Source of the DNA: Stutzerimonas stutzeri
Lineage (GTDB): Bacteria > Pseudomonadota > Gammaproteobacteria > Pseudomonadales > Pseudomonadaceae
Length of the DNA stretch: 64,000 bases
Assembly (NCBI RefSeq): GCF_000219605.1
Contig: NC_015740.1
Coordinates: 3,906,001-3,970,000, forward strand
Direction of reading: 5' to 3'
A program made the translations under genes and the position numbers. How positions within the stretch are numbered: position 1 is the first letter of the stretch; every line of letters starts with the position of its first letter. The notes below the pieces were generated by a model. That model was not told the origin of the DNA, did no database searches, and was given only the letters and a program-made list of their open reading frames with translations. Positions 1 through 64,000 of this stretch are shown here, in pieces.

Positions 1-294
1 GTCACGATGGCCGCTGACGCGCCCGCAGACCAGGTCCAGCTTGTCCACCGGGGCATAGGTGCCGCGCCGGGTGTAGATCAGCTGGCCGTCTCGCTCCATC
101 GCGCGCAGGCGACGACGCAGCGCTTCGATATCTTCGTCGGACTCCAGCCCGAACTCTTCCACCAGCTCTTCACGGGCAGCTGGCGAGCCACGTTCGCCGA
201 GATGCTGAAGAATCAGCTCACGGCTGGGAATAGGGTTTTCGTACTTTTCCGCTTCACGAGCGGCCTCGGGATCGAGGGATTGCCAATCGGCCAT
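1..294 (-). CDS. rnr: Ribonuclease R, N-terminal part (cut by window edge)
   Basis: The first 98 residues of the 3'-5' exoribonuclease RNase R, which degrades structured RNA. The protein begins MADWQSLDPEAAREAEKYEN, followed by a winged-helix-like region (about residues 22-75) that ends in RRGTYAPVDKLDLVCGRVSG, the entry to the cold-shock domains. The catalytic RNB and S1 domains lie outside the window. The start is the ATG at 294. In pseudomonads rnr lies next to tRNA-Leu and purA, as here. Identification rests on the N-terminal sequence and the neighbourhood. Confidence 0.9.
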   Translation of the reverse strand, partial: MADWQSLDPEAAREAEKYENPIPSRELILQHLGERGSPAAREELVEEFGLESDEDIEALRRRLRAMERDGQLIYTRRGTYAPVDKLDLVCGRVSGHRD

Positions 295-406
295 TAAGAG
301 ATGTCACCTTTCATTCATTTATAGAGGCAGAACGCCCTTTTTCTATTGAAGCGCGAATCGCTGCCGGACGGCAGCTTTCATGCGAATTATTTTTCGCCAT
401 CAGGGG

Positions 407-435
407 TTTACAAGGCCAAACCTCGGCCGTATAGT
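407..435 (+). promoter_or_regulatory. Sigma-70 promoter for the tRNA-Leu genes
   Basis: TTTACA (407-412), a 17-base spacer and TATAGT (430-435) form a near-consensus promoter about 60 bases before the first tRNA. A GC-rich stretch (TCGCGCCC) follows the -10 box, as is common in stringently controlled stable-RNA promoters. The assignment is from motif and spacing only. Confidence 0.7.
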
Positions 436-498
436 TCGCGCCCACAATGTCTGGCAGACGTTGTAACACGGAAACGGCCAAGTATCATCGTTTCTCGT

Positions 499-585
499 GC
501 CCAGGTGGCGGAATTGGTAGACGCACTAGGTTCAGGTCCTAGCGGTGGCAACACCGTGGAAGTTCGAGTCTTCTCCTGGGCACCA
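499..585 (+). tRNA. tRNA-Leu (CAG), copy 1
   Basis: An 87-base tRNA with encoded CCA. The acceptor stem GCCCAGG pairs with CCTGGGC. The anticodon stem CTAGG/CCTAG encloses the loop TTCAGGT, giving anticodon CAG. A long variable arm (GGTGGCAACACC) marks it as class II, and the T-arm contains GTTCGAGTC. It is identical in sequence to the copy 118 bases downstream. Confidence 0.97.
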
Positions 586-703
586 CTCTTCAAATGAAAC
601 CCGCATCATCGATGCGTGTCTCAGGCAGTAACGAAGATTGCCGACTTCGGCCGATGTGAATCGGCAAAATGGCAAAAAAGTCGGTGAGCAATCATCGCAA
701 TGT

Positions 704-790
704 GCCCAGGTGGCGGAATTGGTAGACGCACTAGGTTCAGGTCCTAGCGGTGGCAACACCGTGGAAGTTCGAGTCTTCTCCTGGGCACCA
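704..790 (+). tRNA. tRNA-Leu (CAG), copy 2
   Basis: The second, identical 87-base copy with anticodon CAG and encoded CCA. Identity continues for a few bases on both sides (TG before, CTCTTCAA after), pointing to recent tandem duplication or gene conversion. It is probably co-transcribed with copy 1, because a terminator follows only this copy. Confidence 0.97.
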
Positions 791-799
791 CTCTTCAAG

Positions 800-828
800 A
801 AAAAACCGAGCCCCTGGCTCGGTTTTTT
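800..828 (+). terminator. Rho-independent terminator of the tRNA-Leu unit
   Basis: AAAAAACCGAGCC, a short CCT loop and GGCTCGGTTTTTT form a perfect stem ending in a T run ten bases after the second tRNA. Confidence 0.9.
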
Positions 829-892
829 CGTTTCAGCCCGATAAAAATCCCCCGTCGACCCAGACTCGCGCTGTCGCCAGCTCCAGAGAGCA

Positions 893-916
893 AAAGACCG
901 CCCTAAGGCGGTCTTT
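893..916 (-). terminator. Terminator downstream of purA
   Basis: AAAGACCGCC / GGCGGTCTTT with a four-base loop lies just past the purA stop codon. On the minus strand it ends in TTTTG. It may act in both directions and insulate purA from the tRNA unit. Confidence 0.8.
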
Positions 917-931
917 CTACCATGCGCGCTA

Positions 932-3503
<2,572 letters not shown>

Positions 3504-3677
3504 TCGCGAAATCACCTCTCGTTCCGGTAAGCCCAGACGAAAACCGCGGCTGCAGCCTCAGCTGGCCTCCGGTCGCGTGCAGTTGTGTTCGAACCATGGC
3601 ATCCGAGCCATGCCCCTGAGGGGTCGGCATGACCACCGCATGCCTGGGATAGCCTGCGACCTCAAGGGCACAGACGC

Positions 3678-3701
3678 AAAAAAGCCGGGATTTTCCCGGC
3701 T
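3678..3701 (-). terminator. Terminator downstream of hflC
   Basis: Read on the minus strand, AGCCGGGA - AAA - TCCCGGCT is followed by TTTTTTG, a classic intrinsic terminator about 85 bases after hflC. It separates the hfq-hflXKC unit from hisZ-purA, so hisZ probably has its own promoter between 3504 and 3677. Confidence 0.85.
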
Positions 3702-3787
3702 GGCGGATCATAGCAACCTTTTCCCCATGGGTCACCCGGCGACACGCGCGTGCCGCCGGAGAACCCCGGGCAAATGGCCGTGAAACG

Positions 3788-4654
3788 CTACTTGTTGCTC
3801 TGCAGATAGCGGAAGAAGTCGCTCTTCGGATCGAGCACCAGCACATCTTCCTTGCTGGAGAAGCTCTCACGGTAGGCCTGCAGGCTACGATGGAACGCGT
3901 AGAACTCCTGATCCTGCCCGTACGCGGCGGCATAGATCGCAGCAGCCCTGGCATCACCATCACCACGCAGCTCTTCCGCCTCGCGGAAGGCCTCGGCCAG
4001 CAGCACCCGGCGCTGACGATCGGCGTCGGCACGAATACCTTCGGCCAGCTCCTTACCCTTTGCGCGATGCTCGCGAGCCTCGCGTTCACGCTCGGAACTC
4101 ATCCGCTCGAACACGCTGCGGTTGACCTCGCGGGGCAGATCGATGCCCTTGACGCGCACATCCACGACCTCGATACCGAGCTCCTGCTGAGCGGCGCGAT
4201 TGAGACTGGTGGTGACCTGCGCCATCAGTTCGTCACGCTGGCCGGAGACCGACTCGTGCAGGGTGCGCTTACCGAACTGGTCACGCAGCGCCGCCTCGAG
4301 ACGACGCGCCAGACGCTCATCGGCAATCTGCTTCATCCCCGACGTCGCGGTATAGAAACGCTCGGCATCGTCCACACGCCACTTGGCATAGGAGTCGACC
4401 ATCAGCGCCTTCTTCTCCAGCGTCAGGAAGCGTGACGTGGTGGTATCAAGCGTCAGCAGTCGCGCATCGAACTTGCGCACCGAGTTCACGTACGGAATCT
4501 TCATGTGCAGACCCGGCTTCACGTCAGGCTCGACGATCCGGCCGAAGCGCAGCAGCACGGCACGCTCGGTCTGGGAAACGATGTAGAAGCTGTTCCACAG
4601 AACGATGGCCAGCACCACACCCACGATCAGGGCGGTAAGGGATTTATTGCTCAT
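3788..4654 (-). CDS. hflC: HflC, modulator of FtsH protease
   Basis: An SPFH/prohibitin-family inner-membrane protein that forms the HflKC complex around FtsH and modulates membrane-protein turnover. It has 288 residues. An N-terminal membrane segment (about residues 7-25) is followed by SQTERAVLLRFGRIVEPDVK and the prohibitin domain, then a charged helical region rich in Glu and Arg (about 180-230). Its ATG overlaps the hflK stop codon (ATGA type), so the two are translationally coupled. The small DUF2065 gene usually found after hflC in pseudomonads is missing. Confidence 0.96.
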   Translation of the reverse strand: MSNKSLTALIVGVVLAIVLWNSFYIVSQTERAVLLRFGRIVEPDVKPGLHMKIPYVNSVRKFDARLLTLDTTTSRFLTLEKKALMVDSYAKWRVDDAERFYTATSGMKQIADERLARRLEAALRDQFGKRTLHESVSGQRDELMAQVTTSLNRAAQQELGIEVVDVRVKGIDLPREVNRSVFERMSSEREREAREHRAKGKELAEGIRADADRQRRVLLAEAFREAEELRGDGDARAAAIYAAAYGQDQEFYAFHRSLQAYRESFSSKEDVLVLDPKSDFFRYLQSNK

Positions 4655-5832
4655 CAGCGACTCTCCCTCGTACGAACTTCACGCGGATCCAGCTCCGGCG
4701 GCAGACGAGTGCCCTGGGTTGCCGCCGCACCCGACGCCACTCCGGCAGGTGCCGGCGTGCTTGCGCCACGGCTGTTGATCATCTTGTCCAGCGGCAGATA
4801 GAGCAGATTCTGCCCACCATCGCCACTCACCATGACCTTGCTGGTATTGCTCATGACTTCCTGCATGGTTTCCAGATACAGACGCTCGCGCGTGACTTCC
4901 GGTGCCTTGCGGTACTCGGCGACCAGCTTGCTGAAGCGGTCGGCCTCACCCGTCGCCCGTGAAATCACCGCATCGCGGTAACCGCTGGCCTCTTCCAGCA
5001 TGCGCTGGGCCTGACCACGAGCCTCGGGGATCACGCCGTTGGCGTAGGACTCGGCCTGGTTCTTCTCGCGCTGCTCGTCTTCCCGCGCCCGGATCACGTC
5101 ATCGAACGCTTCCTGCACTTCACGCGGCGCCGAAGCACTCTGGATGTTGACCTGGGTGACGACGATGCCGGTGCCGTAGTTGTCGAGGAAGCGCTGCAGG
5201 CGTTCCTTGACCTCGCCGGCCATGACCTCACGACCCTCGGTGAGCACCTGATCCATGGCAGTGGAGCCCACGACGTGGCGCACGGCACTGTCGGTGGCGT
5301 GCTGCAGGCTGATTTCAGGCTGATCGACACTCAGCACGAAGGACTGCAGATTGCTGATCTTGTACTGAACGGTCAGCGGCACCTCGATGATGTTCTCATC
5401 CTCGGTGAGCATCTGCCCCTGCTTGCTGTACGAGCGCTCGCGCGTCACGTTCTCCTGGAACTTGCGGTCGATCGGCGGGAAGTAGATGTTCAGGCCCGGC
5501 CCCACCGTCTCGTGATACTTGCCGAAGCGCAGCACCACGGCCTGCTCCTGCTCGTCGACGATGTAGATGGCGTTGAACAGCCACACGGCCAGCAGCACCA
5601 CCAGCGCCACCCAGACAAGGCCGAAACCGCCGCGCTTGCCGGAGCCACCAAAGTTGCCACCACCACGTTTCTTGCCGCCAAACATGCCGTTCAGGCTGTC
5701 CTGCAGCTTGCGGAAAGCCTCATCGAGATCCGGCGGCCCCTTCTGGTCGCCACCGCCGCCACGACGGCCGCCGCCACCACTGCCCCAGGGATCCTGGTTG
5801 TTCGAGTTGCCACCCGGCTCATTCCAAGCCAT
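4654..5832 (-). CDS. hflK: HflK, modulator of FtsH protease
   Basis: Partner of HflC in the membrane-anchored complex that controls FtsH. It has 392 residues. The cytoplasmic N-terminus is very rich in glycine (about residues 17-70), followed by one membrane helix (71-92) and the SPFH domain starting at DEQEQAVVLRFGKY. The start at 5832 is preceded by GGAG at good spacing; a start four codons earlier would lie within that site. The gene overlaps hflC by one base and follows hflX by about 100 bases. Confidence 0.96.
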   Translation of the reverse strand: MAWNEPGGNSNNQDPWGSGGGGRRGGGGDQKGPPDLDEAFRKLQDSLNGMFGGKKRGGGNFGGSGKRGGFGLVWVALVVLLAVWLFNAIYIVDEQEQAVVLRFGKYHETVGPGLNIYFPPIDRKFQENVTRERSYSKQGQMLTEDENIIEVPLTVQYKISNLQSFVLSVDQPEISLQHATDSAVRHVVGSTAMDQVLTEGREVMAGEVKERLQRFLDNYGTGIVVTQVNIQSASAPREVQEAFDDVIRAREDEQREKNQAESYANGVIPEARGQAQRMLEEASGYRDAVISRATGEADRFSKLVAEYRKAPEVTRERLYLETMQEVMSNTSKVMVSGDGGQNLLYLPLDKMINSRGASTPAPAGVASGAAATQGTRLPPELDPREVRTRESR

Positions 5833-5930
5833 AGCGCTCTCCATTCAAATAAAGCTAAAGACGCGCCCACGGCGCGCCCGCCAATGCTACAGAAAGCCCC
5901 GAACGACCGGCAAAATTGCCGATCGAGGCT

Positions 5931-7232
5931 TTATTGCAAAGTGTGTTGCTCGATGAACTCGTCCACCCGCAACCCTTCGCGGCTGATCAAGCGATTCAGT
6001 TCGACCCGCGGCAAGCGAACTTCCAGCAGGCTGCCACCCTCCTCGTCGTGCGTCTCGCGCTGCACAGCACCCAGCTCGAAGAACTGCGCACGCAAGCGCC
6101 CCAGCCTCTGCGGCAGGCACAACGTGCCGACGAAGAGATCATCACCGAGCAGCTCGGCGACGGCCTGACGCAGCAGGTCCAGCCCCAGACCGTCACGGGC
6201 GGACACCCAGACGCGCTGCGGCTTGCCATCGGCATCGCGCTGTATCTGCGGCTCGATACCCTCGAGAAGGTCGAGCTTGTTGTACACCTCGAGCATCGGC
6301 AGCTCGTTGGCGCCGATCTCGCCAAGCACCGCGAGCACCTGCTCGATCTGCTGATCACGTTCAGGCTCGTGAGCATCGATCACGTGCAGCAGGAGGTCGG
6401 CGTTGCTGGACTCTTCCAGCGTCGCCCGGAACGATTCCACCAGCTTGTGCGGCAGATGACGGATGAAGCCCACCGTGTCGGCCAGGATCACCGGCCCGAC
6501 ATCCTCGAGCTCGAGGCGGCGCAGCGTGGGATCGAGCGTGGCGAACAGCTGATTGGCGGCGTAGACCTCGGATTCGGTCAGAGCATTGAATAGCGTGGAT
6601 TTGCCGGCGTTGGTGTAGCCCACCAGCGACACGGAAGGAATGTCCGCACGACGCCGGCCACGACGGGCCTGCTCGCGCTGGCCACGGACCTTTTCCAGAC
6701 GCTGCTTGATCTGCCGGATGCGCACGCGCAGCAGGCGACGGTCGGTCTCCAGCTGGGTTTCACCCGGCCCCCGCAGGCCGATACCGCCCTTCTGCCGTTC
6801 GAGGTGGGTCCAGCCGCGAACCAGCCGCGTGCTCATGTGTTCGAGCTGCGCCAGTTCGACCTGCAGCTTGCCCTCGTGGGTACGCGCCCGCTGGGCGAAG
6901 ATGTCCAGAATCAGGCCGGTGCGATCGAGCACACGGCATTCGAGCGCGCGCTCGAGGTTGCGCTCCTGGCTGGGGGTCAGCGTGTGATTGAAGATCACCA
7001 GCTCGGCCTCGCCTTCCTTGACGAGGTCATGCAGCTCCTCGACCTTGCCGCTGCCGATCAGGAACTTGGCGGAGGGCTGGTGGCGGGAAACATTGACGAA
7101 GCCAACCGTTTCCGCCCCCGCCGAACGCGCCAGCTCCTGGAACTCCTGAGGGTCCTCGCGCGCCGCGGGATCCTGGCCGTCCAGGTGCACCAGCATAGCC
7201 CGCTCACCGCCACCGGGACGTTCGAAGAACAA
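5931..7232 (-). CDS. hflX: GTPase HflX
   Basis: A ribosome-associated GTPase that splits stalled ribosomes and acts under heat stress. It has 433 residues. The N-terminal HflX domain (about 15-195) includes VIFNHTLTPSQERNLE, followed by a coiled-coil linker and a G domain with VGYTNAGKST (G1, about 205-214), DTVGFI (G3) and YNKLDLL (G4). Translation appears to start at a TTG (7232) with AGGTAGG upstream. It follows hfq by 11 bases and is part of the same transcription unit. Confidence 0.96.
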   Translation of the reverse strand: MFFERPGGGERAMLVHLDGQDPAAREDPQEFQELARSAGAETVGFVNVSRHQPSAKFLIGSGKVEELHDLVKEGEAELVIFNHTLTPSQERNLERALECRVLDRTGLILDIFAQRARTHEGKLQVELAQLEHMSTRLVRGWTHLERQKGGIGLRGPGETQLETDRRLLRVRIRQIKQRLEKVRGQREQARRGRRRADIPSVSLVGYTNAGKSTLFNALTESEVYAANQLFATLDPTLRRLELEDVGPVILADTVGFIRHLPHKLVESFRATLEESSNADLLLHVIDAHEPERDQQIEQVLAVLGEIGANELPMLEVYNKLDLLEGIEPQIQRDADGKPQRVWVSARDGLGLDLLRQAVAELLGDDLFVGTLCLPQRLGRLRAQFFELGAVQRETHDEEGGSLLEVRLPRVELNRLISREGLRVDEFIEQHTLQ

Positions 7233-7243
7233 AGAAACCTACC

Positions 7244-7510
<267 letters not shown>

Positions 7511-7590
7511 TTAGAGGATCTGTTTTCATTAGTGTTCTAAACGTACAACCGACGATCCACTTGTTGAGAATAGACGGTCAATTAGCAGTG

Positions 7591-8562
7591 TCAGCTCAAT
7601 ATGGAGAGCGATTGCAGGTATTTCAATGCGCGCGGCAGATTGTCGCAGGACAAACTGTCCAGCCAGTGAACCTCCCCCCAGCTTCGCAACCAGGTGAACT
7701 GACGCTTGGCCAGTTGCCGGGTGGCGATGATGCCGCGCTCCACCATTTCCTCGCGAGTCGATGAGCCGTCCAGGTATTCCCACACCTGACGATAGCCAAC
7801 CGCGCGAATGGATGGCATGCCGAGGTGCAGGTCGCCACGAGACCGCAAGGCTTCGACCTCTTCGACGAAGCCCTGTTCAACCATGTGCCGGAAACGTCTC
7901 TCGATGCGCTCGTGCAGGATGTGGCGTTGCGCGGGAGCGATACACAGTTGCGCGACAGTATAAGGCAAGACGCCGGAGCCTGGCGCGTCTGGGCCGGCTT
8001 TTTGCGACCTTTGTCGGGCGCGATGCTCGCTCATGGTCAAGCCGCTGACACGATGGACCTCCAGCGCGCGCACCAGCCGCTGCGGATCGTTGGGATGAAT
8101 GCGTGCAGCCGACTCCGGGTCCACCTGCGCCAGCCGGTCGTGCAGCACCTGCAGCCCCTCGCTTGCTGCCAGGGCTTCGAGTTCCGCGCGCACCGAAGCA
8201 TCAGCCGCCGGCATGTCCGCCAACCCTTCCTGCAACGCCTTGAAATACAACATAGTTCCGCCGACCAGTAACGGAATGCGGCCGGCGGCGGTGATCTCCG
8301 CCATGGCCGCCAGCGCATCGCTGCTGAACTCGGCAGCCGAGTAGCTCTCAGCCGGATCGAGGATGTCCACCAGGCGGTGCGGGAACTGCGCCAGTACGTC
8401 GGCAGAGGGCTTCGCCGTGCCGATGTCCATGCCACGGTAGACCAGCGCCGAGTCGACGCTGATCAGTTCGCAGGGAAGCACGCGCGCCAGCTCCAGCGCC
8501 AGGTCAGTCTTGCCCGAGGCGGTGGGACCCATGAGAAAGATGGCGGGAGGCAGAGAAGACAT
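7591..8562 (-). CDS. miaA: tRNA dimethylallyltransferase MiaA
   Basis: Adds a dimethylallyl group to A37 of tRNAs that read UNN codons. It has 323 residues. The P-loop [14 protein letters not shown] is near the N-terminus, with [16 protein letters not shown] shortly after and the [15 protein letters not shown] region later. The start [12 protein letters not shown] at 8562 fits the family; a second in-frame ATG at 8589 with GGAAAC upstream would add nine residues and cannot be excluded. An 80-base gap to mutL on one side and about 90 bases to hfq on the other suggest one minus-strand operon, with an extra promoter possible before hfq. Confidence 0.95.
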
Positions 8563-8641
8563 CGGCGGGCTCGGCAGGCGTGGCCGCATAGTTTCCAGTG
8601 GCAGGCGGCAGGTCGCAAGCATGGCCTGCCGCCGGACCCGA

Positions 8642-10519
8642 TCAGCGACCGCGCAGGAACAGCTTGTCCAGATCGTCCATGCCCAGCTGCGTCCAGGTCG
8701 GGCGGCCGTGGTTGCACTGCCCGCTACGCTCGGTGTGCTCCATGTCGCGCAGCAAGGCATTCATCTCCGGCAGCGACAGGCGGCGGTTGGCACGTACCGC
8801 GCCGTGGCAGGCCATGGTCGCCAGCAACTCGTTGAGGTGTGCCTGGATGCGGTCGCTGGTGCCATACTCCAGCAGATCGGCAAGCACGTCACGCACCAGC
8901 TGGGTGGCCTCGGCCTGCTTGAGCAACGAAGGAATCTGACGGATCGCCAGGGTTTCCGGACCGAGGCGCTGCAACTCGAAGCCGAGCATCTGGAACCACT
9001 GCGCGTGCTCTTCCGCGCAATCGGCCTCGCGCTGACTGAGTGCAATGGACTCGGGCACCAGCAGCGGCTGGCCGCGCAGCCCTTCGCTGGCCATGGCAGT
9101 CTTCAGCCGCTCGTAGGTGATGCGTTCGTGGGCGGCATGCATGTCCACCAGGACCATGCCCTGGGCATTCTCGGCGAGGATATAGACCCCCTTGAGCTGC
9201 GCCAGCGCGTAACCCAGTGGCGGCACGTCATCCTGGCTGGCCGGCAGCGGCGCCGCGGCGCTTTCGGGCAGCGGAGTGAAAAACTCGCGGTAGGCGCCCT
9301 GGGCCTCGGCGGTATAGCCGGCCGACGCCGGGCGTGGCGCCTGATAGCCCGCCCCCGCACCCCGCCAGGCGGATGTCTCGCCTTGCGGCCGCTCGAGCAC
9401 GCTGGCCGACAGGCTCATCTCGTTCTGTCCGGCGAACTCGCCGGCAGCCAGTCCGGACACCTGGGTCATCGGCGCCACGCTCGCCGGCGCGGCCAGCTGG
9501 TCCTCGGGACGCACATCGCCCAGCGCGCGGTGCAGCGTGCCGTAGAGGAAGTCATGGACCATCCGGCTGTCGCGGAAACGCACCTCGTGCTTGGTGGGAT
9601 GCACATTGACGTCCACCACCGCCGGATCGACGTCGAGGAATAGCACGAAGGTCGGATGCCGGCCGTTGAACAGCACGTCACGATAGGCCTGGCGCACCGC
9701 ATGGGCGACCAGCTTGTCGCGCACCATGCGCCCGTTGACGTAGAAGTACTGCAGGTCCGCCTGAGTGCGCGAGAAGGTCGGCAGTCCGACCCAACCCCAG
9801 AGCCGCAGCCCGTTGCGTTCGATCTCGATGGGCAGCGCCTGCTCCAGGAAGGCCGGCCCGCATACCGCAGCGACGCGCCGCGCACGGGCGCTGTCGTCGT
9901 TGGCCTGATGCAGCGCCAGCACGCCCTTGCCGTTGTGGCGCAGATGGAAGGCCACATCGAAGCGCGCCAGCGCCAGGCGCTTGATGACCTCCTGCAGATG
10001 GTCGAATTCGGTCTTCTCGGTGCGCAGGAACTTGCGCCGTGCCGGCGTGTTGAAAAACAGATCACGCACTTCCACCGAAGTACCCACCGGGTGAGCCGCC
10101 GGCTGCACTCGCGCTTCCATTTCGCGCCCCTCGGTTTCCACCTGCCAGGCCTCGCTGGCATCGGCGGTACGCGAGGTCAGCGTCAGACGCGAGACGGAGC
10201 TGATGGAGGCCAGCGCTTCGCCGCGAAAGCCCAGGCTCATGACTCGCTCGAGATCTTCCAGATCGCGAATCTTGCTGGTGGCATGGCGGGCCAGGGCCAG
10301 CGGAAGGTCGTCCGGCGGTATACCGCAGCCGTCGTCGCGAACCCGCAACAGCTTGACCCCGCCCTGCTCGACGTCCACCTCGATACGACCGGCGCCGGAG
10401 TCCAGGCTGTTCTCCAGCAGCTCCTTGATCACCGAGGCAGGGCGCTCGACCACCTCGCCAGCGGCGATCTGGTTCGCCAGCCGCGGGCTGAGCAGCTGGA
10501 TGCGTGGCGCTTGCGTCAT
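8642..10519 (-). CDS. mutL: DNA mismatch repair protein MutL
   Basis: Links MutS mismatch recognition to strand incision. It has 625 residues. The N-terminal GHKL ATPase shows [17 protein letters not shown] and [10 protein letters not shown]. The C-terminal dimerisation domain carries [12 protein letters not shown], the metal-binding endonuclease motif found in organisms lacking MutH, so nicking activity is likely. A proline/alanine-rich linker separates the two (about 340-430). Its start overlaps the end of amiB by four bases. Confidence 0.97.
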
Positions 10520-11952
10520 GGCTGGGACGCCAGGGTGGTAGCGGGAATGTTCAGCGTCTGGCCGATCTTGATCACATCGTTGCTCAGGTTGTTGGCGCTG
10601 CGCAGCGAGGCCAGGCTGACCTGATAACGCTGGGCGAGCAGCGCCAGGCTTTCGCCCGAGCGCACGACATGCTCGCGCGGGCCGGCGGCGATCTTGCCGG
10701 AATCACGCAGCCAGGCGACGTAGGTCCCCGGCGGCGGATTCTCGTGGAAGAACTGCCGTACGCCACTGTGAATGGAGCGCGCCAGCGCCTGTTGATGGCT
10801 GGACGTCTGGAGTTTCTTGGCTTCCGACGGATTGGAGATGAAGCCGGTCTCGACCAGGATCGAGGGGATGTCCGGCGACTTCAGCACCATGAAGCCGGCC
10901 TGCTCGACGCGCCGCTTGTGCAGCGGCGTGATGCGCCCCATGTTGCTGAGCACCTTCTGCCCGACGTTCAAACTGGACGACAGCGAGGCGGTCATCGACA
11001 AATCCAGCAGTACGCCGGCGAGCATCTGATCCTTGTCGCCAAGGCTGACGTTGCCGGCACCACCGATGAGGTCGGAGCGGTTTTCGCTGTCGGCCAACCA
11101 GCGGGCGGTTTCCGAGGTGGCGCCGCGGTCCGACAGGGCGAACACCGAGGCGCCGTACGCTGCCGAGCGCGGCGCGGCATCGGCATGGATCGAGACGAAC
11201 AGGTCGGCGCCCTTCTTGCGGGCGATCTCGGTCCGTTTGCGCAGCGGAATGAAGTAGTCGCCGGTGCGCACCAGTTCGGCGCGGAAGCCTTTCTCGGCGT
11301 TGATCTGGCGTTGCAGCTCCTTGGAAATCTGCAACACCACGTGCTTCTCGTAGACCTTGCCGGGGCCGATGGCGCCCGGGTCTTCGCCGCCGTGGCCGGC
11401 GTCGATGGCGATCACGATGTCACGCTTGCCACCCGAGGTGGCCGGCAGCTTCACCGCCGGCAGGGTCGGCGAGACCGGAGCAGCCGGGGTGGACGGCGTG
11501 GCGGTCGCCGGCGGCTGGGTGGCGGCACGGGCCGCGGTGGCCTGGTCGAACAGATCGACCACCAGACGGTGTCCATACTGCTGGTTGGGCGCCAGGCTGA
11601 AGCTCTTCGGCGAAACGGGTGCATGCAGGTCGACCACCACGCGCAGCGTGTTGGCATCGTGCTGACCGGCGCGCAGGGACGCGACCGGCGTGTTCTGCAG
11701 AGCGAGCTTGTCGAGCTCGGTTTTCAACGTCGCGCCAGTGACGTCGATGACCAGCCGGTCGGGTGCGGTGAGGGTGAAGATCTTGTGTTCGACCGGCCCT
11801 GACAGGTCGAACACAAGGCGGGTGTTGTCCGGCGCACGCCACAGACGCACGCTCTGCACATCGCTGGCAGCAAACAGGTCCGTCGCCATCAGCGACAGCA
11901 CCAGGCCAACAACCAGGGTGCGAATGCGCATCCCCAAACCCATGTTATTCAT
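10516..11952 (-). CDS. amiB: N-acetylmuramoyl-L-alanine amidase (AmiB/AmiC type)
   Basis: A periplasmic zinc amidase that splits septal peptidoglycan during cell separation. It has 478 residues. A signal peptide (about 8-30, ending near LFAAS) is followed by an AMIN domain (about 32-130), a Pro/Thr/Ala linker, and an Amidase_3 domain with [23 protein letters not shown] and [12 protein letters not shown]-terminal LysM motif (about 432-475) binds glycan. The ATG at 11952 has GGAG upstream and overlaps the tsaE stop (ATGA); a start nine codons earlier is less likely. Confidence 0.94.
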
Positions 11953-12419
11953 AGCTCTCCGTCGGTCAGGGCGACACACCAGGCTTCGCCCCGCGCGGTA
12001 TGGGGCGACAGGCGCAGCGTTCGGCCGGCCTCATGCGGCGTAATGGTAATGTCCATGTCGGCCTTTGGCAAAATGCCGGCCCCGCGCTCCGGCCACTCGA
12101 TCAGGCACAGCGCGTTGCCCTCGAAATAATCGCGGATGCCGAGAAACTCCAGCTCTTCGGGATCGACCAGGCGATACAGATCGAAATGGAACACCTGGAC
12201 CTCGCCCAGTTCGTAGGGCTCGACCAGCGTGAAGGTCGGGCTCTTGACCTTGCCCTGGTGGCCGAAACCACGGATCAGGCCGCGTGACAGCGTGGTCTTG
12301 CCGGCGCCGAGGTCGCCATGCAAATAGATGACGCCCCGACCGCCGGTCACCCGGGCAATGCGCGCGCCCAGTGCGAGCATCGCCGCCTCGTCCCCGGCAT
12401 ACAGATTCACTTCAGGCAT
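11949..12419 (-). CDS. tsaE: tRNA threonylcarbamoyladenosine biosynthesis ATPase TsaE
   Basis: An ATPase that works with TsaB and TsaD to make t6A37 in tRNA. It has 156 residues. The Walker A motif GDLGAGKTTLSRGLIRGFG is at about 35-53, KSPTFTLVEPYE follows, and the HFDLYRLVDPEELEFLG segment is typical of the family. It overlaps nnr upstream by 13 bases and amiB downstream by four, in the conserved nnr-tsaE-amiB-mutL order. Confidence 0.96.
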   Translation of the reverse strand: MPEVNLYAGDEAAMLALGARIARVTGGRGVIYLHGDLGAGKTTLSRGLIRGFGHQGKVKSPTFTLVEPYELGEVQVFHFDLYRLVDPEELEFLGIRDYFEGNALCLIEWPERGAGILPKADMDITITPHEAGRTLRLSPHTARGEAWCVALTDGEL

Positions 12420-13897
12420 GGCGACTGTTCCTCGAACAACTGACGAATCACCGGAATCAGATCGCTGGCGGCCAGGCCGCGACCCAGCGGGCCAAGGCGC
12501 TCACCGGCGCCGGCGTGCAGCCAGGCGCCCAGGCAAGCCGCATCGAACGGCGCCAGCTGCTGCGCCAGCAAGGCACCGAGCACTCCGGCCAGCACGTCGC
12601 CGAGCCCGGCACTGGCCATCGCCGGATGGCCGCGATCGCACAGGGCCAGCCGGCCATCCGGCGCCGCGACCAGCGTGCCGGCCCCCTTGAGCAACGCGAC
12701 GCACCCATAACGCTGCGCCAGCGCCCGCGCCGCCGCCGGGCGATCGGCCTGCACCTCGCCGACCGAGCACTTCAGCAGTCTCGCTGCCTCGCCCGGATGC
12801 GGCGTGATCAGGCAGCCGGACGGCAATTCGACGGCACCGGTAGCGAGCAGGTTCAACGCATCGGCATCCCAGACCTGCGGCTGCTCGCGCTGCGCAGCCG
12901 CGGAAATCAGGCTACGCCCCCACGGCGCCTGGCCGAGGCCGGGACCGACCACCAGCACATCGGCACGTTCCAGCAGCGCCGTCAGGCTGTAGGTGGACTC
13001 GACGCCATTGCACATGACCTCCGGCCGGCGCACCAGCGAAGCGCTGACGTGCTCCGGGCGGGTCGCCAGGGTCACCATGCCGGCCCCACAGCGCAGCGCA
13101 GCCTCGGCGCTGAGCAGCGCGGCGCCGCCGGTACCCAGATCACCGCCGATCACCAGCACCTGGCCGAAACTGCCCTTGTGCACGGTCGGCGAACGAGGTG
13201 CGACCCGCGCCAGCGAGCCATGGTCGAGGCGCACGGCCTCACTGGCCACCTGCGCGACGATTCCCGGGTCGGCCTGCAGGTCGTCGAACACCAGCGCGCC
13301 GACGCGATCCGGGCCGTCGGCGGTGAACAGGCCGAGCTTGAGGCCAATGAACGTCACGCTGAGATCGGCGCGCACTGTTTGCCCCAGCACCTGACCGGTG
13401 TTGGCGCACAGCCCGCTGGGCAGGTCGATTGCCAGCACCGGACGGCCGCTGGCGTTGATCGCCGCGATCGCGCTCGCATAGGGCTCGCGCACCGCGCCGG
13501 TCAGACCGGTGCCGAGCAGCGCATCCACCAGCACGCCCTGCAGCGGCGCCTCCGCCCGCCAGGGTTCGATGGGCACTCCGCAATCACGCGCTTCGGCGCA
13601 GGCCAGCGCCGCGTCGCCCTGCAGCGTTTGCGGATCGCCCACCGCCAGCACCCGCACCTGCCAGCCAGCGCGCTGCGCCAGCGCCGCCAGCAGGTAGCCA
13701 TCGCCGGCGTTGTTGCCGCGCCCCGCGAGCACGGTGACAGCACCTGCATCGGGCCAGCGCCGGCGCAGCGCGCGCCAGGCGGCATGGGCGGCACGCTGCA
13801 TCAGTTCGAAACCGGACGTACCGGCGGCAATCAGGCGCGCATCGAGTTCGCGCACCTGGGTGGCGTTGTACAGGGCGACGGGCAGGGAATCGGTCAT
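12407..13897 (-). CDS. nnr: Bifunctional NAD(P)H-hydrate repair enzyme (epimerase + dehydratase)
   Basis: Repairs hydrated NAD(P)H: the N-terminal YjeF_N half epimerises and the C-terminal ribokinase-like half dehydrates. It has about 496 residues. AGRGNNAGDGYLLA (about 58-71) is the epimerase nucleotide loop; the C-terminal half contains VIGGDLGTGGAALL, DADALNLL, TPHPGEAARLL and the terminal ASAGLGDVLAGVLGA. Two ATGs are possible (13897 and 13912), neither with a strong ribosome site; the shorter form was chosen. It is divergent from queG with a gap of about 70 bases. Confidence 0.93.
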   Translation of the reverse strand: MTDSLPVALYNATQVRELDARLIAAGTSGFELMQRAAHAAWRALRRRWPDAGAVTVLAGRGNNAGDGYLLAALAQRAGWQVRVLAVGDPQTLQGDAALACAEARDCGVPIEPWRAEAPLQGVLVDALLGTGLTGAVREPYASAIAAINASGRPVLAIDLPSGLCANTGQVLGQTVRADLSVTFIGLKLGLFTADGPDRVGALVFDDLQADPGIVAQVASEAVRLDHGSLARVAPRSPTVHKGSFGQVLVIGGDLGTGGAALLSAEAALRCGAGMVTLATRPEHVSASLVRRPEVMCNGVESTYSLTALLERADVLVVGPGLGQAPWGRSLISAAAQREQPQVWDADALNLLATGAVELPSGCLITPHPGEAARLLKCSVGEVQADRPAAARALAQRYGCVALLKGAGTLVAAPDGRLALCDRGHPAMASAGLGDVLAGVLGALLAQQLAPFDAACLGAWLHAGAGERLGPLGRGLAASDLIPVIRQLFEEQSPCLK

Positions 13898-13970
13898 CGG
13901 TGCAGGGATCATCGCGGCGGAATGTCTGGCAGAATTATACGCACCCGCTCACTTCCCGCCGCAGTCTCCG

Positions 13971-15044
13971 ATGTCCAGCTCCGCTCTCGATCCCGTCGTA
14001 CTCGCCGACTCCATCAAGGAGTGGGGCCGCGAGCTCGGCTTCCAGCAGGTGGGGATCACCGGCGTCGACCTTGGCGAGCACGAGGCGCACCTCGAGGCCT
14101 GGCTCCAGGCGGGCTATCAGGGCGAGATGGACTACATGGCCGCCCACGGCAGCAAGCGCTCGCGGCCGGACGAACTGGTGCCCGGTACGCTGCGGGTCAT
14201 CTCGTTGCGCATGGACTACCTGCCGGGCGACACCCGCATGAGCCAGCAGCTGGCCGACCCGGAGAAGGCCTATGTGTCGCGCTATGCCCTGGGCCGGGAT
14301 TACCACAAGCTGATCCGCAAGCGCCTGCAGCAGCTGGCCGAGCGCATTCAGCAGGTGGTCGGTCCGTTCGGTTTCCGCGCCTTCGTCGACAGCGCGCCGG
14401 TGCTGGAGAAGGCCGCCGGCCAGCAGGCCGGGCTCGGCTGGATCGGCAAGAACACCCTGCTGCTCAACCGCAAGGCCGGCAGCTGGTTCTTTCTCGGCGA
14501 GCTGTTCGTCGACATCGCGCTGCCGGTGGACGAGCCGGTGTCCCGCGATCACTGCGGCAGCTGCCACGCCTGCCTGGACATCTGCCCCACCGAGGCGTTC
14601 GTCGGCGAACGGCTGCTGGACGCGCGGCGCTGCATTTCCTACCTCACCATCGAGCTCAAGGGGCCGATCCCGGTCGAGCTGCGCGACAAGATCGGCAACC
14701 GCGTATTCGGTTGCGACGATTGCCAGATCGTCTGCCCCTGGAACCGCTTCGCACGCCCCACCGAGCAGGGCGACTTTCAACCGCGCCATAGCCTGGACAA
14801 CGCTGAACTGGCGACCTTGTTCCGCTGGACGGAAGAGGAATTTCTCAGCCGCACCGAGGGCTCGCCGCTACGCCGCGCCGGCTACGAACGCTGGCTACGT
14901 AATCTCGCAGTGGGCCTGGGCAATGCGCCGTCGAGCATCCCGGTGCTGGAAGCGCTTCAGGCACGCCGCGACGATCCGTCGGAGCTGGTGCGCGAGCATG
15001 TGGAGTGGGCCCTGGCCCAGCACGCCGGTCGCGCACCGGCCTGA
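13971..15044 (+). CDS. queG: Epoxyqueuosine reductase QueG
   Basis: A cobalamin- and iron-sulfur-dependent enzyme that reduces epoxyqueuosine to queuosine in tRNA. It has 357 residues. The two 4Fe-4S clusters are evident from CGSCHACLDICPTEAF (about 195-210) and GCDDCQIVCPWNRFA (about 246-260). GWIGKNTLLLN is the usual segment before the cluster domain, and YALGRDYHKLIRKRL lies in the B12 domain. It is the last gene of the pseudomonad hfq-mutL-queG order; the orn gene that normally follows nearby is not present. Confidence 0.96.
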   Translation: MSSSALDPVVLADSIKEWGRELGFQQVGITGVDLGEHEAHLEAWLQAGYQGEMDYMAAHGSKRSRPDELVPGTLRVISLRMDYLPGDTRMSQQLADPEKAYVSRYALGRDYHKLIRKRLQQLAERIQQVVGPFGFRAFVDSAPVLEKAAGQQAGLGWIGKNTLLLNRKAGSWFFLGELFVDIALPVDEPVSRDHCGSCHACLDICPTEAFVGERLLDARRCISYLTIELKGPIPVELRDKIGNRVFGCDDCQIVCPWNRFARPTEQGDFQPRHSLDNAELATLFRWTEEEFLSRTEGSPLRRAGYERWLRNLAVGLGNAPSSIPVLEALQARRDDPSELVREHVEWALAQHAGRAPA

Positions 15045-15053
15045 AACACCCGG

Positions 15054-16895
<1,842 letters not shown>

Positions 16896-16988
16896 ACCGT
16901 TTCTCCTTGTGGCGCGGACCCGTCAACTATGCCTGTGCGGCCGCGAGCTTGCCTGGACCCAGATCAGTTATGCCGCGGTTGCCGGCAA

Positions 16989-17279
16989 TCAGAGCCCGCC
17001 GCGTACACCGAGCCCGACGCCCAGCTCCGCCGCGACGGCGAAGGGCAGCAACAGCGTGTCCAGCAAGGCGCTGGCCGGCAGATCGAGCGCGGCATGCTTG
17101 GGTGCCACGGCACCGAAGCGATCCAGCGGGCAGCAGCCACCGTTGAGGCTGTACCAGTCCAGACGCGTGCCGGAATAGATGATCGGCGCGCCGGGCTTGG
17201 CCGCGTCCAGCGTGCGCACCGTGGCGCAGCCACCCAGCACGCTCAGCGTCGTCAGTACCAGCAGCGCCCGACCGATCAT
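16989..17279 (-). CDS. YceK/YidQ-family lipoprotein
   Basis: A small protein of 96 residues with a signal peptide and lipobox VLGGC (lipidated Cys18). GAPIIYSGTRLDWY and the cysteine pair in GGCCPLDRF match the YceK/YidQ (DUF1375) family of outer-membrane-type lipoproteins, whose function is unknown. The C-terminus ends in a hydrophobic helix and glycine-rich tail. It starts one base after the ubiX stop, so the two genes are co-transcribed. Confidence 0.8.
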   Translation of the reverse strand: MIGRALLVLTTLSVLGGCATVRTLDAAKPGAPIIYSGTRLDWYSLNGGCCPLDRFGAVAPKHAALDLPASALLDTLLLPFAVAAELGVGLGVRGGL

Positions 17280-17280
17280 C

Positions 17281-17910
17281 TCAGTCGTCGCTGACGATAT
17301 GGTGCTCGCCCCAGCGCGGCAGCATGTCCTGGGGAATGTTGAGCAGGTTGAGGATGCGCGCGACGACGAAATCCACCAGGTCGTCGATGCTTTGCGGCTG
17401 GTGATAGAAGCCGGGCGAGGCCGGCAGGATCACCGCGCCCAGATTCGACAGCTTGAGCATGTTTTCCAGATGAATGCTCGAATAGGGCGCCTCGCGTGGC
17501 ACCAGAATCAGCTGGCGGCGCTCCTTGAGGGTGACGTCGGCGGCGCGTTCGATCAGGTTGTTGCAGGCGCCGGTGGCGATTGCCGACAGCGTGCCGGTGG
17601 AACAGGGCACCACCACCATCGCCGTCGGTGCGCCGGAGCCGGACGCCGGCGGTGCCATCCAATCCTCCTTGGCGAACACACGGATCTGCCCGGCGGCGGC
17701 ACCGGTGTACTCGGAGAGGAAGGCCTGCATGGCCTGCGGCTTGGCCGGCAGCACCACGTCGGTCTCGGTGGCCATCACCAGTTGCGCGGCCTTGGAAATC
17801 AGGAAGTGCACCTCGCGGTCTTCCTGGATCAGGCAATCGAGCAGGCGCAGACCGTACTGCGCGCCGGAGGCGCCGGTCATGGCCAAGGTGATGCGTTCCG
17901 GTCCGCTCAT
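17281..17910 (-). CDS. ubiX: Flavin prenyltransferase UbiX
   Basis: Joins dimethylallyl phosphate to FMN, making the prenylated flavin cofactor of the decarboxylase UbiD in ubiquinone synthesis. It has 209 residues. Typical segments are [16 protein letters not shown] (phosphate loop, 9-24), [15 protein letters not shown] and [17 protein letters not shown]. It lies between mpl and yceK on the same strand; ubiX next to mpl is also seen in P. aeruginosa. Confidence 0.96.
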
Positions 17911-17935
17911 TCAATTTGCTCCTGATGCCATTCGC

Positions 17936-17967
17936 GTGGAAATGCCTGCGGCGATTTCCACCCTACG
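17936..17967. repeat. Palindromic repeat (GTGGA/CCACCCTACG family) between mpl and ubiX
   Basis: GTGGAAAT and ATTTCCAC frame a GC loop (GCCTGCGGCG), and the unit ends in CCTACG. The mpl stop codon TAG (positions 17965-17963, minus strand) is part of this CCTACG end, so the repeat supplies the end of mpl. Related units occur near 24.1, 45.7, 58.0 and 61.7 kb. Confidence 0.75.
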
Positions 17968-19312
17968 CCAGTGCGGCGGCCAATTGGCCGTGCAACCCAC
18001 CGAAACCGCCATTGCTCATCACCACCACCTGAGTGCCCGGCACGGCATCGGCTTTCACTTTGGCAATGATCGCCTCCAGCGAATCGCAGACCGTGGTCGG
18101 CACCGGCGAGCCGGCGACGGTCGCGGCGAGATCCCAGCCGAGGTTGGCCGGTGCGTACCAGATCGCCTGATCGGCCAGCGCCACCGACTCGGCCAGGCCC
18201 TCGCGGTGCGCGCCGAGCTTCATCGAGTTCGAACGCGGCTCGACCACCGCGATGATCGGCGTATCGCCGACGCGCTTGCGCAGACCGTCGAGGGTGGTGG
18301 CGATGGCGGTCGGGTGATGGGCGAAATCGTCATAGATGGTCACGCCATTGACCTCGGCGACCTTCTCCATGCGCCGCTTGACGCTACGGAATTCGCTCAG
18401 CGCCTCGGCGCCCTGCTTCGGCAGCACGCCGACATGCCGTGCCGCCGCCAGCGTCGCCAGCGCATTGTTGACGTTGTGCCGGCCGGTCAGCTCCCACTCC
18501 ACCACGCCCTGCACCTCGCCGTCGAAGATCACTTCGAAGCGCGAGCCGTCGGCGCTGAGCAGCTTCGCCTGCCACTGGCCGCCGTCGCCAGTGGTCTGCA
18601 CCGGCGTCCAGCAGCCCATGCCGATGACGCGTTTGAGCGCCGTTTCCGACTCGGGATGGATGATCAGCCCCTCGCCTGGCACGGTGCGCACCAAATGATG
18701 GAACTGCCGCTCGATGGCGGCGAGATCCGGGAAGATATCTGCGTGATCGAACTCCAGATTGTTCAGGATCGCGGTGCGCGGGCGGTAGTGGACGAATTTG
18801 CTGCGCTTGTCGAAGAAGGCGCTGTCGTACTCGTCGGCCTCCACCACGAAGAACGGCGTACCGCCGAGCCGTGCGGAGATGCCGAAGTTCTGCGGCACAC
18901 CACCGATGAGAAAGCCCGGGCTCATGCCGGCATGTTCCAGCACCCAGGCCAGCATGCTGCTGGTGGTGGTCTTGCCATGGGTGCCGGCCGCCGCCAGTAC
19001 CCAGCGACCCTGCAGCACGTGATCGGCTAGCCATTGCGGGCCGGAGACATAGGGCAGCCCCTTGTTCAGCACGTATTCCACTGCCGGGTTGCCACGCGAC
19101 ATGGCGTTGCCCACCACCACCAGATCGGGTGCCGGTTCCAGATGCGCCGGCTCGTAGCCCTGCATCAGCTCGATACCCTGAGCCTCGAGCTGGGTGCTCA
19201 TCGGCGGATAGACGTTGGCATCGGAGCCGGTGACGCGATGGCCGAGTTCCTTGGCCAGCACCGCGAGCGAACCCATGAAGGTGCCGCAGATGCCGAGAAT
19301 ATGGATATGCAT
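17963..19312 (-). CDS. mpl: UDP-MurNAc:L-Ala-gamma-D-Glu-meso-DAP ligase
   Basis: Recycles the murein tripeptide by attaching it to UDP-MurNAc. It has 449 residues of the Mur ligase family. MHIHILGICGTFMGSLAVL is the typical N-terminus, GTHGKTTTSSMLAWVLE is the ATP loop (about 109-125), and EADEYDSAFFDKRSKFVHY follows. YDDFAHHPTAIATTL is in the C-terminal domain. The start at 19312 has AGAGGTCATCA upstream; a longer reading frame exists but is non-family sequence. The C-terminus ends inside a dispersed palindromic repeat. Confidence 0.96.
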   Translation of the reverse strand: MHIHILGICGTFMGSLAVLAKELGHRVTGSDANVYPPMSTQLEAQGIELMQGYEPAHLEPAPDLVVVGNAMSRGNPAVEYVLNKGLPYVSGPQWLADHVLQGRWVLAAAGTHGKTTTSSMLAWVLEHAGMSPGFLIGGVPQNFGISARLGGTPFFVVEADEYDSAFFDKRSKFVHYRPRTAILNNLEFDHADIFPDLAAIERQFHHLVRTVPGEGLIIHPESETALKRVIGMGCWTPVQTTGDGGQWQAKLLSADGSRFEVIFDGEVQGVVEWELTGRHNVNNALATLAAARHVGVLPKQGAEALSEFRSVKRRMEKVAEVNGVTIYDDFAHHPTAIATTLDGLRKRVGDTPIIAVVEPRSNSMKLGAHREGLAESVALADQAIWYAPANLGWDLAATVAGSPVPTTVCDSLEAIIAKVKADAVPGTQVVVMSNGGFGGLHGQLAAALA

Positions 19313-19501
19313 TGATGACCTCTGAAAGACGCCGCGCCAGACGGCATGGCCGCGCATTCGACGCTGGAAAACTGCGGCGCAGATTAGCACAGGGTCCGCT
19401 GCGGGGCGGTCGCACCGCACGTCGCCTCGCCTGCCGACGAACGGAGCCTGTTCTACGCTGAAAGACAGCAGTCATCACAATTACAAGACCGGAGACTCAT
19501 C

Positions 19502-21022
19502 ATGCGTTACGCCCATCCCGGCAGCGAAGGCGCTGTCGTTTCCTTCAAATCCCGCTACGGCAATTACATCAACGGCCAGTTCGTCGAGCCGGCCGGCGGT
19601 CAGTACTTCACCAACCTTTCCCCGGTCAACGGTCAGCCCATCGCCGAGTTTCCGCGCTCCGACGCCGCCGACATCGAAAAGGCCCTGGACGCCGCCCATG
19701 CCGCCGCCGATGCCTGGGGCAAGACCAGCGTGCAGGCGCGTTCGCTGATCCTGTTGCAGATCGCCGACCGCATCGAGCAGAACCTGGAAATGCTCGCCAT
19801 CACCGAGACCTGGGACAACGGCAAGGCGGTGCGCGAGACGCTCAACGCCGATATCCCGTTGGCCGCCGACCACTTCCGCTACTTCGCCGGCTGTATCCGT
19901 GCCCAGGAAGGCACCAGCGCCGAGATCGACGAACACACCGCGGCCTACCATTTCCACGAGCCGCTGGGCGTGGTGGGGCAGATCATCCCGTGGAACTTCC
20001 CGATCCTGATGGCCGCCTGGAAGCTCGCCCCGGCGCTGGCCGCCGGCAACTGCGTGGTGCTCAAACCGGCCGAGCAGACCCCGCTGGGCATCAACGTGCT
20101 GCTCGAATGCATCGGCGACCTGCTGCCGCCGGGGGTGCTCAACGTGGTGCACGGCTACGGCCGGGAAGCCGGCGAAGCACTGGCCTCGAGCAAGCGCATC
20201 GCCAAGATCGCCTTCACCGGCTCCACCCCGGTGGGCTCGCACATCATGAAGCGCGCCGCCGAGCACATCATTCCGAGCACCGTGGAGCTGGGCGGCAAGA
20301 GCCCGAACATCTACTTCGAGGACATCATGCAGGCCGAACCGGCCTTCATCGAGAAGGCCGCCGAGGGGCTGGTGCTGGGCTTCTTCAACCAGGGCGAGGT
20401 GTGCACCTGCCCGTCCCGCGCACTGGTGCAGGAGTCGATCTACGCGCCCTTCATGGAAGCGGTGATGAAGAAGGTCGGGCAGATCAAGCGCGGCGACCCG
20501 CTGGACACCGACACCATGGTTGGCGCCCAGGCCAGCCAGCAGCAGTTCGACAAGATCATGTCCTACCTGAAGATCGCCCAGGAAGAAGGCGCCGAAGTGC
20601 TCACCGGCGGGGCGGCCGAGAAACTCGAAGGCTCGCTCGCCACCGGCTATTACATCCAGCCGACCCTGCTCAAGGGCACCAACAAGATGCGCGTGTTCCA
20701 GGAGGAGATCTTCGGCCCGGTGATCGGCGTCACCACCTTCAAGGACGAGGCCGAGGCGCTGGCCATCGCCAACGACACCGAGTACGGCCTCGGCGCCGGC
20801 GTCTGGACCCGCGACATCAACCGCGCCTACCGCATGGGCCGGGCGATCAAGGCCGGTCGTGTCTGGACCAACTGCTACCACCTCTACCCGGCGCACGCGG
20901 CGTTCGGTGGTTACAAGAAGTCGGGCGTCGGTCGCGAGACGCACAAGATGATCCTCGACAGCTATCAGCAGACCAAGAACCTGCTGGTGAGCTACGACAT
21001 CAATCCGCTGGGCTTCTTCTGA
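19502..21022 (+). CDS. exaC: NAD-dependent acetaldehyde dehydrogenase, ExaC type
   Basis: Oxidises acetaldehyde to acetate, here most likely the acetaldehyde released by EutBC. It has 506 residues. It begins [20 protein letters not shown]. The active site shows [20 protein letters not shown], the general base Glu in VELGGKSPN, and the catalytic Cys in [12 protein letters not shown]. It closely resembles P. aeruginosa ExaC from memory of that protein. CCGGAG lies seven bases before the ATG. The operon-like placement before eat-eutB-eutC points to a role in ethanolamine use. Confidence 0.93.
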
Positions 21023-21030
21023 TGGGCTGA

Positions 21031-21056
21031 GCGCGGTGGGCTTCGGCTCACCGCGC
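21031..21056 (+). terminator. UUCG hairpin after exaC
   Basis: GCGCGGTGGGC - TTCG - GCTCACCGCGC forms an 11-base stem (one G-U pair) with the extra-stable UUCG loop eight bases after the exaC stop. There is no T run. It may be a weak terminator or an mRNA end-protecting structure separating exaC from eat. Confidence 0.6.
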
Positions 21057-21166
21057 GTTCGAACAAGACACCTGCCGGGCTCCGCCATGGTGCTGTGGAG
21101 CCCGCAAAAGGTGCGTTCCTGCCGACATCCACCGACAAAACACCGGGAATCCCGTATTCCGTGCCG

Positions 21167-21182
21167 GGGCATGACGCTTGCT
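21167..21182 (+). promoter_or_regulatory. Sigma-54 promoter before eat
   Basis: GGGCATG-ACGC-TTGCT matches the -24/-12 consensus TGGCAYG-N4-TTGCW at all but the first base, with the required GG-N10-GC spacing. The predicted transcript start is about 25 bases before the eat ATG. This agrees with sigma-54 control of ethanolamine genes in P. aeruginosa. Confidence 0.75.
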
Positions 21183-21219
21183 AGGGAGAGAGGTGCCAAC
21201 CCGTCCAAGAGGATTCCCC

Positions 21220-22668
21220 ATGGCTCTCGAACACAGCAGTTCAACGCCACCGCACCACGCAATCGATTTCGAAACCGTTGGCAGTAGCTATTTCCAGGAA
21301 CGCGAACTGAAGAAAGGCGCCGCCGGCTGGGTGCTGCTGGTCGGCCTTGGCGTCGCCTACGTGATTTCCGGCGACTATGCCGGCTGGAACTTCGGCCTCG
21401 CCCAGGGCGGCTGGGGCGGGCTGTTCATCGCCACGCTGCTGATGGCGACCATGTACCTGTGCATGTGCTTCTCGCTGGCCGAGCTGTCGTCGATGGTCCC
21501 GACCGCGGGCGGCGGCTATGGTTTTGCCCGCACCGCCTTCGGCCCATTGGGCGGCTTTCTCACCGGCACGGCGATCCTCATCGAATACGCCATCGCGCCG
21601 GCGGCGATCGCCGTGTTCATCGGCGCCTATTGCGAGTCACTGTTCGGCATCGGCGGCTGGATGATCTATCTGGCCTTCTACATCGTCTTCATCGGCATCC
21701 ATATCTTCGGCGTCGGCGAGGCGCTGAAGCTGATGTTCATCATCACCGCGGTCGCCGCCCTTGCCCTGGCGGTGTTCATCGTCGCCATGGTGCCGCACTT
21801 CTCGGTGGACAAGCTGCTCGATATCGCGCCGACCACCGCTGCCGGTGCCAGCAACTTCCTGCCCTACGGCTACGTCGGCATCTGGGCGGCGATTCCCTAC
21901 GCGATCTGGTTCTTCCTCGCCGTCGAAGGCGTGCCGCTGGCCGCCGAGGAAACCAAGAACCCGCAGCGCGACATGCCCCGCGGGCTGATCGGCGCCATGC
22001 TGATACTGGTCGCCTTTGCCGGCCTGATCTTGCTGGTCGGCCCGGGCGGCGCCGGTTCCAGCACCCTGGTGGCATCCGGCAACCCGCTGGTGGAAGCGCT
22101 GACCACGGCCTACGGCTCGTCCACCTGGATGAGCGGCTTCGTCAACCTGGTCGGCCTGGCCGGGCTGATCGCCAGCTTCTTCTCGATCATCTTCGCCTAC
22201 TCGCGGCAGATCTTTGCCCTGTCGCGGGCCGGCTACCTGCCGCGCAACCTCTCGCTGACCAACAAGAACAAGGCGCCGGTGCTGGCCCTGGTGATCCCCG
22301 GTGTGATCGGCTTCCTGCTCTCGCTGACCGGCCAGGGCGACCTGCTGATCCTCGTCGCGGTGTTCGGCGCGACCATCTCCTACGTGTTGATGATGGCTTC
22401 GCACATCGTGCTGCGCCTGCGCCGGCCGGATCTGCATCGCCCGTACAGGACACCTGGCGGCATCGTCACCTCGGGCGTGGCGCTGGTACTGGCCTGCATC
22501 GCGGTCATCGCGGGCTTCCTGGTCGACCCGCGGGTGGTGATCGGCGCCGCGATCATCTACGGGATCTTCATCGCCTATTTCGCGATCTACAGTCGACACC
22601 ATCTGGTGGCCGGCACGCCGGAAGAGGAATTCGCGGCGATCGAGCAGGCCGAGGCGACACTCAAGTAG
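21220..22668 (+). CDS. eat: Ethanolamine permease
   Basis: An APC-superfamily amino acid/amine importer of 482 residues with about twelve hydrophobic segments. The N-terminal part has WVLLVGLGVAYVISGDYAGW, and EGVPLAAEETKNPQRDMPRG is the conserved cytoplasmic loop of this branch. The start at 21220 has AAGAGGATTCCCC upstream; a longer frame starting at 21178 would overlap the sigma-54 promoter region. The eutB ATG follows after 11 bases, so uptake and cleavage are made together. Confidence 0.94.
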   Translation: MALEHSSSTPPHHAIDFETVGSSYFQERELKKGAAGWVLLVGLGVAYVISGDYAGWNFGLAQGGWGGLFIATLLMATMYLCMCFSLAELSSMVPTAGGGYGFARTAFGPLGGFLTGTAILIEYAIAPAAIAVFIGAYCESLFGIGGWMIYLAFYIVFIGIHIFGVGEALKLMFIITAVAALALAVFIVAMVPHFSVDKLLDIAPTTAAGASNFLPYGYVGIWAAIPYAIWFFLAVEGVPLAAEETKNPQRDMPRGLIGAMLILVAFAGLILLVGPGGAGSSTLVASGNPLVEALTTAYGSSTWMSGFVNLVGLAGLIASFFSIIFAYSRQIFALSRAGYLPRNLSLTNKNKAPVLALVIPGVIGFLLSLTGQGDLLILVAVFGATISYVLMMASHIVLRLRRPDLHRPYRTPGGIVTSGVALVLACIAVIAGFLVDPRVVIGAAIIYGIFIAYFAIYSRHHLVAGTPEEEFAAIEQAEATLK

Positions 22669-22679
22669 GGAGAGCAGCC

Positions 22680-24071
22680 ATGACGTACTCGCACAGCGTG
22701 GGCGGCACCACCTGGCGCTTCGACGATCTGCGCGAGGTGATGGCCAAGGCCAGCCCTGCGCGCTCCGGCGACCTGCTCGCCGGGGTCGCGGCGGGCAGCG
22801 ACGCCGAGCGAGTGGCGGCGCAGATGTGCCTGGCCAATGTGCCGCTCAGGCGTTTTCTCGAAGAAGCACTGATCCCCTACGAACGCGATGAGGTCACCCG
22901 GCTGATCATCGACAGCCATGACGCCGCCGCCTTCGCGCCGATCAGCCACCTGACCGTTGGCGATTTCCGCAACTGGCTGCTCGGCGAGGAGGCGGACGAG
23001 TCGTCGCTGAAAGCCCTCGCACCGGGGCTGACGCCGGAAATGGTCGCCGCGGTGTCGAAGATCATGCGCGTGCAGGACCTGATCCTGGTCGCGCAGAAGG
23101 TCCGCGTCGTCACCCGCTTTCGCAACAGCATCGGCCTGGCCGGACGCATGTCCACCCGACTGCAGCCGAACCATCCCACCGACGACGGCGCCGGCATCGC
23201 CGCGAGCATTCTCGACGGCCTGCTCTACGGCAACGGCGACGCGGTGATCGGCATCAACCCGGCCACCGACAGCACCGCCGGCATCTGCGAGCTGCTGAAG
23301 ATGCTCGACGCCGTGATCAGTCGCTACGAGATCCCGACCCAGGGTTGCATCCTCACCCACGTCACCACCTCCATCGAGGCGATCAACCGCGGCGCGCCGC
23401 TGGACCTGGTGTTCCAGTCCATCGCCGGCACCGAGGCGGCCAACGCCAGCTTCGGCATCAACCTGGCAACGCTGCAGGAAGGCTACGAGGCCGGCCTGTC
23501 GCAGAAGCGCGGCACCCTCGGCGACAACCTCATGTATTTCGAGACCGGCCAGGGCAGCGCGCTCTCGGCCAACGCCCATCACGGCGTCGATCAGCAGACC
23601 TGCGAGGCCCGCGCCTACGCCGTCGCGCGCCGCTACAAGCCGCTGCTGGTGAACACCGTGGTCGGCTTCATCGGCCCGGAATACCTCTACAACGGCAAGC
23701 AGATCATCCGCGCCGGGCTGGAGGACCACTTCTGCGGCAAGCTGCTCGGCGTGCCCATGGGTTGCGACATCTGCTACACCAACCACGCCGAAGCCGACCA
23801 GGACGACATGGACATGCTGTTGACCCTGCTCGGCACGGCGGGCATCAACTTCATCATGGGCATCCCGGGCTCGGACGACGTGATGCTCAACTACCAGACC
23901 ACTTCCTTCCACGACGCCCTCTACGTGCGTCAGGTGCTCGGCCTGCGGCCCGCGCCGGAGTTCGAGGAATGGCTGGCGAAGATGCAGATCCTCCGACAGG
24001 ACGGCAATCGCCTGCAGCTCGGCCGTGACCTGCCCGAAGCCTTCCGCCGGGCGCTGGAGCAGCAGGCATGA
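22680..24071 (+). CDS. eutB: Ethanolamine ammonia-lyase large subunit
   Basis: The catalytic subunit of the coenzyme B12-dependent lyase that turns ethanolamine into acetaldehyde and ammonia. It has 463 residues. Conserved stretches include GLAGRMSTRLQPNHPTDD, NPATDSTAGI, QGCILTHVTTSIEAINRGAP, NASFGINLATLQEGYEAG and MGCDICYTNHAEADQDDMD. It starts 11 bases after eat with GGGAGAGCAGCC upstream. No microcompartment shell genes are present, so this is the cytosolic pathway. Confidence 0.97.
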   Translation: MTYSHSVGGTTWRFDDLREVMAKASPARSGDLLAGVAAGSDAERVAAQMCLANVPLRRFLEEALIPYERDEVTRLIIDSHDAAAFAPISHLTVGDFRNWLLGEEADESSLKALAPGLTPEMVAAVSKIMRVQDLILVAQKVRVVTRFRNSIGLAGRMSTRLQPNHPTDDGAGIAASILDGLLYGNGDAVIGINPATDSTAGICELLKMLDAVISRYEIPTQGCILTHVTTSIEAINRGAPLDLVFQSIAGTEAANASFGINLATLQEGYEAGLSQKRGTLGDNLMYFETGQGSALSANAHHGVDQQTCEARAYAVARRYKPLLVNTVVGFIGPEYLYNGKQIIRAGLEDHFCGKLLGVPMGCDICYTNHAEADQDDMDMLLTLLGTAGINFIMGIPGSDDVMLNYQTTSFHDALYVRQVLGLRPAPEFEEWLAKMQILRQDGNRLQLGRDLPEAFRRALEQQA

Positions 24072-24100
24072 AGCCGCTCTTGCTGTCTCGGCCATCCTCA

Positions 24101-24188
24101 GGTGGAAAACGCTGCGCGGTTTTCCACCCTACGCCGAGGCTCTCGCCGCGACCCGTAGGGTGGAAAACGACCGCAGGTCTTTTCCACG
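24101..24188. repeat. Pair of palindromic repeats inside the eutB-eutC gap
   Basis: Unit 1 (24101-24133): GGTGGAAAAC - loop - GTTTTCCACC followed by CTACG. Unit 2 (24154-24188): CGTAGGGTGGAAAAC ... TTTTCCACG. The two units face each other tail to tail, like a REP doublet. They fill most of the 157-base gap between two genes whose products form one enzyme. Confidence 0.85.
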
Positions 24189-24228
24189 TGTCTGTTCACG
24201 CGCCTGACCGCCACGCGCCGAGGTAGCC

Positions 24229-25023
24229 ATGCCCGACCGCTCGCCCATCATCGAAAATCCATGGCAGCACCTGCGCCAGCTGACCCCGGCGCGCATCGCC
24301 CTTGGCCGTGCCGGCACCAGTCTGCCGACGGTGGCGCAACTGGATTTCCAGTTCGCCCATGCCCAGGCGCGTGACGCGGTGCATCTGCCGCTGGACTGCG
24401 CCGCGCTGGCTGCCGAACTGGAAAAGCATGACCTCAGCCATCTGCACCTGCGCAGCGCCGCCACCGACCGACAGATCTACCTGCAGCGTCCTGACCTCGG
24501 TCGGCGTCTCGACGAAGCCAGCGCCGCCACGCTCGACGCCCAGGCCGGCGACGGCTGCGACCTGGCGCTGGTGATCGCCGATGGCCTCTCGGCCCTGGCC
24601 GTACAGCGTCATGCGGCACCCATGGCACTGAAGATCGCCGAACAATGCCAGGCCGAAGGCTGGTCCCTCGGTCCCGTCGCGCTGGTGGAACAGGGCCGCG
24701 TGGCGGTGGCCGACGAAATCGGCCAGCGGCTGAAGGCACGGATGGTGGTGATCCTGCTCGGCGAACGCCCAGGCCTCAGTTCACCGGACAGCCTGGGCCT
24801 GTACTTCACCTGGGCACCGCAGGTCGGCCGGCACGATGCGCAGCGCAACTGCATCTCCAACATCCGCCCCGAGGGGCTGAGCTACAACCTGGCCGCGCAC
24901 CGCCTGCTCTACCTGATGCGCGAAGCCAGCCGCCGACAGCTCTCCGGCGTCCAGCTCAAGGACGAAACCGACGTGCCGGCGCTGGACGGTCAGCCGCGCG
25001 CCGGAAACTTCCTGCTCGGCTAG
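24229..25023 (+). CDS. eutC: Ethanolamine ammonia-lyase small subunit
   Basis: Binds coenzyme B12 with EutB. It has 264 residues. [20 protein letters not shown] opens the protein; [16 protein letters not shown] and [20 protein letters not shown] are conserved segments. The ATG follows GAGGTAGCC. It is separated from eutB by two palindromic repeats rather than the few bases usual for subunit genes, so subunit balance may be affected at the mRNA level. It ends six bases before the convergent phoD stop. Confidence 0.95.
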
Positions 25024-25040
25024 CCGGCATCAGGCCGGCT
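25022..25040. terminator. Shared hairpin between convergent eutC and phoD
   Basis: AGCCGGC and GCCGGCT enclose ATCAG. The stem includes part of the eutC stop codon, and the loop begins at the phoD stop codon. No T run follows on either strand. It may act as a bidirectional 3' end structure. Confidence 0.5.
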
Positions 25041-26601
25041 GCCAGGGCTCCAGCGTCTGGCTGTAGACCACCGCGCCGTCGATGTCGCGCAGGCTCACGC
25101 TCAGCGCACCGCTCTGGGCATCGATCTCCACCTCGCCGAAGAACTGGAAGCCCGCCCGCGGCGAGCTGTTCGCCGTCGGCGGCGCCTTCTGGAACACCAC
25201 TTCCGGGCCGAAGGTGCCGTCCAGCGGATTAGGCCCGAAGCTGCCGGCGTTCAAGGGGCCTGCGACGAACTCCCAGAACGGCTCGAACTGCTGGAAAGCG
25301 GCGCGGTTGGGGTGGTAGTGGTGCGCGGCGCAATAGTGCACATCGGCGGTCAGCCAGACGGTGTTGCGCACCCGCGCACGCTGGATGAAGGCGAGAAGCT
25401 CGGCGATTTCCAGCTCGCGACCGAGCGCCTGACCATCGTCACCGTTGGCGATCGCCTCCCAGCGACGCATGCCCTGGGCGTCCACGCCGTCCGGCACATG
25501 CAGGCCGATGGGCATGTCGGCGGCGATCACTTTCCAGGTCGCCCGCGAGGCGCGCAGCTCGCGTTTGAGCCAGCGCAACTGCTCACGGCCGAGGAAAGCC
25601 GTCTGCGCGCCCTGCTCGCTCTGCAGATTATCGGTGTTCGGCCCGCGGTAGCTGCGCATGTCCAGCACGAACACGTCCAGCAACGGCCCGTAGCTGACCT
25701 TGCGATAGATGCGCCCGAGCTTGTCGCCGCGGGCCACGCGCATCGGCGCATATTCCAGGTAGGCCTGACGCGCACGGCGGACCAGGGTATCGATGTCGCG
25801 AACCTGCCGGTAGCGGTCGTCCAGCTCCTTGCTCGGCGACCAGTTGTTGGTCACCTCGTGATCGTCCCACTGCCAGATCTGCGGTACCTCGGCATTGAAG
25901 GCCCGCAGGTTCTCGTCCAGCAGGTTGTAGCGGTAGTTGCCGCGAAACTCGTGCAGCGTCTCGGCAACCTTGCTCTTCTCTTCGGTGACCAGGTTGCGCC
26001 AGATGCTGCCGTCCTCGGCGGTCACCTCGGCGGGAATCGGCCCGTCGGCGTAGATCACGTCGCCACTGTGCAGGAAAAAGTCCGGCCGCCGCCGACGCAT
26101 GCTTTCGTAGATGCGCATGCCGCCGAAGTCCGGGTTGATACCGTAGCCCTGGCCGCAGGTGTCGCCGCCCCAGACGAAGCGGATATCGCGCGGGCGCTTC
26201 GCGGCGCTGCGCAGGTGGCCGAACCAGGGCTCGCTGAGCACGCCGCTGCGGGCATCCTCGAAACGTGCCCGGTAGAAGATCGACTGATCCGCCGGCAGCC
26301 CACGCAGGTCGACGCGGGCGGTGAAGTCCTGACCGGCATCGGTTACGGAGGACACCATGCGCCGCGGGTTGCCGAAGCGGCTGCGCGTATCCCACTCGAC
26401 GATCAACCGGCCAGGGCGGTCGCAGCGGCTCCAGATCAGCGCGCGATCGTCCGTCACGTCGCCGGACTGCACGCCGTCAAGCATCTGCGGGCGCGCCCGC
26501 GGCGCGGCGATGATGGCAGGCGCGACGCCCAGGGCCGGCAGGGCGAGGCCGGCGCCGATACCCTGCAGCAGCTGGCGGCGCTTTTGATCCGGTGCGGTCA
26601 T
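25030..26601 (-). CDS. phoD: Alkaline phosphatase D, Tat-exported
   Basis: A secreted phosphodiesterase/phosphatase of the PhoD family, 523 residues. The N-terminus KRRQLLQGIGAGLALPALG is a twin-arginine-type signal. A PhoD_N-like domain follows (VQSGDVTDDRALIWSR). The metal-binding residues are visible in VWGGDTCGQG, HSGDVIYADGP, WDDHEVTNNW and ADVHYCAAHHYHP. AGGAGACTTCCGAA precedes the ATG. No Pho box was recognised upstream by eye. It stands alone between eutC and the RidA gene. Confidence 0.93.
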   Translation of the reverse strand: MTAPDQKRRQLLQGIGAGLALPALGVAPAIIAAPRARPQMLDGVQSGDVTDDRALIWSRCDRPGRLIVEWDTRSRFGNPRRMVSSVTDAGQDFTARVDLRGLPADQSIFYRARFEDARSGVLSEPWFGHLRSAAKRPRDIRFVWGGDTCGQGYGINPDFGGMRIYESMRRRRPDFFLHSGDVIYADGPIPAEVTAEDGSIWRNLVTEEKSKVAETLHEFRGNYRYNLLDENLRAFNAEVPQIWQWDDHEVTNNWSPSKELDDRYRQVRDIDTLVRRARQAYLEYAPMRVARGDKLGRIYRKVSYGPLLDVFVLDMRSYRGPNTDNLQSEQGAQTAFLGREQLRWLKRELRASRATWKVIAADMPIGLHVPDGVDAQGMRRWEAIANGDDGQALGRELEIAELLAFIQRARVRNTVWLTADVHYCAAHHYHPNRAAFQQFEPFWEFVAGPLNAGSFGPNPLDGTFGPEVVFQKAPPTANSSPRAGFQFFGEVEIDAQSGALSVSLRDIDGAVVYSQTLEPWQPA

Positions 26602-26686
26602 TTCGGAAGTCTCCTGGCGAGTGGGGGGTCATTCCGATGTACCCGTCCCGCTTGACAGTCCCGTGACGCGCCGACCGACGGCACGC

Positions 26687-27115
26687 TCAGCCGGCCGCCA
26701 GCAACAGCACCGCGTCGATCTCGAACAGCATGCCGTCCAGTGCCAGACGCGGCACGGGAATCAGCGTACAGGCCGGCTTCGGACCCGGCCCCAGCGCCCG
26801 CGCGAGTTCGTCGCCGAACACCTGCAGCCGCGCTTCGCTGTGATCGACGATCAGTACACCGAGCTTGGCAATCTGCTGCGGTGTACCGCCCGCGGCCTCG
26901 ATGGCGATACACAGGTTGCGCAGCGCCTGGCGCACCTGCTGGCGGAAGTCCTCGGACAGCTGTCCGTCGGCGGTTTCACCGCCCTGCCCGGCGATAAAGG
27001 CCAGTCGCGCGCCGGGCGGCAACAGCGCCACATGGGAATAGCCGTTCGGGGCGGGGTCGTACAAGCCCGGCGGGTTGATCAGGGAAAGTCCCCCTGGGCG
27101 GTTCTGTTCACGCAT
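26687..27115 (-). CDS. RidA/YjgF/UK114-family protein
   Basis: A protein of 142 residues of the enamine/imine deaminase superfamily. LPPGARLAFIAGQGGETADG and QVRQALRNLCIAIEAAGGTPQQIAKL are typical, and the C-terminal LIPVPRLALDGMLFEIDAVLLL resembles the family trimer interface. The arginine in IPVPRLA is at the position that contacts substrate in RidA. The start at 27115 has GAGGAGCCTGCC upstream; a longer frame to 27184 is unlikely. The specific substrate is not known; other RidA subfamilies are possible. Confidence 0.82.
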   Translation of the reverse strand: MREQNRPGGLSLINPPGLYDPAPNGYSHVALLPPGARLAFIAGQGGETADGQLSEDFRQQVRQALRNLCIAIEAAGGTPQQIAKLGVLIVDHSEARLQVFGDELARALGPGPKPACTLIPVPRLALDGMLFEIDAVLLLAAG

Positions 27116-27318
27116 GGCAGGCTCCTCGTCTACAGGGTTCGGCGGGCAAGGCCAGCAGTAGCGCCACTCGCCCGGAGTACTCACCGTAGCAGCCGCCCGG
27201 CGATCCCACCGGTGTTTCGCAGAGGCGGTCGCGGGCTTTCATGGCAGCCGAGGTCCGGCTTGCCGCTGGTGAGCGCCGCGCTTATGGTGAGCGCCCCGCC
27301 CCGCTGGAAACATCAGCC

Positions 27319-28131
27319 ATGTGGTCCTTTCGCGCCTGGCAGCGCAAACGCATCCTCGCTCGCAACCCGGTCGATGCCGATCTGTGGCAGCGGGTGCTCG
27401 ACAGCCTGCCGATTCTCGACGGTCTCGGCGACGACGAACTCGCCCGCCTGCGTGAGCGCGCCGTGCTGTTCCTGCACGACAAGCGCCTCACCGCGCTGCC
27501 CGGCGTCGAGCTGCAGGCCGAGGACCGTCTGCGCCTGGCGCTGCAGGCGCAACTGCCCCTGCTGCACCTGGCGGACCTCGGCTGGTATCACGGCTTCCAC
27601 GAGATCGTGATCTACCCCGATGATTTCCTCAGCCCGCAGAAGCACCGCGATGCCGCCGGCGTCGAGCATGAATGGGACGCCGAACACAGCGGCGAAGCCT
27701 GGCTGCAGGGCCCGGTGATCCTGGCCTGGCCCGGGGTGCAGGAAAGCGGCGGCTGGGAGGCCTACAACCTGGTGATCCACGAACTGGCGCACAAGCTGGA
27801 CATGCTCAACGGCGATGCCAACGGCCTGCCGCCGCTGCATCGGCAGATGCGCATCGATGCCTGGGCCAGCGCCATGCAGGGCGCCTACGACCGACTCAAC
27901 GCCGCGCTGGACGCCGACCCGGAAGCCGAGACGCCGATCGACCCCTACGCCGCGGAAAACCCGGCGGAATTCTTCGCCGTCACCAGCGAGTACTTCTTCA
28001 GCGCCCCGGACGTGCTGCAGCAGAGCTTTCCCGACGTCTACGCGCAGCTGGCGGCGTTCTACCGGCAGGACCCGCTCGCTCGACTGCAACGCCTGCAGGC
28101 CGAACATCCCGCCTATCGGGAACCTGCGTAG
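27319..28131 (+). CDS. mtfA: MtfA-type zinc metallopeptidase (M90)
   Basis: A cytosolic zinc peptidase of 270 residues related to E. coli MtfA, which binds the Mlc repressor and so influences the glucose phosphotransferase system. The HELAH zinc motif lies in YNLVIHELAHKLDMLNG, and NPAEFFAVTSEYFF supplies the further glutamate. The start MWSFRAWQRKRILARNP was chosen because it begins the conserved region; a longer frame from 27241 exists. The gap to the divergent RidA gene (203 bases) shows no clear feature. Confidence 0.9.
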   Translation: MWSFRAWQRKRILARNPVDADLWQRVLDSLPILDGLGDDELARLRERAVLFLHDKRLTALPGVELQAEDRLRLALQAQLPLLHLADLGWYHGFHEIVIYPDDFLSPQKHRDAAGVEHEWDAEHSGEAWLQGPVILAWPGVQESGGWEAYNLVIHELAHKLDMLNGDANGLPPLHRQMRIDAWASAMQGAYDRLNAALDADPEAETPIDPYAAENPAEFFAVTSEYFFSAPDVLQQSFPDVYAQLAAFYRQDPLARLQRLQAEHPAYREPA

Positions 28132-28176
28132 GCCTGGCGCGTCGAAGCCGGCGTGCATTGCGCGCGACATTGCGCC

Positions 28177-28182
28177 TATAAT
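28177..28182 (+). promoter_or_regulatory. -10 box of the ppa promoter
   Basis: A perfect TATAAT stands 57 bases before the ppa start; the -35 region (near 28154-28160, TGCATTG) is weak. Only the -10 element is convincing. Confidence 0.5.
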
Positions 28183-28238
28183 CGCGCCCACTTTTTTCCG
28201 CCCCCAGGCCGCGCTGGCCGATCAGGAGCCCATCGTTC

Positions 28239-28766
28239 ATGAGCTACAGCAAAGTCCCGGCTGGCAAAGACCTGCCGAACGACATCTACGTCGCCATCGA
28301 GATCCCGGCCAACCATGCGCCGATCAAGTACGAGATCGATCACGACACCGACTGCCTGTTCGTCGACCGCTTCATGGCCACCCCGATGTTCTACCCGGCC
28401 AACTACGGTTTCATCCCGCATACCCTGGCCGATGACGGCGACCCCCTCGACGTGCTGGTCGTGACCCCCTACCCGGTTGCCCCGGGCTCGGTCATCCGCT
28501 GCCGTCCGGTCGGCGTGCTGAACATGACCGACGAAGCCGGCGGTGACGCCAAGCTGATCGCCGTCCCGCACGACAAGCTGACCCAGCTGTACAAGGACGT
28601 GAAGGAATACACCGACCTGCCGCCGCTGCTGATCGAGCAGATCAAGCACTTCTTCGAGAACTACAAGGATCTCGAGAAGGGCAAGTGGGTCAAGGTCGAA
28701 GGCTGGGAAGGCGCCGACGCCGCCCGTGCCGCCATCATCAAAGCTGCCGAGGCTTACCAGAAGTAA
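28239..28766 (+). CDS. ppa: Inorganic pyrophosphatase
   Basis: Hydrolyses pyrophosphate to drive biosynthesis. It has 175 residues of family [41 protein letters not shown] (containing the DxDPxD-type metal site) and [20 protein letters not shown] match the family. It has its own promoter and an intrinsic terminator immediately after, so it is monocistronic. Confidence 0.97.
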
Positions 28767-28781
28767 GTCGAGGCACTGAAG

Positions 28782-28807
28782 AAAAGCCGGCCACAAGCCG
28801 GCTTTTT
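28782..28807 (+). terminator. Rho-independent terminator of ppa
   Basis: AAAAGCCGG - seven-base loop - CCGGCTTTTT lies 16 bases after the ppa stop. Confidence 0.88.
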
Positions 28808-28854
28808 AATGCCCGCAAATCGGCCTTTTGCCACCAGCCCCGCTTCGACTATCG

Positions 28855-30312
28855 CTAGCCCCGCACCTGGTTGCGCCCGCCACGCTTGGCTTCGTAGAGC
28901 GCCTGGTCCGCTCGCGCCATCAGCTGATCCACCTCGCCCGGTAGGCCCTCCATCTGCGCCAGACCGATGCTGACCGTCACCGTGATGTCGCCGGCCGCCG
29001 TGGGCATCGGCGTCTGGGCCACGGCAGTGCGGATCTTCTCGGCCACGCAGCGTGCCCCTTCGGCATCGGTATGCGGCAAGACGATGGCGAACTCCTCGCC
29101 GCCGAGCCGACCGAACAGGTCGTGAGCGCGCAGCATTCCGGCACAGGTCTCGCTGAACTGCTTGAGCACGGCATCGCCGATCGGATGGCCGTGCACGTCG
29201 TTGACGCGCTTGAAGTGATCGATATCGAGCATCAGCAGGCTCAGGCTCTCGTTATGGCGGCGGGCTCGCGCGAGTTCAGCCTCCAGACCTGCGAGAAAGG
29301 CCCGGCGACTGCTGACGCCGGTCAGTACATCGGTGTTGGCCAGCTGTGCCAGCTGGCCGTGGGCGAGGCGCAAGCGAGCGATGCTCTGGAAGTAGCGACT
29401 GCTCAGCAGAAAGATCAGCAGCGCCACCACCGACAATGCCAGGGAGATGACACCTGCCGAAACGGTCAGCAATGTCTTGCGCTCCTGGAATGCCGCCATG
29501 AAGTCCGTCGGCGACAACAGCACGACCACCACCACGCCCTGGTCAATCAGGCGCCGATAGGCGCCGAGGCGATACTCCTCGTCGATGACGCTGACGCCTT
29601 CGTAGAAGCCTCGCTGGGGAGCCTCCGGATCGAAGTAGGGCTTGTCCTCCGGCACCTTGAAGTGCCCGTAGCGCCCCGGAATCTGCGTTCCGGAGGCGAT
29701 GGCTCGCACGCTGCGATCGGTGCCCAGCAAAACGATGCTGCCGTTGGGGCCGACGTCGATCTGCTGGTAGTAGTCGGCGAAGAAGCTGGTGGGCACGGAA
29801 AGCACCAGCACCCCGGCAAACTCGCCGTTCTGGTGGATGGGGCGGGTGAACTGGATGGTCCACTGTTTCGAAACCCGACCAAGCACCGGCTTGCTGATGA
29901 ACAGCCGATCCTCCTGCGGGTTGTCGCGATGCACGCGAAAGTGCTCGCGATCGCTCAGGTCCACATGCTTTCCGGACGGCCCGAGGTTGGAAAAGACCAG
30001 CCGGCCGTCCCGGTCGATCACCGCCAGCTGTGCAATGAAGCCGCCATAGGCCTTGAGCTCCTCGTCCACGTGGCGGCCGAAGTCCATGTGCTCCAGGACG
30101 TCTTCACGCATGTCCAGCAACACGATGTCCATCAGCCGGATGGTGCTGAGCACGTGGGCCTCGAAGGCGGTGGCGAGGTTCATCGCGTTGTTGCGCGCCG
30201 CCTGCACCGTCAGCGTACGTTCATGCTTGATCTCGTCCAGCACGAACGCCCACATCGGTCCCAACGTCAGCACGAGCACCAGGGCTGCCAGAAGTCCTGC
30301 CTTGCGTTTCAA
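28855..30312 (-). CDS. Membrane diguanylate cyclase with periplasmic dCACHE-like sensor
   Basis: A protein of 485 residues. TM1 is at about 7-25, followed by a periplasmic double-CACHE-like sensor (about 30-280, with AQLAVIDRDGRLVFSNLG and SDREHFRVHRDNP), TM2 at about 287-308 and a GGDEF domain. The active-site motif is GGEEF with LLMLDIDHFKRVND upstream, so c-di-GMP synthesis is expected. No RxxD-type inhibitory site was recognised before GGEEF. It stands alone, downstream of the broken PAS gene on the same strand. The ligand is unknown. Confidence 0.9.
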   Translation of the reverse strand: MKRKAGLLAALVLVLTLGPMWAFVLDEIKHERTLTVQAARNNAMNLATAFEAHVLSTIRLMDIVLLDMREDVLEHMDFGRHVDEELKAYGGFIAQLAVIDRDGRLVFSNLGPSGKHVDLSDREHFRVHRDNPQEDRLFISKPVLGRVSKQWTIQFTRPIHQNGEFAGVLVLSVPTSFFADYYQQIDVGPNGSIVLLGTDRSVRAIASGTQIPGRYGHFKVPEDKPYFDPEAPQRGFYEGVSVIDEEYRLGAYRRLIDQGVVVVVLLSPTDFMAAFQERKTLLTVSAGVISLALSVVALLIFLLSSRYFQSIARLRLAHGQLAQLANTDVLTGVSSRRAFLAGLEAELARARRHNESLSLLMLDIDHFKRVNDVHGHPIGDAVLKQFSETCAGMLRAHDLFGRLGGEEFAIVLPHTDAEGARCVAEKIRTAVAQTPMPTAAGDITVTVSIGLAQMEGLPGEVDQLMARADQALYEAKRGGRNQVRG

Positions 30313-30465
30313 GCTTCACCCCGTCGCGTCCTACGCGGAGTTCTTGTTCTCGAAGCTAACAGACGAACGGTAGCGCCGGCCAGACACGTGACCGGACAAC
30401 GCACCGGCATGACGCGCGCTCGGCCGCGGGGTGTACGCAAGGGCAACACAGCCATCAGGCTGGAA

Positions 30466-31030
30466 TCAGGCCATCGCCACTGGCTGGCGCACCGGAAGAA
30501 GTTCGTGGACGACCAGCACCTGCCGGGTCAGCGTACTCATCAGCAAGGCCGAGCTCTGGTACGCGCGCCGCTGACCATCACGGCCGTGCTCGTAGCCGAA
30601 GACAAACGGATCGCCAGTGCCGGCGAGCAGCGCCTCGATGCCGTCTGCCAGCCTGGCACCGGCATCGAACCCGTCGCCAGTGGCCGCACGGCAGCGCGCC
30701 AGGTAATCCAGCGACTTGCATCCGGACAAGGCAGCCGGAGCGTTGCCGCCGGCCATCCAGACCTGATTGGCAGTGATCAGCCTGCCGTTGCCATCGACCA
30801 CCCCGATGGCCAGCGGCAAGGCATCGATGATCCCGCGGGTGAACGCTTCGGCGTCTTCCAGACGTGCCTCGCGCCGCTGCTGCTCGGTCACATCCTGCAG
30901 GCAGCCGACCAGCAAACCGCCCAGAGCACCGAGGCCCTGGAAAACCTGCCCAGGTTGATCACCGACTATGCCCGTGCCACTTGCCGGAGTTGAGCACGGT
31001 GCCGCTGCAGACGAGCGTCGCTGATGCGAT
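30466..31030 (-). pseudogene. Remnant of a PAS-domain sensor protein
   Basis: The longest open stretch (30915-30466, about 149 codons) starts in the middle of a PAC segment (LVGCLQDVTEQQRREARLED), then carries a PAS_4-like domain (IIDALPLAIGVVDGNGRLIT ... CRAATGDGFDAG) and stops. No ATG with a ribosome site begins it. In another frame just upstream (31030-30971) TLVCSGTVLNSGKWHGHSR reads like the preceding PAS core before a stop. The two pieces fit one original protein broken by a frameshift and truncated at both ends. A short functional PAS protein started at a rare codon is the alternative. Confidence 0.55.
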
Positions 31031-31135
31031 TCAGCGCACCGCCGATACGTCGCGCCTATATCCCCTGCTTTCGAAGGGATTCCCGTGACCGTACGGTTTC
31101 GCTATGGTGGCTAACAGGTATCACGGAGTGATCGC

Positions 31136-32071
31136 ATGGTTCGGGGCTCAATCCTCTTGCTGTTGTTTGTCGCCTTGCTCGGCTGCCAGCCCGAATCGGA
31201 TTCGATCCGTATCGGCAGCAACCGCTGGCTTGGCTATGCGCCGATCTATCTGGCGGACGATCTGGGCTGGACTGCCCCCAGTGGCATCCGCCTGGTGGAA
31301 TACCCGAACACCACAGGTGTGCTGCGCGGCTTTCGCAACGGCATGCTGGACGCCGCCATGCTCACCCTCGACGAAACGCTGCTGCTGCAGGACAGCGCGG
31401 CGGAGCTCGACCTGGAGATCATTCTGGTCACCAACGTCTCAGCTGGCGCCGATGCGCTGTTCGCCCGCGCGCCGCTGACCAGCCTCAAGGACCTGTCCGG
31501 CCAGCGCATCGGCGTCGAAAACACTGCGCTGGGCGCCTACTTCCTGTCCCGCGTGCTGGATCAGGCCGGGCTGCGGATCGACGATCTGCAGGTGGTCAGC
31601 CTGCCGGTGCATGAGCAGGCCGCCGCCTTCGCCGCCGGCGATGTCGACGCTGTCATCACCTTTGCTTCGGAGGCTCCGGCGCTGGAAAGCAAGGGCGCCC
31701 GGCGCATCTTCGACAGCCGCCGGCTGCCGGGCGAGATCGTCGACGTACTGGTGGTCGACCGGCAACGCGTCACCCGCGAGCAGCGTCGGCGCCTCCGGGC
31801 CCTCTGGTTCGATGCGCTGCGCACCTGGCAGGACAATCGCGGCGAAACCGATCCGCGCCTGCATGCGCGCCTGGGCCTGACGCCGATGGCACTGCAGGTC
31901 ACCCTCGACGGCTTGTTGATGGGTGATCGCGCCGTCAACCGTGAGTGGTTCGACGAGGGCCAGTTGCAGCAGAGCATCGGCCAGCTCAGCCAATATCTGC
32001 GCGAACGCCGGCTGCTCAACGGTTCGAATCCGGTCAATCTGATCGCTCGCTGCGAGGGCCCAATATGCTGA
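31136..32071 (+). CDS. NMT1/SsuA-like periplasmic solute-binding lipoprotein
   Basis: A protein of 311 residues with signal peptide and lipobox ALLGC (Cys17), so membrane-anchored. IRIGSNRWLGYAPIYLADDLGW is the classic opening of the NMT1/taurine/nitrate-type binding proteins, and LSGQRIGVENTALGAYFLSRVL and AGDVDAVITFASEAPA continue the fold. There is no ABC permease or ATPase nearby. Its last codons overlap the start of the GGDEF-EAL gene, so it probably serves as a ligand sensor for that protein rather than in transport. GGAGTGATCGC precedes the ATG. Confidence 0.87.
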   Translation: MVRGSILLLLFVALLGCQPESDSIRIGSNRWLGYAPIYLADDLGWTAPSGIRLVEYPNTTGVLRGFRNGMLDAAMLTLDETLLLQDSAAELDLEIILVTNVSAGADALFARAPLTSLKDLSGQRIGVENTALGAYFLSRVLDQAGLRIDDLQVVSLPVHEQAAAFAAGDVDAVITFASEAPALESKGARRIFDSRRLPGEIVDVLVVDRQRVTREQRRRLRALWFDALRTWQDNRGETDPRLHARLGLTPMALQVTLDGLLMGDRAVNREWFDEGQLQQSIGQLSQYLRERRLLNGSNPVNLIARCEGPIC

Positions 32072-34455
32072 CAAGGTTGTCGCTGCGTCGATCACTGCCC
32101 CTGCTGCTGGGCATCTTCGGTCTGCTGTTCACGGTCATGCTGACCGCCTGGCACCTGCCGACCCGTATCGAGGAAACCCTCGCCGGCTGGCGCAATCACA
32201 CCTCGCAGCATCTTGCCCTGCTGCAGAGCAGCCTGAGCGATCATCGCCGCCTCGGCCGCAACGCCGAGCTGGAAACCGAGCTTGCCGATCTGGCCAGCCT
32301 GGAAGGTGTGCGCTGGGCGATGGTGATCGACCGCAGCCTACAGGTGATCGCCACGACCCAGCTGGGTCTGTCCCCCGAGCGCCTGACGCTGATCGATGCC
32401 AGCGAACTCGCCAAACAGGTGAACGGCGGCCGCGCGGGCTGGTTCGGCGAAGGCTCCAGGCAGTTGGCGATCTACCCGCTGGACCGCGTCGCCCAGGACG
32501 GCACGCCGCTGCGCGAAGCGCTGCTGGTGGAGTACGACTTCGCGCCGATGCTGGCGCAGACCAAGCGCGAGGCCTGGTTCTACCTGGCGCAGACGCTGAC
32601 GCTGTTGCTGCTGCTCGGATTGATCCTCAACCGCCTCTATGGCCGCCTGCTGACGCGCCGCCTGGCCCGCATCGACCAGGCCGCACGCCAGTTCGCCATC
32701 GATCAGCAACCGCAGAACCTGTCGGTCGGCGGCCGCGACGAGATCGGCCGGCTGGCCAGAACCCTCAATCGGATGATGAACCAGCTGCACGAGCGCCAGC
32801 TGGCGCTCAGCGAAAGCGAGCAGCTGTTCCGCGACCTGGTGGACACCGCGCCGATCGGCATGCTGGTGGTCGACCGCGAGCTGCGCGTGCTGCAGGCCAA
32901 CCCTGCGGCGGCAGCGCTGTTCGGCTGTACCCCGGCGGAGCTGTTGGGCAACCTGCCGAGTGATCGCCTGCTGGAAAGCGACGCCACCACCCGCCTGCTG
33001 AGCACCCCGGCGAACACGCCGCTGGAGCTGACCGGTCGCCGTCATGATCGGGAGGTGCCGCTGGAGATCAGCTGCACGCCATTCCAGCGCTACGGCGTTC
33101 GCCATTTCCTCGTGCTGCTGCGCGACATCAGCGACCGCCTGCGCGCCGAACAGCGTCTGCGCTTTCTTGCCCACTTCGATCCGCTGACGCAGCTGGCCAA
33201 TCGCAACTACCTGGTGCAGCGCCTCGAACAGTTGCTCGCGGCGCGCCTGCCGCTGACGCTGCTCTACCTCGACCTGGACCACTTCAAGCGCATCAACGAC
33301 AGCCTCGGCCACGAGATCGGCGACAAGCTGCTGGTGCAGATCGGCGACCGCCTGGGCCGGCTGATGCCCGAGCATGCGCTCCTGTCGCGCAGCGGTGGCG
33401 ACGAATTCATGCTGCTGCTCGACGGCAGCGACCACGCCCGCGCCGAGCAGCTGGCCCAGTGCATCATCGAAGGCTTCCAGCCGCCGGTGCGCATCGGCCA
33501 GTACGAGTGCTACGTCAGCCCGAGCATCGGCGTTGCCATCAGCGACGGTCGGCACAGTGCCAGCGACCTGCTCAAGCAGGTGGACCTCGCCCTGTATGCG
33601 GCCAAGGATGCCGGCCGCAACTGCACGGTGTTCTACAACGAAGCGCTCAGCGATGCCGCCGCCGGCCGCCGCGCCCTCGAGCAGGCTCTGCGCCGGGCGC
33701 TGGACCGGGACGAGTTCGTGCTGCATTACCAGGCCCAGGTCAATGCCCAGGGCGAGCCCGAAGTCATGGAGGCGCTGCTGCGCTGGAATTCGCCGGAGCG
33801 CGGACTGGTACCGCCCGGAGAGTTCATCCCGGTGCTGGAAGAGAGCGGCATGATCATCGAGGCGACCCGCTGGGTGGTCCGAGAGGCCTGCCGCCAGGCC
33901 TGCCGCTGGCACGCCATGGGCCATCCGCTACGCATCGCGATCAACCTGTCGCCGCTGGACTTCCGCCAGGCCGATCTGGCGGGCAGCCTGCTGGCGATCC
34001 TCGCCGAAGAGGGTGCGTCGCCCGACATGCTGGAGCTGGAGATCACCGAAAGCGCGCTGCTGGAGGCCGACGAACATGTGCAGCAGACCCTCGGCCGTCT
34101 CAAGGCCGCCGGTTTGCCACTGCTGCTCGATGACTTCGGCACCGGCTATGCCTCGCTGACGTACCTGCAGCGCTTCCGCTTCGACGGTATCAAGATCGAC
34201 CGTGAATTCGTCAGCGGGCTGCCGGACAGCGAGCAATCGGTAGCCCTGGTGCGGGGCATCCTCACCATGGCCAGCCACCTTGGGCTGCATGTGGTGGCCG
34301 AAGGGGTGGAGAACGAGCGTCAGGCGGCCTTCCTGCGCCTCAACGGCTGCCCAAGCCTGCAAGGCTTCCACTATGCGCGACCGCAGCCGGCAGCGCAGTG
34401 CCGTCTGCAGCTGAATGGCCGGCCGGTCAATCTGCAGCTGCCGCTGGACGGCTGA
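32065..34455 (+). CDS. Membrane GGDEF-EAL protein with HAMP and PAS domains
   Basis: A protein of 796 residues. TM1 is at about 10-30, followed by a periplasmic region to about 170, TM2 near 172-192, HAMP (about 195-247), PAS (about 256-365), GGDEF (about 375-530) and EAL (about 545-785). GGDEF is intact (SGGDEFMLLL). The EAL domain has EALLRWNS, NLSPLDFRQ, LEITES, DDFGTGYASL, KIDREFV and AEGVE, so both synthesis and hydrolysis of c-di-GMP are possible. It overlaps the upstream solute-binding lipoprotein gene by seven bases, indicating a coupled sensor-effector pair. Confidence 0.9.
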   Translation: MLTRLSLRRSLPLLLGIFGLLFTVMLTAWHLPTRIEETLAGWRNHTSQHLALLQSSLSDHRRLGRNAELETELADLASLEGVRWAMVIDRSLQVIATTQLGLSPERLTLIDASELAKQVNGGRAGWFGEGSRQLAIYPLDRVAQDGTPLREALLVEYDFAPMLAQTKREAWFYLAQTLTLLLLLGLILNRLYGRLLTRRLARIDQAARQFAIDQQPQNLSVGGRDEIGRLARTLNRMMNQLHERQLALSESEQLFRDLVDTAPIGMLVVDRELRVLQANPAAAALFGCTPAELLGNLPSDRLLESDATTRLLSTPANTPLELTGRRHDREVPLEISCTPFQRYGVRHFLVLLRDISDRLRAEQRLRFLAHFDPLTQLANRNYLVQRLEQLLAARLPLTLLYLDLDHFKRINDSLGHEIGDKLLVQIGDRLGRLMPEHALLSRSGGDEFMLLLDGSDHARAEQLAQCIIEGFQPPVRIGQYECYVSPSIGVAISDGRHSASDLLKQVDLALYAAKDAGRNCTVFYNEALSDAAAGRRALEQALRRALDRDEFVLHYQAQVNAQGEPEVMEALLRWNSPERGLVPPGEFIPVLEESGMIIEATRWVVREACRQACRWHAMGHPLRIAINLSPLDFRQADLAGSLLAILAEEGASPDMLELEITESALLEADEHVQQTLGRLKAAGLPLLLDDFGTGYASLTYLQRFRFDGIKIDREFVSGLPDSEQSVALVRGILTMASHLGLHVVAEGVENERQAAFLRLNGCPSLQGFHYARPQPAAQCRLQLNGRPVNLQLPLDG

Positions 34456-34486
34456 TCGGCATCGATAGCGGCAAAGCGCATGCAAT

Positions 34487-34501
34487 TGCGAAGCGTTCGC
34501 A
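34487..34501 (+). promoter_or_regulatory. Candidate Fur site before the FecI-like gene
   Basis: TGCGAAG-C-GTTCGCA is a perfect inverted repeat in the 7-1-7 arrangement of Fur sites, 41 bases before the ATG. It keeps the TGnnAA/TTnnCA frame of pseudomonad Fur boxes but has G and C in place of the usual AT pairs, so the call is tentative. Confidence 0.4.
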
Positions 34502-34541
34502 TCTGAGTTAGGTTCGTGCCCCCTCCCGGTGGCACGCACCC

Positions 34542-35039
34542 ATGCGCAACAACAACAAGATTCCCGATGCCTGTCTGCAATGCTATGTCCATCACCGCCA
34601 ACGGCTGGTAGCCCATCTGACCCGCCTCGGCGGCTGCCGAGCACTGGCCGAGGACCTGGCCCAGGATGCCTGGCTGAAACTGGCGCAGGTCATGCCCGAG
34701 CAGAGCCTCGCCAACCCCAAGGCCTATCTCTTTCGCATCGCCACCAATCTCTTGCGCGATGCCCTGCGCCATCGCGCGCTTGTCGGTGCTGGCGACGAGG
34801 CACCGTTGGAACTGATCGAGGCCGTGCAGGCCGACCCCTGCGGGCTGGTGGAACACCAGTGTGCGCTGCGATGCGTCCTGCGCCAGCTCGACGACTTGCC
34901 GCCACGCTGTCGCCAGGTGTTCGAACTGGCGCGGCTGGAAGGGCTCAGCCAGGCGGAGATCGCCGAGCGTCTGGGCATTTCGGTGAACACCGTGATCGCT
35001 CAGCTGGCCAAGGCGCGCCAGCGGCTGGAGCGCCCGTAA
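34542..35039 (+). CDS. FecI-like ECF sigma factor (iron-type)
   Basis: A sigma-70 family protein of 165 residues with only regions 2 and 4. Region 2 contains CRALAEDLAQDAWLKL and NPKAYLFRIATNLLRDALR; region 4 contains LPPRCRQVFELARLEGLSQ and AEIAERLGISVNTVIAQL. This is typical of the FecI/PvdS group that responds to iron limitation. No FecR anti-sigma gene or TonB receptor gene adjoins it. The siderophore operon begins 197 bases downstream, so control of that operon, or of its receptor elsewhere, is a reasonable inference. Confidence 0.88.
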   Translation: MRNNNKIPDACLQCYVHHRQRLVAHLTRLGGCRALAEDLAQDAWLKLAQVMPEQSLANPKAYLFRIATNLLRDALRHRALVGAGDEAPLELIEAVQADPCGLVEHQCALRCVLRQLDDLPPRCRQVFELARLEGLSQAEIAERLGISVNTVIAQLAKARQRLERP

Positions 35040-35105
35040 TTTTTTTTCTTCGACCCCGTAATGGTTTTTCCGCGCTGATTCGTCTTGCCTGTGCCCTTGC
35101 GCAAT

Positions 35106-35120
35106 TGAGAGTAATTCTCG
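35106..35120 (+). promoter_or_regulatory. Fur box of the siderophore operon
   Basis: TGAGAGT-A-ATTCTCG matches the 7-1-7 Fur pattern TGAGAAT-N-ATTCTCA at 12 of the 14 defined positions, with AT-rich flanks (GCAAT before, ATTAAAC after). It lies about 115 bases before the desA start, in the only AT-rich part of the leader, so it probably overlaps the promoter. Confidence 0.72.
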
Positions 35121-35236
35121 ATTAAACGGCATCCTCGCAGATGCTTTCGTGCGGCCACGCCGCCAGACAAGAAACCACCGACGCCGCGAAAACGGCCCGC
35201 TCCGGGTCGCGGCCGCGCTCGGCCCGAGGAATGTGC

Positions 35237-36763
35237 ATGACCCCGTCCAGTACCGTAGTGCCCTTCGCCCCCGGCCCCGTCAGCAACGGGCTCTTCACCC
35301 GCAGCAATCACGATGACTACCGCCAGCTCCTGCAGCAGGGGCTGAACTTGGTGCAGCAGTGTCTGCAGCGCCAGCAGCAGCCGTTCAGCGGCATCCTTCC
35401 GCAGGAGCTGGCCGCCGACTTCGAACGCGTCGATCTCGAGCGCCCGCTGGGCGACGCCGGCGCCGCGCTGCGCGAGCTGGATCAGCTCTATCTGCGCGAC
35501 GCGGTGTATTTCCACCATCCGCGCTACGTCGCCCATCTCAACTGCCCGGTGGTGCTGCCGGCGCTGCTCGCCGAAGTGCTGGTGTCATCGCTCAATTCCT
35601 CGCTGGACACCTGGGACCAGAGCGCCGGCGGGACGCTGATCGAACAACGCCTGATCGACTGGACCTGTGCGCGCATCGGCCTCGGCAGCCAGGCCGACGG
35701 CGTGTTCACCAGCGGCGGCACCCAGTCCAACCTGATGGGCCTGCTGCTGGCGCGCGAGCACGTCTGCAATCGCTTGCCCGGTCACGGCGGCAACCTGCGT
35801 CATGGCCTTCCGGCCGAAGCGGCCGGGCTGCGCATCTTCGCCTCCCGTGCCAGCCACTTCAGCGTGCAGAAATCCGCGGCGCTGCTGGGCCTGGGTTACG
35901 ACGCCGTGCGCTGTATCGAAACCGACCGCACCCAGTGCATGAGCGTGCCCGCGCTGGCCCAGGCGCTGGCCGATTGTCAGCGCCTGGGCGAGCTGCCCAT
36001 GGCCGTGGTCGCCACCGCCGGCACCACCGACTTCGGCAGCATCGACCCGCTGCCGGAAATCGCCGCGCTGTGCCAACACTATGGCGTCTGGCTACACGTG
36101 GACGCGGCCTATGGCGGCGGCCTGCTGGTTGCGCCACGCTACCGCCACTGGTTGGCCGGCATCGAGCATGCCGACTCGGTCACCGTGGACTACCACAAGT
36201 CGTTCTTCCAGCCGGTCAGCTGCAGCGGCTTCTTTGTTCGCCAGCGTCAGCACCTGAGCTACATCACTCACCACGCCGACTACCTCAACCCGCGCAGCCA
36301 GACCCGCGAGGGCACGCCGAACCTGGTCAACAAGAGCATCCAGACCACCCGCCGCTTCGACGCGCTGAAGCTCTGGCTGACCCTGCGCATCCTCGGTGCC
36401 GAGCATCTCGGCGCGATGTTCGAGGAAGTCATCGACCGCGCCGCCGACACCCATCGCCTGCTCGCCGACGACCCGGCCTTCGAGGTCTTCGCCCCCCGCC
36501 TGAGCACGCTGGTGTTCCGCTTCGTCGCCGCAGGCGTGGCGGACGAGCGCCTGGACGAGATCAACCGCGAGATCCGCAAGGCCATCTTCCGCTCCGGCGC
36601 GGCGGTCATTGCCGCCACCGTGGTCAAGGGTCGGCAGTACCTCAAGTTCACCCTGCTCAACCCGGAAACCACGCTGGACGACCTGCGCGCCATCGTCGAG
36701 CTGATTCGTGACCACGGCGCCCGCCTGCTCGACGACCGTCAACCAGTAGGAGATCGCTCATGA
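35237..36763 (+). CDS. desA: PLP-dependent lysine decarboxylase (DesA type)
   Basis: A group II (glutamate/aromatic decarboxylase-like) enzyme of 508 residues, expected to make cadaverine from lysine for the siderophore. HPRYVAHLNCPVVLPALLAE, TSGGTQSNLMGLLLAR, VDAAYGGG and the PLP lysine in DYHKSFFQP are clear. The ATG at 35237 has CGAGGA at six-base spacing; an ATG at 35231 has none. A diaminobutyrate or aromatic decarboxylase would look similar; the following desB, desC and desD genes favour lysine. It overlaps desB by four bases. Confidence 0.85.
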   Translation: MTPSSTVVPFAPGPVSNGLFTRSNHDDYRQLLQQGLNLVQQCLQRQQQPFSGILPQELAADFERVDLERPLGDAGAALRELDQLYLRDAVYFHHPRYVAHLNCPVVLPALLAEVLVSSLNSSLDTWDQSAGGTLIEQRLIDWTCARIGLGSQADGVFTSGGTQSNLMGLLLAREHVCNRLPGHGGNLRHGLPAEAAGLRIFASRASHFSVQKSAALLGLGYDAVRCIETDRTQCMSVPALAQALADCQRLGELPMAVVATAGTTDFGSIDPLPEIAALCQHYGVWLHVDAAYGGGLLVAPRYRHWLAGIEHADSVTVDYHKSFFQPVSCSGFFVRQRQHLSYITHHADYLNPRSQTREGTPNLVNKSIQTTRRFDALKLWLTLRILGAEHLGAMFEEVIDRAADTHRLLADDPAFEVFAPRLSTLVFRFVAAGVADERLDEINREIRKAIFRSGAAVIAATVVKGRQYLKFTLLNPETTLDDLRAIVELIRDHGARLLDDRQPVGDRS

Positions 36764-38079
36764 ACAAGATCTACGACTTCATAGGCATCGGCATCGGCCC
36801 GTTCAACCTTGGCCTGGCCTGCCTGGCAGAGCCCATCGACGGACTCGACTGCCTGTTCCTCGACCGCGCCGAGGGCTTCAACTGGCATCCCGGCATGATG
36901 CTCGACAGCGCCACCCTGCAGACGCCGTTCATGGCCGATCTGGTGACCCTGGCCGACCCCACCAGCCGTTTCAGCTTTCTCAACTACGCCAAGCAGATCG
37001 GGCGGCTGTACGCCTTCTACATCAAGGAAGACTTCTTCCTGATGCGCCGCGAATACAACCAGTACTGCCAGTGGGTGGTGGAGCAGCTCGACAGCCTGCG
37101 CTTCGGGCATTTCGTCCAGCACGTCGACTACCTCGACGAGCGTCGCTGCTACCGCGTGCGCGGGGTGCATGCGCGCAGCGGCGAGGGTTTCGAGTTCCTC
37201 ACCCGCCGCCTGGTACTCGGCACCGGCACCACACCTTATCTGCCGAGCTGCTGCGAAGGCCTGGCCGAGCACGTCAGCCACAGCGGCAACTACCTGCAGG
37301 ACAAGCCACGCCTGCAGGGCAAGCGCTCGATCACCGTGGTCGGCAGCGGCCAGAGCGCGGCGGAGATCTACTACGACCTGCTGCAGGACATCGACCGCCA
37401 CGACTATCAGCTGAACTGGATCACCCGCGCGCCGCGCTTCTTCCCGCTGGAATACACCAAGCTGACGCTGGAAATGACCAGCCCCGAGTACATCGACTAC
37501 TTCCACAGTCTGCCGCGCAGCACCCGGGAAAAGCTCATCGACAGCCAGAAGGGCCTGTACAAGGGCATCAACGGTACGCTGATCAATGCCATCTACGACG
37601 AGCTGTACAACCAGAGCCTCAAGGGCGAGGTGCCGACCCAGCTGCTGACCAACGCCGAGCTGCGCCGCTGCCAGCGCCTGGCCGACGGCACGCTGGAGCT
37701 GGAGTTCTTCCAGCACGAACTGCAGCAGAGCTACCGGCACCGCTGCGAGGCGCTGGTGATGGCCAGCGGGTATCAGTACCGCCTGCCACGCTTCATCCAG
37801 CCGATCGCCGAACGCATCGTCTGGCAGGCGCCGGAGCGCTTCGCCGTGGCGCGCAACTACAGCATCGACCGCAACGGCGGCGAGGTCTTCGTGCAGAACG
37901 CCGGGCTTGCCGATCACGGCCTGGTGACGCCGGATCTCGGCATGGGCTGCTACCGCAACGCCTGCATCCTGCGCGAGATCTGCGGGCGCGAGCACTACGC
38001 GGTGGAGACGAAGATCGCCTTCCAGCAGTTCAGCCTGCCGCAGCCGCTCACACCCCAGGGCGCGGTGGCGGCGCGATGA
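36760..38079 (+). CDS. desB: Cadaverine/lysine N-monooxygenase (DesB/IucD type)
   Basis: An FAD- and NADPH-dependent N-hydroxylase of 439 residues that makes N-hydroxycadaverine. FIGIGIGPFNLGLACLAEP is the FAD site, NWHPGMMLDSATLQTPF is the family signature, VVGSGQSAAEIYYDLL is the NADPH site, and MASGYQYRLP is the late conserved block. Its ATG overlaps the desA stop and its own stop overlaps the next start, both ATGA type. The substrate (lysine, ornithine or cadaverine) is inferred from the operon. Confidence 0.92.
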   Translation: MNKIYDFIGIGIGPFNLGLACLAEPIDGLDCLFLDRAEGFNWHPGMMLDSATLQTPFMADLVTLADPTSRFSFLNYAKQIGRLYAFYIKEDFFLMRREYNQYCQWVVEQLDSLRFGHFVQHVDYLDERRCYRVRGVHARSGEGFEFLTRRLVLGTGTTPYLPSCCEGLAEHVSHSGNYLQDKPRLQGKRSITVVGSGQSAAEIYYDLLQDIDRHDYQLNWITRAPRFFPLEYTKLTLEMTSPEYIDYFHSLPRSTREKLIDSQKGLYKGINGTLINAIYDELYNQSLKGEVPTQLLTNAELRRCQRLADGTLELEFFQHELQQSYRHRCEALVMASGYQYRLPRFIQPIAERIVWQAPERFAVARNYSIDRNGGEVFVQNAGLADHGLVTPDLGMGCYRNACILREICGREHYAVETKIAFQQFSLPQPLTPQGAVAAR

Positions 38080-39230
38080 CGCTGCGGCGCGCACTGATCG
38101 GCATGACGCTGCTGGCCGTGCTCGGCGACAGCCTGCTGATGCCGTTCTACCCGCAATACTTCGCCGAGCGTTTCGGCGAGTTGCGCAGCGAGCAGGTCGG
38201 GCTGTACCTGGCCGCGGTGTGCCTGGTGGCGATGCTCGCACTGCCCGTGTGGGTGCGCCTTGCACGCCATGCTCACCCGCTGCGGCTGCTGATCGTCGGT
38301 CAGCTGGTAGCCGGCGTGCTGGCACTGGCCTGCGCGGCCATCGACCGGCAGTGGCTGTTCTGGCCGGTGTCGCTGGGGATGATCGCCTTCAAGGCCAGCT
38401 ACCTGCTGATGTATCCCTACGTCATGGGCCTGGTAGGCACCGACCAGCAGGTACGCACCATCGGCCTGCTTTCGGTGGTGGTGCACCTGGGCGCAATTGC
38501 CGGCGCGACGCTGGGCGGCGGCGTGCTGCACTACCTCAGTCCGGCGCGGATGTTCGTGCTGATGGGGCTGATGGACTTCGTGCAGATGGCCGTCAGCCTG
38601 CTGCTGTTGCGCCATGCGCCGCAGCCGGCGCGGGTCGATGCGAGCACGCCACCGAGGCCGCGGGAGGAACACCTGGCGATCATCCGCCTGTGCCTGCTGA
38701 TGCTGGCTTTCTACTTCTGCGTCTACCTGGCGCGGCCGTTCTTCACGCTGTACTGGGAACAGCTCGGCGGACCACAGGCCAGCTGGATCACCGGCCTGGT
38801 CTATGCCATTCCCGGCATGCTGGCACTGCTCGCCCTCGCCCTGCACTACCACGCCGGGCAGCACCTGACCGCCTGGCTGCTGCTCGGCGCCGCCGGGCTG
38901 GCGTTGCAGGGTGTCGAGCAGATGCCGCTGGTGCTGGCCGGGCGCGTGCTGTTCGGCTGGGCGCTGTACCAGCTCACCGTGGCGCTGGATGCGCGACTGT
39001 TCGCCCTCAGCCGGCCGGAGCACTACGGCCGCGACTACAGCCTGATCAACATCTTCCAGAACCTCGGCGTACTCACCGCCTCCTGGCTGGCCGGCGTGGT
39101 GGTACGTGATGCCGGCCTCGCCGCGCCGTTCCTGCTCTCGGCACTAGGCCTCGTTCTCACCGCATGCACCCTGCGCTGGCTGCTGGTTTCGGCACCGGTC
39201 GGGGCGCCTCTCTGTGGAGCCAAACCATGA
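38076..39230 (+). CDS. MFS transporter, probable siderophore exporter
   Basis: A protein of 384 residues with about eleven or twelve hydrophobic helices. The first helix contains GDSLLMPFYPQYFAERFG; ARPFFTLYWEQLGG and GRDYSLINIFQNLGVLTASW lie later. It is embedded between desB and desC with four-base overlaps on both sides, so it belongs to the siderophore pathway; export of the product is the most likely role. No residues show the direction of transport. Confidence 0.85.
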   Translation: MTLRRALIGMTLLAVLGDSLLMPFYPQYFAERFGELRSEQVGLYLAAVCLVAMLALPVWVRLARHAHPLRLLIVGQLVAGVLALACAAIDRQWLFWPVSLGMIAFKASYLLMYPYVMGLVGTDQQVRTIGLLSVVVHLGAIAGATLGGGVLHYLSPARMFVLMGLMDFVQMAVSLLLLRHAPQPARVDASTPPRPREEHLAIIRLCLLMLAFYFCVYLARPFFTLYWEQLGGPQASWITGLVYAIPGMLALLALALHYHAGQHLTAWLLLGAAGLALQGVEQMPLVLAGRVLFGWALYQLTVALDARLFALSRPEHYGRDYSLINIFQNLGVLTASWLAGVVVRDAGLAAPFLLSALGLVLTACTLRWLLVSAPVGAPLCGAKP

Positions 39231-39814
39231 ACACCGCTCTTTCCCGCGCGGACGGTCCGCGCTTCGTTCGCTACTGCGCCCTTGGCGCGATGCACTTCGA
39301 AACCCTGCAACCCGAGCACCTGCCGCTGCTGCAGGACTGGCTGCGCCGCGACTACGCGCGCTTCTGGGGCATGGGCCACATGAGTCTGACGCAGCTGGCC
39401 GACTACGTTGACGAGATCCAGCGCAGCAGTCACCGCGACATCGCCCTCGGCCTGTGGAACGGCGAGCCGGCCTTCCTGTTCGAGGGCTACCACCCTGCCC
39501 ACGACCGGCTCGCCGACCACTATCAAGTGCGCCCCGGCGACCGCGGCATGCACCTGCTGCTCGCCCCCTGCGAGCGTCCGGTGCACGGCTTCAGCCTGGA
39601 GGTGATGCGCAGCATTCTCGCCTATCAGTTCGCCGACCCTTTCGCCCGCCGCATCGTCGTCGAGCCCGACGCCCGCAACACCAAGGTGCATGCGCTCAAC
39701 CGCCGGGTCGGCTTCGTCTACCAGTGCCTGCTGCATCTGCCGGAGAAGGACGCCTGCCTGGCGTTCTGCACCCGTGCGCAGTTCCTCGCCACCCTTCAGG
39801 AGAACCCGCAATGA
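39227..39814 (+). CDS. desC: N-acyltransferase of siderophore synthesis (DesC/IucB type)
   Basis: A GNAT-fold protein of 195 residues expected to add succinyl or acetyl groups to N-hydroxycadaverine. ALGAMHFETLQPEHLPLLQDW opens the domain; LADHYQVRPGDRGMHLLLAP and RRIVVEPDARNTKVHALNRR followed by VGF are the acyl-CoA-binding family motifs shared with IucB and PvdY-like enzymes. In some enterobacteria this domain is fused to the synthetase; here it is a separate gene overlapping desD by four bases. Confidence 0.88.
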   Translation: MNTALSRADGPRFVRYCALGAMHFETLQPEHLPLLQDWLRRDYARFWGMGHMSLTQLADYVDEIQRSSHRDIALGLWNGEPAFLFEGYHPAHDRLADHYQVRPGDRGMHLLLAPCERPVHGFSLEVMRSILAYQFADPFARRIVVEPDARNTKVHALNRRVGFVYQCLLHLPEKDACLAFCTRAQFLATLQENPQ

Positions 39815-41619
39815 ATCAGCTCGTACGCCTGCCGACCGCTACCAGCGACCTGGCCACCGACCATCTGCAAGCCGAACTCTGGGCCCGCGCCAATCGCCTG
39901 TTGCTGAAAAAGGCGCTGGCCGAGTTCAGCCACGAGAAGCTGCTCAGCCCCGAGCCGCTGGGTGACAGCCACTACCGCGTCGCCGTGCCGGACAGCTCGA
40001 CCGAGTACCGCTTCAGGGCGCGGCGGCTGGCGCTGGATCACTGGTCGATCGCCACCGACTCCATCGAAAAGCTCAGCGACGGGGAACCACAGCCGCTGGA
40101 TGCCCTTGCGTTCATCATCGAATTCAGCGACGCCCTCGGCCTTTCCGAAGCCAACCTTCCGCTCTACCTGGACGAGATCAGCAGCACCCTGTTCGGCAGC
40201 GCCTACAAGCTCGCCAACACCTCGCTGAGCGCGGCCCAGCTGGCCCTTGCGGACTTCCAGCAGATCGAGACCGGCATGCGCGAAGGTCATCCGGGGTTCG
40301 TCGCCAACAACGGGCGGATGGGGTTCGATGCCCAGGATTACCGCGCCTACGCGCCGGAAGCCGCCAGCCCGGTGCGTCTGGTCTGGCTCGCCGTGCACCG
40401 CAGCCGCGCCAGCTACAGCGCCATCGACGGGCTCGACCAGGCGACCCTGCTGCGCGAGGAACTGGGTGGCCAGCTCGGCGTGTTCCACAACCAGCTGCAG
40501 GCGCTGCAGCTCGACCCGGACGACTATCTGCTGATGCCGGCGCATCCCTGGCAGTGGCACAACATCCTGGCCATCGGCTTCGCCGCGGAGATCGCCAACC
40601 GGCAGATCGTCTATCTCGGCCTGAGCAACGATCGTTACCTGGCGCAGCAGTCGATCCGCACCTTTTTCAACCAGAGCGAGCCGCAGCGGCGCTACGTGAA
40701 GACCGCCCTGTCGATCCTCAACATGGGCTTCATGCGCGGGCTGTCGCCCTATTACATGCAGGCGACCCCGGCGATCAACGCCTACCTCGCCGGCCGCGTG
40801 GCGCGCGACCCGCTGCTGCGCGACTGCGGCTTCCAGCTGCTGCGCGAGGTGGCGGCGATCGGCTATCGCAACCCTTACTACGAGCAGGCGCTGCCGGCCA
40901 GCAGCCCCTACCGCAAGATGCTCTCGGCGCTCTGGCGCGAGAGCCCGCTGGGCCACATCGAACCCGGCCAGCGGCTGATGACCATGGCCGCGCTGCTGCA
41001 CAGCGACGGCGACGAGCGCGCCCTGCTGCCGACGCTGATCAGCGCGTCCGGACTCACTGCCGACCGCTGGCTGCGGCAGTACCTCAATGCCTACCTGAAG
41101 CCGCTGCTGCACTGCTTCTATGCCCATGACCTGGTCTTCATGCCCCATGGCGAAAACCTGATCCTGGTGCTGGAAGACCATGTGCCGGTCCGCGTGCTGA
41201 TGAAGGACATCGGTGAGGAAGCGGTGATCCTCGATGCCGAGGCGAAGATTCCCGAGGCGGTCGGCCGTCTAGCCGTCTCGGTGCCGGACGAGCTCAAGGT
41301 GCTGTCGATCTTCACCGACGTGTTCGACGGCTTCTTCCGCTACCTGGCGCAGATTCTCGACGAACAGGGCGGCCTGCCGGAGCAGCGCTTCTGGCAGCAG
41401 GTCGCCGACTGCATCGCCGACTATCAGGCCAGCCAGCCGCAGCTGCGCGACAAGTTCGCCCGTTACGAACTGTTCGCCGAGGAATTCGCCCGCTCCTGCC
41501 TGAACCGCCTGCAGCTGGGCAACAACCGACAGATGCTCGACCTCGCCGATCCGGCCGGAGCGCTGAAATTCGCGGGCACCCTGAAGAACCCCGTGGCGCG
41601 CTATGCACCGGAGCGCTGA
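39811..41619 (+). CDS. desD: NRPS-independent siderophore synthetase (DesD type)
   Basis: An ATP-dependent synthetase of 602 residues of the IucA/IucC family that links acylated hydroxycadaverine units, probably into a linear or cyclic desferrioxamine. The N-terminal domain has EGHPGFVANNGRMGFD and MPAHPWQWHN. Mid-protein NQSEPQRRYVKTALSILNMG and the C-terminal FhuF-like domain with CFYAHDLVFMPHGENLILVL and VRVLMKDIGEE are as expected. Whether the product is desferrioxamine E, another chain length or an acylated variant cannot be read from sequence. Confidence 0.92.
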   Translation: MNQLVRLPTATSDLATDHLQAELWARANRLLLKKALAEFSHEKLLSPEPLGDSHYRVAVPDSSTEYRFRARRLALDHWSIATDSIEKLSDGEPQPLDALAFIIEFSDALGLSEANLPLYLDEISSTLFGSAYKLANTSLSAAQLALADFQQIETGMREGHPGFVANNGRMGFDAQDYRAYAPEAASPVRLVWLAVHRSRASYSAIDGLDQATLLREELGGQLGVFHNQLQALQLDPDDYLLMPAHPWQWHNILAIGFAAEIANRQIVYLGLSNDRYLAQQSIRTFFNQSEPQRRYVKTALSILNMGFMRGLSPYYMQATPAINAYLAGRVARDPLLRDCGFQLLREVAAIGYRNPYYEQALPASSPYRKMLSALWRESPLGHIEPGQRLMTMAALLHSDGDERALLPTLISASGLTADRWLRQYLNAYLKPLLHCFYAHDLVFMPHGENLILVLEDHVPVRVLMKDIGEEAVILDAEAKIPEAVGRLAVSVPDELKVLSIFTDVFDGFFRYLAQILDEQGGLPEQRFWQQVADCIADYQASQPQLRDKFARYELFAEEFARSCLNRLQLGNNRQMLDLADPAGALKFAGTLKNPVARYAPER

Positions 41620-42364
41620 AGCGCGCTGGCCGGCCACGGGTGCGCTGGGCAGCCTGCTGCTGCGCCTGCGTCGCGTGCTGCCGGGCCTCGATGGCCGGGT
41701 CGGCGCACCCCGCGCCGACGAGCTGACGCTGGAGCATCCGCAGTCTGTGGCCAGGCTGCTGGCGCACTGGCGGGCGGCCTGTCCGGAAGCGGGCCGCCAC
41801 TACTGGGCGGCGCGCTGCTGGACGCTGCTGGTCTGGCAGCCCATCTACCTGCAGGTGCTCGCGGTGCGCCTGGCCGGCCAGGCCCCGTGCCTGGACGGAC
41901 TGGCGCAGGGCGTCGAACAGGGCTTCGTCGCCGGGTTCTGCCTGCCCGATCACCAGCCACTGCAGGGCGAGCCCCAGCGCCTGCTGCGCCATGCCGGCGC
42001 CCAGATCCGTGGCTTCTGTGAACAGGCCCAGGCCGTCAGCGGGCCGCTGCTCGGGCTGCACCCCAAGCTGGCGCAGCGGCTGGCAGCCGACTGCGTCATG
42101 GCCGCACTGCTGCATAGCCAGCGCCTCGACGGTTGCGGCAACCTGCAACTGTGCCGGGCGGCTGACGTCTGGCTGGCGGCTTGCGCCATGTCCGGCGCCA
42201 GCGGCCTGCTCGCGGTACCGCTGGCCGAAGGCGGTACGCGCCTGGGCCTGCAGCGCAAGGCGTGCTGCCAGCACTTTCGCCGCGCCGATGGCGAACTCTG
42301 CGACAGCTGCCCGAAGCTGCCGCTCGCCGAACGGGAAAGGCGACTGCGCGAGCAGGCCCACTGA
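41603..42364 (+). CDS. FhuF-like ferric-siderophore reductase
   Basis: A protein of 253 residues. The C-terminus holds the FhuF-type 2Fe-2S motif CC-x10-C-x2-C (KACCQHFRRADGELCDSCPK). The preceding part is helical with WLAACAMSGASGLLAVPLAE. It resembles the small reductases found with siderophore operons (AHA_1954-like family) that reduce ferric siderophore in the cytoplasm to release iron. It begins 17 bases inside desD and is the last gene of the operon. Confidence 0.82.
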   Translation: MHRSAEARWPATGALGSLLLRLRRVLPGLDGRVGAPRADELTLEHPQSVARLLAHWRAACPEAGRHYWAARCWTLLVWQPIYLQVLAVRLAGQAPCLDGLAQGVEQGFVAGFCLPDHQPLQGEPQRLLRHAGAQIRGFCEQAQAVSGPLLGLHPKLAQRLAADCVMAALLHSQRLDGCGNLQLCRAADVWLAACAMSGASGLLAVPLAEGGTRLGLQRKACCQHFRRADGELCDSCPKLPLAERERRLREQAH

Positions 42365-42505
42365 GCGGCGGCGCGGGTTGGAGGGCACTCCGCCGGCCTA
42401 CGCAGGTTGATACACATCACGCGGGCAAACCTTGTGGCTGCCACCGGCGTTTCTTTGCTAATGTCGCGCCCGTTTCCGACTCGCCGCCGACGACAGGTTC
42501 CCGCC

Positions 42506-42748
42506 ATGGCCCGCAAGAAAGCTGCACTCGATTTCGAACAATCCCTTGCCGAGCTGCAACAGCTGGTGGAGCGCCTGGAGAGCGGCGAGCTGTCGCTGGA
42601 AGACTCGCTGACCTGCTTCGAACAGGGCATCGGCCTGACCCGCGACTGCCAGGCGGCGCTGAGCCAGGCCGAGCAGAAGGTGCAGATCCTGCTGGAACGC
42701 GACGGCAGCCTGCAGGAAGCCCCCTTCGAGTCGGACCCCGAAGCATGA
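42506..42748 (+). CDS. xseB: Exodeoxyribonuclease VII small subunit
   Basis: A protein of 80 residues that binds the XseA C-terminus to form single-strand-specific exonuclease [23 protein letters not shown] and [16 protein letters not shown] are the family helices. The ATG at 42506 opens [12 protein letters not shown]. It overlaps ispA by four bases, in the widespread xseB-ispA-dxs order. Confidence 0.95.
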
Positions 42749-43635
42749 TGATCGGCGACTACCAGAAAGGCTGTCAGCAGCGCGTCGACGGCTGCCTCGA
42801 AGCCCTCTTCGTCCCGCCGCTGCCGCAGCTCGAGCGGCTCTACCAGGCCATGCGCTACAGCGTGATGAACGGTGGCAAGCGCGTCCGCCCGCTGCTGGTC
42901 TACGCCGCCTGCGAAGCACTGAATGGTGACAAGGCCAGCGCCGACGGCGCCGCCTGCGCGGTCGAGCTGATCCATGCCTATTCGCTGGTGCACGACGATC
43001 TGCCGGCCATGGACGACGACGACCTGCGTCGCGGCCAGCCAACCACCCATAAGGCTTTCGACGAGGCCTGCGCCATCCTTGCCGGCGACGGCCTGCAAAG
43101 CCTGGCCTTCGAGGCCATGGCTCAGGAACGCCACAACCCGCAGGATGCCGCCCTGCGCCTGCGCATGTTCGCCGTGCTGGCGCGCGCCGCCGGGCCTGCG
43201 GGGATGGTCGGCGGCCAGGCCATCGACCTCGGCTCGGTGGGCCTCAAGCTCGATCGCGATGCCCTCGAGCTGATGCACCGGCACAAGACCGGGGCGCTGA
43301 TCGAGGCCAGCGTGCAACTCGGCGCCCTCGCCAGTGGCCGTGCCGATGCCGACAACCTCGCCTCGCTGAGCCAGTATGCACGCGCCATCGGCCTGGCCTT
43401 CCAGGTCCAGGACGATATCCTCGACGTGGAAAGCGACACCGCCACGCTCGGCAAGCACCAGGGCGCCGACATCGCCCGGGACAAACCGACCTACCCGGCC
43501 CTGCTCGGCATGGACGCGGCCAAGGCCTACGCCCTGGAACTGCGCGACCAGGCATTGCACGCCCTGCGGCCTTTCGACTTCGCCGCCGAGCCGCTACGGG
43601 AACTGGCGCGCTACATCGTCGAACGGCGCAATTGA
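42745..43635 (+). CDS. ispA: Farnesyl diphosphate synthase (polyprenyl synthetase)
   Basis: Condenses isopentenyl units to geranyl and farnesyl diphosphate. It has 296 residues. The first aspartate-rich motif is in [20 protein letters not shown], the second in [15 protein letters not shown], and [17 protein letters not shown] and [11 protein letters not shown] are also conserved. The start overlaps the xseB stop. Confidence 0.96.
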
Positions 43636-43742
43636 CCTTTCGCCGAAATCGCAGTCAAACCCCTACCGGACCCGGGGCCGTTCTTATCGAGGGGCCCATC
43701 GGGTAAACTGCCGCTCTTTTTTCAACGACAACGATCCGCCTG

Positions 43743-45641
43743 ATGCCCAAGACGTTCCATGAGATTCCTCGGGTGCGCCCCGCGACGCCCGTTCTTGACC
43801 GAGCGGCGACCCCCGAGCAGCTGCGCCGACTGGGCGAGGCGGAACTCGAAGAGCTTGCCAACGAACTGCGCCAGGAGCTGCTGTACAGCGTCGGCCGCAC
43901 CGGCGGGCACTTCGGCGCCGGCCTCGGCGTGATCGAACTGACCATCGCCCTGCACTACGTCTACGACACACCGGACGACCGGCTGGTCTGGGACGTGGGC
44001 CACCAGGCCTATCCGCACAAGATCCTCACCGGCCGCCGCGAGCGCATGGGCACCCTGCGCCAGAAGGACGGCCTGGCCGCCTTTCCGCGCCGGGTCGAGA
44101 GCGAGTACGACACCTTCGGCGTCGGTCATTCCAGCACCTCGATCAGCGCCGCCCTGGGCATGGCAGTCGCCGCGCGTCTGAAAGGCGAACAGCGCAAGTC
44201 CATCGCGGTGATCGGTGACGGTGCGCTGACCGCCGGCATGGCCTTCGAGGCGCTCAACCACGCCCCGGAAGTCGGCGCCAACATGCTGGTGGTGCTCAAC
44301 GACAACGACATGTCGATCTCGCGCAACGTCGGCGGCCTGTCCAACTACCTGGCCAAGATCCTCTCCAGCCGCACCTATTCGAGCATGCGCGAAGGCAGCA
44401 AGAAGATCCTCTCGCGCCTGCCAGGCGCCTGGGAAATCGCCCGCCGCACCGAGGAATACGCCAAGGGCATGCTGGTGCCCGGCACCCTGTTCGAGGAACT
44501 GGGCTGGAACTACATCGGCCCCATCGACGGCCACGACCTGCCGACCCTGATCGCCACCCTGCGCAACATGCGCGACCTCGACGGCCCGCAGTTCCTCCAT
44601 GTGGTGACGAAGAAGGGCAAGGGCTTCGCCCCGGCCGAGGCCGACCCCATCACCTGGCATGCAATCAGCAAACTGGAGCCAGTCGGCGCGCCGCCAGCGC
44701 CGAAGAAGCCCACGGGGCCGAAATACTCCAACGTCTTCGGCCAGTGGCTATGCGACATGGCCGCCGCCGACCCGCGCCTGACCGGCATCACCCCGGCGAT
44801 GAAGGAAGGCTCCGACCTGGTGGCGTTCAGCGAACGCTATCCGGACCGCTACTTCGACGTCGCCATCGCCGAGCAGCACGCGGTCACCCTGGCTGCCGGC
44901 ATGGCCTGCGAAGGCCTGAAGCCGGTGGTGGCGATCTACTCCACCTTCCTCCAGCGCGCCTACGATCAGCTGATCCATGACGTCGCGGTGCAGAACCTCG
45001 ATGTGCTGTTTGCCATCGACCGCGCCGGCCTGGTCGGCGAAGACGGTCCGACCCATGCCGGCAGCTTCGACCTGTCCTACCTGCGCTGCATCCCCGGCAT
45101 GCTGGTGATGACCCCAAGCGACGAGAACGAGATGCGCCGCATGCTCACCACCGGCTACCACTTCGAAGGCCCGGCCGCGGTGCGCTACCCGCGCGGCAGC
45201 GGCCCCAACGCCAGCATCGAGCCGGCCCTGGAACCGCTGGAAATCGGCAAGGCAGTGGTGCGCCGTCAGGGCAGCAAGGTGGCGCTGCTGGTGTTCGGCG
45301 TACAGCTGCCCGAGGCGCTGCAGGTCGGCGAGGCGCTGGACGCCACGGTGGTCGACATGCGTTTCGTCAAACCGCTGGACGAAGCCCTGCTGCGCGAACT
45401 GGCGGGCAGCCACGAGCTGCTGGTGACGGTCGAGGAGAACAGCGTCATGGGCGGTGCCGGCAGTGCGGTGGCCGAGTTCCTCGCTGCCGAAGGCGTGCTG
45501 CGACCGATCCTGCACCTGGGCCTGCCGGACTACTACGTCGAGCACGCCAAGCCCAGCGAAATGCTCGCCGAATGCGGCCTGGATGCAGCCGGCATCGAAG
45601 CGGCGGTGCGCAAGCGCCTGGCAGCACTCGGCAAAGCCTGA
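43743..45641 (+). CDS. dxs: 1-deoxy-D-xylulose-5-phosphate synthase
   Basis: A thiamine-diphosphate enzyme that starts the MEP isoprenoid pathway from pyruvate and glyceraldehyde 3-phosphate. It has 632 residues. [37 protein letters not shown], the ThDP motif [18 protein letters not shown] and the C-terminal [20 protein letters not shown] are clear. It follows ispA after about 107 bases, so it may have its own promoter in addition to read-through. Confidence 0.97.
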
Positions 45642-45657
45642 CGTCGTTTCGCTGGTT

Positions 45658-45784
45658 GGGTGGAGCGTCACCACCCTGCGATCACAGCGCCTCTGGGTTG
45701 GAGGCGCAGGGTGGAAAACTGCGCAGCATTTTCCACGGCGTGGCTTCGCTGCGGTGGATGGGTGGAGCATCCTCCACCCTACAC
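45658..45784. repeat. Cluster of degenerate palindromic repeats after dxs
   Basis: Three related units are seen: GGGTGGAGCGTCACCACCC (45658-45676), GGGTGGAAAACTGCGCAGCA continuing into TTTTCCACG (45709-45737), and GGGTGGAGCATCCTCCACCC with TACAC (45770-45784 at its end). They share the GGGTGGA/TCCACCC core of the family elsewhere in the window. The rest of this 200-base gap between dxs and the NYN gene shows nothing else. Confidence 0.75.
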
Positions 45785-45841
45785 TGGCAAATCCGAGTCG
45801 CCCCGTTGGCAGACAATCCCGTTCTCTCAAAGCGGCGGATT

Positions 45842-46318
45842 TCAGCCACGCAACAACAAATTACCCTCGATCGGCACGTAACGCGTCGCCGCACGGATCA
45901 ATGACTGCGCGGTGAGCCCCGGCACGCCGTAGGCAGTGGCCTCGACGCCAGCGGCACGCACCCGTTCGAGCAGCAGGTCGAAATCACCGTCACCGGATGC
46001 CAGCACCACCTCGTCGACCCAGGCCGCCGCGTCCAGCACGTCGATGGTGATGCCCACGTCCCAGTCGCCCTTGGCCGAGCCGTCGCTGCGCTGGATATAG
46101 GGCTTGAGCTTCACCGTGAAGCCCAGCTTGCGCAGGATCTGCTGAAACTGCTGCTGGCGCGGATCGCCGCGCTCGATGGCGTAGGCATAGGCTTCGACGA
46201 TAGTGCCGCGCCGGCTGACGTCGGCCCACAGCGCCGAGTAGTTGAAGTGGCAGCCATGGGCCTGACGCACGGTGTAGTAGAGGTTCTGCACATCGGCGAA
46301 CAGGGCAATCTTCTTCAC
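45842..46318 (-). CDS. NYN-domain (LabA/DUF88-like) protein
   Basis: A PIN-like nuclease-fold protein of 158 residues. IALFADVQNLYYTVRQAHG carries the first acidic residue, GDWDVGITIDVLDAA the second group, and VVLASGDGDFDLLLERVRAAG the third, so the metal site looks complete. It probably acts on RNA, but no target is known. The start is a GTG at 46318, chosen because upstream sequence is not conserved-looking. It stands alone, convergent with dxs. Confidence 0.85.
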   Translation of the reverse strand: MKKIALFADVQNLYYTVRQAHGCHFNYSALWADVSRRGTIVEAYAYAIERGDPRQQQFQQILRKLGFTVKLKPYIQRSDGSAKGDWDVGITIDVLDAAAWVDEVVLASGDGDFDLLLERVRAAGVEATAYGVPGLTAQSLIRAATRYVPIEGNLLLRG

Positions 46319-46434
46319 GCGGCGGCCTGAAATCTGAATGGACCGCCAGTATGGACGGCGAAATCGCGCATGTCCCGCCTCGCCCGCATCCGTTACAGTG
46401 GCGCCCCCGAAACGCTCCCTGACTGCGGACTGCA

Positions 46435-47115
46435 ATGAACGTTCTTGCCATCCTGCGCGACGCCTGGTTTTTCTACTCCCGCCACTTCCTGACCATCGTC
46501 CGGCTCTGCCTGCCGCTGATCCTGCTGGAAAGTCTGACCCGTCTGGGCATCGAGCACTGGCTCGGCGATAACGCACCGCCCGCCCTGGACCTGCTGGTGG
46601 GCCTGATCTTCTACCCGCTGTACGTTGGCGCGCTGATCCTCTTTCTGGACGCGCGCAGCCGTGGCCATGATCCGGCTCTGGGCGCGGTCTATGCCCGGGC
46701 GCTGCCATTGTGGCCAGCATTGGCCGTGCTCTCGGGGCTGGGCACGCTGTTGATCCTGCTCGGCGCCTCGCTGTTCGTGCTGCCGGGCATCTGGGTAATG
46801 GTCAAGATCGCCTTCGCCGAGTACCTGCTGGTGCTGCGCGGGCTGACGCCGCTGGCAGCGCTGAAGCAGAGCTTCCAGCTCACCCGCGGGCATTTCCTGT
46901 TGGTCCTGGGCTGTGTGATGACCGTGCTGTTGCCGGTCTGGATGCTCGAGGTCTGGATCGCCGCTCAGCTGTTCGCTGACGAGACCCCGCCGCTATTGCC
47001 GGCGATGCTGCTGGATGGCGTGGTCGGCCTGCTGCAACTGCTGCCGACCATCATGCTGTTCCGCTGCTTCATGCTCTGCAGCGAACCGCCGGCAAGGCAG
47101 TCGGAGCCCGGCTGA
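46435..47115 (+). CDS. YciC-like inner-membrane protein (UPF0259)
   Basis: A protein of 226 residues with about five or six membrane helices. It begins MNVLAILRDAWFFYSRHF; the later PGIWVMVKIAFAEYLLVLRG and PLAALKQSFQLTRGHF match the YciC/UPF0259 pattern. Function unknown. It stands alone between the divergent NYN gene and the VOC gene. Confidence 0.75.
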   Translation: MNVLAILRDAWFFYSRHFLTIVRLCLPLILLESLTRLGIEHWLGDNAPPALDLLVGLIFYPLYVGALILFLDARSRGHDPALGAVYARALPLWPALAVLSGLGTLLILLGASLFVLPGIWVMVKIAFAEYLLVLRGLTPLAALKQSFQLTRGHFLLVLGCVMTVLLPVWMLEVWIAAQLFADETPPLLPAMLLDGVVGLLQLLPTIMLFRCFMLCSEPPARQSEPG

Positions 47116-47191
47116 GACGCCGTTCGGCTGGTCCCGCGGTCAGGCGTCGACGGCCTGCTAGGCTTGCGTGGCCATTCAAGGAGAACGCACC

Positions 47192-47620
47192 ATGGCCGAA
47201 CAGAACCCCAGCATCCTTTCCCACATTTCCCTGGGCAGCAATCGCTTCGACGAGGCGGTTGCCTTCTATGACCAGGTCCTCGCCACCCTCGGCTGCAAAC
47301 GCATCCTCGAACACCCGGGTGCGGTCGCCTGGGGCCGCGAATATCCCGAATTCTGGGTCCAGCGCCCCTTCGACGGCGGCACCGCCTCCGTCGGCAACGG
47401 CACCCATGTGGGCTTCTTCGCAGCCGATCAGGCTGCCGTGGATGCCTTCCACCGAGCCGCCATCGCCGCCGGCGCGGTCGATGAAGGCGCCCCTGGACCA
47501 CGGCCGGAGTATGGCGAGCCCTATTACGGTTGCTTCGTCCGTGATCTGGACGGTCACAAGATCGAGGCGGCCTACTGGGACGCCGCGCTGATGGAGCAGC
47601 TCTACGGCAGCGGCGAGTGA
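47192..47620 (+). CDS. VOC-family (glyoxalase-like) protein
   Basis: A protein of 142 residues of the vicinal-oxygen-chelate fold. It has HISLGSNRFDEAVAFYDQVL, GTHVGFFAADQAAVDAFHRA and YYGCFVRDLDGHKIEAAYWD. The metal-ligand positions (His near the start, Glu near the end) appear present. The substrate cannot be told; related proteins are annotated as lyases or dioxygenase-like. AAGGAGAACGCACC precedes the ATG. Confidence 0.85.
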   Translation: MAEQNPSILSHISLGSNRFDEAVAFYDQVLATLGCKRILEHPGAVAWGREYPEFWVQRPFDGGTASVGNGTHVGFFAADQAAVDAFHRAAIAAGAVDEGAPGPRPEYGEPYYGCFVRDLDGHKIEAAYWDAALMEQLYGSGE

Positions 47621-47630
47621 CCGCGGAGCA

Positions 47631-48443
47631 TCAGGTTCGACTGCCGAGCAGCCGTGGCAGCAGCAGGTGCTGGTACAGCCGCGGGCACCAGCGCGCCAGC
47701 AGCCGCGCCTTCCAGTCGAGATTGGAGTGCACCAGCAACGCGCGCCGACGCAGCGCGCCCTGGTAGATCGCCTCGGCGACATCCTGCGGCGAGGCGACCC
47801 GTCCGATGTCCAGCACCGGCGACGGCGCGGTGGAGCCGTCGCCGACCAGCACGTTCTTGCGCAGGTCGGTGGCGGTGTAACCGGGGCAGACCAGCATCAC
47901 ATGCACCCCGGTATCGCTCAGCTCGCCGCGCAGCGTCTCGAACAGCCCGTGCAGTGCGTGTTTGCTGGCGTTGTAGGCGGCGCGGTTGGGCACAGGGGCA
48001 TACTGCGAAAGCGAGCTGAGCACGATGATCTGCCCGTCCCGGGCGATCAGGCTGGGCAGTGCCGCCTGGGTGCAATGCAGCGCGCCGTAGAAATTCACCG
48101 CCATCACCCGCTGGAACACCGCCAGGCTGGTGTTGGCCACCGGGCTGCGATGGGTGATGCCGGCATTGTTGACCAGCACGTCGATGCCGCCGTAACGCTC
48201 GATCACCAGCGTCACCGCGCGCTGCACCGCCTCGGCATCGCTGACGTCGCAGCACAGCCCCAGCGCCTCGGCGTTGTGGTGATCGGCCAGGTGCTGCACC
48301 AGGCCATCCAGCGCATCCTGATGCAGATCGAAGATTACCAGCCGCGCGCCGGCCTGGGCCATCCGCACCGCCAGGGCACGGCCGATTCCGGCACAGCCAC
48401 CGGTGATCAGCACCAGTTTGCGGTTGAACACCTTGCGCTGCAT
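47631..48443 (-). CDS. Short-chain dehydrogenase/reductase
   Basis: A protein of 270 residues. LITGGCAGIGRALAVRMA is the cofactor loop, VNNAGITHRSPV the NNAG motif, and the catalytic residues are Ser in VLSSLSQYAP and the YxxxK of AAYNASKHAL. FDLH at the end of beta2 has Asp, favouring NAD(H). A hydrophobic C-terminal extension (LLARWCPRLYQHLLLPRLLG) may attach it to membrane. The start at 48443 has GAGGAGTAAAGAT upstream. The substrate is unknown. Confidence 0.87.
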   Translation of the reverse strand: MQRKVFNRKLVLITGGCAGIGRALAVRMAQAGARLVIFDLHQDALDGLVQHLADHHNAEALGLCCDVSDAEAVQRAVTLVIERYGGIDVLVNNAGITHRSPVANTSLAVFQRVMAVNFYGALHCTQAALPSLIARDGQIIVLSSLSQYAPVPNRAAYNASKHALHGLFETLRGELSDTGVHVMLVCPGYTATDLRKNVLVGDGSTAPSPVLDIGRVASPQDVAEAIYQGALRRRALLVHSNLDWKARLLARWCPRLYQHLLLPRLLGSRT

Positions 48444-48581
48444 ATCTTTACTCCTCACCCGCGACATCGCGCCTTGCCTTGAGCATAGGTCGAGATAAGC
48501 AGACGTACCTCACGCCGCCGCAAGATGCCTCATGGACAACAGCGCAACGCCTGCGCATGCTTGCCGGAACAGCGCAAGCCA

Positions 48582-49340
48582 GTGATCGATCCTTTGAAAG
48601 CATTCCTCCAACTGGGCGTGGCCCTGCTCTGCAGCCTGTCTGCCGTGGCAATAGCAGATTCCGTTTCGCCGCGAGTCCTCAATATCGGCTATTACGAATT
48701 CGCGCCTGCCATCTATACCGACGCCCACGGCACGGCGCGCGGCGAGCTGGCCGAGCTAACCCGCCGCGTGGCGCGCCAGGCCGGCTATGAGGCGCGCTTC
48801 CGACTGCTGCCCAGTGCGCGCCTGTATGCGGCACTGGAAAACGGCAGTATCGACGTCTGGCCAGGTGCCCGGGGCAAGCCTGAGCTCACCACGCATACCC
48901 TGGAGGGGCGGCATACCCTCAGTCAGATCAACCTCAACCTGTACCACCGTGCGGGCACACCGGCGCCGCGCATTCCCGAGGATCTGGCCGGCAAGTCGCT
49001 GATCCTGATCGGCGGCTACAGCTACTGGCCGAACGTCAACACGATGCTCGAGAACCCGGCGCTCGATCTGCGCCTGCTGCGCACCAGCAACCACCTTTCG
49101 GCGCTGGAAATGCTGCGGCGCAAGCGTGGCGACTATCTGCTCGACTATCAGATTCCCGTGGAGCAGGCCCGGCAGCGCCTGAACATGGAAGAGCTGCCCT
49201 ACCTGCGCCTGACCCAGGTGCCGATCCACTTCATCGTTTCACGCCATACGCACGACGCCGAAACCATCGTCGAGGCACTGGATCAGGCCTACGAAACGCT
49301 GCGCCAGGCCGGCGAAGACCTCAGCCTGCCCTCCGACTGA
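48582..49340 (+). CDS. Periplasmic solute-binding protein, family 3-like
   Basis: About 252 residues. A signal peptide begins at the GTG (VIDPLKAFLQLGVALLCSLS, cleavage after AIA). The mature protein has LNIGYYEFAPAIYTDAHGTA and ELAELTRRVARQAGYEARF, the opening of type-2 periplasmic binding domains. An earlier ATG at 48525 would put 19 charged residues before the signal peptide, so the GTG was preferred. No transporter genes are next to it; it may be a stand-alone sensor-type binder. Convergent with hrpB, stops three bases apart. Confidence 0.75.
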   Translation: MIDPLKAFLQLGVALLCSLSAVAIADSVSPRVLNIGYYEFAPAIYTDAHGTARGELAELTRRVARQAGYEARFRLLPSARLYAALENGSIDVWPGARGKPELTTHTLEGRHTLSQINLNLYHRAGTPAPRIPEDLAGKSLILIGGYSYWPNVNTMLENPALDLRLLRTSNHLSALEMLRRKRGDYLLDYQIPVEQARQRLNMEELPYLRLTQVPIHFIVSRHTHDAETIVEALDQAYETLRQAGEDLSLPSD

Positions 49341-49343
49341 GCC

Positions 49344-51869
49344 TCACTGCCCGCGGGGCTTGGCCCTGGCGGTGGGCTCGGCGATCAGCGGATCGTCCGG
49401 CCAGTAGTGCTTGGGATAGCGCCCCTTGAGATCCTTCTTCACCTCGGCATAGGTATTGGCCCAGAAGCTGGCAAGGTCCTGGGTGACCTGTACCGGCCGG
49501 CGCGCCGGCGACAGCAGGTGCAGCTTGACGACCTGCCGGCCAGCGGCGATACGCGGCGTGTCGGCCAGGCCGAACAGCTCCTGCAGGCGCACCGCCAGCA
49601 CCGGCGGCTGCTCGCTGTAGTCCAGCCTGATGCGCGAGCCGGAGGGCACCGTGACGGCCACCGGTGCCTGCTCCTCCAGGCGCTGCGGCAGCGGCCAGGG
49701 CAGCAGGGTGGCGAGCATCGCGGCGAGATCGAGCTGGGCGAAGTGCACCAGCCGCGTGACCTTGCCCAGATAAGGCAGCAGCCAGTCCTCCAGGCGTGCC
49801 AGCAGTGCGGCGTCGCTGACATCCGGCCAGTCGCTGGTGTCGCCCGCATCCAGCTCGAGCTGGCGCAGCAGGCCGATGCGCGCCTGCCACTGGCGCAGCT
49901 CCGGCGTCCAGGCCAGCAGTTCCAGCCCCTTGCGCCGCACCAGCGCGAGCAGCGCCTTGCCACGTGCCTCTTCGTCCAGCGTCGGCAGCGGTTCGCGACT
50001 GAGCACCAGCTCGCCGACCCGCCGCTGCCGCTCGGCACGCAGCACGCCCTCGCGCTCGTCCCATTCCAGCTCGTCGCGCACGGCGACCTGCTCGGCCAGC
50101 GCCCCCTCGAACAATGCCGCGTCCAGCGCCACGGCGCGATAGATGCGCTCCTCACGCTGGCCCTGATGGCTGCCCAGCTCGGCGATCACCAGCCACGGCT
50201 CCTTCATCAACTGGTCCGGCTCGCCGAACTGCGCCGCGCGGCCGTTGGCCAGCCGATAGCCACCGCCGCCCTCGCGGCGCTGTCGGGCCACCCGGTCCGG
50301 ATAGGCGAAGGCCAGCAGTGCGGCCAGGGCGTGTTGCTCATCGAGTTCAGCAGCCGGCGCCGCCGCAGCACCGCGCAGCAAGCTGCGAAACTGCCGGGCC
50401 ATCTGCCGGACGCGCTGTACCCCAGCACCACGACCATCCTGCAACTGATGCAGGCGCAGGGCGAGATCGGCTCCGCCGCCGCGCTGCCCGCCGGGTTGAA
50501 TGTCACGCTCGACCAGCAGCGCCGCCACGTCGGCAGCCAACGCAGCCACGCCCAACGCCTGCCCGCGCAGCAGCATGTGCGCCAGGCGCGGATGCACCGG
50601 CAGCTCGGCCATCGCCTGGCCGTGACGGGTCAGCTGCCAGCCGCCGTGCTCGCTGCGCTGCAGCGCACCGAGGCGCTCCAGCAGGGCCTGCGCCTGACCG
50701 TAGGCGGCGGCCGGCGGACGATCGAGCCAGGCCAGCTCGTCGGGCTCGACACCCCAGCGCGCCAGCTGCAGCGCGACGCCGGCAAGATCCGCCTGGAGAA
50801 TTTCCGCCTCGCCGTAGGCCGCCAGCTGCCCGTGCTGCTCCTCCGACCACAGCCGGTAGCAGACACCCGGCTCCAGCCGCCCGGCCCGCCCCGCCCGTTG
50901 CGTGGCCGAGGCACGGGAGATGCGCCGGGTTTCCAGGCGGGTCATGCCACTGCCGGGATCGAAGCGCGGCACCCGCGCCAGCCCGGCGTCCACCACCACC
51001 CGCACACCTTCGATGGTCAGACTGGTCTCGGCGATATTGGTCGCCAGCACGACCTTGCGCAGGCCTGCCGGTGCAGGCTCGATGGCCGCACGCTGCTGGG
51101 CCAGCTCCAGTTCGCCATGCAGCGGGCAGAGGAGGATGTCGCCGCGCCCCTCCAGCTGTTCGGTCAGCGCTTCGTTCACCCGACGGATCTCGGCCTGCCC
51201 CGGCAGGAACACCAGCACGCTGCCGCGCTCGTCCTGCAGCGCCTGCAGCACCGTCTGCACCACCCGCGGCTCGATGCGCTCGCCCGGCGCCAGCGGGCGG
51301 CCCCAGCGCTGCTCCACCGGGTGCATGCGTCCCTCGCTGCGCACCACCGGTGCCTCGTCGAGCAACGCCGACAGGCGCTGGCCCTCCAGCGTCGCCGACA
51401 TCAGCAGCAGCTTGAGCGGCTCGTCGCGCAGTAGCTGACGCGCATTGAGGGTCAGCGCCAGGGCCAGATCGGCATCCAGGCTGCGCTCGTGGAATTCGTC
51501 GAAGATCACCAGCCCGACGCCTTCCAGTGCCGGGTCGTCCTGCAGGCGGCGCGCAAGGATGCCCTCGGTGACCACCTCGATGCGGGTGTTCGGCCCGACC
51601 TTGCTGTCCAGGCGGATGCGGTAGCCCACCGTCTCGCCGACCCGCTCGCCCAGCTCGCTGGCCAGGCGTTCGGCGGCGGCGCGGGCGGCCAGCCGGCGCG
51701 GTTCGAGCATGATGATGGTCTGCCCGGCCAGCCAGGCTTCGCCGAGCAGCGCCAGCGGCACGCGGGTGGTCTTGCCGGCGCCGGGCGGCGCCTCGAGCAC
51801 GGCTTCGTCGCGCTGCTGCAGGGCCTGGCGCAACGCCGGCAGAACTTCGTCGATCGGTAGGGAATTCAT
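49344..51869 (-). CDS. hrpB: ATP-dependent RNA helicase HrpB
   Basis: A DEAH-type helicase of 841 residues. Motif I is EAPPGAGKTTRVPLALL, motif II is DEFH in IFDEFHERSLDADLALAL, motif III is MSATLEG, and ATNIAETSLTIEGVRVVVD and ATQRAGRAGRLEPGVCYRLW are motifs V and VI. The C-terminal HrpB-specific domain ends near FWANTYAEVKKDLKGRYPKH. The biological RNA target is not established. The ATG at 51869 was taken; a GTG two codons earlier is possible. Confidence 0.95.
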   Translation of the reverse strand: MNSLPIDEVLPALRQALQQRDEAVLEAPPGAGKTTRVPLALLGEAWLAGQTIIMLEPRRLAARAAAERLASELGERVGETVGYRIRLDSKVGPNTRIEVVTEGILARRLQDDPALEGVGLVIFDEFHERSLDADLALALTLNARQLLRDEPLKLLLMSATLEGQRLSALLDEAPVVRSEGRMHPVEQRWGRPLAPGERIEPRVVQTVLQALQDERGSVLVFLPGQAEIRRVNEALTEQLEGRGDILLCPLHGELELAQQRAAIEPAPAGLRKVVLATNIAETSLTIEGVRVVVDAGLARVPRFDPGSGMTRLETRRISRASATQRAGRAGRLEPGVCYRLWSEEQHGQLAAYGEAEILQADLAGVALQLARWGVEPDELAWLDRPPAAAYGQAQALLERLGALQRSEHGGWQLTRHGQAMAELPVHPRLAHMLLRGQALGVAALAADVAALLVERDIQPGGQRGGGADLALRLHQLQDGRGAGVQRVRQMARQFRSLLRGAAAAPAAELDEQHALAALLAFAYPDRVARQRREGGGGYRLANGRAAQFGEPDQLMKEPWLVIAELGSHQGQREERIYRAVALDAALFEGALAEQVAVRDELEWDEREGVLRAERQRRVGELVLSREPLPTLDEEARGKALLALVRRKGLELLAWTPELRQWQARIGLLRQLELDAGDTSDWPDVSDAALLARLEDWLLPYLGKVTRLVHFAQLDLAAMLATLLPWPLPQRLEEQAPVAVTVPSGSRIRLDYSEQPPVLAVRLQELFGLADTPRIAAGRQVVKLHLLSPARRPVQVTQDLASFWANTYAEVKKDLKGRYPKHYWPDDPLIAEPTARAKPRGQ

Positions 51870-51928
51870 GAGCACTCGCTTCGGGCAGACGATTCAACAA
51901 CCGAAGCGCCCGCCCGAAGCTGGGCGCA

Positions 51929-52429
51929 TCAGTTGACGCTGTAGCCGCGTCCGGTCAGGCAGGCACCGAGGGCGCGCTTGTAGGTGTCGGCAACGCTGGC
52001 CGCCGGGGCCGTCCGGGCGCTGGCCGGGTCGAAACCGCTCTGGCTGACCGCCCAGCTATGGCACTCGTAGCGGTCGCGGCTCTGCTGCTCGGCACTCTGG
52101 CCCTTGGCCGGATAGGCGATCACATCATATCGCGTGGCCTCGCTGGCCGGCAGCGGCGGCTGGCTGACGGGTTCGTAGACGTTGCGCTCGGCATTCCACA
52201 GGTAATAGGTTCCGGCGGCGACGAAGCAGAGCATGCTGCCGATCCACACCTCCCGCGCGCCGGCTGGCAGTCCGTGCCCATGACGCGGCCCTGGCGCAGG
52301 GTAGGGCCCCGGGCCGCCCGGCCCACGCTGCATGCCCGGACCCGGCCCGGGCGGTGCAGCAAGGGCGGTCGCTGCAACGCAGAAGGAAAGGAACGCGCCG
52401 AGCGCGGCGCGCGGCAATGATCCGAACAT
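51929..52429 (-). CDS. Exported DUF6515-like protein
   Basis: A protein of 166 residues with a signal peptide (cleavage near ALAAP), then a Pro/Gly-rich stretch (about 26-55), a short hydrophobic segment (IGSMLCFVAAGTYYLW) and a C-terminal region with SRDRYECHSWAVSQSGFDP and two cysteines. This pattern, with YECHxWA followed by FDP, is common in small exported proteins of unknown function. It stands alone, divergent from the lipoprotein gene at 52619. Confidence 0.7.
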   Translation of the reverse strand: MFGSLPRAALGAFLSFCVAATALAAPPGPGPGMQRGPGGPGPYPAPGPRHGHGLPAGAREVWIGSMLCFVAAGTYYLWNAERNVYEPVSQPPLPASEATRYDVIAYPAKGQSAEQQSRDRYECHSWAVSQSGFDPASARTAPAASVADTYKRALGACLTGRGYSVN

Positions 52430-52587
52430 GGTGGTGCACTCCGAGTGAGAGGAATCGCCACGCGATTATCCGCCGGAGCCGCGCCGGGCTCCGTCAATGC
52501 TCGGTAAGGACTGGGTAAAGCTGCCAGGCGCCGAACACCCGTGCGTGCGGCATGGTCTGATGTCGAGAAAACATCATCCAGCCCTTG

Positions 52588-52593
52588 TATAGT
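52588..52593 (+). promoter_or_regulatory. -10 box before the 52.6 kb lipoprotein gene
   Basis: TATAGT lies 26 bases before the ATG; no convincing -35 box was found. The remainder of the 189-base divergent gap shows no other clear element. Confidence 0.35.
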
Positions 52594-52618
52594 TGCGCCA
52601 CTTTTCCAGGAGGTCTTT

Positions 52619-53035
52619 ATGCGTACCCGTAACCGAATCATCGGCGGCGTGTTGGCCGCGTCCCTGTTCACCCAGCTGACCGCCTGCGGCACGCTGTTCT
52701 ACCCCGATCGCCGCGGGCAGATCGAAGGCCGCATCGACCCGGCCATCGCCGTGCTCAACGCCGTCGGCCTGCTGTTCTACGTCATCCCCGGACTGATCGC
52801 GTTCGGCATCGACTTCGCCACCGGTGCGATCTACCTGCCGGACAACCAGTACTCCATGGCGCCGGAGAAATTGCAGGAAGCGATCGGCGCCGATGGGCAG
52901 ATCGACCAGGCCCGCCTGAAAGCCATCATCGAGGCGGAAACCGGCCGCAGCCTGCCGCTGGACGACCCGCGACTGATCCAGCACAACGGCAGCGTCGAGC
53001 AGCTGGCCGCCTTCGGCCTGCGCCCGGCCGCCTGA
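52619..53035 (+). CDS. Small lipoprotein of unknown function
   Basis: A protein of 138 residues. A signal peptide ends in a lipobox QLTAC (Cys23). It has TLFYPDRRGQIEGRIDPAIA, a hydrophobic segment (VLNAVGLLFYVIPGLIAFGI) and FATGAIYLPDNQYS, then a helical C-terminus. The pattern recurs in pseudomonads, but I know no function. A strong AGGAGGT site precedes the ATG. The CDF exporter gene follows after 25 bases, so they may be co-transcribed. Confidence 0.8.
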   Translation: MRTRNRIIGGVLAASLFTQLTACGTLFYPDRRGQIEGRIDPAIAVLNAVGLLFYVIPGLIAFGIDFATGAIYLPDNQYSMAPEKLQEAIGADGQIDQARLKAIIEAETGRSLPLDDPRLIQHNGSVEQLAAFGLRPAA

Positions 53036-53060
53036 TGCCCACGAGGGACAGCCGCCGCCG

Positions 53061-53951
53061 ATGAGCATCAATCGCGACCACGCCCGGCTCATGCGCCGGG
53101 CCAGCGCCGCGGCATTGGCGACGGCCATCCTGCTGGCGCTGAGCAAGGCCGTCGCCTGGTGGCTGAGCGGCTCGGTGAGCCTGCTGGCCGGCCTCACCGA
53201 CTCGCTGCTGGACGGCGCCGCCTCGCTGCTCAACCTGCTGGCGGTGCACTACTCGCTGCGCCCGGCGGACGACGATCACCGCTACGGCCATGGCAAGGCC
53301 GAGGCACTGGCCGGGCTGGGGCAGGCGGCATTCATCTGCGTCAGCGCGATCCTCGTCGGCGTGCAAGGCGTCGACCGCCTGCTGCATCCGCAACCGTTGG
53401 GCGCGCAGGGTGTAGGCATCGCGGTGATGATCTTCTCGCTGGTGATGACCGCCGTGCTGCTGACCTACCAGCATCACGTGGTGAAAATCACCGGTTCCAC
53501 CGCCGTTCGCGCCGATTCGCTGCACTACCGCTCCGACCTGCTGCTCAACAGCAGCATCCTGCTCGCGCTGGTCCTCGCCAGCTTTGGCTGGGAGCGTACC
53601 GACGCGTTGTTCGGCATCGCCATCGCCTTTTACATCTTCTGGAGCGCGATCAGCATCGTCCGCGAGGCCGGGGCCGTGCTGATGGATACCGAGCTGTCGC
53701 CGGAGATCAGCGAACAGATGCAGCAACTGGTCTGCGAAGTGCCCGGGGTACATGGTTGCCATGACTTCCGCACGCGGGTTTCCGGCACGCGCTGGTTCGT
53801 CCAGTTGCACCTGGAACTGCCTGGTGAACTGCCGCTGTCGCAGGCACATGATCTGTGTGTGGCGGTGGAGAATGCGATTCATGACCGCTATCCGAACGCG
53901 GAGGTGCTGGTGCATGCCGACCCGCTTGAGGTAGCGCCGCCGAGGCGGTGA
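53061..53951 (+). CDS. CDF-family cation efflux protein (FieF-like)
   Basis: A proton-driven Zn/Fe exporter-type protein of 296 residues. Six membrane helices are followed by a cytoplasmic domain. The transport site is visible as the two Asp in LTDSLLDGAAS and the His/Asp pair in DSLHYRSDLL. The cytosolic domain includes HDFRTRVSGTRWFVQLHLEL and ends in VLVHADPLE. It resembles FieF (YiiP); whether iron, zinc or cadmium is exported is not shown by sequence. Confidence 0.9.
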   Translation: MSINRDHARLMRRASAAALATAILLALSKAVAWWLSGSVSLLAGLTDSLLDGAASLLNLLAVHYSLRPADDDHRYGHGKAEALAGLGQAAFICVSAILVGVQGVDRLLHPQPLGAQGVGIAVMIFSLVMTAVLLTYQHHVVKITGSTAVRADSLHYRSDLLLNSSILLALVLASFGWERTDALFGIAIAFYIFWSAISIVREAGAVLMDTELSPEISEQMQQLVCEVPGVHGCHDFRTRVSGTRWFVQLHLELPGELPLSQAHDLCVAVENAIHDRYPNAEVLVHADPLEVAPPRR

Positions 53952-54356
53952 GCCTTCGACCAGTGTCAGGCGTCGGGGCGATAGAGCCCCTGTCTGTATC
54001 GCTTGCAGGTTTGCAGACCTTGCATCGCCGATCACATCCAAACCCCCACGACGCCCACAACGAAAAAGACCACGCCTGGGCGTGGTCTCTTCGATTCGTC
54101 TGGCCGATGGTAACGGCTGCTTCGCACGGTGCCTCGTGAGCGCCGGAGGCCCGGACCGTCGGTCTCGGTAAGACTTTCGGTGACCGCGGCGGGGATCGCG
54201 TGCCGTGGTCGTTCTGCCGGGGGCTGAAGTTGAGATAAAGCTTACGCCGCCCCGACCGGCACCGGATTGCTAAGATTGCTGATCAAGGCACCTCTTGCGC
54301 AATCTTCAGCCCTGGACTCATCATCACGCGCAATCCGATCCCAAAGGCATCCCTCC
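53952..54356. other. 405-base gene-free gap with a lone hairpin
   Basis: No convincing coding frame is seen. It holds the hairpin at 54067-54088 and the presumed lrp promoter region (AT-richer stretch around 54225-54290, with TAAGAT near 54272). The part between 54090 and 54220 is GC-rich with several short inverted repeats and no recognised RNA family. Confidence 0.5.
54067..54088 (-). terminator. Intrinsic terminator in the fieF-like/lrp gap
   Basis: AGACCACGC - CTGG - GCGTGGTCT. On the minus strand it is followed by TTTTTCG, on the plus strand only by CTTCG. It therefore fits best as the end of a minus-strand transcript, although no gene was found upstream of it on that strand; weaker use for the CDF gene is possible. 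Confidence 0.6.
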
Positions 54357-54836
54357 ATGAGCAAACTCGACCGCTACGACCTGCGCATTCTCGCCGAACT
54401 GCAGCACGACGCCCGCATTTCGAACCAGGAGTTGGCCGAACGCATCGGACTGTCGCCCTCGCCCTGCTCACGCCGCGTCAAGCAACTGGAAGACGACGGC
54501 TATATCGCTCGCCAGGTAGCCCTGCTCGACCGCAAGAAGCTCGGCCTGACGCTGACCGCCTACGTGCTGATCGGCATGGACCGGCACACCCCGGAGCGCT
54601 TCGAGCACTTCGAGGGCGTGATCGGACGCTGCCCGGAAGTGCTGGAATGCAGCCTGGTCACCGGCATGGATGCCGACTACCAGCTCAAGGTGGTGGTGCC
54701 GGACATGGACCACTACCAACAGTTCCTGCTCGACACCCTCACGCGTATCGAAGGCGTCTCCAGCGTGCGTTCCAGCTTTGTCCTGCGTCAGGTGGCATCG
54801 AGCACCGAGCTGCCACTGGAGCATTTGCGCAGCTGA
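54357..54836 (+). CDS. Lrp/AsnC-family regulator
   Basis: A protein of 159 residues. The N-terminal helix-turn-helix (about 5-60) contains DLRILAELQHDARISNQELA and ERIGLSPSPCSRRVKQLEDD; the C-terminal RAM domain has LECSLVTGMDADYQLKVVVP and TRIEGVSSVRSSFVLRQV. It resembles global Lrp rather than BkdR, but the effector is uncertain. In P. aeruginosa lrp is divergent from dadA; no dadA is present here. The start at 54357 follows CCCTCC without a strong ribosome site. Confidence 0.88.
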   Translation: MSKLDRYDLRILAELQHDARISNQELAERIGLSPSPCSRRVKQLEDDGYIARQVALLDRKKLGLTLTAYVLIGMDRHTPERFEHFEGVIGRCPEVLECSLVTGMDADYQLKVVVPDMDHYQQFLLDTLTRIEGVSSVRSSFVLRQVASSTELPLEHLRS

Positions 54837-54881
54837 GACGCAGCGCACAGGTTGTACCCTACTTTCCGAAGGGTTACTGCC

Positions 54882-54887
54882 TATAAT
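54882..54887 (+). promoter_or_regulatory. -10 box before the globin gene
   Basis: A perfect TATAAT about 98 bases before the ATG; the -35 region is not clear. Confidence 0.4.
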
Positions 54888-54984
54888 CCGCGCCCTTGCA
54901 TCCGGTGTCGCCAGGCGCGCCGGACAGCCGAATGCGACGCTCCGTACAGGCGCCGCTCCCGAACCTTCGTGCCAGGGATGCCCC

Positions 54985-55377
54985 ATGAACGACACCAACC
55001 GCGTCATGCAGAGCTATGGCCGCTGCTGCGCGAGCCCCCGCTTCTTCGATGACTTCTACGCCACCTTTCTCGCCAGCTCGCCAGCGATACGGGAGAAGTT
55101 CGCCCGTACCGACATGACCGCGCAGAAGCAGCTGTTGCGCGCCGGCATCCTCAACCTGGTGCTGTTCGCCCGCGGCATGCCGGACACCAAGCTCCGTGCG
55201 CTGGGTCAGAGCCATTCGCGGGCACAGCTGGATATCCATCCGGAGCTCTATGACCTGTGGATCGATGCCCTGCTCGAGACCATCGGGCAACACGACGAGG
55301 ACCTGCAGCAGGCGGACCTGCAGGCCTGGCGCGCGGTGCTGAACAAGGGCATCGATGTGATCAAGGCGGCCTACTGA
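54985..55377 (+). CDS. Single-domain bacterial globin
   Basis: A protein of 130 residues with a globin-like pattern: MQSYGRCCASPRFFDDFYAT, then ASSPAIREKFARTDMTAQ, the presumed proximal His in ALGQSHSRAQLDIHPELYDL, and WIDALLETIGQHD. These fit the B, E, F and G helices of short bacterial globins that bind haem. The role (oxygen, NO or redox sensing) cannot be read from sequence. It has its own promoter and ATG start with CAGGG upstream. Confidence 0.8.
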   Translation: MNDTNRVMQSYGRCCASPRFFDDFYATFLASSPAIREKFARTDMTAQKQLLRAGILNLVLFARGMPDTKLRALGQSHSRAQLDIHPELYDLWIDALLETIGQHDEDLQQADLQAWRAVLNKGIDVIKAAY

Positions 55378-55552
55378 ATTCGGGCGAGACATTTCGCCGC
55401 ACCGGCGCCCGGTCGGCGCGATCCGAACGCTTTGCGAGCACGACCGTCCAACCAGCGGTGGCACACGCGCCGCTTTGCGCAGGCGTATACTGCCCCGCTT
55501 TCGCGCCCGGCCTGCCACGGGCGCCGTCGTCGAAGTCAGTCAGGAGAACCCT

Positions 55553-55771
55553 GTGGATCCCGAAGTTTTCGAAAAGTGGATGATGATCGTGCTGGTCGGC
55601 GGGCTGATGGCCTTCATGGCCTTCATCATCTGGGACCTGGCTAAGAAGTCGAAGGCCGGGCGCCTTGGCACCGCCATCCTCTTCCTCGGTCTCGGCCTGT
55701 GCCTGTTCGCCTTTCTCGCCAAGCCGGTCATCGGATACATCATCGAAGTGACTCAGGGCATCCCGCACTGA
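55553..55771 (+). CDS. DUF2788 small membrane protein
   Basis: A protein of 72 residues starting at a GTG with AGGAGAACCCT upstream. VDPEVFEKWMMIVLVGGLMA opens it, and two membrane helices follow (about 9-28 and 41-62) with a KKSKAGRLG loop between. This layout matches the DUF2788 family of proteobacterial membrane proteins of unknown function. Confidence 0.8.
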   Translation: MDPEVFEKWMMIVLVGGLMAFMAFIIWDLAKKSKAGRLGTAILFLGLGLCLFAFLAKPVIGYIIEVTQGIPH

Positions 55772-55783
55772 GTTGAGGCACCG

Positions 55784-55808
55784 GCCGGCGCGCTACAGCT
55801 GCGCCGGC
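55784..55808. terminator. Shared hairpin between convergent DUF2788 gene and rluE
   Basis: GCCGGCGC - nine-base loop - GCGCCGGC. The loop contains the rluE stop codon. There is no T run. Confidence 0.5.
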
Positions 55809-56422
55809 ACTTCCCGCCACTCGCCCGGCTGCAGGCCGTCCAGCGCCCAGGGGCCGATGCGCACCCGTACCAGGCGCAAGGTCGGCAAGCCAACCGCCGC
55901 CGTCATGCGCCTCACCTGGCGATTGCGCCCTTCGCGAATCACCAGCTCCAGCCAGCTGGTCGGTACGCTCTTGCGGAAGCGCACCGGCGGATTGCGCGGC
56001 CACAGCTCGGGCTCATCGAGCTGCCGCGCTTCGGCCGGCAGGGTCATGCCGTCGTTCAGCTCGACGCCCTGACGCAGCCGCTCCAGCTGTGTCTCGTCCA
56101 CCTCGCCTTCCACCTGCACCCAGTAGGTCTTGGGCAGCTTGTGCTTCGGGTCGGCGATACGCGCCTGCAACCGACCGTCGTTGGTCAGCAGCAACAGACC
56201 CTCGCTGTCGCGATCCAGGCGCCCGGCGGGGTAGACGCCCGGCACCGAGACGAAGTCCTTCAAGGTCGCACGACCATCGGCATCGGCGAACTGCGTAAGC
56301 ACGTCGAACGGCTTGTTCAGCAGCAACAGCCGCGGCTCGGCCGGCGGCGCCTTGGCGACGCGCCGCGGCGCAGGCGCTCTGGCAGGCGATCGCGAGGATG
56401 GAGAACGCGGTGGGCGGGGCAT
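55793..56422 (-). CDS. rluE: 23S rRNA pseudouridine synthase (RluE type)
   Basis: A protein of 209 residues of the RsuA group without an S4 domain. [20 protein letters not shown] opens the catalytic domain, the catalytic Asp lies in [20 protein letters not shown], and [20 protein letters not shown] is the conserved C-terminal block. The N-terminus (about 28 residues) is a Pro/Arg-rich tail that may contact rRNA. In E. coli RluE modifies U2457 of 23S rRNA; the same target is inferred. Confidence 0.9.
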
Positions 56423-56540
56423 GGCGACGGGTCTCGGAGCGGGCCGGCCATGCTAGAAGCCAGGCCTGCAGCGGGCAAGTGGCGGGCCGGCACCGAAATC
56501 GGGCAAAGCGGGCCCTGGCAGTGCACCACGCGCCCTGCGA

Positions 56541-56557
56541 TGCACCAGCTTGGCTCA
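56541..56557 (+). promoter_or_regulatory. Candidate NtrC binding site
   Basis: TGCACCA-GCT-TGGCTCA matches the NtrC dyad TGCACCA-N3-TGGTGCA at 12 of 14 positions. It lies 67 bases upstream of the sigma-54 promoter, a normal enhancer distance. A second half-site TGCACCA occurs at 56522-56528. Confidence 0.6.
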
Positions 56558-56623
56558 CCACGAAAGCTGCCGGATCAACCCAGGATCGGCGCAAAGCGGC
56601 GTCGTAGAAGGCTTTGCGCGATT

Positions 56624-56639
56624 TGGCACGGATGCTGCC
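56624..56639 (+). promoter_or_regulatory. Sigma-54 promoter of the urt operon
   Basis: TGGCACG-GATG-CTGCC matches TGGCACG-N4-TTGCW with a perfect -24 element and correct GG-N10-GC spacing. The expected transcript start is about 52 bases before the urtA ATG. The rest of this 280-base gap shows only the NtrC-like site. Confidence 0.8.
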
Positions 56640-56702
56640 ATTGCTCCAGGCGTTCCGATGTACCCAGCCCACAGTTGCGCACGGACAGCCAAGGAGCCCC
56701 AA

Positions 56703-57971
56703 ATGAAACGCCGTCCTCTGATCGAGACCACCCTCGCCGCCAGTGCCCTGATGCTCAGCGGTCTGTTCCCCTTCACCCTGCAGGCCGCCGAAACCATCAA
56801 GGTCGGCATCCTGCATTCGCTGTCCGGCACCATGGCCATCTCCGAGACCTCGCTCAAGGACATGGCGCTGATGACGATCGACGAGATCAACGCCAAGGGC
56901 GGCGTGCTCGGCAAGCAGCTCGAGCCGGTGGTGGTCGATCCGGCTTCCAACTGGCCGCTGTTCGCCGAGAAAGGCCGTCAGCTGCTGACCCAGGACAAGG
57001 TCGCGGTGACCTTCGGTTGCTGGACTTCGGTTTCGCGCAAATCCGTGCTGCCGGTCTATGAAGAACTCAACGGTCTGCTGTTCTACCCGGTGCAGTACGA
57101 AGGCGAGGAACTGTCGCCGAACGTCTTCTACACCGGCGCCGCACCGAACCAGCAGGCCATCCCGGCCGTCGAGTACCTGATGAGCGAAGACGGCGGCAGC
57201 GCCGAGCGCTTCTTCCTGCTCGGTACCGACTACGTCTACCCGCGCACCACCAACAAGATCCTGCGCGCCTTCCTGATCAGCAAGGGCGTGCCGGAATCCA
57301 GCATCGAAGAGGTCTACACCCCCTTCGGTCACAGCGATTACCAGACCATCGTCGCCAACATCAAGAAGTTCGCCGCCGGCGGCAAGACGGCCGTGGTGTC
57401 GACCATCAACGGCGACTCCAACGTGCCCTTCTACAAGGAGCTGGCCAACCAGGGCCTGGACGCCACCGACGTTCCGGTCGTCGCCTTCTCGGTCGGTGAA
57501 GAAGAGCTGCGTGGCATCGACACCAAGCCGCTGGTCGGGCACCTGGCCGCCTGGAACTACTTCCAGTCGGTGGAGAACCCGGTCAACGAAGCCTTCGTCA
57601 GCAAGTGGAAGGCCTACGCCAAGGCCAAGAACCTGCCGGGCGCCGACAAGGCCGTGACCAACGACCCGATGGAGGCCACCTACGTAGGCATCCACATGTG
57701 GGCGCAGGCGGTCGAGAAGGCCGGCAGCACCGAGGTGGACAAGGTACGCGATGCACTCGCCGGGCAGACCTTCAAGGCACCGAGCGGCTACACCCTGACC
57801 ATGGACGAGAAGAACCACCACCTGCACAAGCCGGTGATGATCGGCGAGGTCCAGGAGGACGGTCAGTTCTCGGTGGTCTGGGAAACCGAAAGCCCGGTCC
57901 GCGCCCAGCCGTGGAGCCCCTACATCCCGGGCAACGACAAGAAGCCGGATTACGCGGTGAAGTCCAACTAA
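56703..57971 (+). CDS. urtA: Urea ABC transporter, substrate-binding protein
   Basis: The periplasmic urea receptor, 422 residues. The signal peptide (about 1-27, ending LQAAE) is followed by IKVGILHSLSGTMAISETSL, VVDPASNWPLFAEKGRQLL, FGCWTSVSRKSVLPVYEEL and LLFYPVQYEGEE, a set characteristic of UrtA within the branched-chain amino acid binding family. It is the first gene of urtABCDE. Confidence 0.95.
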   Translation: MKRRPLIETTLAASALMLSGLFPFTLQAAETIKVGILHSLSGTMAISETSLKDMALMTIDEINAKGGVLGKQLEPVVVDPASNWPLFAEKGRQLLTQDKVAVTFGCWTSVSRKSVLPVYEELNGLLFYPVQYEGEELSPNVFYTGAAPNQQAIPAVEYLMSEDGGSAERFFLLGTDYVYPRTTNKILRAFLISKGVPESSIEEVYTPFGHSDYQTIVANIKKFAAGGKTAVVSTINGDSNVPFYKELANQGLDATDVPVVAFSVGEEELRGIDTKPLVGHLAAWNYFQSVENPVNEAFVSKWKAYAKAKNLPGADKAVTNDPMEATYVGIHMWAQAVEKAGSTEVDKVRDALAGQTFKAPSGYTLTMDEKNHHLHKPVMIGEVQEDGQFSVVWETESPVRAQPWSPYIPGNDKKPDYAVKSN

Positions 57972-57986
57972 CCGCTGCGGTCGCCA

Positions 57987-58065
57987 TGGTGGATGGGTGA
58001 CGCACCGATTTCGCGTCCCGATCCACCCCACGATCCCTCGGCTTTCGTTGGGCGGATCGGGACGC
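57987..58065. repeat. Inverted repeats in the urtA-urtB gap
   Basis: Two overlapping structures are present. GGTGGATGGGTG ... GATCCACCCCACG (57987-58032) is a diverged member of the dispersed repeat family. GCGTCCCGATCC (58013-58024) and GGATCGGGACGC (58054-58065) form a perfect 12-base inverted repeat with a 29-base loop. They occupy half of the 176-base gap. Confidence 0.7.
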
Positions 58066-58147
58066 GTAGTCGAGACGTTCTCATCCGCCCGCCCATCGCC
58101 GCCACCTCCGTCAAGAGAGCCCGCGGCGCCCCCTGGGGAATTCACGC

Positions 58148-59719
58148 ATGAACACTGCCCTGCACCGATTATTGCTGCTGCTCCTGCTCGCCCTGCCCTG
58201 GGCGGCACAGGCCGGAGACGCGGCCGACTACGCCAAGGCCAGCCCGGCCAAACAGGCCAAGCTGCTGGAAAGCTGGGCCGCCGTGCCCGCGCCTGAGCGC
58301 CTGCCGTTGATCGAAGCGCTGCGCGCCAGCCGCGTGGTGATCGACCAGAACAAGACGCCCTTCATCGAGGAAAACGGAGCCTACCGTGCCCTCGAAGGTG
58401 ATGCCGAGCCGGTCGGCACGCCGAAGAAGCTGCGCCTGAACAACCGCCTGCGCGGCCTGCTCAACACCGCCCTGGCGAGCCACCAGCTGTTCGCCGAAGA
58501 CCCCGCGCAGCGCCTCGCCGCGGCCAAGCGCCTGCAGCGCAGCGGCCAACCGGAACAGCTCGAGCTGCTTCAGCAGCGCCTGGACGCCGAGGACGATGCC
58601 GCCGTCAGCGAAGCGCTGACCCTGGCGCTGGCCAACCTGCAGCTGACCGCGAATGATCCGGCAGTACGCCTCGCCGCGGTGCGCCTGCTCGGCGAAACCG
58701 GCGCGCCCATGGCCCGGGTGCGCCTGGAGAACCTGCTGGCCGACGAGGCGGAAACCGACGCCAACGTGCGCAAGGCCGCCGAGACCAGCCTGGCGCAGGT
58801 CAAGCGCAAGCTCCTGATCGGCGAGCTGCTCGGCCAGGCTTTCAGCGGCCTGTCGCTGGGCTCGATCCTGCTGCTCGCCGCCCTCGGCCTGGCGATCACC
58901 TTCGGCCTGCTCGGGGTGATCAACATGGCCCACGGCGAGATGCTCATGCTCGGGGCCTACACCACCTACATGGTGCAAGTGCTGATGGCGCGGCTCACCC
59001 CGGAAGCCCTCGCCTTCTACCCGCTGGTGGCGTTGCCGGTGGCCTTCTTCGTCACCGCCGCGATCGGCATGGCACTGGAACGCACGGTGATCCGCCATCT
59101 CTACGGCCGCCCGCTGGAAACCCTGCTGGCGACCTGGGGCATCAGCCTGATCCTGATCCAGCTGGTGCGGGTGCTGTTCGGCGCGCAGAACGTCGAGGTC
59201 GCCAATCCGGCCTGGCTGTCCGGTGGCCTGCAGGTGCTGCCGAACCTGGTGCTGCCGTACAACCGCATGGTGATCATCGGCTTCGCGCTGTTCGTGGTGC
59301 TTCTGACCTGGCTCTTGCTGAACAAGACGCGCCTGGGCCTGAACGTGCGCGCGGTCACGCAGAACCGCAACATGGCCGCCTGCTGCGGGGTGCCCACCGG
59401 GCGCATCGACATGATGGCGTTCGGGCTGGGTTCCGGCATCGCCGGGCTCGGCGGCGTGGCCCTGAGCCAGATCGGCAACGTCGGCCCGGACCTCGGCCAG
59501 AGCTACATCATCGATTCCTTCCTGGTGGTGGTGCTCGGCGGTGTCGGTCAGCTGGCCGGCAGCATCTTCGCCGCCTTCGGCCTCGGCATCGCCAACAAGA
59601 TCCTCGAACCGCAGATCGGCGCCGTGCTGGGCAAGATCCTCATCCTCGCGCTGATCATCCTCTTCATCCAGAAGCGTCCTCAGGGGCTCTTCGCTCTCAA
59701 GGGGAGGGTCATCGATTGA
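58148..59719 (+). CDS. urtB: Urea ABC transporter, permease UrtB
   Basis: A protein of 523 residues. A signal-like first helix (LLLLLLLALPWAAQAGD) is followed by a long helical, HEAT-like extracytoplasmic region (about 22-225) and then eight or so membrane helices of the LivH type, with LGLAITFGLLGVINMAHGEM and AVTQNRNMAACCGVPTGRID. The long N-terminal domain is typical of UrtB. It overlaps urtC by four bases. Confidence 0.94.
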   Translation: MNTALHRLLLLLLLALPWAAQAGDAADYAKASPAKQAKLLESWAAVPAPERLPLIEALRASRVVIDQNKTPFIEENGAYRALEGDAEPVGTPKKLRLNNRLRGLLNTALASHQLFAEDPAQRLAAAKRLQRSGQPEQLELLQQRLDAEDDAAVSEALTLALANLQLTANDPAVRLAAVRLLGETGAPMARVRLENLLADEAETDANVRKAAETSLAQVKRKLLIGELLGQAFSGLSLGSILLLAALGLAITFGLLGVINMAHGEMLMLGAYTTYMVQVLMARLTPEALAFYPLVALPVAFFVTAAIGMALERTVIRHLYGRPLETLLATWGISLILIQLVRVLFGAQNVEVANPAWLSGGLQVLPNLVLPYNRMVIIGFALFVVLLTWLLLNKTRLGLNVRAVTQNRNMAACCGVPTGRIDMMAFGLGSGIAGLGGVALSQIGNVGPDLGQSYIIDSFLVVVLGGVGQLAGSIFAAFGLGIANKILEPQIGAVLGKILILALIILFIQKRPQGLFALKGRVID

Positions 59720-60791
59720 ACCAGCCACTTACCCTCACCGCCGCGCAGAAAGCCGGGCCGAAAGCCACGGTCATCGCCCTCGGCCTGGCGCTCGCCGTCC
59801 TCGTCGCCATGCCGCTGCTGCACCTGCTGCCGGCCGAGCATGCCCTGCACGTTTCGGCCTACACCCTGACCCTGGTGGGCAAGATCCTCTGCTACGCCAT
59901 CGTCGCCCTGGCGCTGGATCTGGTCTGGGGTTACGCGGGGCTCTTGTCACTCGGCCACGGCCTGTTCTTCGCCCTCGGTGGCTACGCCATGGGCATGTAC
60001 CTGATGCGCCAGAGCGCCGGTGACGGCCTGCCGGCATTCATGAGCTTCCTCGCCTGGAACGAGCTGCCCTGGTACTGGTATGGCACCTCGAGCTTCCTCT
60101 GGGCCATGTGCCTGGTGGTGCTGGTGCCCGGCGTGCTGGCCTTCGTCTTCGGCTTCTTCGCCTTCCGCTCGCGGATCAAGGGCGTGTACTTCTCGATCAT
60201 GACCCAGGCGCTGACCTTCGCCGGCATGCTCCTGTTCTTCCGCAACGAGACCGGCTTCGGCGGCAACAACGGCTTCACCGATTTCAAGACCATCCTCGGT
60301 TTCTCGATCTCGGCGCCGGCGACCCGCGCCACGCTGTTTCTCGCCACCGTGGCGCTCCTGGCCGGCAGCCTGTACCTGGGCTTCCGCCTGGCGCGCAGCA
60401 AGTTCGGCCGGGTGCTCACCGCCCTGCGCGATGCCGAGAACCGGCTGATGTTCTGCGGCTACGATCCGCGCGGCTACAAGCTGTTCATCTGGACGCTGTC
60501 GGCGGTGCTCTGCGGCCTGGCCGGCGCGCTCTATGTGCCGCAGGTGGGGATCATCAACCCCAGCGAGATGGCGCCGACGCAATCCATCGAGGCCGCCGTC
60601 TGGGTCGCCCTCGGCGGACGCGGCACGCTGATCGGCCCGCTGCTCGGCGCCGGCCTCGTCAACGGCATGAAGAGCTGGTTCACCGTGGCGTTCCCCGAAT
60701 ACTGGCTGTTCGCCCTCGGTGCGCTGTTCATCGTCGTTACCCTGTACCTGCCCAAGGGCGTCATCGGCCTCATCAAGCGGAGGGGCGAAGA

Positions 60792-60795
<4 letters not shown>
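59716..60795 (+). CDS. urtC: Urea ABC transporter, permease UrtC
   Basis: A LivM-type inner-membrane permease of 359 residues. LDLVWGYAGLLSLGHGLFFA and LGGYAMGMYLMRQ are the conserved opening, RDAENRLMFCGYDPRGYKLF is the EAA-type loop contacting the ATPase, and AVWVALGGRGTLIGPLLGAG follows. A TTG start overlapping the urtB stop is used (59716). Its own stop overlaps the urtD start. Confidence 0.94.
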
Positions 60796-61643
<848 letters not shown>

Positions 61644-61650
61644 GCAAACA

Positions 61651-61748
61651 GGTGGATGGCTTCGGCCATCCACCCTACGCCCGTCGAATCGTAGGGTGGA
61701 TAACGCCGCAGGCTTATCCACCGAAAGCGGCGCAGCTTTTTCCACGCG
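61651..61748. repeat. Palindromic repeat cluster in the urtD-urtE gap
   Basis: GGTGGATGG-CTTCGG-CCATCCACC with CTACG (61651-61679), then CGTAGGGTGGATAA ... TTATCCACC (61690-61722), then a partial unit GAAAGCGGCGCAGCTTTTTC with CACG (61723-61747). The first two face each other tail to tail, as in the eutB-eutC gap. They fill almost all of the 130 bases between urtD and urtE. Confidence 0.85.
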
Positions 61749-61773
61749 TCACGAAAGAAACAAGGACATCGAC

Positions 61774-62472
61774 ATGCTGCAAGTCCAGCAACTGCACCAG
61801 TACTACGGCGGCAGCCATATCCTGCGCGGCCTCTCGTTCGAGGCGAAGGTCGGCGAAGTCACCTGCCTGCTCGGACGCAACGGCGTCGGCAAGACCACCC
61901 TGCTCAAGTGCCTGATGGGCCTGATCCCGGCCAAGGAAGGCGCGGTGAACTGGGAGGGCAAGCCGATCACCGGCTTCAAGCCGCACCAGCGCGTGCACGC
62001 CGGCATCGCCTATGTGCCGCAGGGGCGCGAGATCTTCGGCCGCCTGACCGTCGAGGAAAACCTGCTGATGGGCCTGTCCCGTTTCAGCGCCAGGGAAGCC
62101 AAGGAAGTACCCCAGTTCATCTACGAGCTGTTCCCGGTTTTGCAGGAAATGAAGCACCGCCGCGGCGGCGACCTCTCCGGCGGCCAGCAACAGCAGCTCG
62201 CCATCGGCCGAGCGCTGGCGAGCAAGCCGCGCCTGTTGATCCTCGATGAACCCACCGAAGGCATCCAGCCCTCGGTGATCAAGGAGATCGGCGCGGTGAT
62301 CAAGAAGCTCGCGGCCCGCGGCGACATGGCGATCCTCCTGGTGGAGCAGTTCTACGACTTCGCCGCCGAACTGGCCGACCAGTACCTGGTGATGAGCCGC
62401 GGCGAGATCATCCAGCAGGGCCGCGGCGAAAACATGGCCGCCGAGGGTGTGCAACGCCTGGTGGCGATCTAG
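61774..62472 (+). CDS. urtE: Urea ABC transporter, ATPase UrtE
   Basis: An ATPase of 232 residues of the LivF type. Walker A is GRNGVGKTTLLKCLMG, the signature is DLSGGQQQQLAIGRALASKP, Walker B is LLILDEPTEGIQPS, and the H-loop position has EQF rather than a histidine, as in LivF relatives. The start at 61774 has CAAGGACATCGAC upstream. Unlike urtB-C-D it is not overlapped with its neighbour but separated by repeats. Confidence 0.95.
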   Translation: MLQVQQLHQYYGGSHILRGLSFEAKVGEVTCLLGRNGVGKTTLLKCLMGLIPAKEGAVNWEGKPITGFKPHQRVHAGIAYVPQGREIFGRLTVEENLLMGLSRFSAREAKEVPQFIYELFPVLQEMKHRRGGDLSGGQQQQLAIGRALASKPRLLILDEPTEGIQPSVIKEIGAVIKKLAARGDMAILLVEQFYDFAAELADQYLVMSRGEIIQQGRGENMAAEGVQRLVAI

Positions 62473-62509
62473 CCTTGCTGCAGCGCCCCCACGGGGGCGC
62501 CTGATCGGT

Positions 62510-62546
62510 GTCAATGTCCGGCTCTCCCGCCGGGCCGATGATTGAC
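62510..62546 (+). repeat. Leader inverted repeat before the fused ATPase gene
   Basis: GTCAAT ... ATTGAC with an inner CCGGC / GCCGG and the loop TCTCCC, ending 29 bases before the ATG. A second GC hairpin, GCGCCCC/GGGGCGC, lies at 62483-62500 after urtE and may end the urt transcript, although no T run follows. Confidence 0.45.
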
Positions 62547-62575
62547 AGCGTTGGCGCCAGCAGGGGGTGCACGGC

Positions 62576-64000
62576 ATGCACGATGCGTTCGACTCTTCCG
62601 CCCCGGCCGAACATGCCAGGCCGCTGATCTGGCTGTCCTGGCTGTTGGGCGCGGCCATGCTCGGCGTGCTGGTGGTCGGCGTCCTGCAGCTGGCCGACGC
62701 CAGCCACTTCGCCCTGGTTCTCAGCCAGGCCGAGCCGGCCTGGCTGCTGGTCGCCATCGCGCTGCAGGGGTTGACTTACGTCGTCCAGGGTCAGCTGTAT
62801 CGCCAGGTACTGACGGCCGCGGGCACGTCGCTGCCGTTGTGGGACGCCACCAAGCTCAGCCTGACCAAGCTGTTCATCGACCAGGCCCTGCCTTCCTCCG
62901 GATTCAGCGGCGCGGTGGCGGTGGTCGCCCTGCTGCAGCGTCGCGGCATCGCTGTGTCTCAGGTTTCCAGCTGCTTCATCGTCAGCGTGTCGGCCTATTT
63001 CGTGGCCTACCTGCTGGCGCTCGGCGCCGCCCTCTTCATCGCGATCGACAGCGGCCATGGCAGTCTCGCCGTGATCGCCACCAGCGCAGCCTTCATGCTG
63101 TTCTGCGGCCTCATGGCGATCGCCGCACCGCTGATCGCCGGGCTGCCGCAGGGCGCCCTGGCCAGGCGCCTGCAACACGTGCGCTGGATGCAGCGCCTGC
63201 TGGCGATGGTGTTCGCGGCCGAGCCCCGGCTCACGCGCAATCCGCGCCTGCTGAGCTGGGCTAGCGGCTATTCCCTGCTGATCGTCCTGCTTGACGCCCT
63301 GACCCTCTGGGCGCTGCTTCACGCGGTCGGCCACGCGGCGCCCTTCGCCGGCATCTTCGCCAGCTTCATGCTGGCCAGCGTGTTGCGCAGTGTCGGCATC
63401 GTGCCGGGTGGGCTGGGTGCGTTCGAGGCCGCCGCGGTGGCGACCCTCAGCTGGGCCGGCGTGCCGCTGGCGGCCGGCCTGTCGGCAACGCTGCTGTTTC
63501 GCGTATTGAGCTTCTGGCTGCCGATGCTGCCCGGCTTCTGGCTCTCCCGGGACGCCTTGCGGGCCGGCGCCGCAGACCACCACGAGACTGTCACGCCGGA
63601 CTACTGGAGCCAGCCGCTGGATGAGCTCTACGCCAGCCTGAAGAGCGGGCCGAACGGGCTCGCCAGCGACGCTGCCGCCGCGCGACAGCCGTCGGTCAGG
63701 CGTACGTACCGGCCGAACCTGGCGCGGCAGGTCGGCGCCTCGCTGCTGCGCCAGCTGTCCAGCCCGCTGGTGCTGATCCTGTTGATCGGCGCGCTGGTGG
63801 CGCTGATCGCCCATGACTGGCTGGATGCCCTGATCGTGCTGGCCATCGTCATCGCCAGCGCGCTGGTCGGCAGCCTGCACGAGGTCCGCTCCAACCGCGC
63901 GATTGCGCGCCTGCGTGAACAGGTGGCCAGCCGCGCCGATGTCTGGCGCGACGGGCGCCTGCAGAGCCTGGCCGCGGATGAAGTGGTGCCCGGCGATATC
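62576..64000 (+). CDS. Flippase-like (LPG synthase TM-type) domain fused to cation P-type ATPase, 3' end outside window
   Basis: One uninterrupted frame of 475 codons runs from an ATG (GGGGGTG upstream) to the window edge. Residues about 17-330 are multi-spanning and carry RSVGIVPGGLGAFEAAAVAT (269-288), the signature of the UPF0104/lysylphosphatidylglycerol-synthase membrane domain. Residues about 342-475 begin YWSQPLDELYASLKSGPNGL, a cation-ATPase N-terminal domain, then the M1-M2 pair (PLVLILLIGALVALIAHDWL onwards) and the actuator start ending LAADEVVPGDI, as in MgtA/SERCA-type P-type ATPases. The catalytic DKTGT lies beyond the window. Ion and lipid substrates are unknown. Confidence 0.85.
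   Translation, partial: MHDAFDSSAPAEHARPLIWLSWLLGAAMLGVLVVGVLQLADASHFALVLSQAEPAWLLVAIALQGLTYVVQGQLYRQVLTAAGTSLPLWDATKLSLTKLFIDQALPSSGFSGAVAVVALLQRRGIAVSQVSSCFIVSVSAYFVAYLLALGAALFIAIDSGHGSLAVIATSAAFMLFCGLMAIAAPLIAGLPQGALARRLQHVRWMQRLLAMVFAAEPRLTRNPRLLSWASGYSLLIVLLDALTLWALLHAVGHAAPFAGIFASFMLASVLRSVGIVPGGLGAFEAAAVATLSWAGVPLAAGLSATLLFRVLSFWLPMLPGFWLSRDALRAGAADHHETVTPDYWSQPLDELYASLKSGPNGLASDAAAARQPSVRRTYRPNLARQVGASLLRQLSSPLVLILLIGALVALIAHDWLDALIVLAIVIASALVGSLHEVRSNRAIARLREQVASRADVWRDGRLQSLAADEVVPGDI

Follow-up and report, generated by a model that had tools for sequence, protein, structure and literature searches.

The sequence analysed here is a stretch of 64,000 nucleotides of Stutzerimonas stutzeri DNA (hereafter the window; G000:C1:3906001-3970000 of a genome that consists of one contig of 4,547,930 bases). 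Its end carries the 5' part of a gene in which a membrane domain is joined to a P-type ATPase. The features at this end, in window coordinates, are as follows.

61696..62472, + strand: open reading frame of an ABC ATPase, read as urtE (named from reading the sequence); the upstream neighbour, ending 103 bases before the ATG at 62576.
62576..64000, + strand: 5' part (475 codons) of the fused gene, the rest of which lies outside the window and ends at genome position 3972124.
62645..63535, + strand: LPG_synthase_TM domain, residues 24-320, predicted to have the fold of the MprF flippase/scramblase domain (Pfam PF03706, AlphaFold2, Foldseek).
63404..63427, + strand: PGGLGAFE, residues 277-284, at the tip of the second hairpin, with E284 aligned with E295 of MprF.
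63536..63601, + strand: stretch linking the two Pfam domains, about 22 residues long (residues 321-342) and of variable sequence.
63602..63802, + strand: Cation_ATPase_N (Pfam), residues 343-409, the start of the putative P3B ATPase.
63923..64000, + strand: first part of the E1-E2 ATPase (actuator) domain, which covers residues 450-639 of the complete protein and extends beyond the window.

Translation of positions 62576-64000 on the + strand gave 475 residues without a stop, and tracing of the frame past 64000 gave a complete protein of 1182 amino acids followed by a stop codon. AGGGGG sits 8 bases upstream of the ATG at 62576; the earliest start in the frame is a GTG at 62567, an alternative to this ATG. 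Pfam placed LPG_synthase_TM (PF03706) at residues 24-320 (E = 1.4e-35, 123.7 bits against a gathering score of 33.4) and Cation_ATPase_N (PF00690) at residues 343-409 (E = 1.1e-8, exceeding the gathering score), and in the full protein E1-E2_ATPase at 450-639, Hydrolase at 656-939 and Cation_ATPase_C at 1008-1169. An earlier note on this DNA had found no stop between 62576 and the end of the window, had placed PGGLGAFEA at residues 277-285 and had seen a UPF0104/YbhN-type domain in a single frame with a cation P-type ATPase. The translation and the Pfam assignments bear this out, and extension past 64000 added DKTGTLT (with D662), GDGINDAP and the C-terminal ATPase part in the same frame. A frameshift or assembly artefact is excluded by fused frames that are open in four other genomes of the genus and at 16 loci of other organisms. 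The gene is a true single-frame fusion of a PF03706 domain to a whole P-type ATPase.

Downstream of the fused gene lie genes read as ureD and ureC, a reading supported by a ureB sRNA match (Rfam). In G010 and G066 the flanks of the fused gene differ, and in the other organisms read they are wholly different; because the neighbourhood varies in this way, urea is not part of the explanation and a urea-linked function was rejected. A Mg2+-sensing RNA leader was not backed by Rfam either, the ureB sRNA being the sole match at gathering scores in the 14 kb searched. Elsewhere in the window, an inverted intergenic repeat around CGTAGGGTGGATAACG occupies positions 61655-61722 (three exact copies of this 16-mer occur in the genome versus none of a control read backwards), and two tandem tRNA-Leu(cag) genes are found at 499-585 and 704-790.

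The N-terminal domain was modelled with AlphaFold2 from residues 1-345 and 42 relatives (pLDDT 88.5, pTM 0.85). The model was counted as eight helical elements spanning residues of about 15-334, two of them re-entrant helical hairpins with the tips LPSSGFSG and PGGLGAFE. MprF was absent from a sequence-profile search of the PDB with this domain and was found by Foldseek: all six PDB matches below 0.001 were MprF (E from 5.3e-6 to 2.9e-4, TM-scores of 0.57-0.63 by query length), the best being 9j8s_A (E = 5.3e-6, TM-score 0.63 by query length, rmsd 5.4), and the next match after this set was unrelated, at 0.079. In an hhalign alignment to L164, an MprF-like protein from a sampled genome, E284 and R309 correspond to E295 and R319, given as a salt-bridge pair of P. 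aeruginosa MprF in PMC11980842. The pair stands between the final hairpin and the final helix; among the non-reference rows, all 82 have E284 and 81 have R309. A bifunctional MprF was ruled out, as the whole-protein model NF033480 scored 53.6 bits against 600 with a match limited to residues 21-324 and without the synthase domain. By its predicted fold the N-terminal domain corresponds to the flippase/scramblase half of MprF, and a scrambling activity may be expected of it.

The ATPase half had been called MgtA/SERCA-like in the earlier note. The first half of that name stands: the NCBIfam model for magnesium-translocating P-type ATPases (TIGR01524) scored 754.9 bits against a cut-off of 610.75, whereas the SERCA-type model (TIGR01116) reached 339.8 against 703.4, so that a SERCA-like identity is ruled out. 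The PMR1 and proton-pump NCBIfam models also scored under their own cut-offs. DKTGT, TGE and GDGxND, which we take to be the catalytic motifs of P-type ATPases, are present within one frame. The closest solved relatives are MgtA structures (phmmer match to 8uy7, E = 3.4e-180, residues 347-1174). Residues of the Mg2+ path of MgtA (M4-M8), as named in PMC10925321, were placed by motif in an alignment of 75 ATPases: E620, N992, N995, N1020, S1062, D1066 and W1088 are invariant across all 21 fused rows and all 15 high-scoring MgtA rows, and D1024 is found in 20 of the 21 and in all of the 15. Since E620, N992, N1020 and S1062 are present also in the outgroup (n = 2; other cation ATPases of the source genome, read as P2-like), only N995, D1024, D1066 and W1088, which are missing there, discriminate. 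At the position of MgtA S705 the window protein has A (as in 18 of 21 fused rows) and at that of Q814 it has E (13 of 21); the positions of H729 and Q733 are occupied by Q and N, and are variable among the high-scoring MgtA rows. By family the ATPase half is assigned to the P3B (MgtA-type) magnesium pumps and would import Mg2+. Two more cation ATPases of the genome, read as P2-like, lie about 23 kb apart at G000:C1:3357830 and 3334392.

Occurrence of the architecture was followed through a series of censuses. In the genus the domain was found in five of 56 genomes (threshold 1e-10), every time in a frame of more than 1180 amino acids. In the family it was found in 11 of 298 genomes (1e-20) and was fused in nine, one of these (G1322) with a broken frame; the other eight have frames of more than 1180 amino acids, five of them being the genus members and three (G1196, G1315 and G1177) being taken as fused from frame length. 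Of the two that remain, G1230 has the ATPase as a divergent neighbour of the domain gene, and in G1201 the domain stands by itself and an ATPase of weak similarity begins 4.3 kb further on. At the level of the order, only the window's own genome was positive among the 390 sampled (1e-12), and at that of the class four of 369 were (1e-8): the window's own, G482, G591 (an mgtA-like gene as divergent neighbour) and G506, where an mgtA-like gene ends 10 bases ahead of the domain gene.

A scan with patterns from the N-terminal alignment, covering one genome each for 84,980 species, gave at least 80 loci; the motif WLPMLPG is part of the scan patterns and is therefore shared by many of these loci through their selection. 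The 80 loci listed were retrieved by means of the N-terminal domain alone; 18 of them have a P3B ATPase fused to it, 16 in one open frame and two (L048 and L065) frame-broken in the ATPase part. A separate P3B ATPase gene lies within 1 kb at 17 others, in both co-directional orders as well as divergent and convergent; 15 of these fall inside the P3B part of the ATPase tree, and L108 and L113, pieces cut by contig ends, were judged by tblastn alone. The others listed comprise one broken remnant (L122), one locus beside another P-type ATPase (L114), two with the ATPase more than 1 kb away (L057 and L077), one weak case (L080) and 40 without an ATPase match (60 bits) in the flank, some flanks being shortened by contig ends. 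Some of these loci repeat genomes of the earlier sets (L098 is identical to G984 in the ATPase tree, and L048 and G1322 lie on contigs of equal length), so the censuses overlap. Chance neighbourhood was rejected, since a P3B gene was fused or within 1 kb at 35 of the 80 listed loci, compared with a rough estimate of far less than 1% expected within 1 kb of a random gene.

Fused forms were found in Azotobacter vinelandii, several Pseudomonas, Peristeroidobacter (two loci in one genome), Myxococcus, Anaeromyxobacter and Pyxidicoccus, and the architecture thus reaches distant groups including Myxococcota. Eight further fused proteins, taken from the 20 other open fused ones, were scanned and all eight pass both the PF03706 and the TIGR01524 cut-offs. 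The architecture is rare but recurrent, and the earlier note is accordingly corrected on two points, in that the pump is P3B by family and the pairing recurs in distant bacteria. At L114 (2936-7062) a member of the N-terminal family follows immediately after a P-type ATPase gene; the NCBIfam model that this ATPase matches best is that of the Na,K/H,K type, with a score short of the cut-off, and the partner may therefore not always be a magnesium pump. Around the fused genes L055, L061, L062 and L068, neighbours were read as universal stress proteins, Hsp20, an FNR/Anr-type regulator and PEP synthase. Plasmid carriage of the fusion was ruled out, as none of 221 plasmid records with a match covers 80% of the query in one place. 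The long frames of G1039 (1120 amino acids) and G548 (1213 amino acids) were considered as another N-terminal fusion and rejected, since the domain was unmatched in them and the upstream open frames were read as non-coding.

Viewed from the side of the pump, 63 of 398 genomes of the phylum contained TIGR01524 proteins (n = 68), 48 of which scored at least 1100 bits and 20 less than 900. PF03706 domains (1e-6) in these 63 genomes were linked to three of the 20 low-scoring ATPases (fused in the window's genome, divergent neighbours in G984 and G994) and to none of the 48 high-scoring ones, with coordinates read by eye and a Fisher p of about 0.02 calculated by hand. With three of 68 proteins beside or fused to PF03706, most P3B pumps in the sample are not linked to it.

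The history of the two halves was examined in separate trees. The ATPase tree had 75 rows (a quick LG+G4 tree with SH-aLRT support only) and was built without L048, L065, L108 and L113, and without L057, which at 500 residues was too short; the N-terminal tree was built without L119-L123, and L066 and seven references were also left out because they were not found by the profile. In the ATPase tree the fused rows need six changes, five of them forced by well-supported branches, and one clade for the 23 fused and deleted ATPase rows was rejected by the AU test (p-AU = 3.7e-10); with L056, L058 and L060 removed (20 rows), one clade was not rejected (p = 0.456). The ATPase of L058 is of the high-scoring type (1143 bits), whereas its N-terminal half groups as sister with the one from L064, whose ATPase falls in the main group. 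Together with the ATPase tree, this contrast indicates that related N-terminal domains were joined to at least three ATPase lineages, with the caveat that L058 comes from a metagenome bin and depends on its assembly. One clade for the N-terminal halves (23 fused rows plus L046, L047 and L050) was rejected as well (p = 0.019), so that further domains, whether stand-alone or from neighbour genes, branch within the fused set. L046, L047 and L050, from Pseudomonas, are themselves stand-alone domain genes nested among fused ones, with no match to the window's ATPase within 6 kb on either side. Their neighbours were read as a zinc-ribbon protein, a GroEL-like chaperonin and a phosphoribosyltransferase, and the fused locus L049 has zinc-ribbon and GroEL-like neighbours as they do.

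The domain has also been lost. In L030 (G029) and L031 (G036) the pump is found at the orthologous locus with about 1 kb of domain-coding sequence deleted in frame, its ATPase being 98% (G029) and 92% (G036) identical to that of the window; the two belong to different species and are broken at the identical point (MHAAF, one residue, RW[LF]S), and no other match to the domain was found in either genome at E = 1e-10. The domain is therefore not essential to the pump, which can stand alone. For six pairs of fused genes in the genus, dN/dS (NG86) was 0.07-0.17 in the N-terminal half and 0.13-0.26 in the ATPase half, and for three pairs with the deleted forms it was 0.11 in the ATPase; both halves are under purifying selection. 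In the linker stretch (residues 321-345) dN was 0.36-0.63 in five of the six pairs and 0 in the closest. A model of the full A. vinelandii fusion gave pLDDT 82.6 and pTM 0.63, with pLDDT below 50 at residues 335-343, and with this pTM and the weak linker the relative placement of the halves is unsure.

In the mechanism proposed here, a short and presumably cytoplasmic linker tethers the MprF/YbhN-type domain to a complete P3B ATPase. The pump would import Mg2+ with ATP, as MgtA does, while the N-terminal domain would move or gather anionic phospholipids (phosphatidylglycerol and cardiolipin) at the pump; it would thereby supply the lipid required by this pump class and may balance lipid between the leaflets while the divalent cation is moved. 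P. aeruginosa MprF is described in PMC11980842 as a lipid scramblase whose in vitro substrates include PG, PE, PC and aminoacyl-PG, and the authors point out that ybhN lies close to cardiolipin synthesis genes. E. coli MgtA, according to PMC4758953, needs anionic lipid, its ATPase activity rising thirty-fold with DOPG and hundred-fold with cardiolipin. Given the scramblase reports and this lipid need, handling of anionic phospholipids by the tethered domain for a Mg2+-importing P3B pump is judged the most likely reading, with chances that we would put as even. Standing against the supply of lipid is the M7 helix, at which cardiolipin has been modelled in MgtA (PMC13174805): the position matched to the cardiolipin-contact tryptophan is aromatic in 12 of 15 high-scoring MgtA rows and in none of the 19 fused rows read there (of 21), the position being approximate, as it was matched by motif and with the paper and chain numberings unreconciled. 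The basic position adjoining this tryptophan is R or K in 14 of 21 fused rows.

The N-terminal domain could instead be a passive scaffold, a module for stability or targeting that may bind lipid without transporting it. MprF-type domains do bind lipids in structures (PMC11980842), G029 and G036 have retained the pump gene after loss of the domain, and accessory membrane parts are known for the pump class, since MgtA is described as regulated by cardiolipin and by small transmembrane peptides in PMC13174805. The strict conservation of the hairpin tips and of E284 and R309, as well as the occurrence of the domain family as a separate neighbouring gene, argue for more than a passive partner, and we regard this explanation as considerably less likely than lipid handling. 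Somewhat more doubtful is that the two halves have independent functions in one regulon, such as envelope homeostasis under stress or low Mg2+, and were joined for co-expression, the fusion having no mechanism of its own. Such an origin would accommodate the variety of gene orders and orientations among the separate neighbours, the stress genes (universal stress proteins, GroEL-like, Hsp20) read near several loci and the fact that the halves are separable in nature, but fusion of the domain to at least three ATPase lineages goes beyond what co-expression alone requires. Active ATP-driven flipping, in which the pump cycle or its ion gradient drives directed lipid transport by the attached domain, would suit the physical tether and the broad substrate range of the MprF-type domain, but we consider it very improbable; P. 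aeruginosa MprF is described as a scramblase whose transport is independent of the proton motive force (PMC11980842).

Handling of anionic lipid for the pump remains the preferred reading. The earlier note had taken the fusion to mean that ion and lipid handling are coupled, or that the pump is held in a particular lipid setting, and we still infer as much; repeated fusion and adjacency, the MprF fold, the scramblase activity of MprF and the anionic-lipid need of MgtA favour it, and it is weakened by natural forms with one half only and by the unlinked state of most P3B pumps. The fused or side-by-side genes in distant bacteria suggest that the pump works together with its surrounding lipids. 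A stronger proposal, which we consider unlikely, is that of a separate class of lipid-coupled Mg pumps: the MprF-type scramblase domain, whether fused to the pump or present as a separate subunit, would take part in P3B transport, so that Mg2+ import and anionic-lipid movement would be mechanically or kinetically linked; if it held, an anionic lipid moved across the bilayer would carry or activate Mg2+.

No paper on a PF03706 plus P-type ATPase architecture was found in the open-licence literature, in agreement with the earlier note, which knew of no functional description. We also know of no account of how cardiolipin or phosphatidylglycerol is kept at MgtA. The natural and repeated fusion to a domain with the predicted MprF-scramblase fold would offer a direct handle on the lipid supply of the pump, and variants with and without the domain at the same locus make its role testable by comparison. 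The fusion likewise offers the poorly understood UPF0104/YbhN family a physiological partner.

Compared with known systems, the window protein shares with MprF (PF03706) the predicted fold, the LPSSGFSG and PGGLGAFE hairpin tips and the E/R pair, and differs from it in having neither the second transmembrane domain nor the aminoacyl-transferase domain; the fusion partner of the domain is a lipid-modifying enzyme in MprF and an ion pump here. With YbhN and GpgF (UPF0104, stand-alone PF03706) it shares the family, by name, but those proteins are not fused to a pump; a bulk-lipid role has been suggested for YbhN (PMC11980842) and a flippase role predicted for GpgF (PMC12713373). Thirteen PF03706 references were fetched, of which seven were left out (not found by the profile), and the six other PF03706 proteins of sampled genomes in the N-terminal tree, among which YbhN and GpgF themselves are not included, fall outside the subfamily on long branches. 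With MgtA and MgtB (P3B; PDB entries 8uy7 and 9ejn) the window protein shares the entire ATPase half, the TIGR01524 pass and the Mg2+-path residues; it differs in carrying an extra N-terminal domain of about 340 residues and in having a low-scoring ATPase for the family (one of the 20 out of 68 proteins below 900 bits).
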